NCBI GenBank assembly: GCA_948144175.1
Contig: CANXME010002486.1
Location: forward strand, 4,836,001 to 4,900,000
DNA: 64,000 bases
Reading direction: 5' to 3'
Source: Closterium sp. NIES-65
Taxonomy: Eukaryota > Streptophyta > Zygnematophyceae > Desmidiales > Closteriaceae
The stretch's first letter is position 1. Every line of letters starts with the position of its first letter. A program made the translations under genes and the position numbers. Under the pieces are notes generated by a model. The model had not been told where the DNA came from and made no database searches. It saw only the letters and a program-made list of their open reading frames with translations. This document shows, one piece after another, positions 1 through 64,000 of the stretch.

Positions 1-2
1 CC

Positions 3-788
3 CCTAGGCTAGAAAGCGTTGCATTCAACTTAGGCATGGACTACTTCAAGAATGTGGGGTTTGACGTGGCTGGTATTGTTACGGACGAATGTAGTACATT
101 CAAGACTGTGGCTGCGGACAGAGGGGTGGGACACCAGCATGACTAGTGGCACAAGAGGCGATCAGTGGTCAAGAGCTTTGAAAACGACTTGCAAAATCGA
201 GTAAGGGCTGTAGTCCAAATTGATGAGGCTCAAGTCGTAGAGGACCTTCATATGTATACGGTCATGAAGCTAAAAGGGTGGTTGCAGAAGAAGGCCCCAA
301 GCAAGGTGGGTGGGTCCAATGGAAAAGACAAATTGATCGAGGACGTTTGCACTGAGCTCGGAATCCAGTATCGGTTTGTGGATCTGGCAAATGCAAAATG
401 GGAACATCCAGACTTGCAGTAGGTTGTGAACGCGACAAGCGTGCTGGGGGCCGATCAAGGTGTGGGGGAATTGGAGGAGCGAGATGAGGAGGAGGAGGCG
501 GACCAAGTGGATGTACCTGTTATGGTATCGCTAATACATAGTCGAGGCATGGGGGGTCATCGAGATGGGCCTGGAGAGGGCGGTGATGCAGTGGAGATGC
601 TAGAAGGACCAGTGCCGATGGATAATTGTTGGCCGGATGTGGAAGAACTGTGGCAATACGACATCCTCCCAGTGCATGGATTGCGACACTCATCTGAAGC
701 GTCATTGGTGGTAACACTTGCGTGCAATGGTGCACGTGAAGAGACGGACTTCATGGAGCGTGTGGCAGAGCGTCAGTCAATCAAATAG
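3..788 (+). pseudogene. Degenerate DDE-type transposase-like fragment with SAP-like motif
   Basis: One reading frame runs from the window edge to 788 and is broken only by TAG at 144-146 and TAG at 420-422. Before the first stop it reads ...VTDECSTFK...GHQHD and resumes directly with WHKRRSV. A lone Asp followed downstream by HQxD-x-WH-x-x-R is the pattern I associate with the core of Kolobok/THAP-type DDE transposases. After it, residues encoded at about 255-345 (MKLKGWLQKK...GKDKLIEDVC) resemble a SAP DNA-binding helix-extension-helix. The tail (426-788) is acidic and unrecognised. The 5' part lies outside the window and no terminal repeats are seen. The family assignment is an inference from motif layout. 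A host gene using readthrough or an unseen intron is possible but less likely. Confidence 0.4.
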
Positions 789-1127
789 GTAAGATTAGCA
801 CTCTTACACATACTCACATTGCTTGCACATGTCGGTCACACCATTTCAACCGCTCTCACGGCTCATTCCCACAATTCGGCCCCCCCACAGAGCTCATTAT
901 GTGCACCCCAGCCCCAAAAACGGTGACTGTAGCAGCGCCATGATGGAGAGGCGGAGGGGCGGCTTGCGTGGAGCGGCTGAGAGGAGAATATGGGGCGTAG
1001 GGGATGGTACGCTATGAGTGGTTGCAGCGGAACGGAGAGAGAAGGAGAGAGGAGGGATTGGAGGTGTGGGGAAGGGAGGGGCGAGGGGAAGAGGTGGGCT
1101 CGGATGGAGATGGGAGGGGATGAGGGA
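789..1127. other. No gene seen; purine-rich flank
   Basis: AG-rich low-complexity DNA between the transposase remnant and element 1. Open frames here are short and compositional. Nothing recognisable. Confidence 0.6.
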
Positions 1128-1132
1128 AAGGT

Positions 1133-2202
1133 TGCGGAGAATAACTCTACAACGGTGGGAGCTAGACTATAGGGTGGGCACTGGTTGTAAGAGTCATCGA
1201 AGCTCTGTCTGTGTTCTCTAGGACTTGTGTTTTCACAGGGCAAAAACAGCAAGAGTTTCCCAAAGGAAAAGTTGAGAATAACAGAGTTCAGAATGATAAC
1301 AAGCAATGGCAAAGATGGACTACATCACATGCAAGGTTTGCCAGTGCTCAGGCAGGTCGACTGCTAGCGTGACAGAGTTGTGGACCTGCCAACGTAGCAT
1401 CTCCACGGTCCACCAACGCAGCTTGTGTGCGACTTGCCAACGCTGCAGAATGGCGGCCTGCCAACGCTGCATTCGCGCGGCTTGCCAACGCAGCATCCGC
1501 GCGGCTTGCCAACATTGCATCCGCAGGTGACTGTAAGCGCATGTGCAAGCACCTACTTCGCAGGTGCTTGTAGACAGTTATGCACGACGTGCACTGTCAA
1601 GTACATTGCGCAGGTTGTCAGCCACATGCTGACAGTTGCACATGATAAGCCATGTCGACCATGTGCTGCCACGTTGGTCGACTTCGCCACAATAGTCTCG
1701 ACGACGTTCACACACCTTCGCGCACTCGTCGAGCAGGTAACTTGGTCAACCAGACGAAGTCCCTGACATCTCTGCAGGATGATGACCTTCGTCATCACCG
1801 GTTGACGACCTTCGTCGTCGCTGCTCGATGACCTTCGTCGAGCACCTTCGTTGAGCACCTCGGTTGACATTTCAAAATATCAGCTCCTGTTTGGTCGAAA
1901 TGAGGGCACATTCGAATTTCTGGCCAAAATTCGCCTGTGCAGTCTCAAGGTTGTGCAGGGTCAGATGCGACCCTGCGCAGACGAACACCCACGAACTTCT
2001 GCACGAGCTGCGCAACTTGTACATGCGCAAGGGCAGTCTGTGTCACACTCGCAGATGCTTCAGTTACTCTTGCATGGATTCCCTAGTACACCTACTGTAC
2101 AGGTAACCCTCGAACACCTGTAGAAGGTCGGCTGCACCTCCCGCATACCCGACCACAAAGTCAGTTTTGCCCATGCGAGGGCGGGGCCAATTTCCTTCAA
2201 CA
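1133..2202 (-). repeat. Element 1 3' LTR
   Basis: 1070 bp, matching 7492-8585. On the element strand it starts TGTTGAAGG (at 2202) and ends CA at 1133-1134. It contains about four units of a 24-bp tandem repeat (core GGCTTGCCAACGCAGC) at about 1431-1526. Open frames in it are not conserved genes. Confidence 0.9.
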
Positions 2203-2212
2203 CTCCCCTGCC
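2203..2212 (-). promoter_or_regulatory. Element 1 polypurine tract
   Basis: On the element strand GGCAGGGGAG lies immediately upstream of the 3' LTR, where plus-strand DNA priming is expected. Confidence 0.6.
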
Positions 2213-2351
2213 GCGCTCACGCTTGGGCACCCCACGCACAAGGTCCACCCTGAACCCAAGGGATAAAATACACTGGGAAAATCCTTCTTCAACGTGCACA
2301 CAACACACATCACGCTGGTCACCGCACCAGCCGTGCAGAAGGGCACGGCAC

Positions 2352-4564
2352 CTACTGCTGCACATCGTCGTCACCGTCGCCAACGTCAGCGAGACGAACG
2401 TGGCCGATCGCGACGGAGCACCGGTTGAAGGCCGGAAAATGCAGCCCCTTCGTCAGGAAGTCAGCTGGCTGCTCAGAGGTGGGGATGACTTCAACGCAAT
2501 CTTCCCATGCTTCACCATCTGCTGCAGCCAAGCATAACGTCGCTCCATGTGCTTGAGGTTGCCCTTCAACCCCAAGCCTTCCGCGACAGTGATGGCCAAC
2601 TGGTTGTCCACAGGAAGGACAGTCGGCGTCCCAGGGTCTAACAGCTTGAACTTCGCCAAGAGGAAGTGAAGTCGACGAGCCTCCTTGCCAGCTTCCATGG
2701 CCGCAACATACTCTGACTCGGTCGAAGAGAGCGTTGCGCACTTGATGCGCTGGCTCGACCAGGATACTGCAGCCCCTCCGAGGACAAACACGTAGCCACC
2801 TGTGCTGGTCCGGTTCTGCTTGTTGCCTGCGTCGTCTGCGTCCACGTAGCCGACCAAGCATAGCGAACCTGATCCACCGCCGAACTCCAAGGCAGTGTCA
2901 CGGGTGTCGGCGAGGTAGTGCAGACAACGGTCGACCTCACGCCAGTGGTTAACACCCCGCACCGTCAGGCCGCTTCCCAGCTTGCTGCACGCGAACGCGA
3001 TGTCCGGCCTTGTCGTCGTCGCCGCGAACTGCAGCGAGCCAACCTTCTGCCTATACTCTTCCTCCTCGCGCGCTTGAGCATCCTCATCATCGAATGTCAG
3101 CTCCGCATAGGCGTTGACGGAGACCGGCGTCTTCGGGATGTGCCCAGTCTGCTCCTCGTCGATGAAACGCCTGCGTAGCTTGTCGATGTACGACTGCTGG
3201 TGCAACCACAGCTTCCTTGCCGACCTGTCGCGGACGATTTCCAGCCCAAGGTACCTCTCAACCGGGCTGATCTCGCGCAGCTCAAAGGCAGCCTCCAGCA
3301 GCTCCTTCAGCATCGCGACGCTGCTGCTGGCGGCGAGTAGGTCGTCGGCGTAGACAAGCACCCAGCACATTACTCTTCCGTCACCGGCCTTGAAGTAGAG
3401 GGCCTCGTCGACCTGGCTCTTCTTCCAGTCAGTGCCCAGCAGCACTCCGTCGAGGGCCCTGTACCACAGCAGGGGTGACTGCTTCAGTCCGTAGAGGCTT
3501 TTCAACAGCTTGCACACCTGGCCAGTTCCATCGTCATAGTAGTCTGGCTGGTATATGTACAGCACCCTGTCCAGCTTACTCTGTAGGAATGCATTCTTCA
3601 TGTCAAGCTGCATCAGGTGCAAGTCTTGGACAGCGACGATGCTGAGAAAGATCCTCAACGTGACGTAGCTGCTGACCAGAGCATACGTCTCTTCGTAGTC
3701 GGCGCCGTACACCTGCGTAAAGCCCTTCACGACCAAGCGTGCTTTCTCATCAGCGACCGTATCATCGATGTGGTACTTTGTCGTCAGCACCCACCAGTTC
3801 TTCATGATGTTCACCCCGTGCGGACGTTCGACCAGTTCCCATGTTCCATTGGCGATGAAGTTGCGAATCTCCTCGTCCATCGCTGCCTTCATTGCCTTGC
3901 CTTTCCAGCTCGCCAGAGCCTCCTTCACTGTCATCGTCGCAATGTCCCAGCGATGCTCAGGGTCGGCGAGCATGTCAGGGTCGAGCTCGGGCAGGTCGAC
4001 GTCGTCCTGCGCATCGTCAAGAAACGTGCTGTAGGAGGTGGAGGGCAAGCAAGCATGGTAGCTCAGCTTCTCGCGAGGCTTGCCAAAGTTGACACGAGTG
4101 GAACGTCGCAGCGGAGGCTCCTCTGCTTTGACTTCCACCACATCGCTGTCAGTGGACTGCTCCCCTGCAGACAGCTCCCCTTCATCGTCATCAGGTTCAC
4201 CCATGACCTCCACAACATCACTCGACGAACCATCGTCGAACTGCTCCCCTGTCGGAGGTTCCTCTGCAGACGCTTCCTTCATCAATGGCTCCCCTGCCAG
4301 GTGCATCTTTTCCACCCGCAGCTCCCCTGCCGTCCAAGGCTTCGCACCCTCGTCGACGAGCTTGACATCACGTCGGCCACTGGCGATGCCACTGGACGGC
4401 GTCAGAGGCAACGTCCGCAGGCATAGGAACAGGAGGAGGAGGAGTAGAATGGACCTCCTCGACATCCTCGTCAGCAGCCTTGTCGACCTTGGCGAGTAGT
4501 GGGAACGTCGCCGTCGAGGAGTCAGTCGGAAAGTGGGTCTACACCCGTGCCAACGCTGGCCCAT
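2352..4564 (-). pseudogene. Element 1 reverse transcriptase and RNase H, broken
   Basis: Copia Pol C-terminal half, which copies the RNA genome into DNA and degrades the RNA strand in the particle. From the 5' side: a Pro/Glu-rich linker, an RT core (VKEALASWKGKAMKAAMDEE, then QLDMKNAFLQ, SLYGLKQSPLLWYRAL), the YADD active site, then RNase H (GYVDADDAGNKQNRTSTGG, STESEYVAAMEAGKEARRL). The frame ends early at 2453. The expected C-terminal motif EQPADFLTKGL appears in another frame of 2352-2510, so there is a frameshift near 2510. The start is nominal: the polyprotein continues from 4695-6785 but a stop and frame break separate them. RT catalytic residues remain visible. Confidence 0.88.
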
Positions 4565-4694
4565 GCGTCACCTTCCACACCTCCAGAGATATCGTCTCGT
4601 AGAAGATAGCCTCGACCGTCGTGACCAGCTTGTTGTCTGTCATGTCGAGCACTACCCATCCCTCGCTCTCCGGTGACACACCCAGGTGTAGCCC

Positions 4695-6785
4695 TCAACG
4701 AGCCTTCGACGCCAGCTTCCCACCACGCTGCTGCTCAGGGACCATGAACTGCACCATGCAGCCCCACACCCTTGCCAGAGTGAGATCAGACTTCTTGCCT
4801 GTCAGCAGCTGGTGCGGTGTCGTCCCCGGAGGCAGCGTCGACCGCTCCAAACAGTTGCGCACCCAGACGGCCTGCCGCAGGGCGAGATGCCACCAGTGGT
4901 GCTGCACGCCCATGTGCAGCAGCATCGTCCGCACGGCCTCGACGACCGTCTGCATCTCCCTCTCCGCCATGCCGTTCTGCTGCGGAGTGTACGGACAGGT
5001 CGGGTCGTGGACGATGCCTTTGCCGTTGACGAAGTTGGTGAAGTCCTTCCCTAGGAACTCGCCTCCGCGGTCAGAGCGGAGCATCATCACCGACTTCTTG
5101 GTTTGCCTCTCCACGACCACCAGCCACTGCTTAAACACTTCCAGGACGTCACTTTTCTTGGCGACCGGCATCACCCACACGTAGCGAGTCGTTCGATCCT
5201 TCAGCAGAAGGAAGTAGTAGCTGTCATCCTTGGCAGCCACTCGGAACAGTCCGCACAAGTCAATGTGCACAACGGCAAGGGCTTCCTCCGCATCTGAACC
5301 TTTGTCGGGGAAAATATGCCGTGCAAGTTTGCCACCTACGGCGGAGACGCACGACAAATCGGTCCCTGTGGAAGGCGTGATGTCCAGGCCAGTGGCAACA
5401 TTGTGCTTCGCCGAGCTCTTGATGGTGTCAACGCCAACGTGCGCAAGCCTTTCGTGCCACCTGGGCGGCGTCGACTTCGTTGTCGATGCGATCGTGCGCA
5501 GAGCCACCACCTCTGTCGACTTCGACGACAACGTTGGTGAGCCAGGACGGAGGTCGGTGCAGAGGACGCGACCAGTGTAGCGTGCTCGTCCAAGCACTTC
5601 ACCGGTCGCGTTGACGAGCATCATCTCGTCGCCGTCGCTCTGCAGCTGCACACCGTTCTCCTTCAGCTGGCCAGCTGGCAGCAGGTTCGCCTGCACGTCT
5701 GGGACGTAGAGTACGTCGGGGATGAGGACCTGCTTCTTGGCCTCCCCTTGCAGAGCGACGGTGCCTCGGCCCTCGACGGTCTGCAGAGCCCCATTGAAGC
5801 CACGCACATGCTTCACATTGCCGCTCGGCCCCATGTCGACGAAGGCCTCCTTCGTCCCCATGAGGTGGTGTGAGCAACTGCTGTCGAGCAGAACCACCAT
5901 TGGATTTGTCTGCACGGCTGCGGCGACCGCTTTAAAGTCTTCGCCGGCCTCTGGTGCCAGCGAAATAGTCTGCTCCACCATGCTGACCATTGAGATGGAA
6001 GCCTCTCCATCACCTAGCCCCTTGCCGCTGGAGGAGTCAACCTCGTTCGTCGATGATGTCTTCTTTGACGTCTGCTTCTCCTTGCGCGGCTTCTCGTCCC
6101 GACTTTGACGACCGTTGGCCGACCTTCCGCTGCCTCCCTTGTGATCATCGTCGTTAGTGTCTTCTTGGTCAGGGCAGTTATAGGAGAGATGGTCGGCGCT
6201 TCCGTAGATCCAGCACTCACGCCGTCGACCACCCTTGTCGCGACCACTGTCACGAGTTGATTTCGCCTGGTCGGCGTCCTTCGCCGACCTCCCACCTCCG
6301 CTACCACCTCCGCCAGACTTTCCTCGCTGCCCCTGCGGACGATTCTGCTTCGTCTGTGCAGCGTAACCCGCTTGCGGAAGGAGCTCCGTGGGCTGCTCTG
6401 CCTCCTGCATAACCTCATCTTGAAGGATGTAGCTGGTGATTGAGTCCTCGTCGAGTGACTCCCGCGTGCTGGGCACCATCATCGTCCTCTTCATGAGGTT
6501 GTAGCTACGCGGTAGGCCCTTGACAACGTGGGTGATGTAGGATGCCGTAGAGTATTCTGCGCCCGCCATATGCATTTCAGCCAAGATCCGTCGAGCATGG
6601 TTGCAGTAATTCGTCGCCGACTCCTGCTCACCCATCCGAAGATGTGTCATCTTCTCCTCTAGCTGTCCGATGTACAAGTCGTCCTTCGCCTGGCACGTCG
6701 ACAGGGTGAAGTGCCATGCTTGGTGACCAGCATCCAGACGCTCTTGACAGTCCTGAGCGCAAGCTGCACCACCGGCAAGCAGCAC
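4695..6785 (-). pseudogene. Element 1 Gag C-terminus, protease and integrase, broken
   Basis: In order: Gag C-terminal half (DDLYIGQLEEKMTHLRMGEQ), a basic Gly-rich stretch, a knuckle, an aspartic protease, the HHCC region and the integrase core. Several key residues are lost. The knuckle reads CWIYGSADHLSYNC, so the second Cys of CX2CX4HX4C is Tyr. The protease motif is LLDSSCSHH, with Ser where D-S-G has Gly. In the integrase zinc site one Cys of the CxxC pair is Ala (CVSA). The integrase acidic residues remain (HIDLCG, RSDRGGEF, GMAERE). The frame stops at 4695 before reaching RT. This is a decayed copy; the function is well established for the family. Confidence 0.87.
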
Positions 6786-6789
6786 CTCG

Positions 6790-7390
6790 AGATGACTATG
6801 AAGGTGAGCAAGTGAGCAGCACGAAACTCCCCGCGCAGCTCGACATCGTCCTCGTGCAGAATTGGCACAGTACCGTCGGCAAAGCCCTTCAGCCCAGCGA
6901 CCTCCAGTTAAGGTTCTATCGACTCACTCCAAGTGATGAGGTCCCGTCGACCTTGCAGAGATGCGACGGTGATCTTGTCCGGCGAGAACTTGAAGTAGCC
7001 ATACGCCGGCGCAATCCTGCCCGCTGTCACGTGCGTCGTCGACGAGGGACTTCCACTGCTTCGTTGAGGTGCCATCGACCGCTGCACTCGCGCTTGACTC
7101 CCGCCAACACCACCGTCGACGGACCTGAGCACTCCTTTCTACCTCGTGCCCTTGTTGCCATGGACTTGTGCACCACCGTCGACCTCCTCGTCGACGCCAC
7201 CTTCGTTGCGTGCCGGTCGAGGAGATGCAGGACGGGATGGGTGCTCCGTCGCCCACTGCGCCCGGATGCCCAGCTCGACGATCTTCAAGGGGATCGTCCC
7301 GTACTTGCCAGCCTCGTGGCGTTTCCTCGCATTAGCTAGTCGTGTCTCCAATGTGTCTGCTACACCCGCTTCAACTACGGGGTCGACCAT
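6790..7390 (-). pseudogene. Element 1 Gag N-terminus, broken
   Basis: The likely Gag start is the ATG at 7388-7390, just inside the 5' LTR and primer site. The frame is interrupted by TAG at 7139-7141 and TAA at 6908-6910 and then shifts frame near 6790 to join the 4695-6785 frame. Motifs such as FKFSPDKITVASLQGRRDLI then W (about 6930-6990) resemble the L-x-G-x-N-Y-x-x-W region of copia Gag. It would encode the capsid-forming protein. Identity is supported mainly by position. Confidence 0.7.
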
Positions 7391-7473
7391 GGTGACTCCG
7401 AAAGCTGCCGGGCTACGAACGACTTAGGTAAGTGATAAGTCCGTTCCTATTTGAAGGTATCCTTGCGGGGCCG

Positions 7474-7491
7474 TCCACGCTCACCACACCA
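7474..7491 (-). promoter_or_regulatory. Element 1 primer-binding site (non-initiator type)
   Basis: Directly after the 5' LTR the element strand reads TGGTGTGGTGAGCGTGG. It starts with TGG, as required to pair with a tRNA CCA end, but it does not match the initiator-Met site TGGTATCAGAGC. The tRNA used is unknown. Confidence 0.55.
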
Positions 7492-8585
7492 TGCGAAGAA
7501 TAACTCTACAACGGTGGGAGCTACACTACAGGGTGGGCACTGGTTGTAGGAGTAATCAAAGCTCTGTCTGTGTTCTCTAGGACTTGTGTTTTCATAGGGC
7601 AAAAACAGCAAGAGTTTCACTAAGGAAAAGTTGAGAATAACAGAGTTCAGAATGATAACAAGCAATGGCAAAGATGGACTACATCACATGCAAGGTTTGC
7701 CAGTGCTCAGGCAGGTCGACTGCCAGCGTGACAGAGTTGTCGACCTGCCAACGCAGCATCTTCACGGTCCGCCAACGCAGCTTGTGTGCGACTTGCTAAC
7801 GCTGCAGAATGGCGGCCTGCCAACGCTGCATTCGCGCGGCTTGCCAGCGCAGCATCCGCGCGGCTTGCCAACGCAGCATCCGCACGGCTTGCCAATATTG
7901 CATCCGCAGGTGACTGTAAGCGCATGTGCAAGCACCTACTTCGCAGGTGCTTGTAGACAGTTATGCACGACGTTCACTGTCAAGTGCATTGCGCAGGTTG
8001 TCAGCCACATGCTGACAGTTGCACATGATGAGCCACGTCGACCATGTGCTGCCACGTTGGTCGACTTCGCCACAACAGTCTCGACGACGTTCGCACACCT
8101 TCGCGCACTCGTCGAGCAGGTAACTTGGTCAACCAGACGAAGGCCCTTACATCTCTGCAGGATGATAACTTTCGTCATCACCGGTTGACGACCTTCGTCG
8201 TCGCTGCTCGACGACTTTCGTCGATTACCTTTGTTGAGCACCTCGGTTGACATTTCAAAATGTCAGCTCCTGATTGGTCAAAATTAGGGCACATTCGGAT
8301 TTCTGGCCAAAATTTGCCTGTGCAGTCTCAAGGTGGTGCAGGGTCAGATGCGACCCTGCGCAGACGAACACCCACGAACTTCTGCACGATCTGCGCAACT
8401 TGTATATGCGCACGGGAAGTCTGTGTTGCACTCGCACATGCTTCAGTTACTCTTGCATGGATTCCCTAGTACACCTCGTGTACAGGCAACCCTCGAACAC
8501 CTGTAGAAGGTCGGCTGCACCTCCCGCACACCCGACCACAAAGTCGGTTTTGCCCATGCGAGGGCGGGGCCAATTTCCTTCAACA
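7492..8585 (-). repeat. Element 1 5' LTR
   Basis: 1094 bp copy of the LTR, exactly 24 bp longer than the 3' copy, matching one extra unit of the 24-bp tandem repeat at about 7790-7910. It should carry the element promoter, but I could not place a TATA box with confidence. Confidence 0.9.
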
Positions 8586-8590
8586 AAGGT

Positions 8591-9387
8591 GACGCTTACA
8601 AACAAGGCGAGGAGAGGAGGGCGTACGAGCCAGACGGCGTGGGGTGAAGCTCTCCAAATCCAGCGATGCGCCATCCCTATTCCACATGATGACGGCGGGG
8701 AGAGAGGGCTGCAAAGGGGCATGGGGACAATGGGGACGCATTCGAAAGGTGGGAAGGGGGGATTTGATGGGAGGATATGTGGGGGTGCGGCAGGAACTGT
8801 CGGACACGACATTTGGAACGTGTTGGTAGCCCTGACGGTGACATGTCTACTACGCAAATGCCATGTCGAAGCTGGTCGCGTCATCTCAAACCGATGCGCG
8901 TGTTTGTAAGCGATGCGCGCATTTCCTGCCATTCGCTCCTAAGATGCAGCATCGAGTCGGCGTTTTACCACTCCACGTGTAGTTGAGAGCGACAACGTGT
9001 TTGCGACGATGCGCCACGCAACCTCTCACCGCACCCTAAAACTATGCGCGACGTGTCACAGCGCGCCGTTACGCGACGCGTAAGGGCGAAGGTGGAGAGC
9101 AGAACGAGGCTTCATGACAAGTCGACGGCGTGCCGCCATGCCTGTGTTTGTTATGGCCTTGATCGCGAACGCGACCATCGTCACAACGACCGCTTGGATT
9201 TGTCCTCAGCGCTATAACCACGACACTGCCCATACGACCGGGATCAATAACCGCGGGATTTGGTGGTTGCGCCCTATATGCCATCTTGATGGCGACTAAA
9301 TGCTATCAGGCGTGCCATGGACAATCCTGGTGTGTTTGTGACATGTGTGGCCCTATTGTACGACTCTGCAGCGTTGTGCTAGTTTGT
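8591..9387. other. No gene seen
   Basis: Unique-looking DNA between element 1 and the hAT-like element. Open frames are short and resemble nothing I know. Confidence 0.55.
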
Positions 9388-9395
9388 GTTTTGAA

Positions 9396-10190
9396 TAGGC
9401 CTGTCGCTTGCTCTAAACCCAACCCTTAAGAAGTTGAGCTGGCCCAAAACCAGCCCTGAAGCATCCGGGTAGGGGCTGATTTTGGCCCGTAAGAATCAGG
9501 GCTGGCCAGAAGGAATCAGGGCTGACTTCAGGCCTAGTGTATTTGCAGCCAGCAACATACATGCTTACAAGAACTATGAAGTTTCAACTAAATGTGTTTG
9601 AGGCGGATTCGCGGTTAAAACCCGCAGGCCAAGATGTTCAAGCTTAGGAAGATTGGTTGGGAGTGAGGACGATATTTGCCTGTGAGCCAATAGGAGTGTC
9701 GAAAATGTTGGCCTAGGAATCAGCACGGGCGTTTTTGGGACATCCAACCAACATTAGGAAGGATGAGGCAAATTTGGCCTTGTTGACCCACGGGTTTTAA
9801 AGCTTTCGTATACATTTGACAGAAGGGGTTAAAAATCTTTTGAAATCTGAAACTTTGCCTGTGAGACTGTGGGGTGACTCCCTAAACCCAAAACCTGGAT
9901 GGCAAATGTATACTTCAGCTTTAAGGGGTCAAGAAACTCCCAAGGGGGCAGGGAAGGTAGTTCGGGGAAGGGGGGGGGGGGGGGGGGGGGGGGGGTGGGG
10001 GAGGGGGGTGACATACACGGAAATCCAGGCAAGGCCCAAAACCAGTCGTTAGGATCCGGCCAAGGGCAAAACCAGCCCGTTTTCCTTACGGGCTTCCTCG
10101 AAAGCTAACCCTTAAAATCTCTGAGGTGCGTCAAACCCAACCCTGAATTTTCAGGACAAACGGGCAAATGCCCGTGAATCGACAGGCCTG
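9396..10190. mobile_element. Non-autonomous hAT-like DNA transposon
   Basis: The ends are inverted: left TAGGCCTGTCG, right CGACAGGCCTG. Outside each end lies the same 8 bp, GTTTTGAA (9388-9395 and 10191-10198), the target-duplication length typical of hAT transposons. Near both ends are repeats of AAACCCAACCCT and of the CCAAAACCAG / GGGCTGATTTTGG type, as in hAT subterminal regions. No transposase is encoded. A run of 26 G (9970-9995) lies inside. The superfamily is inferred from the duplication length and ends. Confidence 0.75.
9970..9995 (+). repeat. Poly-G homopolymer, 26 G
   Basis: Uninterrupted G run followed by TGGGGGAGGGGGG, inside the hAT-like element. It could form a G-quadruplex; its exact length is prone to sequencing error. 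Confidence 0.9.
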
Positions 10191-10198
10191 GTTTTGAA

Positions 10199-10918
10199 GT
10201 TCCAAATTGCATGACAATCTGTTTCAAGTTTTTGGGTGAGTGATGGCAAGACGAGTACTTCCGAATCCTTGTCTGCGACAGAACACAATTGTATTAGATT
10301 TCATTGGTTCACATCATCAGGTGGTCTGTTCTCATTGGTTCACAACCTCTGTTGTGTCGCTCGGACATCAGTCTCCCCAAAACTCGGTAACCCGAAAGTC
10401 AGGGCGTCAAGTTTTAGAAGGTCGACGCGCGCGGCTTGCAATTTGGGGCGCGGGCTTCAAACCCAGCATGACATTTGTCATTTGTATGAATTGATATCGA
10501 AGATGGATGTCCCACCCATCCCCACCACTTCTACTTCCCATAACCACCATTCGTATGACACGAAGCCATGGGATGCGGTGGAATGGGCACAAATCGCCAC
10601 GAGTCGTGGTTCCGTTCACTGCGCCCCATGAGAATCTCATGTCGTGCAAACCATGCTGTAGGAGATCGTTGCTGCTCGTACGTGACTTAGGTTCTCTCTC
10701 ACCCCCACCCTGCTCGCAAATATGAACTTACGGCTGCGCAGCGTGAGTTTTCCCGATGATCAGGTTCTCACCCTTACGTGCTTTCCGATCGCTAGAGTCT
10801 AACAAGGATAGGGTAGTTCCTCTCAGAAATTATCCGAGTCGCAAGTATTCTACTTGACTCAAGGTTACTTCTCTGCTATAGTCCACACTATTCGGTTACT
10901 ACAATCGATAGAGTCAGG
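10199..10918 (+). promoter_or_regulatory. Upstream region of the beta-helix gene; no separate gene seen
   Basis: 720 bp between the hAT-like element and the first exon. No clear TATA element or other motif could be assigned. The promoter, if functional, is expected here. Confidence 0.3.
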
Positions 10919-11059
10919 ATGGCTCGTGGCAGGGAAAGAATCACAGCACGCCAACGCAGAGCTTCTTTCGTCGTCGCATCGCTAGTCATTGGGATCGTCT
11001 GCGGTTCCGCGGCTGCCGCGGCGTCGGAGCTGGGAGATGCCATCAACAAGGCGAACAAG
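10919..11059 (+). CDS. Beta-helix gene exon 1: signal peptide
   Basis: ATG at 10919. 47 codons: a basic n-region (MARGRERITARQRR), a hydrophobic core (SFVVASLVIGIVCGS), an Ala-rich cleavage zone, then SELGDAINKANK, typical of the first helix before a beta-helix. It ends AACAAG before donor GTAGGC at 11060. Reading past the donor gives no recognisable protein. Confidence in the exact end is moderate. Confidence 0.6.
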
Positions 11060-11401
11060 GTAGGCATGTATAGATTCACACCGATGCCACCTATCGCGGC
11101 GTCGAATGGTAGCCTCTATGTTTTTCGAAAACTAGCGTCAACCCTCGCTAGGCTAAATGTGCTTGATGCGGCACGATTTCTGTAACGCCTGTGGGCTGAG
11201 TGTTAATGGGCATTCCGCTGCGCCAAATAACACCCTCGTTTTGACCCAGTGGGTAGCGAGGTGTTATAATTTCCACGCTAGCTTGCTGCTTTGAAGTCCT
11301 CTCAACTGAGTTAAGGCTTTACTCAACCCTTGCGAAGTAACTACCATCTAACAATTTCGGCCAGCCTCGTGTTGTTCGTGCTCCACATGGCGTGAATACA
11401 G

Positions 11402-11460
11402 GGAGGCGCAAGCGCGGCTCCCACAGTGCTCGTTCTCACATCCAACGTGCTGCTCGCGGC
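11402..11460 (+). CDS. Beta-helix gene candidate exon 2
   Basis: Flanked by a possible acceptor (ATACAG, ending 11401) and a strong donor GTAAGT (11461-11466). In phase 0 it reads GGASAAPTVLVLTSNVLLA, a plausible first beta-strand segment before KLTITGVCG. The phase into the next exon is off by one base, so either the exon is wrong or the locus has an indel. Confidence 0.35.
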
Positions 11461-11844
11461 GTAAGTTCCCCATCAGTCCACGTCTGCGCATGTCACATTT
11501 CGCCACGCGTGCATTTGCCACCTCATATATCACCTCATCCCATGAAAGCCGGTTACATTCGTTACGTGAAGCATTGTCCCCTGATTTCGACCTTTGAGGC
11601 GCCTCAAAAGTCAGACCCCATCCCTGCTTAGTCCCCTGATTTCGAGCCCACCCCATCCTGATTGCTCTAGTCAACTAAGCCCTCTTTCCTATTCCCCTAC
11701 ACTCGCGCTTTCCACTCTCATTCCTCCCTCCCGACCCCCCTTGCCCCTCCCTCCTCCTCCCCTTCCCCCAAACTTCCATTTCCCCCTTCCCCATTTCCCC
11801 TTGTTCCCCCCCTCCTCCCCCCAACCCCCTCCACGCAATCTCAG

Positions 11845-11896
11845 GCGCGGCCAAGCTGACCATCACGGGCGTGTGTGGCGCCAACAGGACTACTAG
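11845..11896 (+). CDS. Beta-helix gene exon 3: N-terminal cap
   Basis: Preceded by a long pyrimidine tract and CTCAG (acceptor 11843-11844). Encodes AKLTITGVCGANRTT plus two bases of an Arg codon. Donor GTGGGT starts at 11897. LTITGVCGAN is the usual start of the beta-helix in this family. The two left-over bases join the first base of the block at 19682 to make Arg, so the reading frame passes over the intron that holds element 2. The donor is also the first unit of a 20-bp tandem array. Confidence 0.65.
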
Positions 11897-12055
11897 GTGG
11901 GTGGTAGGGTTACCAGGTGGGTGGTAAGCTTACCAGACGAGCGGTAGGGTTACCAGGTGGGGGGTAGGGCTACCAGGTGGGTGGTAGGCTTACCGGCTGA
12001 GCGGCTGGGTTACCAGGTGGGTGGTAGGGTTACTGGCTGGGCGGCTGGGTTACCA
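11896..12055 (+). repeat. 20-bp minisatellite, eight units, starting at the exon 3 donor
   Basis: Eight consecutive 20-bp units, consensus GGTGGGTGGTAGGGTTACCA, with no length variation. The first unit contains the exon 3 splice donor and several later units repeat CCAGGTGGGT, a donor-like sequence. Confidence 0.92.
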
Positions 12056-12184
12056 AGGGGTGAAAGGGTTTATGAGCTGGTAAAGGAGTCACTTGAGAAT
12101 TGTTGGTTCAGTGGGTCGGCTTTATCACCGTTACCATTACAGTTCTCATCACCATTGTTGCATTACCATTAACATAGTTGCATT
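12056..12184 (+). other. Intron segment before element 2; CATTAC-type simple repeat
   Basis: Imperfect CATTAC/CATTGTTG repeats (about 12120-12184) continue after element 2 at 19507-19605, confirming that the element sits inside one simple-repeat stretch. GCATT (12180-12184) is the left target duplication. Confidence 0.7.
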
Positions 12185-12230
12185 TGTCAGATGCTTATAT
12201 TGCTGATGCATATATGTAGGCTGTAGTGGG
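12185..12230 (+). repeat. Element 2 5' LTR remnant
   Basis: 46 bp beginning TGTCAGATGC, one mismatch from the start of the 3' LTR at 19372. The remainder and the primer-binding site are missing. Confidence 0.9.
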
Positions 12231-13195
12231 CCCACCTCCTATTCCTTCCTGCCCGGAGCGCGCTCTGCCCTAGCCCGAGTCGCGCTCGGATTTTTTTTTT
12301 CCTTTGGCGGCCCGATCGCGTCGAGCCGCCCTCGATTTTTTTTTTTGGGGCGCCACCTACGCGGCCTCGTCGTGCCGCCCCAGACGGCCGCGCCGCGTCG
12401 CGCGTGCCGCCCTTCAGTCGCGCGCCGCCCCCTCTGACCCTCACGACGCCGGCGCCGTCTCTGACGGCCCCGCGATCGCCTGCGACGGCCCTGCCGTCCC
12501 CTCTGCCGGCCCCGCCGCTGCACCCGACGGCCCCGCCGTCCCCTCTGCCGGCCCCGCCGCTGCACTTGACGGCCCCGCCGTCCCCTCTGCCGGCCCCGCC
12601 GCTGCACCCGACGACCCCGCCGTCCCCTCTGCCGGCCCCGCCGCTGCACCCGACGGCCCCGCCGTCCCCTCTGCCGGCCCCGCCGCTGCTTCAAACGGCC
12701 CCGCCGCTGCACCTGACGGCCCCGCCGTCCCCTCTGACGGCCCCGCCACGGCGCCTACCGGCCCCGCCACTACCCCTGACGGCCCCGCCGCTGCACCTGC
12801 CGGCCCCGCCCCCTCACCTGCCGGCCCCGCTGCTGCACCTACCGGCCCCGCCACTGCACCTGACGGCCCCGCCGCTGCATCTCCCGGCCCCACCGCTGCA
12901 TCTCCCGGCCCCGCCGCCCCAGCAGCTAAGCCGCCCCAGCAGCCGAGCCGCCCCAGCAGCAGAGCAGCCTCAGCAGTCGAGCCGCCCCAGCAGCCGCGCC
13001 GCCCCAGCAGCCGAGCCGCCTCAGCAGCCGAGCCGCCCCAGCAGCCGAGCCGCCCGAGCCGCCCGAGCCGGCGAGCCGCCCGAGCCGCCCAGCAGCCGAG
13101 CCGCCGAGCCGCCTGAGCCGCCCGAGCCGCCTGCACTGCCCTGTCTGGTGAGCACTGAGCTTTACTCTCCGCACTGCCCTCACCCTACTGCTGTC
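12231..13195 (+). repeat. Element 2 GC-rich leader with 42-bp tandem repeats
   Basis: Five near-identical 42-bp units lie at about 12490-12700, then shorter CGAGCCGCC-type units to 13130. The unit length keeps frame, and a Pro/Ala-rich frame is open from 12404 into Gag. I treat it as leader, since the matching frame in element 3 has a stop. GGTGAG just before the Gag ATG resembles a splice donor. Confidence 0.75.
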
Positions 13196-14455
13196 ATGGC
13201 TACCCCCAGTGTCCTCACCTTTGACGCAGAGGGCAGAGCCATCGACTTTGACGTGTGGGTAGACGACCGACTGCTTTTCCTAATGTGCGACAGAGCTGAC
13301 GGCCTCTCTCTCTTTGATCTCACTTCTGGTGCCTCTCCCGCCCCTGCTGCTACTGAGGATGCCACTGTTCGCTCACAGTGGGCCACACGCGATGCTGCTG
13401 CACGTCTTGCTGTGCGTTGCCACCTCCCTCCCTCTGAGCGTGCTCACTTTGGGTCGTACAAGAGTGCTCAGACCTTGTACGACGCCGTTATTGCACGCTA
13501 CTCCTCCCCTGCCACTGCTGCACTGAGCCGCCTCATGCTACCGTACCTCTTTCCCGACATTGCTTCCTTTGCCACAATCGCCGACCTCATTACCCACCTG
13601 CGCACTAGTGACGCTCGCTACCGCGCTGCGCTTCCTGCTGAGTTCTGCGCCAAAACCCCCCCCACCATGTACATCACTCTCTACTACATTGTCACCCGCC
13701 TCCCTGACTCCCTTCGCGGAGTCAGGGACGACTTTCTCTCAGTCTGCCCCACCACTCTCACTGTTGACCTCCTCGAGAAGTCCCTCCTAACGGCCGAGAA
13801 GAGCATTCTCGCTGTAGGGGCCTCTCTTGGTGACCCGCGCACCCCCATCTTTGAGTGGTGTTCCCCCTCCCCCCTTCTGCCCTCTGTCGCCTCTGCTGCT
13901 ACGGCCGACCTCGTTGGTTTTGAGTCGGTCGGTGCGGCGTCTGCCCCCAGTGGGAGACGTCGCCCTGGCAGGAGCAAGGGGGGCAGGGGCGGTGGTGGAG
14001 GCGGCGGGGGCGGTGGAGGCGGCGGGGGCGGTGGATGCGGCGGTGGAGGCAGCGGGGGAGGTGGGGGTGGTAGCGGTAGTGGTGGCGGGAGTGGAGGTGT
14101 CAGCGGCGGCAGTGGAGGCGGGGGCGGCAGCGGCGGTGGTGGTGGGAGTGGAGGCGGGGGCGGCGGTGGCGGTGGCGATGGTGGGAGTGGCGGTGGTAGC
14201 GGAGGTGGTGGCGGCGGCGGCGGCGGCGGAGGTCGTGGCTCGTCGCAGAGGAGTGGCTCCGGTGGTGGTCAGCGCCAGCAGCAGCAGCAGCAGCGTGGTC
14301 AGGAGACCCTCTCCCTGCAGCAGCTCCGTGAGTGGTACACTGCACGTCAGAGGGGTGGGGGTACTGGTCCGTGCACCTACGTCCAGCGCACTGGCGACCG
14401 TGCGGGTGAGCGGTGTGGTGGTCCACACTCCACCCAGCGCTGTTTTTCTGATTGA
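13196..14455 (+). pseudogene. Element 2 Gag
   Basis: Starts at ATG 13196 ([18 protein letters not shown]), the conserved start of this family. The N-terminal capsid-like region is followed by a long polyglycine tract (about 13990-14235), a Gln-rich run (14275-14292), the motif LQQLREWYTARQRGG and the knuckle C-X13-C-X3-H-X4-C (CTYV...GERCGGPHSTQRC). A small deletion directly after the last Cys, near 14447, shifts the frame and gives a premature stop at 14453-14455. In intact relatives Gag and Pol are one frame. Confidence 0.85.
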
Positions 14456-17400
14456 CGCTTGGCGCCGCCAGTTTCCTGACGCCTCTGAGATCCCTCGCTG
14501 GGACCAGCTGTTTAGGGCAAGAGTAGCTATCTTTGATCTTGATTTTGATGCTATTCTTCGTGCCATGTATGCTGTGACTATTAGTGAGGAGGGTGACTGT
14601 TACCGGTGTTTCCCGCCCGACCCGGGCATTGGTACTGCGGCTCTAGGTGCTGTTGAGGCTACTGCTCCAGGTGCTGGTGAGGATGTTGCTCTAGGTGCCA
14701 GTGGGTCTGTGTCCTCAGGTGCTAGTGAGTCTGCTCTCTCAGGTACTGCGTCGGCCCCGCCCTCCCTCACCTTCACTCTTAACTCAGGAGCGTCTCGCTC
14801 CTTCTTTCGAGACCGCACCACACTCACGCCGCTTAGTCGACCAGTGGCAGTCTCCCTGGCGGACCCCTCTGGGGGTCCTGTTCTGGCTCGCTACTCCATT
14901 GTCCTTCCGTACCCTGCGGTCCCGTCTGGCACCCTGTCCGGTCTCTACCTCCCCTCGTTCTCTGCGAACTTGGTGGCGGGTGCTGACCTACAGGATGCAG
15001 GGGTTGACCAGTTCACCCCTGCGCGCCGACGGGACACCCACTGCACGGACGCGGACACGGGTCGACACTTGACCACGTTCACACGTGGACCGGGGTCGAG
15101 ACTGTACACACTCACTATTCCGTCTCCTCATCCTGCGTCTGGCCAGATAGCTGCGTCGGGTCAGGTGTTTGCTGCAGCGTCCAGGTCTGGTCCTGAGTCT
15201 GCCCCCTGCTCGTGTCGCCTCCTGTCCCACGAGACCCTCCTGTGGCACCACCGCATGGGTCACCCCTCCCTGCCTCGTCTCCGGGGCATGGCTTCTCGCC
15301 TTCTTGTCTCTGGTCTTCCCCGGTCCCTCCCTCCCCTTCCTCCGGGGCCTGGCCCTCCCTGTGTCCCCTGTGTCGAGGGTCGCCTGCGGGCTACCCCTCA
15401 CTCCTCCCCGTTTCCTCCGACGGAGGCCCCGATGCAGACACTTGACATGGACGTGTGGGGCCCAGCCCGCGTCCGTGGACAGGGTCACGAGCGCTACTTC
15501 CTGCTGGTGGTTGACGACTACTCGCGTTACACCACACTCTTCCCCTTGCGCAGCAAGGGTGAGGTCACCGAGGTGTTGATCGACTGGATCCGCGCAGCTC
15601 GTCTCCTGCTCAGGCGGAGCTTCGGCTCGGACTTCCCTGTTTTGCGTTTGCACTCGGACAGAGGCGGAGAGTTTTCCTCTGGCCTTCTGCAAGCCTACTG
15701 TCGTGCACGAGGCATCCGCCAGACCTTCACACTTCCGGACTCTCCACAGCAGAATGGGATTGCTGAGCGCCGCATCGGCATTGTCATGGACGTCGCCCGT
15801 ACGTCCATGGTGCATGCGGCTGCCCCCCATTTTCTGTGGCCGTTTGCGGTTCGGTACGCCGCGCATCAGATCAACCTTCAGTCCAGGGTCTCCAGACCGG
15901 AGACCTCCCCAGCTTTGCTGTGGACGGGGAAGGTTGGCGATGCGTCGGCGTTCCGTGTCTGGGGGTCTCGGGCGTTTGTCCGCGACTTGTCTGCGGACAA
16001 GCTGTCCCGTCGTGCTGCTCCTTGCGTCTTCCTGGGTTTCCCCCCTGACGCACCTGGGTGGCAGTTTTACCACCCCACCTCTCGTCGTGTTCTGTCCTCC
16101 CAGGACGTCACGTTCGACGAGACGGTACCCTTCTACCGACTCTTCCCCTACCGCACTCCGTCCCTCCCCCCGCCGCCCCTCTTGCTGGTCTCAGGTCCCC
16201 TCCCGGTAGACCCCCTCCCCCCTCAGGGTCCTGCCGTTTCACGTGTGTCTCAGGTAGACGCGATCGAGCCTGTTGAGGTCACTGGTGACTCTGGTGCTGC
16301 TGCGGGTGCGGAGCTTGGGGGTGCTGAGCCTGGGGGTGCGGAGCCTGGGGGTGCTGAGCCTGGGGGTGCGGAGCCTGGGGGTGCTGAGCCTTGGGGTGCC
16401 GAGACTGGGGGTGCTGAGCCTGGAGGTGCTGAGACTGGGGGTGCTGAGCCTGGGGGTACTGAGCCCAGGAGTACTGCGTCTGGGGGTGCTTCGCCTGTTG
16501 CTTCTGTTCCTGGTGGTTCTCCGGACCTTTCTTCGCGCCGCGAGGAGCTCTCTCCTCTGGAGCTGCGTGAGTGGTTTGCCCGACGCTGGAGGCGAGCTGC
16601 TGGAGCTGGGGGTGCTGCGGGTGCAGGAGGTTCTGCTGCTGCCGAGGGAGCTGGTACCACGGGTCCCGGAGGTGCTTGTACTGAGAATACTGGAGCTGCC
16701 GGGCCCGGGGGTGCCTCTGGAGCTGGAGCTGCTGCGGGTGCTGGCGCTGAGTCTACGACTGTCGGTCCTACTGAGGGTACTTCTGGCGCTGTTGGATGTG
16801 CTGGAGTTGGAGCTACTACTAGTGCTAGTGCTGCCTCTAAAGGTGTTGGTGCTGTCCCTGTTGTGTCTGGCGGTGCTGCGCGGCCTTGGCCGTACTTCGT
16901 TCCGCTCCTTCAGCAGGTTCTTGGTCTCCCGCCTTCCACTGGTCCTTCTCCTCCCGTAGAGTGTCCACAGCCTGTCCCGTCGCAGTCACAGTTACAGCCC
17001 GCCTCTCCCCTGCCTTCTCCTTCTCCCTACACTGGTCCTACTGGAGGTCTTGCTGAGCGTCGTGAGCCTGCGTCCCGCCCTGCGTCGCCAGTCCGAGCTG
17101 CTCGCCCTAGTGGTCGCGGTTCACGTCAGCGTCCTCGTCCTGTCCCTGACACACACAGGATGTCTCTGCGTCTGTCCACTGCTCCTCTGCGTGCCCCTTT
17201 GCCTTCTCCTCCTCAGTCTTCTCTTCCTACACTTGCCGACCCGGAGTCGGACTCTCGCCGTGCTGCCAGTCCTACTGTCACGCGTCTTCTTGCTACTGTT
17301 GTGATTGACCCTTCCTTTGAGTCAGCTGCTGCGTGTGCCCTAGTTGCTGAGCTGGTCGACTTTGCTGCTGCGTGTCGTCTAGACTACGCTGCCAGTCTTG

Positions 17401-19156
17401 TTGCTGAGTCTGCTGAGTCTGCGTCTGCTGCGTCTATGTCTGCCTGTCCTCCGCCCGTCGGGGGTGACTGTGCTCTTGGCACGGACGTCCTTGAGGACAG
17501 GCAGGAGGAGTTCCAGTGTTTTGCCGCCGCTTTGCCCCATCTCGTGTCTATGATTGTTGCCCTTGATGCTCTAGACATCCCGACCCTACGCTCTTACGCA
17601 GAGGCGATGGCCGGTCCCTACTCCTCTCAGTGGCAGTCAGCCATGGACGCAGAGATGGCTTCCTGGAAGTCCACAGGCACCTACGTTGACGAGGTTCCCC
17701 CACTTGTGGCGAACATCGTCAGTGGCATGTGGATTTTCAGGGTGAAGCGGCCGCCGGGTTCTCCGCCTGTCTTCAAGGTGCGCTACGTGGCTCGTGGCTT
17801 CAGTCAGCGACAGGGAGTTGACTTCTTTCAGACCTTCTCCCCGACCCCGAAGATGACCACTCTTCGGGTTCTGCTGCACGTCGCTGCTCAGCGTGACTAC
17901 GAGCTACATTCTTTTGACTTCAGCACAGCCTTCCTGCAGGGCCGCCTGCACGAGGAGATCTGGCTGCGCCGCCCTCCTGACTTCACTGGGTCGTTCCCTC
18001 CTGGTACCCAGTGGAGCCTCCGCCGGCCGGTCCACGGTCTCCGCCAGGTGCCGCGTGAGTGGCACGACACACTGAGGACTACACTTGCGGCTCTTGGGTT
18101 TGCTCTTTCTACTGCTGACCCGTCGCTGTTTCTACGCACCGACACCTCACTGCCGCCGTTCTACATCCTCGTGTACGTCGACGACTTGGTCTTTGCCACT
18201 GCGGACTCTGCCGCACTCGCCCACGTGAAGTCCGAGTTGCAGAAGAGACACACGTGCACAGACCTGGGTGAACTGACAAGCTATCTTGGCTTGCGGATCA
18301 CCCGAGACAGAGCACGCCGCACCATTACCGTGACTTAGTCACACATGGCGCAGCAGGTCCTTCAGCGCTTCGGCTTCACGTACTCCTCGCCTCAGTCCAC
18401 TCCTCTGCCTACGGGACACTCGCTCTCAGCTCTGCCTTCGGATGAGTCCGTAGAGTCGAGTGGTCCGTATGCAGAGCTTGTGGGCTGCCTCATGTACCTG
18501 ATGACCTGCACTCGACCTGACCTCGCATACCCTCTCAGTATCTTAGCACGCTATGTTGCTCCCGGCCGTCACCGGAAGGAGCACATGGATGCAGCTAAGA
18601 GGGTGTTGCGCTACTTGTGCAGTACGTCGGGCATGGGGCTAGTGCTTGGAGGGCGAGAGCGGCCTGTGCTCACTGGGCACTCAGACGCTTCTTGGGCTGA
18701 CGACCAGGCTACTCAGCGGTTGCTCAGGGTTACACCTTCAGTCTTGGCTCTGGCTCTGTCTCTTGGCGCTTTACTCGCTCTTCTTCTGTTCTCAACCCCA
18801 GTTGTGAGGCTGAGATTTACGCCACGACCATGGCTGCCCAGGAGTTTCGCTGGCTCACCTACCTGCTGACTGACGTTGGAGAGCGACCTCGTTCTTTTCT
18901 AGTGCTGTACGTCGACAACAAGGCAACCATTGCCTTGTGTGAGGAGCACAGACTGGAGCACAGGACGAAGCACATTGCTCTGCGCTACTTCCTTGCTCGA
19001 GAGCTGCAGCAGCGCGGTCAGCTTCTTCTGCGTTTCGTGGCCACTGAGGCCAACACTGCTGATGTGTTCACCAAGGCACTTCCGCCTCGTGACCATCAGC
19101 GTTTTAGCACTTTGCTTGGCCTTGTGCCCGCTGGGCCTCACTTGCTTACCTCTTGA
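14456..19156 (+). pseudogene. Element 2 Pol: protease, integrase, RT, RNase H, broken
   Basis: Continues in the third frame with LIDAWRRQFPDASEIPRWDQ. The protease motif is LNSGAS at about 14778, with Asn for the catalytic Asp. GAG-pre-integrase (LLWHHRMGH ... CVPCVEG), the integrase core ([29 protein letters not shown]), a linker of 15-bp GGAEP repeats (about 16310-16460), RT with YVDD (about 18174) and RNase H follow. CAG has become TAG at 18336-18338 and a one-base deletion near 18717 shifts the frame. The last frame, 18830-19156, ends with [20 protein letters not shown] and HLLTS. The enzyme core is recognisable but the copy is dead. Confidence 0.88.
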
Positions 19157-19173
19157 CCTTGCTTGTACTGCTG

Positions 19174-19221
19174 CATATATATATCCTTGTTCTTGTTTGT
19201 TTAGCACTGTTATATATATAT
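19174..19221 (+). other. Paired TATATA tracts in element 2 3' UTR
   Basis: Two TA-repeat tracts about 25 bp apart, able to pair with each other in RNA. The same pair occurs in elements 3, 5 and 6. Confidence 0.6.
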
Positions 19222-19359
19222 GCTCTGCTGCATGTGAACTGGCCTTGTGGCCTTGACCTTGTGCTCGGAATTTGTGTGGTATCCTTGAGATCCAACCTGA
19301 GCTTGTTTTGCTTTGTTTTGCTTGACTGGTCTTGTGACTCCTTGTTCTCCCCCACTTTG

Positions 19360-19506
19360 CCTATGGGGGTGTGTCAGATGCTTATATTGCTGATGCATTT
19401 ATGTAGGCTGTAGTGGGGTAGCCCATAGGGGGTACAACCCAATTAGGGTTGGTACTTGTACTTCTTTCATTCCATAGTGCATCATTCATGAGCCTCTATC
19501 TTAACA
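19360..19506 (+). repeat. Element 2 polypurine tract and 3' LTR
   Basis: CCTATGGGGGTG (19360-19371) is the polypurine tract shared by the family. The LTR, 19372-19506 (135 bp), starts TGTCAG and ends TTAACA, followed by the duplication GCATT. Confidence 0.92.
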
Positions 19507-19681
19507 GCATTACCATTACTACTATTGCTACATTGCCATTACTATTGTTGTATTACCATTAACATAGTTGCATTACCATTACCATTGTCGCATTAACCAT
19601 CGCCATCGGCTTTATACGTCTCCTCTCTCCTCTCTCCAACCATATTCGCGCACCATTTTCGTCCCTCCTCCCCAACACCAG

Positions 19682-19884
19682 GTGCATCATCAGCGGGGGT
19701 GGCGCCTTCCTTATATTCACCTCCCCCTCGTCCGGCCCCACGGGGGGGGGCTGTTGACTCTGGTCAACCTCAACTTCCAGCGGGCGGCAGGAGGCGTCTT
19801 TTACAACGTGCGCACGTTGGTCAACGCAAGTCAATGCGATTTTTTGGGAAACACGGGCCCTATCGTTGGTGGAGGGGTGCTCAG
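19682..19884 (+). CDS. Beta-helix gene exon 4
   Basis: Acceptor ACACCAG ends at 19681, donor GTAGGG starts at 19885. The first base completes the Arg codon from exon 3, giving R-CIISGGGAFLIFTSPSSGPT. After a run of nine G (19742-19750) the family-like protein LLTLVNLNFQRAAGGVFY...FLGNTGPIVGGGVL continues in the next frame. One base is therefore missing or extra in the G run, either a real frameshift or a base-calling error. F-L-G-N and GGG motifs fit Pmp repeats. Confidence 0.65.
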
Positions 19885-20030
19885 GTAGGGAAGTGGATTG
19901 TTGAGGGGGTATGAAAGATTGTGAAGGATGATTAGGTGAGAATGTGTGTGTCACATGTAAGAGTGTGTGGTGCAAACTTGAGTGTGTGTGGAGCGGATGA
20001 GAGGGTGTGGCATGCAGTGGAGCATGCTAC

Positions 20031-20180
20031 GCCACACCACCCCACACCACACCACACCACACCACTCCACACCACACCACACCACACCACACCACACCAC
20101 ACCACACCACACCACTCCTCACCACACCAAACCACACCACACCACACTACACCACACCATGCCACACCACTCCACACTAC
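20031..20180 (+). repeat. (CCACA)n microsatellite
   Basis: Pentanucleotide repeat of about 150 bp in the intron between exons 4 and 5. The His/Thr- or Gly/Val-rich frames across it are artefacts. Confidence 0.92.
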
Positions 20181-20284
20181 GGTTTCCAAACTGCTGCCCT
20201 TCCAACCATGAATGACAATGCACTCTCCATCGCTTCTCACCCACCCATACCTCCCTCCCCCTTCACTTTCTCCCCAATCACCAG

Positions 20285-20556
20285 TGAATCATTCCCTATG
20301 GCAGCCACCCTTCAAGGCCTTCCAACCTGTCTCTTCTCAAAATGCACTTTCAGTAGCAACACGGCGCCCACCTTGGGGGGTGGCGCTATTAGCATTGAGG
20401 GGGCAATAGCATGGGCCGAGTGCCGGATATGCGCTTTGTGCGCTGTGCCTTCTAGGACAACAGCGCACCCACAAGCCTGGGAGGGGCGATTTCGGTGGTG
20501 GGGATGGGCTGGGTGCGGTTCGACAAGTGCTTGTTTTTTGGGAACCGTGCTGATGA
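20285..20556 (+). CDS. Beta-helix gene exon 5, with stop and frame break
   Basis: Acceptor CACCAG ends at 20284, and the first base completes a Ser codon with the two bases left from exon 4. Reads ESFPMAATLQGLPTCLFSKC then TFSSNTAPTLGGGAIS. At a five-G run (about 20399) the frame slips, and the next repeat (MRFVRCAF, DNSAPTSLGGAIS, FDKCLFFGNRADE) continues in another frame with TAG at 20456-20458 inside it. Donor GTGAGT starts at 20557. Two Pmp-type repeats (FxxN, GGAI) are clear, but the exon is not translatable as sequenced. Confidence 0.6.
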
Positions 20557-20559
20557 GTG

Positions 20560-20740
20560 AGTGTGTGTGTGTGTGTGGTGGGGAGAAGGGAAAAATAGGA
20601 GGGGGATTGGGGGGTTGCGGTCTGTGTGTGTGTGAGTGTGTGCGTGTATGTGTGTGAGTGTGTGAGTGTGTGAGTGTGTGTGTGTGTGTGCAAGTGTGTG
20701 TGCGTGTGTGTGCGTGCGCATGTGTGTATGTTTCCTTGTG
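20560..20740 (+). repeat. (GT)n-rich microsatellite
   Basis: Long interrupted GT/GTGA repeat directly after the exon 5 donor. Frames across it are not genes. Confidence 0.9.
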
Positions 20741-20879
20741 TAAGTTGTCCTGTAGTGTGTGCATCTGGTAGGTTCGGAATCTACCCACTAGCATCCATTC
20801 ACATATTGAGTCGACTCCAAACATTCGCACTGCTCCCTTCCATCATCCGGACACATCGGAGGGAAGCAACTTCCGAGCA

Positions 20880-20983
20880 AGGTGTCTTCGGGGCAAGGTG
20901 TCTTCTGGGCAAGGTCGATTCTGGGCAAGGGCGATTCTGGGCAAGGGCGATTCTGGGCAAGGGCGATTCTGGGCAAGGCCACT
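20880..20983 (+). repeat. 16-bp tandem repeat
   Basis: About six units of GCGATTCTGGGCAAGG and close variants in the intron before exon 6. Confidence 0.85.
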
Positions 20984-21055
20984 TTGCAAACAGCAATCCC
21001 TCTTTCCAAAGTCACCCGCCCTGCCCTCTCTCCATCCTCCCCTCCATCTTTCCAG

Positions 21056-21419
21056 GTGTATCTGGGGGAGGCGTCTTCTCGTCAGACACCTACCTCTCCT
21101 TCTCCCAGGCCACCTTCAATAACAACATGGCCCTCGGGAAATACAATGGCGGCGCCGGCGGTGTCTATGTCCGCTCTGGTTACGGCGGCGCTGTCTACGC
21201 CGTCTCAAACGAGCTGGTAGCGAACATGGCAGTTCATTCCTGCTCGTCGTCCTTCTCAAGCAACAGAGGCTTCTATAAAGACGGGGGCGCCCTGACTGTG
21301 CAGACTAATGCGGATCACCCGCAATCCTTGGGGAAGGTGGCGTTTTGCGATGGGGCGAAGCCGGTAGGGTCAATAGTGCCCACGATTGGGTGGTCGGTGG
21401 AGTTTAACTGCCCAGCCAG
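21056..21419 (+). CDS. Beta-helix gene exon 6
   Basis: Follows a pyrimidine tract and TTTCCAG (ends 21055); donor GTGCGT starts at 21420. Encodes VSGGGVFSSDTYLSFSQATF, NNNMALG, GGAGGVYVRSGYGGAVYAVS and CSSSFSSNRGFYKDGGALTV, then VAFCDG and FNCPA: several beta-helix turns with GG(A/V) and FxxN motifs. It is open throughout. The phase from exon 5 does not match by one base. No continuation could be placed downstream. Confidence 0.6.
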
Positions 21420-21439
21420 GTGCGTCTTAGTCACTTTAG

Positions 21440-22330
21440 GCTCTCAAAAGTTTTAAGTGCGGTGCAGAATAATTGCCCAGCCAGGTGAGTTTGTTGCTTC
21501 TGAGAGCAGCATGAGCAGTCTGGCAGGGTTGATGGTGCCCACGCTTGGGTGGTGGGTGCGGACCAACTGCCAGGTGTGTTTGTGTCACTTTTGAGAATTC
21601 TCAAAATTGGTTGGTGCGGACCGAGTGCCCCGCCAGTTGATGGAGCAGGCAGGCCAGCCCGGTGAGTTTGTGTTGCCTTAAATGGTTTCAAAGGTGGTCG
21701 GTGCGGACCGAGTGTCTGGCCAGGTGAGGGGGCAGGCCGGCCAGGTGAATGGGGAAGAGTGGGTAATTGGGTAAATCGAGTACTGTGGGAGCAGTGTGAG
21801 CAGGGCAGCATGGTCAGTCGTGCCCATGCCTTCGTGGTGGGGGCGGACCAGGTGCCCAGCCAGGTGAGGAGGGGGGCTGACCACGGAAATGGGGAGGAGT
21901 GGGTGAGGATTTGGGGGCGGATTGCTTGTGCCAGTGGGAGCAGTGTGCGCAGGCCAGCTGGACCAGTGGTGACGAAGAGTGGGTGGCGTGTAGGAAGGCA
22001 ATGCACAGCCAGGTGAGGGGGGAGGCCACATGGGTAACTGGCAGAGAATGGGTAACAAAGGGGTTTTGAGACGACTCAGAACCGCCTCTCAAAGAATGGG
22101 TGACAAGGGGGAGTGGTGGGATGAGGAGTAAGGGGGTAGTGTTGCGGAGCAGGAGAGCAAGGCAGCTGTATCAGTGGTGCTGAAGAGTGGGCGGTGGGTG
22201 GGGAGCAAATGCATAGCCAGGCGAGAGAGTGTGGGTGGGTGAGGGATGGGAGAGCATTGGGGGAAGAAAGGACAGTGAGTCAGGAGCAAATGCACTGGCA
22301 GGTGAGAGTCAGTGCGCACTTGGGGGACAT
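21440..22330 (+). repeat. Degenerate array of exon-end/donor-like units
   Basis: At least eight copies of a CCAGCCAGGTGAG-like sequence (near 21468, 21652, 21717, 21737, 21851, 22003, 22211 and 22290) recur with flanks resembling the last bases of exon 6 (GCCCACGATTGGGTGGTCGG) and the first bases of its intron (GTCACTTTAGGCTCTCAAAA). Spacing is irregular. Confidence 0.6.
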
Positions 22331-23195
22331 GTGAGGAGGGGAAGAATGAAATGACAAGTGTATGGAAAAACTCTACGTGTAGTGGGAGCAGGACTGTGGT
22401 GTTGGTGATGCGCAGCAACGGAATTTCAGATGTTGGTGCAGACAGGAGGTAGACCGGTCATAAAACGCTGACATAGAACACGATGGCATGGTGTGAGTGA
22501 GACAGGGCTACAGTATAAACTTGCCCCTCCCCTCTCCCATCTCCCCTCTCGCCTCTCTCCCGTTATTTCTCCCTCCTCACACCACCTGTTTGCCCTGAAC
22601 TTCATGCTTCAAGGGAGTCAACTCCTGGCCTTTCGGATGGTGCCAGGCAGCTTGTACATAAAACTACACAACAACAAGCGTGTGTGACATGAGCATATGA
22701 CATCGAAGGTATACCCGCATCCGAAGGTTCTCCTAGCAAACGGTCGTCACAAGATGACACCTATGGAGTTAGAGCCCTCAACTTGTTTGTGGGTGCATAG
22801 AGGTTTGTTTCTGCCGCCCTTTGTTTGTTTTTTTTCGTCTATTTTTCTTTTGATGGCGGCGTATCCGATGCAGGGCCAAAAACATCAGGGTTACCCTTGC
22901 CCTGGTGGGTGGACGCTTTTTGGCAGCTACCCTTGCAAACTCAATGTAACAAGATTCTTACCCTAGAGCAAAAAGAAATACTTATGTTTTACCCTGAGAC
23001 CGACATCTGTTACCCTGCCTCTACAGGGTTCGATGAGCAGTACACTGATACCGGACCCTTCTTGACAAATCGTGACATAAAAAAAAAAAAAAATAAATAA
23101 ATATAGCGGGCCACCTCTTCTTCCTATTGGTTGATTGAGCCACACTTCAGCAAACGCACCCCGGAGTTCTGCCACAACACACCATCCTCATTGAC
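22331..23195. other. No gene assigned
   Basis: A pyrimidine tract at about 22520-22580 could precede a further beta-helix exon, but nothing after it is recognisable. Repeated TACCCT words (22880-23020) and a run of 13 A with AATA repeats (23079-23105) are present. Confidence 0.4.
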
Positions 23196-23200
23196 AACTG

Positions 23201-23308
23201 TGTCAAATGTTGTAGTCTTAGTGATGTGTGTTATAGGGGGTACAATTGTTATGGTTAAATTTATGTACCCCAACCAACCTTAGTCAATCAACACTTTCAT
23301 TCTTGACA
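23201..23308 (+). repeat. Element 8 5' LTR
   Basis: 108 bp, TGTCAAATG...CTTGACA. Confidence 0.88.
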
Positions 23309-23366
23309 TAGTATCATCTAGGTTAGGATCCTGTGGGATCCTAACTAGCCTTTCGCGCCCGTTGCA

Positions 23367-23770
23367 CGTAGTCGAGTGTTTCATGGAGGTCCACACATTC
23401 CTCCTCGATCTCGACCTCTGCTGCTGAGGCCGAGATCTACGCTGGAGCTATGGCTGCACAGGAGCTGCGCTGGCTGACGTTCTTGCTCAATGACCTTCGT
23501 GAGCGGCCGAGCTCTGCGCCGACTTTGTTCACTGATAACAAGGCGATGATTCTCCCCTGTCGATACCCGCGACTGGAGAACAGAGTGAAGCACATTAACG
23601 TCAGGTACTTTCTTCCGCGAGAGTTGCAGAGGCGTGGACAGGCTCGCTTCGAATTTGTCGAGTCCGAGTCCAACACCGCAGACATCTTCACCATGGCCCT
23701 GCCGCCTTGTGACCACCAGAGGTGTTGTGTGCACTTAGGTCTCGTTGACTCAGGTTTTTGCCTTGCATAG
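23367..23770 (+). pseudogene. Element 8 RNase H remnant
   Basis: In-frame copia RNase H C-terminus: [37 protein letters not shown], then the family-typical SNTADIFTMALPPCDHQRC. RT and all upstream domains are absent. No start codon belongs to it; TAG near 23365 precedes the homology. Confidence 0.85.
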
Positions 23771-23943
23771 TTTTGATTGCTCTCCTTACTTTGTTTGTAC
23801 ACTTTACATATATCTCTGTGAACTCTTGAACTAGCCTTGTGGCTCTTTTGCTTGTGCTCGGAGTGTGTGGTGACGTTGTGATTGGTCTTGTGACCGTACA
23901 CTTTTGGTTTTGCTTGACACCCCTCACTTAGACTATGGGGGTG

Positions 23944-24051
23944 TGTCAAATGTTGTAATCTTAGTGATGTGTGTTATAGGGGGTACAACTGTTAGGGTAA
24001 GGTTTATGTACCCCAACCAACCTTGGTCAATCAACACTTTTATTCCAGACA
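23944..24051 (+). repeat. Element 8 3' LTR
   Basis: 108 bp, preceded by the polypurine tract ACTATGGGGGGTG (23931-23943). Confidence 0.88.
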
Positions 24052-24056
24052 AAATG

Positions 24057-25809
24057 TGCCAAGTAGCGCGCCAACTGTGGGTCCTAGTGTCCTACGCATC
24101 ACATGGCAGTCGTTGTGCTGCAATAACAGCCATGCATTTCCTGCTCTGCGCGGGCATCACTCAGTAGGGGGTTTGGTGTGGTTCGTGCTAGTAATTTAAT
24201 ATTATGAACTGTTACATGTGAGTATAATAACTTGGCAAAACTGCTTAGTAAACATCCTAACTGCAAAGTTACACTAACAAAATCAGTGTACCGAAGTTCT
24301 TAGGCTGTTTTCAGCAGGATATGCGTTGACCCCTAAAACGTTACGCGGAAGCGTTAAACTGGAAGTACAAACAAAAACCCAGCAACACTGAACATCACTT
24401 GCAGCCCTTCGAGTGTGACAGCTTGTCACCTCCCAGCCAAGGGCGTAATAAAAATGCAAGTGAGCAGTTATGCCTTGCTTATGCTTGTAGAACAAGTAAA
24501 CTGGTCGAGCAGAGATTCGGCAGCACCGTGATCGTTTCTACACTTGTCAATACGAAGTGGTAGAATTCAAACTTGAAAAACGTAAATGCATTAGATTGAC
24601 TCTAACAAGTACAAGCACATATTTATATAGACTCTACACACAGGCAAGGGCAAGCAAAACAGTTGTTTAACCAGCTCGCAGGATTTCGCCACGCTGTACT
24701 TGAAAACTGTTGCACAACTCCGCGAGCATTTGGCTATATCCTCTTGTTAAAAACTGTCTTCAAACTGTACTTGTAACCGTTGCCCGTGCTGACTCAAATG
24801 TGAGCACTCATGAGACTCGCATGTTGCTCCAATGTAGCTCAAAGATCTTCATGCGAGCTCACAGTTGTAGAACGGGTCACCGTTTAAAAAACGGAGTAAC
24901 CGATTTGCACCTGTGTCAAAATGATTCCGCAAAGGGAAATGACTTTCGCGAGAAATTACCCATCCCGTGAGTCAACTTGGAAAACAGTTTTTTCAACTGT
25001 ATATTCCGAGCACCCCCTCCTGCCACACGCACGACAGAAATGACAAGACTGGAGATTCAGTTATTCAACTGAAATCTCGAGTCCAACCTCGAGCACTCCT
25101 CGCGATCCCTTGGCACCCCTGAAAACACAACACGTAGTGCACTCCTCGTGGGCCCTGCCATACTCGCAACATTGCGCGAGCACACGATCGGGCCCTCAGG
25201 GCCCACACGCGAAATCAGGACCACACGCGCGGTCAAGATTTCGCGTGCTTGACCAGCGCGAAAGTCAACAACACCCCCTTTGACTAGTGAAACTATCGAA
25301 CCCCACCAGGCCTATTGTTTCGTTTTGGGCCCCCCCGGACAAATCAGGGAGCCCGTCATTTATGTCCCTGTATTTTGCAGGGTTGGGGCGAATCTTGGCC
25401 CTTTAGGCTTCAGGGATGAAAAAATTTCCTCCCTTGAATCAGGTTTGGGAAAATTCTGGACTGGAGCCTCATTTCAACTACCAAGCTTACAACTACATTT
25501 GAGATGAACCACAAGCAAGCAAGCATGACATAAAGAATATTAGTTAGCGTGATATCACTACGCACGCTTTGCATGCTTCCTATCTTTTGCAGAACCGTTG
25601 ATCTTGTTCACTTCTACCCAACCTTAACCGTCTACCCACTCCACAGAGAGCAAGTTGCGATTGGTTTATGCAAAAGTTCCAGGGTGAGTTGAATTTGTGG
25701 CCCAACCAGGTTGGATGCAATCAGGTTAGAAACGAAGGGGAGAGGAGAGCAAGGAGTGTTGGGGGGGAAGGGGGGGATCGAAAGTTTTTGTTCCAGGGCT
25801 CGCCTAAAA
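24057..25809. other. Intergenic, no gene seen
   Basis: AT-richer unique DNA. Two short hairpins stand out: GAGATTCAGTT paired with AACTGAAATCTC near 25050-25078, and CACGCGAAATC paired with GATTTCGCGTG at about 25205-25242. No coding similarity found. Confidence 0.5.
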
Positions 25810-27019
25810 TATACCCTTTACGGAGACCAGTGAGAGAGGCAGGAGAGGCACGGGGGAACTGCGGTGGGGGTGAAGACGGTAGAAACAGACAGACTCGTCA
25901 AATGTGACGTCCTAGGAGGAGAGAACACGACGGAAACCAAGGAAAGGGAAGCCAAGGAAGACGCAACGAAGAGTGCGGGGAGAGAGATTCCATGCAGGGG
26001 GGTCGTGAACAAGCAAAAGGGTACCCCAGACCCAAAACGACGACGCATCACCTACCTCTCCCGTCCACCGCAGAGTGGGAGAGGTCTCCGGGTAGGAGAT
26101 ACGGGTCCAGAGGTTGAGTTGCTCAGCAGCGTATTGGACCGCAAACGGCCACAGAAAATGGGGAGCAACCGCATGGACGATAGAGGTGCGAGCAACCTCC
26201 ATCACCAAGCCAATGCCTATTCTGCTATGGAGAGGCCGGAAGTGTGAACGTCTAGCGGATGCCCTTAGCACCACAGAACTCCTCAAGGAGACTGGAGGAA
26301 AACTCACCACCTCGGTCAGAGTGCAGTCGCATGACTGGGAAGTCCTGACGAAACCGAGCACTGAGCTAGCAATGGACAGCACGGATCCAGCGGATCAGAA
26401 CACTACGGACCTCCGCCTTGCTCTGCAAGGGGAAGACCGTGGTGTAGCGCGTGTAGTAAGAAATAGCGCTCTCCGCCCTGTCCAAGGTTTCGGGCTGGAC
26501 CCCACACGTCCATGTGGAGGGTTTACAGAGGAGTTGTGGTCGGAAAAAACGAGGAGGATTGAGGAGCGGCGCGCTACCGCCCCTCGACGCAGGGAAGGCA
26601 CGGTGGCCCAAGCGACCTCGAGAGCTGGGGCAGGGACCTGGGAAGCCCAGAGACCAGGAGATAGGAGTGCAAGCCACGAAGGCGTGGCAAGGAGGGGTGG
26701 CCAAGACGGTGGTGCCAGAGGAGAGTCTGGTGCATGAGGAGATAACACGAGAAAGATACAGCGACCTCAACCGACACATCTACCTGACCTGACTCAGCTA
26801 CCAGTGCAGACTCAGTGGTCAGTGTGTATAAGCCAGATCCAGGCCTGCGAGTGAACGTGGCTAGGTGTTCACCAATGCGTGAGTCCATATAGATCGCCAC
26901 TAGCTCGCCTCCAGGCTGGGTGATAGTGACTCGCTGGTCCTGGAGGACAGAGGTAGCCACCAAGTTCTTAGCGAACGAGGGGAGGTGGAGACTTGTGAAG
27001 AGGCTGGAAGGGGCCACCG
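25810..27019 (-). pseudogene. Element X GAG-pre-integrase and integrase fragment
   Basis: Read leftwards from 27019: [54 protein letters not shown] and CLPCVEGR (the HHCC zinc site), then in other frames the integrase core ([20 protein letters not shown]) and the end [33 protein letters not shown]. At least two frameshifts separate the pieces (near 26570 and 26380), and a stop follows RAVHC. It ends near 25810 in the DESVCFYRLHPHRS region. Confidence 0.85.
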
Positions 27020-27567
27020 TGTTGGTGCAACCTACGGTTTGCACTCGGATTGTTGTCCGTGTGCGTGCATGTGTGTGTGCATGGAATGGAATGAGGGCAT
27101 GAGATATTAAGTATTTCATGTTTATAATAGTGTGTGCATGATGAGTCATGATGTTGAGTGTGTGTGTGTCGAGTTAATAGCGAGTTATCGCTAGTCGCGT
27201 GTTACGCGATCATTAGTGTGTCCCGCGCGGTTTCTATTTTGTCGTGTGTCTCGTGCGCGGTTTCTATTTTGTCCTATGTCGAACGTTCGGCGTGTCGCAC
27301 GTGTGTGCAGCAAACCCATCAAGAACTCAAGGATGAGTTTGTGATGAAGAACCTGAGCCTTGGTATCAAGCCTCAAGTGATTTCGAAGCTCGCCAAAAGG
27401 GTACACTTCAAGATGTAGAAGATAGTTACATTACTTTGTGTAGTGTAACATTTCAGTTGGTGTAGGGCCTTGTGGTGGGTAGTTTCGAGACCCTTCTTGG
27501 TTGGGGACAGTGTGATACTGTTCACATCATTGCACCTCGGCTCTTGGGGTTTGTAGGAGATGGGATG
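27020..27567 (+). repeat. Element 4 5' LTR
   Basis: Starts TGTTGGTGCAACC and matches 46586-47112 with substitutions and small indels. Contains a tandem pair of about 32 bp (core GCGCGGTTTCTATTTTGTC) near 27220-27275. The exact 3' end is uncertain because the two copies stop matching after ...TTTGTAGGAG(A/C)TGGGA. Confidence 0.8.
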
Positions 27568-27591
27568 GCAGAGGTGCTGGTGGCAGTGGAG

Positions 27592-27723
27592 TGTCGGAAC
27601 TTTATAGCTGATGCATGTTTGTAGGCTATAGTGGGGTAGCCCATATGGGGTACAGGTTGCTAGGGTTTGCTATTTGTACCAATTTCTGACTTAGTCATTC
27701 CATTCCTGTTCATTCATTTCACA
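27592..27723 (+). repeat. Element 3 5' LTR
   Basis: 132 bp, TGTCGGAAC...TTTCACA, identical to 34873-35004. Confidence 0.95.
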
Positions 27724-27738
27724 TGGTATCAGAGCGGG
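27724..27738 (+). promoter_or_regulatory. Element 3 primer-binding site
   Basis: TGGTATCAGAGCGGG starts at the base after the LTR; the first 12 bases match the plant initiator-Met tRNA 3' end. Reverse transcription starts here. Confidence 0.9.
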
Positions 27739-28680
27739 TTCCCTGTGGGAACTTCGCCTAGGGCCCACCGAGGCGCGCCCTTAGGCGCGCGATCCTTTTT
27801 TTTTAGCGACCCCCCCCGAGTCGCCCTTCCCCTGCGGCCCCGCCGCCCTTCATTCGCGGCCCCGCCGTCCAGTCGCGGCCCCGCCTTTACGTCGCGGCCC
27901 CGCCGCCTTCTCGAACGCGGCCCAGCCGCCTGCTCGGACGCGGCCCTGCCGCCCGCTAAGACGCGGCCCCGCCGCCTGCTCCGACGCGGCCACGCCGCTC
28001 GCTACGACGCGGCCGCCGCCGCCTGCTCAGCCGCGGCCCCGCCGCCCTCTACGACGCGGCCGCCGCCGCCTGCTCAGCCGCGGCCCCGCCGCCCTCTACG
28101 ACGCGGCCGCCGCCGCCTGCTCAGCCGCGGCCCCGCCGCTCTCTCCGACGCGGCCGCCGCCGCCTGCTCAGCCGCGGCCCCGCCGCCCTTTACGACGCGG
28201 CCGCCGCCGCTGCACCCTGCGGCCCCGCCGCTGCACCTGTCCCGGCCCCGCCGCTCCACCTGTCCCGGCCCGCCGCTGCACCTGTCCCGGCCCGCCGCTG
28301 CACCTGTCCCGGCCCCGCCGCTGCACCTGTCCCGGCCCGCCGCCACTGCACCTGTCCTGGCCCGCCGCTGCTCCTGTCCCGGCCCCGCCGCTGCACCCTG
28401 CGGCCCCGCCGCTGCACCTGTCTCGGCCCCGCCGTCCCTTGTCCCGGCCCCGCCCTGCAGCAGCCGAGCCGCCCAGCAGTAGCCGAGCCGCCCAGCAGCA
28501 GCCGAGCCGCCCAGCAGCACCCGAGCCGCCCAGCAGCAGCCGAGCCGCCCGGTACCCGAGCCGCCCGAGCCGCCCGAGCCGCCCGAGCCGCCCGAGCCGC
28601 CCGAGCCGCCCGAGCAGCCCGAGCCGCCTGCTGCTGACCCACCCGACTCTCCCACCCCGGTGAGACTTTCAGCTGCTACC
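27739..28680 (+). repeat. Element 3 GC-rich leader with tandem arrays
   Basis: Three array types in order: about four 48-bp units (GCGGCCGCCGCCGCC core) at 28010-28205, units of about 21 bp (CTGCACCTGTCCCGGCC) at 28230-28400, and 9-bp CGAGCCGCC units at 28556-28620. A Pro/Ala/Arg-rich frame in phase with Gag is open to TAG at 28480-28482, so it is not joined to Gag. A GGTGAG donor-like site lies at 28659-28664, near the Gag ATG. Confidence 0.8.
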
Positions 28681-31600
28681 ATGGCCACCCCCAATGTTCT
28701 CACTTTTGACGCTGAGGGGAGGGCCATTGACTTTGCCGTCTGGATCGAGGACCTGCAGCTGTACTTACTGTGTGATGCGGTAGATGAGGTCTCTCTCTTT
28801 GACTTTGTCTCTGGCGCTGTCCCTGCCCCACCTGCTGATGCTGACTCTGCCGTTCGCTCCAAGTGGGCGACCCGCGATGCTGCTGCACGTCTTGCTGTGC
28901 GTCGCCACCTCCCTTCCTCTGAGCTTGCCCACTTTAGTCAGTGCAAGACCGCTCAGGCCTTGTACGACGCTGTAGTTGTGCGCTACTCCTCCCCTTCCTC
29001 CGCTACCCTTAGCCGCCTCATGCTACCGTTTCTCTTCCCTGACCTCGCTTCCTTTCCCACTGTTGCTGACCTCGTTACCCACCTTCGCGCTAGTGACACC
29101 CGCTACCGCGCTGCCCTTCCTGCTGAGTTCCGCGCTGCGAACCCTCCTCCCATGTACATCACTCTCTACTTTCTCGTCACCCGTCTCCCTGAGTCCCTTC
29201 GTGTCGTTAGGGACCAGTTTCTCTCTGTCTGTCCCACCACTCTCACTGTCGACCTCCTTGAGGAGTCCCTGCTAGCGGCTGAGAAGAGTATTGTCGCTGT
29301 AGGGGCCTCTCGGGGTGACCCTCGCACCCCCATCTTTGAGGGGTGTAGTCCTTCCCCCCTGCTGCCCTCTGTCGCCTCTGCCGCTGCGGCCGACCTCGCT
29401 GGTTTTGAGTCGGTCGGCGCGGCGTCTGCCCCCAGCGGCAGACGCCGCACTGGCAAGGGCAAGGAGGGCAAGGGAGCGGGTGGAGCCAGAGGGGGCGGTG
29501 GAGGAGGCGGTGGGGGTGGAGGGGGGAGTGGGGGTGGCGGTGGGGGTGGTGGCGGGAGTGGAGGTACTAGTGGCGGCGGTGGAGGCGGAGGTGGCGGCGG
29601 AGGTGGTAGCGGAGGAGGCGGTGCGAGCGGTGGGAGCGACGGTCCTGGTGGGGGAGGTGGCGGTGGAGACGGGGGTGGCGGTGGAGGCGGGGGTGGCGGT
29701 GGAGGCGGGGGTCGGAGTGGCTCGTCCCAGCGGAGCAGCTCTGGGGGTGGTCAGCGCCAGCAGCAGCAGCAGCAGCAGCCGCAGCAGCAGCCGCAGCAGC
29801 AGCAGCGCTCTCGCACAGTCCCCGGCCCTCAGCAACTCCGTGAGTGGTACTTGCAGCGTCAGCGCGGTGGTGCGCTTGGTCCCTGCCCCTACGTTCTTCG
29901 CACTGGTGACCGTGCAGGGGAGAGGTGTGGAGGCGCCCACACAGCCCGTCGTTGCTTTGGCCGCCTGACCGACGCCTGGCGTCAGCAGTTTCCGGAGGCC
30001 GCTGAGATCCCCCGCTGGGGAGAGCTGTCTAGGGCTGGTGTAGCTATTTATGATCTTGACTTTGATGCTATTCTCTCTGCTATGTATGTTGTGACTGGTA
30101 GTGATGAGGACGACTGTTACCGGTGTTTCCCGCCCGACCCGGGCATTGGTACTGCCGAGTTAGGTACTAGTGAGGCTGCTGCTCTAGGTGCCAGTGCGTC
30201 TGTGCTCTCAGGTACTGGTGAGTCCGCCCTCTCAGGTACTGTGTCGGCTTCGGCCTCTCACACCTTCACCCTTGACTCTGGAGCGTCTCGCTCTTTCTTT
30301 AGGGACCGCACCACGCTCACGCCGCTGAGTCGGCCTGTTGCGGTGTCCCTGGCGGACCCCTCTGGGGGGCCTGTCCTGTCTCGCTTCTCCACTGTCCTCC
30401 CGTGTCCGGCGGCCCCCTCTGGCACCCTGACTGGTCTCTACCTCCCCTCGTTCTCGACGAACTTGGTGAGTGGTGCTGACCTCCAGGATGCGGGTGTCCA
30501 CCAGTTCACCCCTGCTCGTCAGCGGGTGACCCACTGTACGGAGGCGGACACAGGTCGCCACCTGGCTACGTTTACACGTCGGCCGGGGTCGAGCCTGTAC
30601 ACACTGACCACTGCTTCTCCTCCAGGTACTGCGTCTGGTAGGGTCCCTTCGTCTGGTCAGGTGTTTGCTGCAGCGTCCAGGTCTGGTCCTGAGTCTGCCC
30701 CCTGTTCGTGTCGTCGTCTGTCTCACGAGACCCTCCTCTGGCACCACCGCCTTGGCCACCCCTCTCTGCTTCGGCTCAGAGGCATGGCCTCGCGGGTCCT
30801 TGTGTCTGGTCTTCCCCGGTCCCTCCCTCCCCTTCCTCCGGGCCCTGGCCCTGCTTGTGTCCCCTGTGTCGAGGGGCGCCAGCGTGCTGCCCCTCACTCC
30901 TCCCAGTTTCCTCCGACAGAGGCCCCGTTGCAGACGCTTCACATGGACGTGTGGGGCCCAGCCCGCGTCCGTGGACAGGGTCAGGAGCGCTACTTCCTGC
31001 TGGTGGTTGACGACTACTCGCGTTACACCACAGTCTTCCCCTTGCGCAGCAAGGGTGAGGTCACTGAGGTGTTGATCGACTGGATCCGCGCAGCTCGTCT
31101 CCAGCTTCGGAAGAGCTTTGGCTCTGACTTCCCTGTTTTGCGTCTGCACTCGGACAGAGGCGGAGAGTTCTCCTCTAACCTCCTGAGTGCCTACTGTCGT
31201 GTGCGAGGCATCCGTCAGACCTTCACGCTTCCGGACTCACCACAGCAGAATGGGATTGCTGAGCGCCGCATTGGCATGGTCATGGACGTCGCTCGTACGT
31301 CCATGATGCATGCGGCTGCTCCCCATTTTCTGTGGCCGTTTGCGGTCAGGTACGCTGCGCACCAGATCAACCTCCACCCCAGGGTCTCTCGACCGGAGAC
31401 CTCCCCAGCGCTGCTGTGGACGGGGAAGGTTGGCGATGCGTCGGCGTTCCGGGTCTGGGGATCTCGGGCGTTTGTTCGCGACCTGTCTGCGGACAAGCTG
31501 TCCCCTCGTGCTTCTCCCTGCGTCTTCCTGGGGTTCCCCCCCGACGCCCCTGGGTGGCAGTTTTACCACCCCACCTCTCGACGTGTTCTGTCCTCCCAGG

Positions 31601-34600
31601 ACGTCACGTTCGACGAGTCGGTACCCTACTACCGCCTCTTCCCCTACCGCACTCCGTCCCTCCCCCCACCCCCGCTCTTCTTGGTACCAGGTCCCCCCCC
31701 GGTAGTCCCCCTCCCCCCTCAGGGTCCTGCCCCTTCAGGTGTGTCCCAGGTAGACGCGGTTGAGCCTGTCGAGGTCACTGGTGACTCTGGTGCTGCTGCG
31801 GGAGCTGAGCCTGGGGGTGCGGAGTTTGGGGTTGCTGTGCCTGGGGGTGCTGAGTCTGGAGGTGCCGAGCCTGGGGGTGCTGAGCCTGGGAGTGCTGAGC
31901 CTGGGGGTGCTGTGCCTGGGGGTGCTGAGCCTGGAGGTGCTGTGCCTGGGGGTGCTGAGCCTGGGGGTGCTGAGCCTGGGGGTGCTGTTCCTGGGGGTGC
32001 TGTGCCTGGGGGTCCTGAGCCTGGGGGTGCTGAGCCTGGAGGTGCTGTGTCTAGGGGTGCTTCGTCTCGCCGGGAGCCACTCCCCCCACAGGAGCTGCGT
32101 GAGTGGTTTGCCAGGCGCTGGAGACGTGCTGCTGGTGCTGGTGGTTCTTCGGCTGTCGAGGGTACTGCTACCACACGTCCTGGCGGTGCTCGTACTGTGG
32201 GTGCTGGAGCTGCTGGGTCTGCGAGTTCTCCTGGAGCTGGTCCTTCTGAGGGTGTTGGAGCTGGGCCTACGGTTGGCGGTCCGACTGACTGTGCTCCTGG
32301 TGCTGCTGCTGGAGATTCTGGAGCTTCTGGTGGTTCTGCTGGAGGTGCTGCTGGAGTGGGTGCTCCGGACGGGGCTGCTGCTGCTGTTCCTGCTGTTTCT
32401 GGTGTCGCCGCGCGGCCCCGACCGTACTTCGTTCCGCTCCTGCAGCAGGTTCTTGGTCTTACACCTCCTCCTGCTCCCTTAGAGGGTCCGCGGCCTGTTC
32501 CGTCACAGCCACAGCTACAGCCTGCCTCCCCTTTGCCTGCTCCTTCTCCCTACACTGGTCCTACTGGAGGTCTTACTGAGCGTCGTGAGCCTGCGTCTCG
32601 TCCTGCGTCGCCTGTTCGTACTGAGCGCGCTAGTGGTCGCGGGTCGCGTCAGCGTCCTCCTCCTGTCCCTGGCACGCACCGGATGTCACTGCGTCCGTCC
32701 ACTGCTCCTCTGCGTGCCCCTTTGCCTTCTCCTCCTGCTTCCTCTCTTCCTGCTCTTGCCGACCCTGAGTCGGACACTCTTCGCGCTACCAGTCCTACTG
32801 TCACGCGTCTCCTTGCTACTGCTGTCACTGACCCTTCCTTCGAGTCGTCTGCTGCGTCTGCCCTTGTCACTGAGCTTGTCGACTTTGCTGCGCGCTGTCG
32901 TCTAGACTACGCTGCTCGTCTTGTCGCTGAGTCTGAGTCCGCCTGTCCTCCATCCGTCGGGGGTGAGTGTGCCCTTGGCACGGACGTCCTAGAGGACAGG
33001 CAGGAGGAGTTCCAGTGTCTAGCCGCTGCTTCACCTCGTCTCGCGTCTGTACTGCTAGCCCCTGAGGGAGACCCGGATGCACTAGACATCCCGACTCCGC
33101 GTTCTTACGCGGAGGCCGTAGAGGGTCCCTACTCCTCTCAGTGGCAGGCAGCTATGGATGCAGAGATGGCTTCCTGGAAGTCCACAGGCACCTACGTTGA
33201 CGCGGTTCCCCCTCCTGGGGCGAACATCGTCAGTGGCATGTGGATCTTCAGGGTGAAGCGGCCGCCGGGCTCGCCGCCTGTCTTCAAGGCGCGTTACGTG
33301 GCTCGTGGCTTCAGTCAGCGGCAGGGAGTTGACTACTTTCAGACCTTCTCTCCCACCCCGAAGATGACCACTCTTCGGGTGCTGCTGCACATTGCCGCTC
33401 AGCGCGACTACGAGCTTCACTCTCTCGACTTCAGCACTGCGTTCCTGCAGGGTAGCCTGCACGAGGAGATCTGGCTGCGCCGTCCGCCTGGCTTCACTGG
33501 GACTTTCCCTCCTGGCACCCAGTGGAGCCTCCGACGGCCAGTCTACGGTCTCCGCCAGGCACCGCGTGAGTGGCACGACACACTGAGGACTACGCTTGCG
33601 GCTCTTGGGTTTGCTCCTTCTACTGCTGACCCGTCGCTGTTTCTTCGCACCGACACTTCCCTGCCGCCGTTCTACATCCTCGTGTACGTCGACGACTTGG
33701 TCTTTGCCACAGCGGACACTGCTGGACTCGCCTACGTGAAGTCCGAGCTGCTGAAGAGACACACGTGCACAGACCTGGGTGAACTGCGCAGCTACCTTGG
33801 CTTGCAGATCACTCGGGACAGAGCACGCCGCACCATTACCCTGACTCAGTCACACATGGTGCAGCAGGTCCTTCAGCGCTTCGGCTTCACGTACTCCTCG
33901 CCTCAGGCTACTCCTCTGCCTACTCGCCACTCACTCTCAGCTCTGCCTTCGGATGAGTCCGTAGAGTCGAGTGGTCCGTATGCAGAGCTTGTTGGCTGCC
34001 TCATGTACCTGATGACCTGCACACGACCTGACCTTGCATACCCTCTGAGCATCCTTGCACGCTATGTTGCTCCTGGGAGACACCGACCAGAGCACATGGC
34101 TGTAGCGAAGAGGGTATTGCGCTACCTGTGCAGTACGTCGGGCATGGGGCTAGTGCTTGGAGGGCGGAGTCCAGTGGTCCTCACTGGGCACGCGGACGCT
34201 TCTTGGGCTGACGACCAGGCTACGCAGCGGTCGTCACAGGGTTACACCTTCAGCCTTGGTTCCGGCTCTGTCTCGTGGCGGTCTACTCGCTCGTCTTCGG
34301 TTCTCGGCTCCAGTTGTGAGGCTGAGATCTACGCCGGAGCCATGGCTGCACAGGAGCTTCGCTGGCTCACCTACCTGCTGACTGACCTTGGAGAGCCGCC
34401 TCGTTCTCCTCCAGTGCTGTACGTAGACAACAAGGCCATGCTGGCCTTGTGTCGAGAGCAGCGCTTGGAGCACAGAACGAAGCACATTGCTCTCCGCTAC
34501 TTCCTTGCTCGTGAGCTGCAGCAGCGTGGTCAGTTGCGACTTGCTTACGTGGCCTCTGAGGCCAACACTGCTGATGTGTTCACCAAGGCACTTGCGCCTT

Positions 34601-34668
34601 GTGACCATCAGCGCTTTTGTACCCAGCTGGGTCTTGTACCTGTCTTGCCTCACTTGCTCTCTTCTTGA
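28681..34668 (+). CDS. Element 3 Gag-Pol polyprotein, 1995 aa, intact
   Basis: Makes the particle and all enzymes for copying and inserting the element. The start is ATG 28681 ([18 protein letters not shown], conserved in the family) rather than the GTG 21 bases upstream. Order by residue: Gag 1-430 with polyglycine 270-345, Gln-rich 360-378 and knuckle C402-C416-H420-C425; aspartic protease D532 (LDSGAS); HHCC region from H688; integrase D756, D825, E861 (D-D35-E spacing); a linker of [10 protein letters not shown] repeats about 1041-1126; RT with YVDD 1669-1672; RNase H with D1839 (GHADAS) and the C-terminal [19 protein letters not shown]. No stop or frame break. Gag and Pol share one frame, so how excess Gag is made is not evident. 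Confidence 0.96.
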
Positions 34669-34685
34669 CTTTACTTGTACTTTGA

Positions 34686-34728
34686 CATATATATACCTGC
34701 ACTTGCTTGTCTAGTTTTATATATATGT
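34686..34728 (+). other. Paired TATATA tracts in element 3 3' UTR
   Basis: CATATATATAC and TTATATATATG, about 20 bp apart, can form a hairpin stem in the transcript. Conserved with elements 2, 5 and 6. Confidence 0.6.
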
Positions 34729-34860
34729 CTGTACTCCTGCATGTGAACTGGCCTCTGGCCCTGCTCTTGTGCTCGGACTGTGTGGTGACTTTGTGATCCA
34801 CCCTGAGCTTGTTTTGCTTTGCTTGACTGGTCTTGTGACCCCTTGTTCTCCCCCACTTTG

Positions 34861-35004
34861 CCTATGGGGGTGTGTCGGAACTTTATAGCTGATGCATGTT
34901 TGTAGGCTATAGTGGGGTAGCCCATATGGGGTACAGGTTGCTAGGGTTTGCTATTTGTACCAATTTCTGACTTAGTCATTCCATTCCTGTTCATTCATTT
35001 CACA
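34861..35004 (+). repeat. Element 3 polypurine tract and 3' LTR
   Basis: CCTATGGGGGTG (34861-34872) followed by the 132-bp LTR 34873-35004; then the duplication TGGAG. Confidence 0.95.
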
Positions 35005-35044
35005 TGGAGAAGCCCAAGCTCAAGGCCAACCCCGTGACTCAGCC

Positions 35045-36067
35045 ATGACGCCCGTGCAACAAAGTGTTGGCCCATCTAGGGATGAGCCTATAGTGTTTGG
35101 CCTTGACAAGTTCAACGGTGACAACTTTGCTGAGTGGTCCTTCAGAATGGAGAACATATTTGACCACTATGACCTGCTGGAGGTGATGGAAGGAACGGAG
35201 AAGCGTCCCGAGAATGACTCGGAGAAGAGCCCGTGGGTGCGGAAGAGCGCACAAGGCTATCTCCTACTTGGACAAGCGTTGGGGAGCAGCCAAATCCGCC
35301 AGATAAAGCCATTCCAGTGTGAACCACAGAAGGGACCAAAGGCATGGGCTGCTCTCAAGGGTGTACACGCTCCTGCAATAGTGGCGGTAGCTGTGGTTTT
35401 GGAACAGCAAATGACGACACTACGAACTGAAGAGGATGAAGCGGTTGAAGAAGGGGTGCAGAAATTCTTCGACCTGTTGACGCGACTTGAAGGAGCAGAT
35501 TTGAACTACAGTGAGCTCCAGAATAAGACCAAGTTACTGGCACTACTCCCGAGATCGTGGTCCTCGCTCATCATCAACTTGAACCATGATCTGCCCCTTC
35601 TCTCGCTAGAAGACGTGAAGTGCGCGATCCTTCAAGAGGAATTCCGCCGCCGTGAGTTGGCGAGTGCGGATGGTGCTGGGGTAGCAACCATCGGCCATGG
35701 ATATGGTCGAGGAAGAGGCAAAGGAAGAGGGGGAGGAAGGTTTGGTGGCAGCGACTTTAGTGGAGGTCGCGGAAATGGCGGATACGGCAGCGACGACAAG
35801 AGCTACGGACGTGGTCGCGGTCGATTCGACGGCGAGTGCCACTTTTGCCACAAGAGTGGACACATGTGGTGCGACTGCTACAAACTCCCTCATGGTTGGA
35901 CCCCTGCTCAAGGCCAAGAGGGTAGAGGAGCAGGAGGAGGGAGAGGAATAGGCCATGGAGGCCATGGCGATCACGGAGGCGGTGCTAAAAACATGAAGAG
36001 TGGATATAACGAGCGGCGATCGGTACCCGCGTCAATTCTACTTTGTGTCAACGCAAGCACCGGCTGA
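35045..36067 (+). CDS. Element 4 Gag, 340 aa
   Basis: Capsid/nucleocapsid protein of an older copia. ATG 35045. FGLDKFNGDNFAEWSFRMEN matches the L-x-G-x-N-(Y/F)-x-x-W capsid signature, LLTRLEGADLNYSELQNK and LLALLPRSWSSLI follow as in typical plant copia Gag, then an RG-rich stretch and a canonical knuckle CHFCHKSGHMWCDC (CX2CX4HX4C, complete). The frame is open but stops at 36067 before the protease, which lies in an overlapping frame from 36000. In relatives they are fused, so a frameshift is likely near 36000. Confidence 0.85.
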   Translation: MTPVQQSVGPSRDEPIVFGLDKFNGDNFAEWSFRMENIFDHYDLLEVMEGTEKRPENDSEKSPWVRKSAQGYLLLGQALGSSQIRQIKPFQCEPQKGPKAWAALKGVHAPAIVAVAVVLEQQMTTLRTEEDEAVEEGVQKFFDLLTRLEGADLNYSELQNKTKLLALLPRSWSSLIINLNHDLPLLSLEDVKCAILQEEFRRRELASADGAGVATIGHGYGRGRGKGRGGGRFGGSDFSGGRGNGGYGSDDKSYGRGRGRFDGECHFCHKSGHMWCDCYKLPHGWTPAQGQEGRGAGGGRGIGHGGHGDHGGGAKNMKSGYNERRSVPASILLCVNASTG

Positions 36068-39000
36068 ACTAGAGAAGGATGAAGACTTTGAAGAGCATGC
36101 AGCTGTGGGAAAGGTCACCCTACACCCCCAGGACTATTGGGTGATTGATAGCGGTGCTACCTACACCATGACACCTCGCGCGGACTTGCTCACCGAACTT
36201 GCTCACCTCGGCTACGGGGGAGTGTGATTGGCTCACCTTGCATCGGCAAATGGGGCATGTGGTCCTGCCCATCTTGCAGCAGCTAGTGAAGAATGAGATG
36301 GTTGCTGGCATACGTGTGAAGGGGGAGCCCGATGACGTACTTGGCTGGCCGACGTGCATGCAAGCCAAGTTCACACGTTTCCCATTCTCTAGTTCGGAGG
36401 CAACGGCTAAGGCACCACTTGATGAGGTGGTGATGGACGTGGTGGCCCCCCTGGAGCTTGGAGCTGCTAGAGCTGAGTATTTTCTCACCATAGTGGACGT
36501 CTACACTCGCATGACTTGGGTGTATGTGCTCTCCAAGAAGAGCGATGTGGCTGAAACGGTGAAGATCGATTGGTTGCCGATGGTGGAGCGGCAACAAGAC
36601 CAACCAGTGAAGTCAATCCGCACAAATTGAGGGGGAGAGTTCCTGAGCAAGGAGTTCGGATTGTGGCTGAAGAAGAGTGGGATAAGGCACTCCTTTACCA
36701 TGCCCTACTCCCCTGCAATGAACGGCATTGCCGAGCGAGCGAACCGGACCATCACGGAGACGGCACGCGGGTTGCTCATTGAAGCCGGGCTACCCGACTA
36801 TTTATGGCATGATGCGGTGCGGAGTGCGTGTGCGGCCAAGAATAGAGTTTTGACTCATGTGGGAGCAGACAAATGGGTGCCCTATGTGGAGTGGATCGGA
36901 AGGAAGCCTAAGGTGGATATGCTTTAGGTGTTCGAGTGTATGTGCATGGCGCTCGTGCCTAAGCATCTTCGGCACAACAATCTTGGTGCCAAGGCGATAT
37001 GGGCTGTGCAGTTGGGCATGGCTCAAAACAGCAAGGGGTGGCTTCCTTGGGACCCATTCACCAAGAAGTTCATGGTGAGCAGGGACTGCAAGTTCATGGA
37101 GAACCTGATGTACAAGGATTGGAAGGCGGAGAATGAGGCGAAGATAGGCGTGCGGTTTGGGGAGGTGAAGAGTTCCGATTTGGAGCATGTGGAGCTGCCT
37201 TTGGAGCTGAGCAGTGGCAGCACTACCATAAGGCAATCTTCCCTTGTGAATGGGGGAGAGGAGGCCAAGGATGCAGAGGAAGAAGAGGAGGAGGTGCAGC
37301 AAGTGAGCGAGCGCGCACCGACACTTCCTTCACGCGATACAAGTGCTCCACGGATCCGAGTCACCCCGCAGCAACGCCAAGGCCTTCAAGTCCCTGCAGT
37401 AGAGGAGGAAGGAAGGGGCAAGAGGAGAGTCCAAGCCCCAAATCGGCTGACCTATGATGCACCAGGAAAGCAAGGCAAGACAGCCATGGCCGGAGCGGCA
37501 ATGATGGTTAGAGACGACGAGGAGAGTGACTACGAGGAGTGTACGTTCGTGTTCTTCTCTCCGGTGGAGATGCCGGGGGAACCAGCAACTCTCAAGGAGG
37601 CCTTGGAGAGTAGCGATGCTGAGGAGTGGAAGAAGGCCATGGAGAGTGAGCTGAAGAGCATTGAGGAGAATGAGACGTTTGAATTGGTTGAGCTATCGGA
37701 GGGGCATAAGGCGATTACGTTCAGGTGGCTCTTCAAGATCAAGTCGGACGCTGATGGCATGATCGAGCGCTACAAGTCTAGGCTTGTGGTCAAGGGGTAC
37801 CAGCAAAAGGAGAAGGTGGACTTCAAGGAGCTGTTTGCCCCTGTGGTGAAGCCGACGACGCTGCGAACCCTATTCGCGGGAGCCGCCATCAAAGGATGGG
37901 TAGTAAAACAAATGGACATCGTAACAGCATTCCTTAACGGCATCCTTGAGGAGGAGATTTTTATGGCACAGCCAGAGGGGTTTGATGATGGTAGTGGCGG
38001 AGTGTGGAAGCTGAAGAAGGCCCTCTATGGGCTGAAGCAGGCCCCTAGGCAATGGTACATGAAGCTGCGAGAAGTATTGGAGGAGACTGGCTTCACCCCC
38101 TCAACGGTCGATCACTCATTGTTCATGTTTGGCAAGGGGGAGCAGAGGAGCTTCATGGTGGTGTACGTGGATGACATCCTCATCTTCTCACCCTCCTCTG
38201 ACCTTGTGAAGGAGGTGATGCTGAAGCTGCAAGACAAGTTCAAGTGCAAGTCCCTTGGTGACGTGAACTTCTACCTTGGGTTCCACATCGAGCGTGACGT
38301 GGAGAAGCGGTGCATGCGGGTGCACCAACTGAAATACGTGGAGGCCTTGGCTGCCAACTTTGGGCAGAGTGAAGGCCATGTGGCTTCTCCCTTTCCTTCT
38401 GGGCTCAAGTGTGTGAAGGGACCAGAGGAAGAGAGCGTTGGTGAAAAGGAGAGGTGCCGTTTTCACTCGTTGGTGGGCAGCCTCATGTATGCGACGGTAA
38501 ACACCCGACCGGACATCGCCTTCGCTACCGCACAGCTGGCTAGAGTTGTTCAATGCCCTAACGAGGAGCAGGTAGCAGTTGGAATGAGGATGGCCAAGTA
38601 CCTTGGCCAAATACCGGCCGTTGGGCTGCAATACTCGGCGGCGGCGTAAAGGCGCCAAAAGAGCGCGAATGGTGTTGAACCCGGGCGATTGTTCCTCACC
38701 GCATCCCCGATGCCTCTTATGCATCGGAACCAGAGGACATGACAAGTGTGAGAGGCTTCATCTGCTGTATTGGTGGAGGCCCAACTGCTTGGGAGAGCAA
38801 AAAGCAGGTTGATCAAGCATTGAGCTGGAGTCCGAGCACATGGCACTCTTTCGCGCCGTACGGGAGATTGTGTGGCAGCGGCGTTTGCTGGCTGAATTGG
38901 GGGAGGAGCAGCAGGGACCTACCCCACTCTACTGTGACAGGCAGGGTGCCATTGCTCTTGCTAAGAACCCTGTGCTGCACGGCCTCACCAAGCACATGAG

Positions 39001-39157
39001 GGTGAAGTGGCATTGGACGAGGAGCATGGGGGCCGCGGGTGAAATTGAGTTGCGCTACGTGAAGACGACGGGGCAGCCGGATGACATGATGACCAAGAGG
39101 CTGGTGGAGCAGCAGCATTGGAAATGTTGCAAGCTGGCTGGGATGGTTATGAACTGA
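36000..39157 (+). pseudogene. Element 4 Pol: protease, integrase, RT, RNase H, decayed
   Basis: The protease starts (DYWVIDSGATYTMTPRADLL) but is cut near 36205, where the sequence jumps to the zinc region of integrase (WLTLHRQMGHVVL). Integrase follows (VVMDVVAPLEL, YFLTIVDVYTRMTWVYVLSK), with TGA at 36628-36630 just before GGEF and TAG at 36925-36927. RT in 36928-38649 is well kept: RWLFKIKSDADGMIERYKSR, QMDIVTAFLNG, LYGLKQAPRQWY and YVDD near 38165. TAA at 38647-38649 and frame changes break RNase H, which resumes at 38840-39157 (LYCDRQGAIALAKNPVLHGL). More damage than elements 3 or 5, consistent with greater age. Confidence 0.85.
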
Positions 39158-39165
39158 GAGAGTAA

Positions 39166-39294
39166 TGTCAGATTAATATGACATAGTTGCTGTAGGCTAT
39201 AGTGGGGTAGCACATATGGGGTACAGGGTTTCTAGGGTTGTAATTGTACCCAATCTTTCCTTAGTCATTTCATTCCTGTTTTCTTTACTTCACA
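39166..39294 (+). repeat. Element 5 5' LTR
   Basis: 129 bp, TGTCAGATTAATATGAC...ACTTCACA; two A/T differences from the 3' copy. Confidence 0.94.
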
Positions 39295-39308
39295 TGGTAT
39301 AGAGCGGG
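39295..39308 (+). promoter_or_regulatory. Element 5 primer-binding site, one base short
   Basis: TGGTATAGAGCGGG. Compared with TGGTATCAGAGC the C is missing. Element 6 has the same shortened site. Confidence 0.8.
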
Positions 39309-40366
39309 TCCTGCCTTAGGACCGGTTTTTTTAGGGCCCACCGAAGCGCGCCCCGAGGCGCGCCTTTTTTTAGCGACCCCCTCGGGTCGCCTTTTCCCTC
39401 GCGGCCCCGCTGTCCCTCAGACGCGGCCCCGCCACCTCTCCTGATCGCGGCCCCGCCGCCTGTTTGACGCGGCCCCGCCGCCTCCCCTGACGCGGCCCCG
39501 CCGCCTCCCCTTACGCGGCTCCGCCGCCTCCCCTGACGCGGCCCCGCCGCCTCCCCTGACGCGGCTCCGCCGCCTCCCCTGACGCGGCCCCGCCGACTGT
39601 TTGACGCGGCCCCGCCGCCTCCCCTGACGCGGCCCTGCCGCCTTCCCTTACGCGGCTCCCCCGCCTCCCCTGACGCGGCACCGCCGCCTCCCCTGACGCG
39701 GCTCCGCCGCCTCCCCTGACGCGGCCCTGCCGCCTCCCCTGACGCGGCTCCGCCGCCTCCCCTCCCGGCCCGCAGCTGCTCCTGCCGGCCCGCCACTACA
39801 CCTGCCGGCCCGCCGCTGCACCCAGCGGCCCGCCGCCTCTGACGGCCTCGCCGCTGCACCTGCCGGCCTCGCCGCTGCACCTGCCGGCCCGCCACTGCAC
39901 CCTACGGCCCGCCACTGCACCCTACGGCCCGCCGCCTGCACCTGCCGGCCCGCCGCTGCACCTACCGGCCCGCCGCTGCACCTGCCGGCCCGCCACTGCA
40001 CCGGTCAACCCGCCGCTGCACCTGACGGCCCCGCCCCTGCATCTCCTGGCCGAGCCGCCTCAGCAGCCGAACCCCCCGTGAGCCGAGCCGCCCGACGCCG
40101 AGCCGCCCGCGACCCGAGCCGCCCTGCCGCCGAGCCGCCCGGGAGCCGAGCCGCCCTGCACCCGAGCCGCCCAGCCGCCGAGCCGCCCGGGAGCCGAGCC
40201 GCCCTGCGCCCGAGCCGCCCAGCAGCCGAGCCGCCCAGCACCCGAGCCGCCAGGTCACTGAGCCGCCTTTCTGCATACCTACACGACCTGCCCTGCCTGG
40301 TGAGCACAGTCCCACTGACACTGCGAGCTCTTTCCCTGCTGCTTGCACTGCGTCGCTGTCGTCGCC
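39309..40366 (+). repeat. Element 5 GC-rich leader with tandem arrays
   Basis: Units of 23-24 bp (GCGGCCCCGCCGCCTCCCC core) at about 39420-39760, about 20-bp units (CTGCCGGCCCGCCGCTGCAC) at 39780-40030, and CGAGCCGCC-type units at 40080-40260. GGTGAGCACAG precedes the Gag ATG, as in element 2. Confidence 0.8.
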
Positions 40367-43300
40367 ATGGCTGCCCCTAGTGTCCTAGCTTTTGACGCTG
40401 AGGGTCGCGCCATTGATTTTGAGGTCTGGTTAGACGACCTGCAGCTGTTCTTACAGTGCGACAGGGCGGACGACCTTTCTCTCTTTGATCTCACCTCTGG
40501 CGCCTCTCCTGCTCCTGCTGCTGATGCTGATCCCGCTGTCCGCTCTAAGTGGGCCACCCGCGATGCTGCTGCACGTCTTGCTGTGCGTCGCCACCTCCCT
40601 ACCTCTGAGCGTGCGCAATTTAGTCAGTACAAGAGTGCTCAGACCTTGTACGACGCTGTAGTTGCGCGCTAATCCTCCCCTGCCACTGCTGCACTGAGCC
40701 GTCTCATGCTTCCCTACCTCTTTCCTGACCTCTCTGCCTTTCCCACTGTCGCTGACCTCATTACGCACCTCCGCACTAGTGACACTCGCTACCGCGCCGC
40801 CCTTCTTGCTGAGTTCTGCGCTAAGAACCCCCCCCCCATGTACATCGCTCTCTACTACGTAGTCGCGCGCCTCCCTGACTCCCTTCGAGTCGTCAGGGAC
40901 CACTTTCTCGCAGTCTGTCCCACCACCCTCACCGTCGACCTCCTCGAGAAGGCCCTCCTCGCAGCGGAGAAGAGCATAGTCGCTGTAGGTGCTTCTCGTG
41001 GTGACCCTCGCACCCCCATCTTTGAGGGGTGCTCTCCTTCCCCCTTGCTGCCCTCTGTTGCCTCTGCTGCTGCTGCCGACCTGCTTGGTCTTGAGTCGGT
41101 CGGCGCGGCGTCTGCCCCTAGTGGGAGACGTCGCTCCAGCAAGGGCAAGGGGGGCAAGGGCGCGGGTGGAGCTGGAGGGGGCGGTGGCGGTGGCGGCGGT
41201 GGCGGCGGAGGGAGTGGGGGTGGCGGCGGGACTAGTGGCGGGGGTGGTGGTGGTGGTGGCAGCAGCGGCGGAGACGGTGGTGGTGGTGCCAGCGGTGGTG
41301 GTGGAGGCAGCGGCGGAGGTGGAGGCGGCGGAGGTGGAGGCGGTGGAGGCGGCAGCGGAGGAGGCAGTGGTGGTGGAGGGGGTGGAGCTGGTCGGGGTGG
41401 TACCCAGCAGCGTAGCGGCGGTGGTGGTGGCCAGCGCTCGCAGCGGCAGCAGCAGCAGCGCTCTCGGGACATCCCTTCACCTCAGCAGCTTCGTGAGTGG
41501 TACGCTGGGCGTCAGAGGGGTGGGGGTACTGGTCCCTGCACCTACGTTCTTCGTTCCGGCGACCGCGCGGGTGAGCAGTGTGGGGGTGCCCACGCCACCC
41601 AGCGCTGCTTTGGCCGCCTGACGGACGCCTGGCGTCAGCAGTTCCCTGGGGCTAGTGAGATCCCTCGCTGGGATGAGCTTCTCAGGGCTGGTGTAGCGAT
41701 CTTTGATCTTGATTTTGATGCTATTCTTACTGCTATGTATGTTGTGGATTATAGTGAGGAGAATGAGGGTTACCGGTGTTTCCAGCCCGACCCGGGCATT
41801 GGTGCTGCTGCGCTAGGTGCTTGTGAGGCTGCTGCTCTAGGTGCCAGTGCGTCTGCGCTCTCAGGTACTGGTGAGACTGCGCTCTCAGGTACTGCGTCGT
41901 CCTCGTCCTCCCTCACTTTCACACTTGACTCCGGAGCTTCTCGCTCTTTCTTTCGAGACCGCACTACCCTTACGCCGCTCGGCCGGCCGGTTGCAGTCTC
42001 CCTTGCTGACCCCTCTGGGGGTCCTGTCCTGTCTCACTTCTCCACTGTCCTCCCGTGTCCTGCTGCCCCTTCGGGCACCCTGTCGGGTCTGTACCTTCCC
42101 TCGTTCTCTACGAACTTGGTGAGTGGAGCGGACCTGCAGGATGTGGGTGTTCACCAGTTCACTCCTGCGAGTCAGCGGGTGACCCACTGCACGGAGGCAC
42201 GCACAGGCCGACACCTGGCCACGTTCTCGCGTCGGCCGGGGTCGAGTCTCTACACCCTGACCGTTGAGTCTCCTCCTGTCCCTGCGTCTGGTCAGGTAGC
42301 TGCGTCGGGTCAGGTACTTGCTGCTGCGTCCCGGTCAGGTCCTGAGTCTTCCCCCTGTTCTTGTCGCCTCCTGTCTCACGAGACTCTCCTGTGGCACCAC
42401 CGTCTTGGCCACCCCTCCTTGCCCCGTCTTCAGAGCATGGCTTCCCGTGTCCTTGTCTCTGGTCTTCCCCAGTCTCTCCCTCCTCTCCCCTCCGGGCCAG
42501 GACCTTCCTGTGTCCCCTGTGTCGAGGGTCGCCTCCGGGCTACTCCTCACTCCTCCCACTTCCCCCCGACAGAGGCTCCCCTGCAGACGCTTCACATGGA
42601 TGTGTGGGGCCCAGCCCCCGTCCGTGGGCAGGGTTACGAGCGCTACTTCCTGTTGGTGGTTGACGACTACTCGCGTTTCACCACAGTCCTCCCCTTGCGC
42701 AGCAAGGGTGCGGTCACTGAGGTGCTGATCGACTGGATCCGCGAGGCTCGTCTCCAGCTCAGGAAGAGCTTCGGCTCGGACTTTCCTGTTCTGCGTCTGC
42801 ACTCTGACAGAGGCCGCGAGTTCTCTTCTCGCCTTCTGCGAGACTACTGTCGTGCACGGGGGATCCGCCAGACCTTCACGCTTCCGGACTCACCACAGCA
42901 AAATGGGATTGCTGAACGCCGCATTGGCATGGTCATGGATGTCGCTCGTACGTCCATGATGCATGCGGCTGCCCCCCATTTTCTGTGGCCGTTTGCGGTG
43001 AGGTACGCGGCGCATCAGCTCAACCTTCACCCCCGGGTCTCTCGGCCTGCGATGTCCCCAGCCTTGCTGTGGACGGGGAAGGTTGGCGATGCGTCTGTGT
43101 TCCGTGTCTGGGGATCTCGGGCGTTTGTCCGCGACTTGTCTGCGGACAAGCTGTCCCCTCGTGCTGCTCCCTGTGTCTTCCTTGGCTTCCCCACTGACGC
43201 CCCAGGGTGGCAGTTTTACCACCCCTCCTCTCGTCGTGTTCTGTCCTCCCAGGACGTCACGTTCGACGAGTCAGTCCCCTTCTACCGTCTCTTCCCCTAC

Positions 43301-46212
43301 CGCACTCCTTCCCTCCCCCCTCCCTCGGACTTCCTTGTGCCGGTTCCCCCCCCGGTAGACCCCCTCCCCCCTCAGGTTCCTGCCCCCTCAGGTGTGTCCC
43401 AGGTAGACGCCGTTGACCCGGTCGAGGTTACTGGTGACTCTGGTGCTGCTGCGGGTGCTGAGCCTGGGGGTGCTGACTCTGGGGGTGCTGTGCGCGGGGG
43501 TGCTGAGCCTGGGGGTGCTACTGCTGGGGGTGCTGGGCCTGAGGGTGCTACTGCGGAGGGTGCGGAGCCGGGGGGTGCTGTGCCTGGAGGTGCTGGGTCT
43601 GGGGGTGCTGGGTCGGGAGCTGCTGAGCCTGGGGGTGCTGTGCTGGGAGCTGCTGAGCCTGGGGGTGCTGCGTCTGGAGCTGCTGAGCCTGGGGTTTCTC
43701 CTGCTGCTGCGTCTCGCCGGGAGCCCCTCTCTTCACAGGAGCTGCGCGAGTGGTTCGCACGCCGCTGGAGGCGTGCTGCTGCGTCTGGAGGTACTGCTGG
43801 AGCTGGAGCTGGAGCTTCTTCGACCGTCGAGGGTGCGGGTGCTGCCGGTCCCGGAGCTGCTGGACCTGCGGGTCCTCCTGGAGCTGGAGCTACTGAGGGT
43901 GTTGGTGCTGAGCCTGCTGCTGTTGGTCCTGCCGCTGGAGGTGTGGGTGGCGCTGGTGCTGTCGCTGAGGGTGCTGGTGCTGTCCCTGCTGAGTCTGGAG
44001 CTGCCGCGCGGCCTCGGCCGTACTTCGTTCCACTCCTTCAGCAGGTTCTTGGTCTTTCTCCTCTAGTGGAGGGTCCACTGCCTGCTCCCTCTCCTTACAC
44101 TGGTCCTACTGGAGGTCTTGCTGAGCGTCGTGAGCCTGCGTCTCGTCCCGCGTCGCCTGTCGTGCTGCTCGCGCTAGTGGTCGCAGTTCGCGTCAGCGTC
44201 CTCCTCCTGTCCCTGGCACGCACCGGATGTCTTTGCGTCCGTCCACTGCTCCTCTGCGTGCCCCTTTGCCTTCTCCTCCTGAGTCCTCTCTTCCTGTACT
44301 TGCCGACCCTGAGTCGGACTCTCTTCGTGCTGCCAGTCCTACTGTCACGCGTCTCCTTGCTACTGTCGTCACTGACCCCTCGTTTGAGTCCACTGCTGCG
44401 TCTGCCCTTGTCGCTGAGCTCGTCGACTTTGCTGCTCGCTGACGTCTCGACTACGCTGCTAGTCTTGTTGCTGAGCCTGCGTCTGTCTGTCCTCCGTCCG
44501 TCGGGGGTGAGTGTGCTCTTGGCACGGACGTCCTAGAGGACAGGCAGGAGGAGTTACAGTGTCTAGCGGCTGCTTCACCTCATCTCGCGTCTGTACTGCT
44601 TGCCCCTGAGGGAGACCCGGATGCACTAGACATCCCGACTCCGCGTTCTTACGCGGAGGCCGTAGAGGGTCCCTACTCCTCTCAGTGGCAGGCAGCTATG
44701 GATGCAGAGATGGCTTCCTGGAAGTCCACAGGCACCTACGTTGACGCGGTTCCCCCTCCTGGGGCGAACATCGTCAGTGGCATGTGGATCTTCAGGGTGA
44801 AGCGGCCGCCGGGCTCTCCACCTGTCTTCAAGGCACGGTACGTTGCTCGTGGCTTCAGTCAGCGGCAGGGAGTTGACTACTTTCAGACCTTCTCTCCCAC
44901 CCCGAAGATGACTACTCTTCGGGTTCTGCTGCACATAGCCGCTCAGCGCGACTACGAGCTTCACTCTCTCGACTTCAGCACTGCGTTCTTGCAGGGTAGC
45001 CTGCACGAGGAGATCTGGCTTCGCCGTCCACCTGGCTTCACTGGGACTTTCCCTCCTGGCACCCAGTGGAGCCTCCGACGGCCAGTCTACGGTCTCCGCC
45101 AGGCACCGCGTGAGTGGCACGACACACTGAGGACTACGCTTGCGGCTCTTGGGTTTGCTCCTTCTACTGCTGACCCGTCGCTGTTTCTTCGCACCGACAC
45201 TTCCCTGCCGCCGTTCTACATCCTCGTGTACGTCGACGACTTGGTCTTTGCCACAGCGGACACTGCTGGACTCTCCTACGTGAAGTCCGAGCTGCTGAAG
45301 AGACACACGTGCACAGACCTGGGTGAACTGCGCAGCTACCTTGGCTTGCAGATCACTCGGGACAGAGCACGCCGCACCATTACCTTGACTCAGTCACACA
45401 TGGTGCAGCAGGTCCTTCAGCGCTTCGGCTTCACGTACTCCTCGCCTCAGGCCACTCCTCTGCCTACTCGCCACTCACTCTCAGCTCTGCCTTCGGATGA
45501 GTCCGTAGAGTCGAGTGGTCCGTATGCAGAGCTTGTTGGCTGCCTCATGTACCTGATGACCTGCACACGACCTGACCTTGCATACCCTCTGAGCATTCTT
45601 GCACGCTATGTTGCTCCTGGGAGACACAGACCGGAGCACATGGCTGCAGCGAAGAGGGTATTGCGCTACCTGTGCAGTACGTCGGGCATGGGGCTAGTGC
45701 TTGGAGGGCGGAGTCCAGTGGTCCTTACCGGCCACGCGGACGCTTCTTGGGCTGACGACCAGGCTACGCAGCAGTCGTCACAGGGTTACACCTTCAGCCT
45801 TGGTTCCGGCTCTGTCTCGTGGCGGTCTACTCGCTCGTCTTCGGTTCTCGGCTCCAGTTGTGAGGCTGAGATCTACGCCGGGGCCATGGCTGCACAGGAG
45901 CTTCGCTGGCTCACCTACCTGCTGACTGACCTTGGAGAGCCGCCTCGTTCTCCTCCAGTGCTGTACGTAGACAACAAGGCCATGCTGGCCTTGTGTCGAG
46001 AGCAGCGCTTGGAGCACAGAACGAAGCACATTGCTCTCCGCTACTTCCTTGCTCGTGAGCTGCAGCAGCGTGGTCAGTTGCGACTTGCGTACGTGGCCTC
46101 TGAGGCCAACACTGCTGATGTGTTCACCAAGGCACTCGCGCCTTGTGACCATCAGCGCTTTTGCACCCAGCTGGGTCTTGTGCCTGTCTTGCCTCACTTG
46201 CTCTCCTCTTGA
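40367..46212 (+). pseudogene. Element 5 Gag-Pol polyprotein with three lesions
   Basis: ATG 40367 ([18 protein letters not shown]). Lesions: a Tyr codon is TAA at 40670-40672 in Gag; a one-base loss near 44160 in the linker before RT; a Cys codon is TGA at 44440-44442. Otherwise complete: polyglycine (about 41170-41395), knuckle C-X13-C-X3-H-X4-C (CTYV...GEQCGGAHATQRC), protease LDSGAS (Asp at 41927), integrase (MDVWGPAPV; HSDRGREF with Arg for the usual Gly; QQNGIAERR), 15-bp linker repeats (43450-43690), RT with YVDD (about 45229) and RNase H to HLLSS. Residues encoded by 44698-46212 differ from element 3 at only three positions in 504. Confidence 0.92.
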
Positions 46213-46230
46213 CTTCACTTGTACTGTGAC

Positions 46231-46272
46231 ATATATATATGCCTGCTCTTGCTTGTCTAGTTTTATATATAT
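46231..46272 (+). other. Paired TATATA tracts in element 5 3' UTR
   Basis: Same arrangement as in element 3, about 20 bp apart. Confidence 0.6.
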
Positions 46273-46406
46273 GTCTGTACTTCTGCATGTGAACTGGCCT
46301 CTGGCCCTACTCTTGTGCTCGGACTGTGTGGTGACTTTGTGATCCACCCTGAGCTTGCTTTGCTTTGCTTGACTGGTCTTGTGACCCCTTGTTCTCCCCC
46401 ACTTTG

Positions 46407-46547
46407 CCTATGGGGGTGTGTCAGATTTATATGACATAGTTGCTGTAGGCTATAGTGGGGTAGCACATATGGGGTACAGGGTTTCTAGGGTTGTATTTGT
46501 ACCCAATCTTTCCTTAGTCATTTCATTCCTGTTTTCTTTACTTCACA
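46407..46547 (+). repeat. Element 5 polypurine tract and 3' LTR
   Basis: CCTATGGGGGTG (46407-46418), LTR 46419-46547, then the duplication AGTAA. Confidence 0.94.
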
Positions 46548-46585
46548 AGTAACATATCCTAAGGCCAACAATCCGAGGGGGAGTT

Positions 46586-47112
46586 TGTTGGTGCAACCTA
46601 CGGTTTGCACTCGGCTTGCTGTCCTTGAGCGTGCATGCGTGTGCGCATGGAATGGAATGAGGGCATGAGATAATATATATTTCATGCTTATAATAGTGTG
46701 TGCATGATGAATCATGATGTCGAGTGTGTGTGTCGAGTCAACAGCGAGTTATCGCTAGTCGCATGTTACGCGATCATTTGTGTGTCCCGTGCGATTTCTA
46801 TTTTGTCGTGTGTCTCGTGCGCGGTTTCTATTTTGTCCTATGTCGAACGTTCGGCGTGTCGGAGGTGTGTGCAGCAGACCCATCAAGAACTCAAGGATGA
46901 GTTTGTGATTAACAACCCGAGCCTTGGTGTCAAGCCTCAAGTGATTTCGAAGCTCGCCAAAAGGGTATACTTCAAGATGTAGAAGATAGTTACATTACTT
47001 TGTGTAATGTAACATTTCAGTTGGAGTAGGCGAGACCCTTCTTGGTTGGGGACAGTGTGGCACTGTTCCACATCATTATACCTCAGCTCTTGGGGTTTGT
47101 AGGAGCTGGGAG
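46586..47112 (+). repeat. Element 4 3' LTR
   Basis: Matches 27020-27567, starts TGTTGGTGCAACC, preceded by the purine tract GAGGGGGAGTT. Homology with the 5' copy ends near 47112. Confidence 0.8.
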
Positions 47113-47427
47113 TCATTCCCAACTCGGAACGCTTCCTAATTGTGCGTTCTAAGACTATAGTGGCTGCCATAGTGCCGTTCGTTCAAGCCGACACTAAATT
47201 GTGCATTCTGAGACTATAGTGGCTGCCATTTCGCCAATACTTGGTGAAATCATGCGATCTAAATTACCTAATATAGGCAACGTTAATACGCTCCAAATCC
47301 AAGTTGATTCAGTCATTTGAAGCTGGGACCGGAACGCTATGAACGTTTAAAGCCACTGTGCAGAAATCCGACTGTGCACTCTATCTTCCGTTTTAGGCAC
47401 ATTCAAGCCTATTGGGACTGTAGCATG
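47113..47427. other. Unassigned 315 bp between element 4 LTR and X
   Basis: No counterpart next to the 5' LTR and no match to X. A direct repeat TGCATTCTGAGACTATAGTGG (one copy TGCGTTCTAAGACTATAGTGG) lies at about 47142 and 47203. It may be the true end of a longer LTR or a separate insertion. Confidence 0.4.
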
Positions 47428-48041
47428 CTGGACAAGGGAGAAATGTAGCGCCACGTACGAACACCAGGCCCCCGGAGGGGTCAGTCAGTGTGACAGGGTC
47501 AGGGGCTCCGAGCGGTGTGACTGTGGTGTTGTCGCGGAAGAAGCAGCGAGACGCGCCTAAGTCTAGGGTAGAAGTTTGCAAGGCCTCTTCAGGCTCTGCC
47601 CTTGCGCTAGCTGAGTCACACGCACCAAGACTAGTAGCCTCTATGCCACCAGAAGCCTCTACACTTCCAGTACGAGTACCCCGAAACCCTCCGCCACCAG
47701 GGCTGCCCCACCGGACGGCCCACTCATGAAGCTGCTGCGGGGAGAGAGTCTCCAGTGGACGATGCTGCTGCTGCTGCTGTCCACCCCCAAAACTTCCGCA
47801 TCTACCAGCGGCACTGCCAGCAAGAGTAGACTCACAGGTATATCCAGTAGTAGCACCCCACCGGAAAGCCCACTCACGACGCTGCTGTAGTGAAAGCGGC
47901 TTCTGCCGATGAGCACGGCTAGCTCCGCCACCGGGGCTGCCCCACCAGATAGCCCATTCGCGAAGCTGTTGCGGCGAGAGAGACTCCTGCACACTTGGCA
48001 GCCGCTGACGTTAGACAGTGGTGGTGGCCATGGCGGTCAGT
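47428..48041 (-). pseudogene. Element X Gag/protease remnant with triplicated QQLREW module
   Basis: Read from 48041 leftward: MATTTV then a stop, in place of the family start, followed at once by three copies of the module (LSPQQLREWAIWWGSPGGG, LSLQQRREWAFRWG, LSPQQLHEWAVRWGSPGGG), with almost all of the capsid-like region missing. A protease start follows: LDLGASRCFFRDNTTVTPLG, with Leu for Ser in D-S-G, then LTDPSGGLVFVRGATFLPCP, where element 4 interrupts. No knuckle is visible. Confidence 0.75.
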
Positions 48042-49091
48042 GGCAACAGCGAAGAAGCAGCTAGGGAAGAGAGCGAGTAACTGGGTGCTCTAGTGAAGGT
48101 CGCTCGTGGATCAGGCCTGGCGGTGTTTGGAGTGCAGCGGTTAGGAGACGTGCACGGGCAGGGCAGGACAGGTGCGTGCGGGTAGCTAGCAAGGCAGCGG
48201 GGCGTGCGCTGGCGCTAGGCAATGGGTGGCTGCAGCAATAGTGGCGGCCGGCTGCAGCAGTGGTTGCGGCCGACAGCACCAGCGGCAGTGGCTGGCAGTG
48301 CTGGGCAGCATGCAGGCAATGGCACTGGCGGCCAGGGAGGGCAGGGCAGGGCAGCGCTGAGCAGTGTGCAGGGCAGCACTAGCGGTGGCCACGCAAGGTA
48401 GGGCAGCGCTGGGAGGCGGGCAAGGCAGTGCTGGCGGTGGCCAGGCAGGGCAGGGAAGAGACGGCAACGCCTGCAGGCGGTGATGGTGGCCGGTAGCAGC
48501 AGCAGCAGTAGCAGCAGGCAGCAGCTGCAGCTTGGCAGTACCACGCAGCGTGTAGGGTAGTGCCAGCGGCGGCCAGGCAGGGCAGGGAAGGCGGCGGCCA
48601 GGCAGGGCAGGACAGGGCTGGCAGCGCGTGCAGGTAGGGCAGCAGTGGCAGCGGCCGACAGCAGCAGCGGCAGTGGCTGGCAGTAGTGGCAGCAGCTGCA
48701 GCTTGGCAGTACTAGGCAGCGTGCAGGCAGTGCCAGCGGCGGCTAGGCAGGGCAGGGCAGTGCAGCGCGCTCAGGATTTGGCAGTGCGTAGCGGCAGGGG
48801 CGCTAGTTGGCGGCACAGGTAGTGGAGCAGGGCAGTGAGCGGGCAACGCAGGGCAATGCGCGGGCGGCTCAGGCAGGGTGCACGTAGGCAGCGCAGGGCC
48901 GCGCGAGCAAAGCAGCGCGTAGGGAAGCTGATGGTGGGCCAACAGCTAGCAGGCAGCGCGGGCGGCTAGCAGGCAGGGTGCCGGCCGTGCGAGCAACGGC
49001 CGAGCGGCATGCGGGCAGTGCGGGTAGTACGCGAGCAGCGCGTGGGCAGGGCAGGAATGCGCAGGGCTGTACGGGCTGCGCATGAGCCTGG
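48042..49091 (-). repeat. Element X GC-rich leader, inner part
   Basis: Degenerate GGCAGGGCAG / GCGGCCAGGCAGGGCAG repeats on the plus strand. Position and composition match the leaders of elements 2, 3, 5 and 6. Frames within it are not genes. Confidence 0.65.
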
Positions 49092-49343
49092 TGTGAGAGT
49101 AAGTCAACGTTCGACATATTTCTCATTTCTATATCTTTACTCTATCTTATTCTCCTTATTTTCCTCTTTCATTTGCACTTTGTTTCACCTCAACCGGACT
49201 ACTATTCTATTTTCTAGAGCTTTCCTATTATTTCAATTAGTCTGAATTTCCGGCACCGACATTTACATTATACGGCACCGACAGCACCGACGGTGGTGTA
49301 CAAGGCGTAATCTTGCCATAATCCCATGTGCCAATGGGCTTGC

Positions 49344-49678
49344 TGTCAGAGGGTCCACTGGTGATCCCCGATTGATCCCACAGGATCGTTGGCCTGGGGG
49401 GTTATGGGCGCACTGACCCGCTACTTAACAAGCCCTTTTATCCCAATGGTTAGGGGTTGGGATTCTGACATGGTATCAGAGCAAAGGTCTCGGGTTCGAA
49501 TCCAGGTGTATGCACTTCGGGCATCCCAGTGCTGGGGGGGTGTCAGAGGTCAACTGGTGATTCCCGATTGATCATAGGGAAGGGTTACAGGCACGTTGGC
49601 CTGGGGGGTTATGGGCGCACTGACCCGCTACTTAACAAGCCCTTTTATCCCAATGGTCTAGTGGTTGGGATTCTGACA
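49344..49678 (+). mobile_element. TRIM: 335-bp miniature LTR retrotransposon
   Basis: LTRs 49344-49470 (127 bp) and 49541-49678 (138 bp), both TGTCAGAGG...GATTCTGACA, enclose a 70-bp core. The core begins with the initiator-Met primer site TGGTATCAGAGC (49471-49482) and ends with the purine tract GCTGGGGGGG (49531-49540). A perfect duplication CTTGC flanks it (49339-49343 and 49679-49683). It encodes no protein and must use another element's enzymes. The LTR end plus core contains tRNA-like A- and B-box sequences. Confidence 0.92.
49447..49503 (+). promoter_or_regulatory. tRNA-like Pol III A/B-box region in the TRIM
   Basis: A-box-like sequence near 49447 (in the other LTR TGGTCTAGTGG, close to consensus), a perfect 5-bp stem TCTGA/TCAGA with a 7-base loop (49464-49480), and an exact B box GGTTCGAATCC (49493-49503). 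Spacing is that of a tRNA. Function is inferred only. Confidence 0.5.
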
Positions 49679-49828
49679 CTTGCATGCTTGTGATTATCTA
49701 TTATAGAAGAGCGCGTTCCCGAAGGTTCGGATTATCGGTTGTTTCGATGTATTTGTGAGTATAAATACTCCTTGTACTCACCTTTAGTGCAACATTATCG
49801 AGTGGAATTTCGATCCTGTGACACCTGA

Positions 49829-50104
49829 CGTGGGCTGTACGGGCTGCGTGCGGGCCTGGCAAGGGCTGTACGGGCTGCGCGAGGGCCTCGCGCGGGCTGT
49901 ACGGGCGGTGCGCGGGCGCCGTGGAGGCTGTACGGTCTGTTCGCGAGCAGCGCGCGACAGGGCAGGGCATGGTAGCGCGAAAGTGCTGGGCGGGGCAGAA
50001 ACTTACGGCCGGGCAGGGGAAAAAACGTTTGCCGGGCAGAGAGAAACAAATGTGGTGGGCCCTAAAAAAATACTAGGGCCTAATCGGGACCTACTGTGAA
50101 ACCA
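49829..50104 (-). repeat. Element X leader, outer part, and primer site
   Basis: Repeats of GGGCTGTACGGGCTGCG continue the leader. Next to the LTR the element strand reads TGGTTTCACAGTAGG, a decayed TGGTATCAGAGC. Confidence 0.6.
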
Positions 50105-50230
50105 TGTTAAGATTAAAGATGACGGACTAGGTCAAAGGGAGGGGTACAAGAAGGATGTCGAGAGATTGGTGTACCCCGTAGGCCTAAACCCAGTACAGGC
50201 TAATGAAACATACAAACATATGTTTTGACA
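50105..50230 (-). repeat. Element X 5' LTR
   Basis: 126 bp; on the element strand starts TGTCAAAACATATG and ends CTTAACA, next to the decayed primer site. Length and the internal GGGGTACA motif match the family. Identified without a second copy. Confidence 0.65.
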
Positions 50231-50907
50231 TTAAATTCTCCAAATCGCTCAGCTATTGTGACCGCTCGAGTTATGCCTACGCCAGTGGCAACAAATCATG
50301 GTGGAGTTGGTCGCCCATCTATTTGCTGGTACAAGTGCAAATGTTGATGATCGTCGGCCGCGCCATGGGAGCCACGTAATTACGTAATGATTTACAATAA
50401 TTTCGGCCAAAGAATATGCAAAGTTGTTCATCTCAATCGTTGTTCACCTATACGAGCTATCTCTGTGATCATAAGCATGTACGACTTTGATTTCACCTAG
50501 AAATTTTGATGGGTGATATAGGAGCAGTATCGCACATGTCAGAGCTTATCGTTAACATATATCCTCATTCCGATGATCAAACCAATAAGTCAAATCTTCT
50601 AAACCAACTTCTGATTCCTGTTTAAGTGGGAGGACCCCCGTCACATGCTAGAGTTCTTGGTGAGAACGTACCATTAGCAACGACTTCAAATGTTAGAAGT
50701 TCTCGCACCATTTTTCTATTCATGAATTTATTTACACTACGTCGCGTACAATCACGCCTTCAGAAATGACAATATCGTCCATACTATTTTGCCTTCTTGG
50801 TCTAATGCACGTCGCAAGAAGTCTTCTGACATCCAACATCGGCCTCTTAAAGCAAGGGTCCCTCTATCTTGTCTAGGATCTATTTGTAGGCTAATGTTGT
50901 AATTTAA
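50231..50907. other. Intergenic, no gene seen
   Basis: AT-rich unique DNA between X and the foldback element. Nothing recognisable. Confidence 0.5.
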
Positions 50908-51442
50908 TGGCGGCGTTCGCCAGCACATTCGAAAAAAGATGGCATTTTGACGGCATCGGCATGGTGACCGCATCTGGAAACGGGGGCTGAACCCGCCCAA
51001 GAGGTCTGGGCGTAATGCGGTCCGCAATACTTTGATTCTCAAAACGGGAAAACTTGCAACCGCATATGGAACCCCCAGCCCCACCTTCCGCAGTTCCCCT
51101 CTGCCGTGCAATGCCACAGCCATGCCATCGCCATTCATCGTGGATAGGTGAATGGCGATGGCATCGCAGGGGGATGGTTTTAGCCAGGGGAGGAAACTGC
51201 GACCCCGTTTCCATATGCGGTCAAGCATTTCGAAATGGGTGAAAATTGGGGGCGTTCACCACGCCCTCACTTTTCTAAGAGGTTCGGACGTCATAAAAGG
51301 CTCGGCAGCATTTTTACGGGCTGACCAGGCCGACGGAGGTTAAAGAACCCTAACTGAGGGGAGCAAGAAGGCGAGACTTACCTTCCTGATCCCGTCGTCA
51401 TCCCCTCGTCTTTGCTTAGAAATGTGCTGGCGAACACCGCCA
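50908..51442. mobile_element. Foldback/MITE-like inverted-repeat element
   Basis: Terminal inverted repeats of 22 bp: TGGCGGCGTTCGCCAGCACA (to 50929) and its near complement at 51421-51442, one mismatch. Inside are a second inverted pair (50965-50985 with 51203-51223, 20 of 21) and a perfect 16-bp hairpin (51122-51137 with 51149-51164). No coding capacity; no clear target duplication. Confidence 0.55.
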
Positions 51443-51551
51443 ATATTCGTTATTATTCGTTGTACCGCGGGCTCTTTTGAATAAGCAGCCGTGAATATCG
51501 CATGTGGTTTCCATTGTCAAATCTGCGACTAGCAAAGGCAAGGGGTAATTT

Positions 51552-51696
51552 TGTGAGAATTAGAATGTGAATGAAAATGAACTATGAGTGAACTGGTACA
51601 AGTACTAACCCTAATTGGGTTGTACCCCTTAAGGGCTACCCCACTGTAGCCTACACAATATGCAAGCGCTATAAAGTTCTGACACACCCCCATAGG
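51552..51696 (-). repeat. Element 6 3' LTR and polypurine tract
   Basis: LTR 51552-51684. On the element strand CCTATGGGGGTG (51685-51696) immediately precedes it. Confidence 0.94.
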
Positions 51697-51825
51697 CAAA
51701 GTGGGGGAGAACAAGGGGTCACAAGACCAGTCAAGCAAAGAAAAGCAAGATCAGGGTGGATCACAATGTCACCACACATTCCGAGCACAAGTTCAAGGCC
51801 ACAAGGCCAGATCACATGCAGGAGT

Positions 51826-51875
51826 ACATATATATAAAAGGGCTAGACAAGCAAGAGCAGGTATATATATATATG
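51826..51875 (-). other. Paired TATATA tracts in element 6 3' UTR
   Basis: Two TA tracts about 25 bp apart, as in elements 2, 3 and 5. Confidence 0.6.
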
Positions 51876-51892
51876 TAACAGTACAAGCAAGG

Positions 51893-54800
51893 TCAAGAGG
51901 TGAGCAAGTGAGGTCTAGTAGGCACAAGGCCTAGAAGAGTGCAAAAGCGCTGATGATCACAAGGCTGAAGCGCCTTGGTGAACACATCAGCAGTGTTGGC
52001 CTCAGTGGCCACGTAACGCAGACGAAGCTGACCACGCTGCTGCAACTCTCGAGCAAGGAAGTAGCGCAGAGCAATGTGCTTCGTTTTGTGCTCTAGTCTG
52101 TGCTCCTCACACAAGGCAATGGCTGCCTTGTTGTCGACGTACAGCACTGGAGGAGAACGAGGCCTCTCTCCAAGGTCAGTCAGCAAGTAGGTGAGCCAGC
52201 GTAGCTCCTGGGCCGCCATGGCCGTGGCGTAGATCTTAGCCTCACAATTGGAGTTGAGAACAAAAGAAGAGCGTGTAGAACGCCAAGAGACTGAGCTAGA
52301 GCCAAGACTGAAGGTGTAACCCTGAGACGACCGCTGAGTAGCCTGGTCCTCTGCTCAAGAAGCGTCTGAGTGCCCAGTGAGAACAACCCGTTCTCGCCCA
52401 CCAAGCACTAGCCCCATGCCCGACGTACTGCACAAGTAGCGCAACACCCTCTTAGCTGCATCCATGTGCTCCTTCCGGTGACGACCGGGAGCGACATAGC
52501 GTACAAGGATGCTAAGAGGGTATGCAAGGTCAGGTCTAGTGCAGGTCATCAGGTACATGAGGCAGCCCACAAGCTCTGGATATGGGCCACTCGGCTCTAC
52601 GGACTCATCCGAAGGCAGAGCTGAGAGCGAGTGACTTGTAGGCAGAGGAGTGGACTGAGGCGAGGAGTACGTGAAGCCGAAGCGCTGAAGGACCTGCTGC
52701 ACCATGTATGACTGAGTCAAGGTGATGGTGCGGCGTGCTCTGTCCCAGGTGATCCGCAAGCCAAGATAGCTTGTCAATTCACCCAGGTCTGTGCACGTGT
52801 GTCTCTTCTGCAGCTCGGACTTCACGTGGGCGAGTGCCGCAGTGTCCGCAGTGGCAAAGACCAAGTCGTCGACGTACACGAGGATGGAGAACGGCGGGAG
52901 CGAGGTGTCGGTGTGTAGAAACAGCGACGGGTCAGCAGTAGAAGGAGCGAACCCAAGAGCCGCAAGTGTAGTCCTCAGTGTGTCGTGCCACTCACGCGGC
53001 GCCTGGCGGAGACCGTAGACTGGCCGCCGGAGGCTCGACTGGGTACCAGGAGGGAACGACCCAGTGAAGCCAGGAGGGCGGCGCAGCCAGATCTCCTTGT
53101 GCAGGTTGCCCTGTAGGAAAGCAGTGCTGAATTCAAGAGAGTGGAGCTCGTAGTCACGCTGAGCGGCGACGTGCAGCAGAAGCCGAAGAGTGGTCATCTT
53201 CGGGGTCGGAGAGAAGGTCTGGAAGAAGTCCTCTCCCTGCCGCTGATTGAAGCCACGAGCCAAGTAACGCGCCTTGAAGACAAGCGGAGAACCCGGCGGC
53301 CGCTTCACCCTGAAAATCCACATGCCACTGACGATGTTCGCCCAAGGTGGGGGAACCTCGTCGACGTAGGTGCCTGTGGACTTCCAAGAAGCCATCTCTG
53401 CGTCCATGGCTGTCTGCCACTGAGAGGAGTAGGGACCCGCCATCGCCTCTGCGTAAGAGCGCGGGGTCGGGATATCTGGTGCATCCAGGTCTCCCTCAGG
53501 GGCAACTAGCATGGACACGAGATGGGGCAAAGTAGCGGCAAAGCACTCAAACTCCTCCTGCCTGTCCTCAAGGACGTCCGTGCCAAGAGCACACTCACCC
53601 CTGACGGACGGAGGACAGGCGGACTCAGACTCAGCAACAAGACTCGCGGCGTAGTCTAGACGACTCGCAGCAGCAAAGTCGACCAGCTTAGCAACTAAGG
53701 CAGTCGCAGCAGCGGACTCAAAGGAAGGGTCAATGACAACAGTAGCAAGGAGACGTGTGAGAGTAGGACTGGCAGCACGACGAGAGTCCGACTCCGGGTC
53801 GGCAAGAGCAGGAAGAGAAGACTGAGGAGGAGAAGGCAAAGGGGCACGCAGAGGAGCAGTGGACGGACGCAGAGACATCTGGTGCGTGCTAGGGACAGGA
53901 GGAGGACACTGACACGAACCGCAACCACTAGCGCTAGCAGCACGGACAGGCGACGCAGGGCGAGATGCAGACTCACGACGCTCAGCAAGACCTTCATTAG
54001 GACCAGTGTAGGGAGACGGAGCAGGCAGTGGTGAGGCCGGTTGTAACTGTAACTGCGACTGGACAGGCTGTGGACACTCTAAGGGAGGAGAAGGACCGGG
54101 AGAAGGCGGGAGACCAAGAACCTGCTGAAGGAACGGAACGAAGTATGACCGAGGCCGCGCGGCGACTCCAGACACAGCAGGGACAGTACCAGCACCCCCA
54201 GAGGTTGCACCAGCACCACTAGGAGCTCCAACTGCAGTATCTCCAGCAGCACCAGTAGTACCCCCAACAGGACCGCCTGCAGGACCGACTGCAATAGCCT
54301 CCGTGCCAACACTCGCAGCAGCTCCAGCTCCTGAAGCACCCGTAGGTCCGGCAGCTCCAATACTCCCAGTACAAGCACCTCCAGGACCCGTGGCACCAGC
54401 TCCCTTAGCAGCAACAAAACCTCCAGTACCCGCAGCACCTCCAGCTCCAGCAGCTCGCCACCAGCGCCGAGCAAACCACTCACGCAGCTCCTGTGGAGAG
54501 AGCGGCTCCCGGCGAGAAGGACCCGGAGAACCGCCAGACACAGCACGAGCAGGCTCAGCGCCCCCAGGCGTAGCACCCCCAGGCTCACCACTCCCAGGCT
54601 CAGCACCCCCTGGCATAGCACCCCCAGGCTCACCACCCCCAGGCTCAGCACCCCTAGGCTCAGCACCCCGAGGCTCAACACCCCAAGGCTCAGCACCCCA
54701 AGGCTCAGCACCCCAAGGCTCAGCACCCCAAAGCTCAGCACCCTCAAGCTCAGCACCCCCAAGCGTAGCACCCTCAGCCGCACCAGAGTCACCAGTGACC

Positions 54801-57800
54801 TCGACAGGCTCAACAGCGTCTACCTGGGACACACCTGAAGCGGCAGGACCCTGAGGGGGGAGGGGGTCTACGGGGGGGTGACCTGGGACAAAGAAGAGCG
54901 GTGGCGGGGGGAGGGGCGGAGTGCGGTAGGGGAAGAGACGGTAGTAGGGGACCGACTCGTCGAACATGACGTCCTCGGAGGACAGAACACGGCGAGAGGT
55001 GGGGTGGTAGAACTGCCACCCTGGTGCGTCAGGGGGGAAACCCAGGAAGACGCAAGGAGCAGCACGAGGGGACAGCTTGTCCGCAGACAAGTCGCGGACA
55101 AACGCCTGAGATCCCCAGACACGGAACGCAAACGCATCGCCAACCTTCCCCGTCAACAACAAAGCTGGGGAGGTCTTCGGCATGGAGACCCTGGGCTGAA
55201 GGTTGATCTGATGTGCCGCGTACCGAACCGCAAACGGCCACAGAAAATGGGGGGCAGCCGCATGCATCATGGACGTACGGGGCGACGTCCATGACCATGC
55301 CAATGCGGCGCTCAGCAATCCCATTTTGCTATGGAGAGTCCGGAAGCGTGAAGGTCTGGCGGATGCCTTGTGCACGACAGTAGGCTCGCAGAAGACCAGA
55401 GGAGAACTCTCCGCCTCTGTCAGAGTGCAGACGCAGAACAGGAAAGTCCGAGCCGAAGCTCCGCCTGAGCTGGAGACGAGCTGCGCGGATCCAGTCGATC
55501 AACACCTCAGTGACGTCACCCTTGCTGCGCAAGGGGAAGAGTGTGGTGTAACGCGAGTAGTCGTCAACCACCAGCAGGAAGTAGCGTTCGTGACCCTGTC
55601 CACGGACGCGGGCTGGGCCCCACACGTCCATGTGAAGCATGTGCAGCGGGGCCTCTGTCGGAGGGAACTGGGAGGAGTGGGGGGTAGCCCTCTGCCGTCC
55701 CTCGACATAGGGGACGCAGGTAGGGCCAGGCCCCGGAGGAAGGGGAGGGAGGGACCGGGGAAGACCACATACAAGGACACGGGAGGCCGTGCTTTGGAGA
55801 CGAAGCAAGGAGGGGTGACCAAGGCGGTGGTGCCAGAGGAGAGTCTCGTGAGACAGGCGGCGACACGAGCAGGGGGCAGACTCAGGACCAGACCTGGACG
55901 CTGCAGCGAACATCTGACCCGACGCAGCTACCTGACCAGACGCAAGGACTGGAGGAGACGCAGTGGTCAGTGTGTACAGGCTTGACCCTGGCCGACGTGT
56001 AAACGTGGCCAGGTGTCGTCCTGTGTGTTCGTCCGTGCAGTGGGTCACCTGCTGACGCGCAGGAGTGAACTGGTGAACCCCCGCATCCTGTAGGGCAGCA
56101 CCACTCACCAAGTTCGTAGCGAACGAGGGGAGGTAAAGACCAGATAGAGTGCCAGAGGGGGCCGCCGGACACGGGAGGACAGTGGAAAAGTGAGCAAGGA
56201 CAGGACCCCCAGAGGGGTCCGCCAGGGAGACTGCAACTGGCCCACTAAGCGGCGTGAGTGTGGTGCGGTCTCGAAACAAGGAGCGAGACGCCCCCGAGTC
56301 AAGTGTGAAGGTGTGGGAGGCCGAAGCCGACGAGGTACCTGAGAGAGCAGACTCACCAGAACCTGAGGAAGCAGACTCATTGGCACCTAGAGCAGGAGCC
56401 TCACCAGCACCTAGAGCAGCAGCCTCACCAGTACCTAGAGCAGCAGTCCCAATGCCCGGGTCGGGCGGGAAACACCGGTAACAGTCATCCTCATCACTAA
56501 TAGTCACAGCATACATGGCAGCAAGAATCACATCAAAGTCAAGGTGAAAGACAGCTACCCTTGCCCTAGACAGCTCGCCCCAGCGAGGGATCTCAGTGGC
56601 CTCAGGGAACCGCTGACGCCAAGCGTCCGTCAGGCGGCCAAAGCAGCGCTGGGTGGTGTGCGCACCCCCAAACTCCTCACCCGCACGGTCGCCAGTGCGC
56701 AGGACGTAGGTGCACGGACCAATACCCCCACCCCGCTGGCGTGCAGCGTACCACTTACAGAGCTGCTGAGGGGATAGGGTCTCCCGACTGCGCTGCTGCT
56801 GCTGGCGCTGACCACCACCGGAGCCACTCCTCTGCGAAGAGCCATGACCTCCTCCTCCTCCTCCTCCTCCTCCTCCTCCTCCTCCTCCTCCTCCTCCTCC
56901 TCCTCCTCCTCCTCCTCCTCCTCCTCCTCCTCCTCCTCCTTCTCCTCCTCCTCCTCCTCCTCCTCCTCCACCACCGCCTCCACCACCTCCGCCACCTCTA
57001 CCACCTCCACTCCCACTGCCACCGCCGCCACCGCCTCCACCTCCACTGCCGCCACTGACGCCTCCGCCCCCGCCACCACTCCCACCACCAACCCCACCCC
57101 CTCCGCTGCCTCCACTGCCACCTCCACCGCCCTTGCTAGCTCCTCCAGCGCCCCTGTCCCCCTTGCCTCTGCCAGAGCGACGTCTCCCACTTGGGATAGA
57201 CGCCGCACCGACCGACTCCAAACCAATGAGGTCGGCCGCAGCAGCAGAGGCAACGGAGGGCAAAAGAGGGGAGGGGGAACACCCCTCAAAGATGGGGCTG
57301 CGAGGGTCACCACGAGAGGCTCCTACAGCTAGAATGCTCTTTTCTGCTGTTAGGAGGGCCTTCTCGAGGAGGTCAACAGTGAGAGTGGTGGGGCGAACTG
57401 AGCAGGAAGTGCAGCGCGTTCGTGAGTGTCACTAGTGCGGAGGTGTGTAATGAGTTCAGTGACTGTGGGAAAGGCAGCAAGGTCAGGGAAGAGGTACGGT
57501 AGCATGAGGCGGCTCAATGCAGCAGTGGCGGGGGAGGAGTAGCGTGCAGCTACAGCGTCGTACAAGGTCTGAGCACTCTTGTACTGGCTAAATTGCGCAC
57601 GCTCAGAGGTAAGCAGGTGGCAACGCACAGCAAGACGTGAAGCAGCATTGCGCGTGGCCCACTGTGAGCGAACAGTGGCGTCAGCATCGACAGCGGGGGC
57701 AAGAGAGGCACCAGAAGCGAGGTCAAAGAGGGAGAGGCCGTCTGCCCTATCGCACTGTAAGAAAAGTTGCAGGTCATCTATCCAGACGTCAAAGTCAATG

Positions 57801-57844
57801 GCCCGACCCTCAGCGTCAAAAGCGAGGACACTAGGGGTAGCCAT
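51893..57844 (-). pseudogene. Element 6 Gag-Pol polyprotein with four lesions
   Basis: ATG at 57844 ([18 protein letters not shown]). About 100 bases are missing from Gag near 57393, between ALPAQF and the CPTTL-type sequence, shifting frame. The polyglycine part is replaced by a GGA microsatellite with Glu interruptions (56848-56975). The knuckle has Phe for its second Cys (GEEFGGAHTTQRC). Protease LDSGAS is intact. In integrase a Gln codon is TAG at 55329-55331 (after TLPDSP) and one extra base near 55285 shifts frame. RT is complete with YVDD near 52870. A Trp codon is TGA at 52355-52357 in RNase H, after which the frame continues to HLLTS at 51893. The linker repeats lie at 54540-54780. 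Confidence 0.9.
56848..56975 (-). repeat. (TCC/GGA)n microsatellite in element 6 gag
   Basis: About 125 bp of nearly pure TCC repeat on the plus strand, encoding Gly on the element strand. Leu-, Ser- and Glu-run frames over it are artefacts. Confidence 0.93.
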
Positions 57845-58801
57845 GACAGTAGTAGACTAGCAGCGCAGACAGTGGGGTGAGGGCAGTGCTGTGCAAGAGG
57901 CGCTGCTCTTACCGGACAGGGCGGCTCGGGCGGCTCGGCTGCAGGGCGACTCGGCGGCTCGGCAGCTCGGTGGCTCGGCGGCTCGGCTGCTGGGCGGCTC
58001 GGCGGCTGTGCGGCTCGGCTGGTGGGCGGCTCGGCGGCTCGGCGGCTCGGCTACTGGGTGGCTCGGCGGCTCGGGGGCTCGGCTGCTGGACGGCTCGGCG
58101 GCTTGGCTGCTCGGCTGCTGGGCGGCTCGGCTGTTGGGGGGCTCGGCTGCTGGGCGGCTCCACTGCTGGGCGGTTCGGCGGGGCCGCAGGGGTAGGCGGC
58201 GGGCCGCAGGTAGGAGCGGGGGCTGTCACGTAGGTGGCGGGGCCGTCAGGTAGGTGGCGGGGGCCGCACAGGTAGGTGGCGGGGGCCGCACAGGTAGGTG
58301 GCGGGGCTGTCAGGTAGGTGGCGGGGGCCGCACAGGTAGGTGGCGGGGCCGTCGGGTAGGTGGCAGGGGCCGTCAGGTAGGTGGCGAGGGCCGCACAGGT
58401 AGGTGGCGAGGCCGCAGGTGTAGGTGGCGACGGGGCCGCAAGGGGCGGCGGTGAGGTCGCGGGCGGCTGCAGGGGCCGGTAAGCGCGGCGCTAGGGCCGC
58501 GAGGGTGGGGCGACGAGGCCGCGAGGGCGGCGCGACGAGGCCGCGAGGGCGGCGTGACGAGGCCGCGAGAGCGGCTCGACGAGGCCGCGAGGGCGGCGCG
58601 ACGAGGCCGCGAGGGCGGCTCGACGAGGTCGCGAGGGCGGTGCGACGAGGCCGCGAGGGCGGCTCGACGCGGCCGTAAGGGCGGCGCGACGGGGCCACTA
58701 AGGGCCGAGAGAGGGGGAGCGCGACTCGGGGAGGAGCGGAGTGCGCCCCGGGCAGAAAAAAAATCGAACGGTGGGCCCTAGGAACAGTTCCCACGAGGGA
58801 A
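57845..58801 (-). repeat. Element 6 GC-rich leader with tandem arrays
   Basis: Plus-strand description: GCGGCTCGG 9-bp units (57915-58160), about 22-bp units GTAGGTGGCGGGGGCCGCAC (58200-58440), then about ten 20-bp units GCGACGAGGCCGCGAGGGCG (58500-58690). On the element strand GGTAAGAGC lies about 70 bp before the Gag ATG, a donor-like site. Confidence 0.8.
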
Positions 58802-58948
58802 CTTGCTCTATACCATGTGAGAATTAGAACGTGAATGAAAATGAACTATGAGTGAACAGGTACAAGTACTAACCCTAATTGGGTTGTACCCCTTAAGGGC
58901 TACCCCACTGTAGCCTACACAATATGCAAGCGCTATAAAGTTATGACA
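58802..58948 (-). repeat. Element 6 primer site and 5' LTR
   Basis: LTR 58816-58948. The primer site (58802-58815) reads TGGTATAGAGCAAG on the element strand, lacking the C of TGGTATCAGAGC, as in element 5. Confidence 0.92.
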
Positions 58949-58953
58949 AATTT

Positions 58954-59529
58954 CAGGCTGGCGCCACATCAACCAGTACTCCTGAATCCAAATGCTGGTG
59001 TAACGCCATTGGTTGGCGACAGTTTCGCCTTGGCTCCAGCGCGCGTCTAAAATGCCCATAACATCTGCAAGATTCAAGAATCACCCGAAATTACCCTTGT
59101 GAGCTAGCTTTTTCAGAGTCTAATCGGGCGCTGTTCCAAAAGTGGGTGCGGAGAGCCAGCTTTTGAACCCACCTGCCGAATTCTCTGGGTGCGGGAGAAA
59201 CCAGGTTCTCCTGAACGTCACCTGCCATTTGGCAGGGCTGGCCAAAACGAATCGGTGACGTTTGCTGAGAGTACTAAGGACGTGGGCCCAATCGACTTTG
59301 ATCGTCTCTGATCGGATCAGTTTGGGTCGGATCGGATTTCGTGTGATCGTTTTTCTCGCGCCGCCCGATCAGAGATGATTGTCCTGAATGTTTTGCGCTC
59401 TTGCATGAAAACTGTCGGCCCATTACCTGGTAGTTGCATCCCAACTTTGGCGATATGGATGAATCTTAGTATTGTGGTAATGTCGCCAACATCATGTTCC
59501 AACACGCAGTTCTCACCGATCTGGGTTTA
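58954..59529. other. Intergenic, no gene seen
   Basis: Unique DNA between elements 6 and 7 with a short CCTGCC/GGCAGG hairpin near 59221. No coding similarity. Confidence 0.5.
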
Positions 59530-59677
59530 TTTGTCAAGGTGAGAGAGGAATGATGTCGACTAGTTTGGGGCATGGGGTACAAAAGTGACGAGAGAAAAGT
59601 TGTACCCCCTAAGAAACACCCCTACAAAACCTAAACCTAAATTATATAGATCATATAATTTGACACACCCCCATAGG
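59530..59677 (-). repeat. Element 7 3' LTR and polypurine tract
   Basis: The LTR ends at 59665 on the plus strand (TTTGACA). The polypurine tract CCTATGGGGGTG (element strand) lies at 59666-59677. The outer LTR border is approximate. Confidence 0.75.
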
Positions 59678-59828
59678 TGAAGTAGGGGGATAGCCAAACC
59701 TAACAGGGGTCACAAGACCAGTTCACATGCAGGTTTATAACACAGCAAGAGATACAGTGATCACATCCTAGCAAAAGTAAACATGCAGGCATATATATAT
59801 ATATATAGTGATCACAGTACAAGCAGGG

Positions 59829-62800
59829 TCAAGAAGTAAGCAAGTGAGGTCCAGTAGGTACAAGGCCTAGCAGAGTGCAAAAGCGCTGATGGTCAACAGG
59901 CGGAAGCGCCTTGGTGAACACATCAGCAGTGTTGGCCTCAGTGGCCACGTAACGCAGACAAAGCTGACCACGCTGCTGCAGCTCTCGAGCAAGAAAGTAC
60001 CGCAGAGCAATGTGCTTCGTTCTGTGCTCCAGTCTGTGCTCCTGACACAAGGCAATGGCAGCCTTGTTGTCGACGTACAACACTGGAGGAGAACCAGGCC
60101 GCTCTCCAAGGTCGGTCAGCAAGTAGGTGAGCCAGCGTAGCTCCTGGGCCGCCATGGCTGTGGCGTAGATCTCAGCCTCACAACTGGAGCTGAGAACAGA
60201 AGAAGAGCGTGTAGAACGCCAGGAAACTGAGCCTGAGCCAAGGCTGAAGGTGTAACCCTGTGACGACCGCTGAGTAGCCTGGTCGTCTGCCCAAGAAGCG
60301 TCTGAGTGCCCTGTGAGAACAGGCCGGTCTCGCCCTCCAAGCACTAGCCCCATGCTCGACGTACTGCACAAGTAGCGCAACACCCTCTTAGCTGCATCCA
60401 TGTGCTCCTTCCGGTGACGGCCAGGAGCGACATAGCGTGCAAGGATGCTAAGAGGGTATGCAAGGTCAGGTCGAGTGCAGGTCATCAGGTACATGAGGCA
60501 ACCCACAAGCTCTGGATACGGGCCACTCGGCTCTACGGACTCATCCGAAGGCAGAGCTGAGAGCGAGTGTCCCGTAGGCAGAGGAGTGGGCTGAGGCGAG
60601 GAGTACGTGAAGCGGAAGCGCTGAAGGACCTGCTGCACCATGTGTGACTGAGTCAGGGTGATGGTGCGCCGTGCTCTGTCCCGGGTGATCCGCAAGCCAA
60701 GGTAGCTTGTCAGTTCACCCAGGTCTGTGCACGTGTGTCTCTTCTGCAGCTCCAACTTCACGTGGGCGAGACCAGCTCTGTCCGCTGTGGCAAAGACCAA
60801 GTCGTCGACGTACACGAGAATGTAGAACGGCGGCAGCGAGGTGTCGGTGCGTAGAAACAGCGACGGGTCAGCAGTAGAGGGAGCAAACCCAAGAGCCGCA
60901 AGTGTCGTGCTCAGTGTGTCGTGCCACTCACGCGGTGCCTGGCGGAGACCGTAGACCGGCCGCTGAAGCCTCCACTGGGTGCCAGGGGGAACCGACCCAG
61001 TGAAGCCAGGAGGGCGGCGCAGCCAGATCTCCTCGTGCAGGCTGCCCTGCAAGAAAGCTGTGCTGAAGTCAAGAGAGTGAAGCTCGTAGTCGCGCTGAGC
61101 GGCTATGTGCAGCAGCACCCGAAGAGTAGTCATCTTCGGGGTGGGGGAGAAGGTCTGAAAGAAGTCGACTCCCTCTCGCTGACTGAAGCCCCTAGCCACG
61201 TAGCGCGCCTTGAAGACAGGCGGAGAACCCGGCGGTCGCTTCACCCTGAAAATCCACATGCCACTGACGATGTTCGCCCTAGGAGGGGGAACCTCGTCGA
61301 CGTAAGTGCCAGTGGACTTCCAGGAAGCCATCTCTGCGTCCATGGCTGTCTGCCACTGAGAGGAGTAGGGACCCGCCATCGCCTCAGTGTAGGAGCGCGG
61401 GGTCGGGATGTCTGGTGCATCCGGGTCTCCCTCAGGGGCAACAAGCATGGACACGAGATGAGGCACAGCAGCAGCAAAGCAGTGAAACTCCTCCTGTCTG
61501 TCCTCAAGGACGTCCGTGCCAAGAGCACACTCACCCCCGACGGACGGAGGACAGGCAGACTGAGACTCAGCAACTAGGCTAGCAGCGTAGTCCAGGCGAC
61601 AGCGAGAAGCAAAGTCAACCAGCTCAGCGACCAGAGCAGACGCAGCAGCGGACTCAAAAGACGGGTCAGTGACGATAGTAGCGAGAAAACGTGTGACAGT
61701 GGGACTGGCAGCACGACGGGAGTCAGACTCCGGGTCAGGAAGAGTAGGCAGCGAAGACTCAGGAGGAGACGGCAGCGGGACACGCTGCGGAGCAGTGGAG
61801 GGACGCAGAGTCATGTAGTGAGTGCCCGGGACAGGAGGAGGACGCTCACGCGGGGCACGACGACCGGTGCGCGCAGTACGGACAGGCGACGCTGGACGTG
61901 ACTCAGGCGCACGACGCTCAGTAAGGCCTCCCGTGGGACCAGTGTAGGGAGAGGGACCAGGGAGAGGGGAGGCGGGCGGTAACTGTGACTGCGACTGGAC
62001 TGGCGTGAGACCAAGAACCTGCTGAAGGAGCGGGACAAAGTAGGGTCGCGGCCGCGTAGCGGCTCCAGAACCAGTAGAGACAGCAGCGGCGGGGTCCTCA
62101 GCACCAGCGACAACGCCAACGTCCGGGTCCGCAGCACCAGCAGCAGCTCCAACGCCCGGGTCCTCAGCACCAGCGACAACGCCAACGTCCGGGTCCTCAG
62201 CACCAGCAGCAGCTCCAACACCCGGGTCCTCAGCACCAGCGACAACGCCAACGTCCGGGTCCTCAGCACCAGCGACAACGCCAGTGTCCGGGTCCGCAGC
62301 ACCAGCAGCAGCTCCAACGCCCGGGTCCGCAGCACCAGTGACAACACCAGCGTCCGGGTCCGCAGCACCAGCAGCAGCTCCAACGCCCGGGTCCTCAGCA
62401 CCAGCGACAACGCCAACGTCCAGGTCCTCAGCACCAGGGGCACCACTCCGGAGACTGCAGCGCCGCGCGTACCACTCTCGGATCTGCTGAATGGGGGGGA
62501 GCTCCTGGGCAGGAGGGGAAGTACTGGGACGAGCTCCAGAAGCTCCGCTCCGGAGGCGACAGTACTGTAGGTACCTCTCCTGCAGCTGCTGGGAGGAGAG
62601 AGCTCCTCCAGACGTAGTGCGCTCAGGCTCAACACCCCCAGACGCAGCACCCCCAGTCGCCACACCCCCAGGCTCCGCACCCCCAGGCTCAGTACCCCCA
62701 GGCTCCGCACCCCCAGGCTCGGGACTGTCAGGCTCCGCACTCTCAGGCTCAGCACCTCTGGCAGGGCGGGACTCGACAGCTATCTCAACAGGGTCAACCG

Positions 62801-64000
62801 GGTCTACCTGGGACACACCTGAGGGAGCGGCACCCTGAGGGGGGAGGGGGTCTACCACAGCAGCACCTGGTGCGAGGAAGAGCGGCGGTGGGGGGAGTGG
62901 GGCAGTGCGGTAGGGGAAGAGGCGGTAGAAGGGGACAGACTCGTCAAAAGTGACGTCCTGAGAGGCCAGAACCCGGCGCGAGGCGACGTGGTAAAACTGC
63001 CAGCCAGGCGCGTCGGGGACAAAGCCAAGAAAGACACAGGGAACAGCGCGACGCGAGATCTTGTCCGCAGACGTATCGCGGACAAAGGCTCGGGATCCCC
63101 ACACCCGGAAACGCGACGCATCACCAACCTCTCCCGTCCACCGCAGAGTCGGGGAAGTCTCCGGGAAGGAGACACGGGGCCAGAGGTTGAGCTGATGCGC
63201 TGCGTAACGGACCGCAAACGGCCACAGAAAGTGGGGAGCAGCCGCATGGGTCAGGGAGGTACGAGCGACCTCCATGACCAAGCCAATGCGGCGCTCAGCG
63301 ACCCCATTCTGCTGTGGAGAGGCCGGAAGCGTGAACGACTGCTCGATGCCGTGCTCAGCACAGTAGGCTGCCAAGAGTTCGGAGGCGAACTCACCACCTC
63401 TGTCAGAGTGCAGGCGTAGGACTGGAAAGTCCGAGCGAAAGCGCTTGCCTAGCTGGAGACGGGCTCGGCTGATCCAGGGGATCAAGACATCAGGGACGTC
63501 ACCCTTGCTGCGCAAGGGGAAGACCGTGGTGTAGCGCGAGTAGTCGTCAACAACTATCAGGAAGTACCGCTCCTGACCCTGACCACGGACGCGGGCTGGG
63601 CCCCACACGTCCATGTGTAGCGTCTGCAAAGGAGCAGTCGTCGGGGGGAAGGAGGAGGAGTGGGGAGCGGCGCGCTGCCGCCCCTCAACACAGGGAATGC
63701 AGTCGGGAGCAGGTGAGGGGGGGAGGGGAGGGAGAACCCGAGGGAGACCAGAGACAAGCTGCCGCTTGTGCATGGCACGAAGGCGCTGCACAGACGGGTG
63801 GCCAAGTCGGTGGTGCCAGAGGACAGTGTCGTGCGCCAGAGAGCGACACGAGCAGGGGGCGGACAGCTGACCTGACGCCGACGCAGACGCGGACGCAGCT
63901 ACCTGAGGGGACTCAGTGGTCAGTGTGTACAGGTCCGACCCCGGCTCCCGAGTAAAGGTAGCCAGGTGGCGACCCGTCCGGGCACACGTGCAGTGGGTCA
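59829..64000 (-). CDS. Element 7 Pol, partial, uninterrupted
   Basis: The frame is open from the right edge to the stop at 59829 (about 1390 codons), with no lesion in the visible part. Reading from the edge: [23 protein letters not shown]-pre-integrase ([11 protein letters not shown] ... CIPCVEG), integrase ([29 protein letters not shown]), a linker with GGAEPGG units and then about ten 11-residue units (AGAEDPGVGAA type, 62092-62430), RT (AAMDAE-like [38 protein letters not shown] near 60820) and RNase H ending [25 protein letters not shown]. The GTG at 63791 is not a real start. The enzyme region appears functional. Confidence 0.94.
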   Translation of the reverse strand, partial: THCTCARTGRHLATFTREPGSDLYTLTTESPQVAASASASASGQLSAPCSCRSLAHDTVLWHHRLGHPSVQRLRAMHKRQLVSGLPRVLPPLPPSPAPDCIPCVEGRQRAAPHSSSFPPTTAPLQTLHMDVWGPARVRGQGQERYFLIVVDDYSRYTTVFPLRSKGDVPDVLIPWISRARLQLGKRFRSDFPVLRLHSDRGGEFASELLAAYCAEHGIEQSFTLPASPQQNGVAERRIGLVMEVARTSLTHAAAPHFLWPFAVRYAAHQLNLWPRVSFPETSPTLRWTGEVGDASRFRVWGSRAFVRDTSADKISRRAVPCVFLGFVPDAPGWQFYHVASRRVLASQDVTFDESVPFYRLFPYRTAPLPPPPLFLAPGAAVVDPLPPQGAAPSGVSQVDPVDPVEIAVESRPARGAEPESAEPDSPEPGGAEPGGTEPGGAEPGGVATGGAASGGVEPERTTSGGALSSQQLQERYLQYCRLRSGASGARPSTSPPAQELPPIQQIREWYARRCSLRSGAPGAEDLDVGVVAGAEDPGVGAAAGAADPDAGVVTGAADPGVGAAAGAADPDTGVVAGAEDPDVGVVAGAEDPGVGAAAGAEDPDVGVVAGAEDPGVGAAAGAADPDVGVVAGAEDPAAAVSTGSGAATRPRPYFVPLLQQVLGLTPVQSQSQLPPASPLPGPSPYTGPTGGLTERRAPESRPASPVRTARTGRRAPRERPPPVPGTHYMTLRPSTAPQRVPLPSPPESSLPTLPDPESDSRRAASPTVTRFLATIVTDPSFESAAASALVAELVDFASRCRLDYAASLVAESQSACPPSVGGECALGTDVLEDRQEEFHCFAAAVPHLVSMLVAPEGDPDAPDIPTPRSYTEAMAGPYSSQWQTAMDAEMASWKSTGTYVDEVPPPRANIVSGMWIFRVKRPPGSPPVFKARYVARGFSQREGVDFFQTFSPTPKMTTLRVLLHIAAQRDYELHSLDFSTAFLQGSLHEEIWLRRPPGFTGSVPPGTQWRLQRPVYGLRQAPREWHDTLSTTLAALGFAPSTADPSLFLRTDTSLPPFYILVYVDDLVFATADRAGLAHVKLELQKRHTCTDLGELTSYLGLRITRDRARRTITLTQSHMVQQVLQRFRFTYSSPQPTPLPTGHSLSALPSDESVEPSGPYPELVGCLMYLMTCTRPDLAYPLSILARYVAPGRHRKEHMDAAKRVLRYLCSTSSMGLVLGGRDRPVLTGHSDASWADDQATQRSSQGYTFSLGSGSVSWRSTRSSSVLSSSCEAEIYATAMAAQELRWLTYLLTDLGERPGSPPVLYVDNKAAIALCQEHRLEHRTKHIALRYFLARELQQRGQLCLRYVATEANTADVFTKALPPVDHQRFCTLLGLVPTGPHLLTS

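Follow-up and report, generated by a model that had tools for sequence, protein, structure and literature searches.

A candidate Pol III promoter split across the LTR/primer-site border in a TRIM family of Closterium

In this study, we showed that positions 49344-49678 of the window (the whole stretch of Closterium sp. NIES-65 DNA that was analysed, 64,000 nucleotides) hold a complete 335-bp TRIM with two LTRs, a primer site (PBS), a polypurine tract (PPT) and a target-site duplication (TSD), and that a tRNA-like module of this TRIM is clearly non-random at the level of its family. The sequence makes it fairly probable that the TRIM is driven by Pol III, with the A box in U5, the B box behind the primer site and the PBS between them. 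Pol III-driven TRIMs have been published before (Cassandra, Helenus, 'TRIMp3'), and the split of the predicted promoter over the LTR border is what differs here.

Results

The TRIM lies between two copies of CTTGC (49339-49343 and 49679-49683; all features are given on the plus strand). Its 5' LTR (49344-49470, 127 bp, TGTCAGA...TCTGACA) and 3' LTR (49541-49678, 138 bp) were aligned with 119 identities, 7 mismatches and 13 gap positions. The 70-bp core between them (49471-49540) begins with the PBS TGGTATCAGAGC (49471-49482), 12 nt complementary to the 3' end plus CCA of the host initiator tRNA-Met, and ends with a G-run as polypurine tract (49534-49540). The LTR alignment thus bore out the complete element described in the original prediction, which had been made from the sequence alone; short LTRs, PBS, PPT, TSD and a total well under 1 kb are the features of a TRIM. 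When an empty site was sought, no further copies of the two flanks were found within the 64-kb window. Long Copia-type RVT_2 reading frames (at least four, in both orientations) and repeat-rich coding stretches were also observed in the window (1-64000).

The U5 end of the 5' LTR forms a hairpin, ATCCCAA/TTGGGAT (49440-49463), whose loop is TGGTCTAGTGG in the family and the damaged A box TGGTTAGGGG (49447-49456) in the window copy, where the A-box consensus TGGTCTAGTGG of LTR2 (49654-49664, intact) has been degraded in LTR1. Over the LTR-PBS border, at the position of an anticodon arm, lies a 5-bp stem with a 7-nt loop (49464-49480, stem perfect), followed by a T-arm-like segment TCGGG TTCGAAT CCAGG (49490-49506), whose one mispair in the window copy is absent from, for example, copies L091 and L197. 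This segment includes an exact B box GGTTCGAATCC (49493-49503). The predicted A-box-like LTR end and exact B box behind the PBS were both confirmed in this way. TTTT occurs in the window copy only twice, at the equivalent place in each LTR: at 49436-49439, 8-11 nt 5' of the A box, in the predicted R region, and at 49643-49646, the predicted Pol III terminator. It was present at this place in 40/40 LTR1 and 39/40 LTR2 sequences of the family.

The tRNA resemblance of the window copy is real and modestly unlikely by chance, and alone it is weak evidence. The plus strand of the 335 bp was shuffled 20,000 times with its dinucleotides preserved: 0.47% of the shuffled sequences contained an exact B box, and 0.13% combined one with an A box, allowing a single mismatch at most, at a distance of 30-60 nt on its 5' side. 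The native A box counted in this test is another register that starts at 49439. ARAGORN called no tRNA in the window copy. The Rfam tRNA model gave nothing at the gathering score in this copy and nothing at E<=10 over 49300-49720. Restricted to 49430-49520, as had been proposed beforehand, the model did list a match (11.1 bits, E 7.2), but this is below the cut-off of 29, and two unrelated Rfam families reached 11.1 and 10.7 bits on the same stretch. The predicted fold of the window copy was no better than that of shuffled sequence (z -0.57).

The host assembly (874 Mb) was searched for further copies. With 40 of 817 candidates scored, at least 40 copies, the window copy included, covered at least 333 of the 335 positions at 91-100% identity, and one short piece was found in addition. 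Perfect 5-bp TSDs flanked 32/39 fetched copies; four pairs among the 39 had common flanks, and each pair is probably one insertion. Exact pattern searches of the host genome returned 2,124 occurrences of the PBS followed after 0-20 nt by GGTTCGAATCC, 1,098 of the PBS followed after 0-20 nt by GGTTCGATTCC, 2,705 of the LTR-end/primer junction and 5,379 of the 32-nt U5 end. Each of the four patterns had no occurrence when reversed as a control. The family is large, its copies numbering in the thousands. The module search of the viral and prokaryotic collections gave nothing. Tandem TRIM units about 235 bp apart were also seen (L081/L082; G000:C43:1848380-1849074), similar to Cassandra arrays. 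As a separate observation on this assembly (G000), several rbcL-type frames on both strands were present on each of contigs C40, C75, C97, C162, C824, C1848 and C2174, probably reflecting unresolved plastid assembly or large plastid insertions. One rbcL examined in the assembly was of green-plant type, with 9chz_A as its best solved chain.

Among the near-full-length copies (window included), the A-box consensus was kept in 36/40 LTR1 and 40/40 LTR2, in agreement with the claim that the second A box is the better kept. The family form TGGTCTAGTGG occurred in 32/40 LTR1, and the damaged first A box of the window copy is an exception. At 100 listed LTR/PBS junctions sampled without regard to the B box, GGTTCGAATCC was present at 54; 40 of the other 46 were fetched, and of these 21 fit GGTTCRANNCC (16 with GGTTCGATTCC and 5 with GGTTCAAATCC), 18 had a B box altered at one or two places and 1 had no such segment. 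GGTTCGAATCC and GGTTCGATTCC differ solely at the free (N) position of the B-box consensus, and this single fixed difference proves little. The split layout, with the A box in the LTR and the B box behind the PBS, was common to the copies read.

Two subfamilies with distinct U3 regions and a largely distinct core were compared using 52 aligned elements (69 of 100 loci were parsed as full elements and 54 were classed). LTR1 values were left out because this set includes rows with a non-TRIM 5' LTR. Between the subfamilies, LTR2 identity was 0.968 in U5, 0.957 in the TTTT stretch, and 0.819 and 0.874 in U3. The T arm reached 0.965, a value inflated because the loci were found through the B box; the stretch directly 3' of it, which holds a class-specific insertion, had 0.174, and the rest of the core 0.575. 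Copies lacking the boxes, or similarity confined to the PBS, had been named beforehand as counting against the module. What was found is a B box in 36/40 near-full-length copies (window included) and the U5 identity given above. Since the A box, U5 and B box are kept across copies and subfamilies, conservation extends past the primer site. The copies share ancestry, so conservation at the copy level is weak evidence of selection.

The U5 hairpin was examined in 118 parsed regions out of 140, of which 26 were distinct. Pairing was kept in 94.5% of the cells of these 26 (P 0.008), and both sides had changed in 5 cells, where shuffling gave 1.6 on average (P 0.002); the U5 sequences are related, and the compensatory change is therefore moderate support. 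The hairpin was part of the predicted minimum-energy fold in 4/5 other natural copies. The junction stem belonged to the minimum-energy fold of the window copy, but to that of only 1/5 other natural copies. The stem claimed for the junction is indeed perfect from 49464 onward; it is inseparable, however, from the LTR terminal repeat TGTCAGA/TCTGACA and the fixed primer site. The expectation that boxes and stem are kept better than the rest therefore holds for the A box, the U5 hairpin and the B box, but not separably for the junction stem.

The tRNA model at E<=10 listed 1/20 loci (18.5 bits) in one set and 7/10 loci (15.6-16.4 bits, some alignments spanning the full model) in another. All scores listed were 11.1-18.5 bits, below the cut-off of 29, and on the opposite strand the Rfam family Plastid-ycf2 reached 15.7-18.4 bits over this region. 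ARAGORN called no tRNA in the 39 copies. On these ARAGORN and Rfam results, reading the module as a whole tRNA or a tRNA gene was rejected.

Similarity to host tRNA genes was examined with 30 genes of four kinds (Gly, Val, Gln and initiator-Met). The U5 of L091 matched host tRNA-Gly(GCC) at 15/16 positions, and the post-PBS segment of L197 matched host tRNA-Val(CAC) at 20/22; the two mismatches are the partners of one T-stem pair with their places exchanged. Among the four host kinds, U5 was closest to Gly and the post-PBS part closest to Val. The predicted tRNA likeness thus stands in the intact copies L091 and L197, but not at the level of the tRNA-model scores. Shuffle comparisons used 11 tRNAs (two from the host and nine others); the Gln sequence among the nine scored best for U5 and is only 83% like the host's Gln, and ARAGORN gave no clean call for their elongator Met. 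None of 1,000 shuffles equalled the best tRNA score of the L091 U5 or of the post-PBS pieces of L091, L197 and the window copy. Less typical U5s fit tRNAs weakly, with best-match P values of 0.041 (L126) and 0.033 (window copy). In a separate observation, 10/11 host tRNA-Gly(GCC) genes read (L219-L223, L238-L242) were 6-8 nt longer than L218; in 4 of the first 5, ARAGORN predicted an intron of 6-8 nt within the anticodon region.

These data bear on two further readings of the module. That the resemblance arose by chance, the TRIM having no tRNA ancestry and its primer site being an ordinary one, would suit the weakly tRNA-like window copy and the P value of its U5 alone against the tRNA set. 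The family data disfavour this and make it extremely unlikely: the intact copies match host tRNAs at 15/16 and 20/22 positions, no shuffle of 1,000 was as good for the L091 U5 or for the post-PBS parts of L091 and L197, and the tRNA-like stretch is the best-conserved part between the subfamilies. The second reading takes GGTTCGAATCC as an extended primer site that pairs with the T arm of initiator tRNA-Met and is not a B box. Since TTCGAA is palindromic, the complement of a T loop looks like a B box, and a gapped resemblance to the complement of the initiator T arm was found; but pairing past the 12-nt PBS stayed at shuffle level (P 0.25-0.32, three sequences), forward similarity to host tRNA-Val scored 17-18, and the best tRNA score for the post-PBS pieces was beyond all 1,000 shuffles. 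We consider this reading disfavoured and very unlikely.

Hybrid elements were found among 100 listed PBS plus B box loci, of which 84 had the TRIM U5 and 16 another LTR, a hybrid LTR or another flank. At 9 of these 16, the first LTR was 127-133 bp long and began with TGTC (151 bp in L096), and by eye these nine resemble the window sequence 5' of the primer site at 27724, a stretch followed by a Copia reading frame. Three of the 16, probably two events, consisted of a Copia-type 5' LTR, the TRIM core and the TRIM 3' LTR with perfect TSDs (GTATC in L104 and L158, CACAG in L156). The other 13/16 showed no matching perfect TSD for such a hybrid (L096, for example, GGCAC vs GCTGC). In L083, L101 and L173, a Copia-type 5' LTR came first, then the TRIM core and LTR, and then a second primer site, which had a different leader. 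The hybrids are most simply read as products of a joint reverse transcription that jumped at the primer site common to both elements. Those with perfect TSDs make local Copia elements a likely partner of the TRIM.

The 16 loci without the TRIM U5 also mean that copying of the core is possible when a foreign LTR precedes it. This would suit a relic derived from a tRNA or SINE and kept for an RNA-level job, such as primer annealing, Copia particle packaging or strand transfer, with Pol II transcribing from U3. The U5 hairpin with its compensatory change, predicted in 4/5 natural copies, points the same way, and in the PBS loop CATGGTA the bases pairing with the CCA end of the tRNA would be left exposed. 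Such a relic leaves unexplained, however, why the A- and B-box consensus are both kept at tRNA spacing. The whole-module fold was not robust in the window copy and five natural copies, and no TATA[AT], AATAAA or ATTAAA lies inside the window element (the sole match within 100 nt of either end is TATAA at 49760, in the right flank). We therefore regard the RNA-level relic as rather unlikely.

Discussion

Under the preferred reading of a Pol III-driven TRIM, U5 and the first ~25 nt behind the PBS would be the two halves of a tRNA-type internal promoter. Tentatively, with slightly less than even confidence, we propose that this promoter spans the LTR/primer-site border with the PBS in place of the anticodon arm, and that only full elements possess it complete, at their 5' end. 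As the B box is located outside the LTR, 3' LTRs and solo LTRs carry half a promoter, and these halves would be silent. The single TTTT of the LTR would serve as the border on both the start side and the stop side, leaving an R of about 3-13 nt.

From this layout we infer a possible replication cycle. Pol III would start 10-20 nt upstream of the A box, at about 49427-49437, read the core and the U3 of LTR2, and stop at the only other TTTT, at 49643-49646. The RNA would be ~217 nt long with the same 3-13 nt at both ends as a minimal R. Initiator tRNA-Met would prime this RNA, and the enzymes of a local Copia element may copy and integrate it.

Several observations bear on these start and stop sites. 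Of the 30 host tRNA genes read, 29 had a T-run behind them, and the first such run was exactly four Ts in 24. Among the 52 aligned elements, 48 had no TTTT between the A box and the LTR2 terminator and 4 had an extra one; the LTR2 TTTT was missing in 3. The absence of an internal TTTT is consistent with a Pol III unit but is expected from composition in a short GC-rich stretch. The TTTT beside the predicted start would be among the first ~13 nt transcribed, where it could end the RNA prematurely. CAA is a plant start motif; it was dropped as support for the start site because only 10/30 host tRNA genes have CAA within 20 nt upstream. In L084, which is flanked by a perfect TAGCT duplication, the LTRs consist of the TRIM U3 and a different U5 with the switch at ACAAA just 5' of the CAAGCCCTTTT stretch, and this single case fits an R at the U3/U5 switch.

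tRNA-derived SINEs are likewise short non-coding retroelements with an A/B box promoter of the tRNA type, but unlike this TRIM they are without LTRs, PBS and 5-bp integrase-type TSDs and are moved by LINE enzymes. Helenus elements are TRIMs with tRNA-derived sequence in their LTRs and a presumed Pol III promoter, and 'TRIMp3' was proposed as a name for Pol III-driven TRIMs (Kojima 2024, PMC10886601). The plant case of Helenus is one family in Selaginella, with a 120-bp LTR and an 85-bp core (PMC10886601). The Closterium element is likewise a short TRIM of similar size with PBS/PPT, a 5-bp TSD as in plant Helenus and tRNA-derived A and B boxes. In Helenus the tRNA-like part is inside the LTR, whereas here the A-box half is in the LTR and the B-box half in the single-copy core. 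Because boxes A and B are not both inside the LTR, the element is not filed as Helenus, although it would work like one. The conserved tRNA- or 5S-type promoter sequence that characterizes TRIMp3 is present. A tRNA-type Pol III module as a parallel to Cassandra, the idea of the original prediction, gains from the conserved modules, but a tRNA-type Pol III TRIM was already in print as Helenus/TRIMp3 (PMC10886601).

Cassandra is a plant TRIM with a 5S rRNA promoter inside each LTR and with tandem arrays (PMC7215508, PMC10853983). On that description it shares with the present element the plant TRIM structure, the PBS TGGTATCAGAGC, a Pol III promoter (predicted here) and the tandem arrays, and differs in that its promoter is of the 5S rRNA type within each LTR vs the tRNA-type split here. 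Cassandra box A and box C had best matches of 2 and 3 mismatches anywhere in the element on either strand. SMART is a plant LTR element of 292 bp, presumed to be mobilised in trans, whose LTR holds a TATA motif and which has PBS/PPT, but not the LTR, in common with its proposed partner (PMC3281118). The main text of that report contains none of the terms tRNA, Pol III and polymerase. SMART is defined by homology to FRetro129, and it is set beside this TRIM by description alone. PBS, tRNA and Pol III do not occur in the available main text of Gao et al. 2016 (PMC4717578). A description of the split promoter layout was not found in searches of open-licence PMC literature.

Non-coding LTR elements need a route to transcription, and the solution ascribed to Cassandra and Helenus is a small-RNA promoter carried by each of their LTRs. 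If the promoter here is indeed divided over the LTR border, this would be another layout, one that comes through reverse-transcription strand transfers intact and leaves 3' and solo LTRs silent; it would also escape screens of LTR sequences alone. The partner is unknown for many TRIMs, and here the natural Copia/TRIM hybrids with target duplications point to a likely one.
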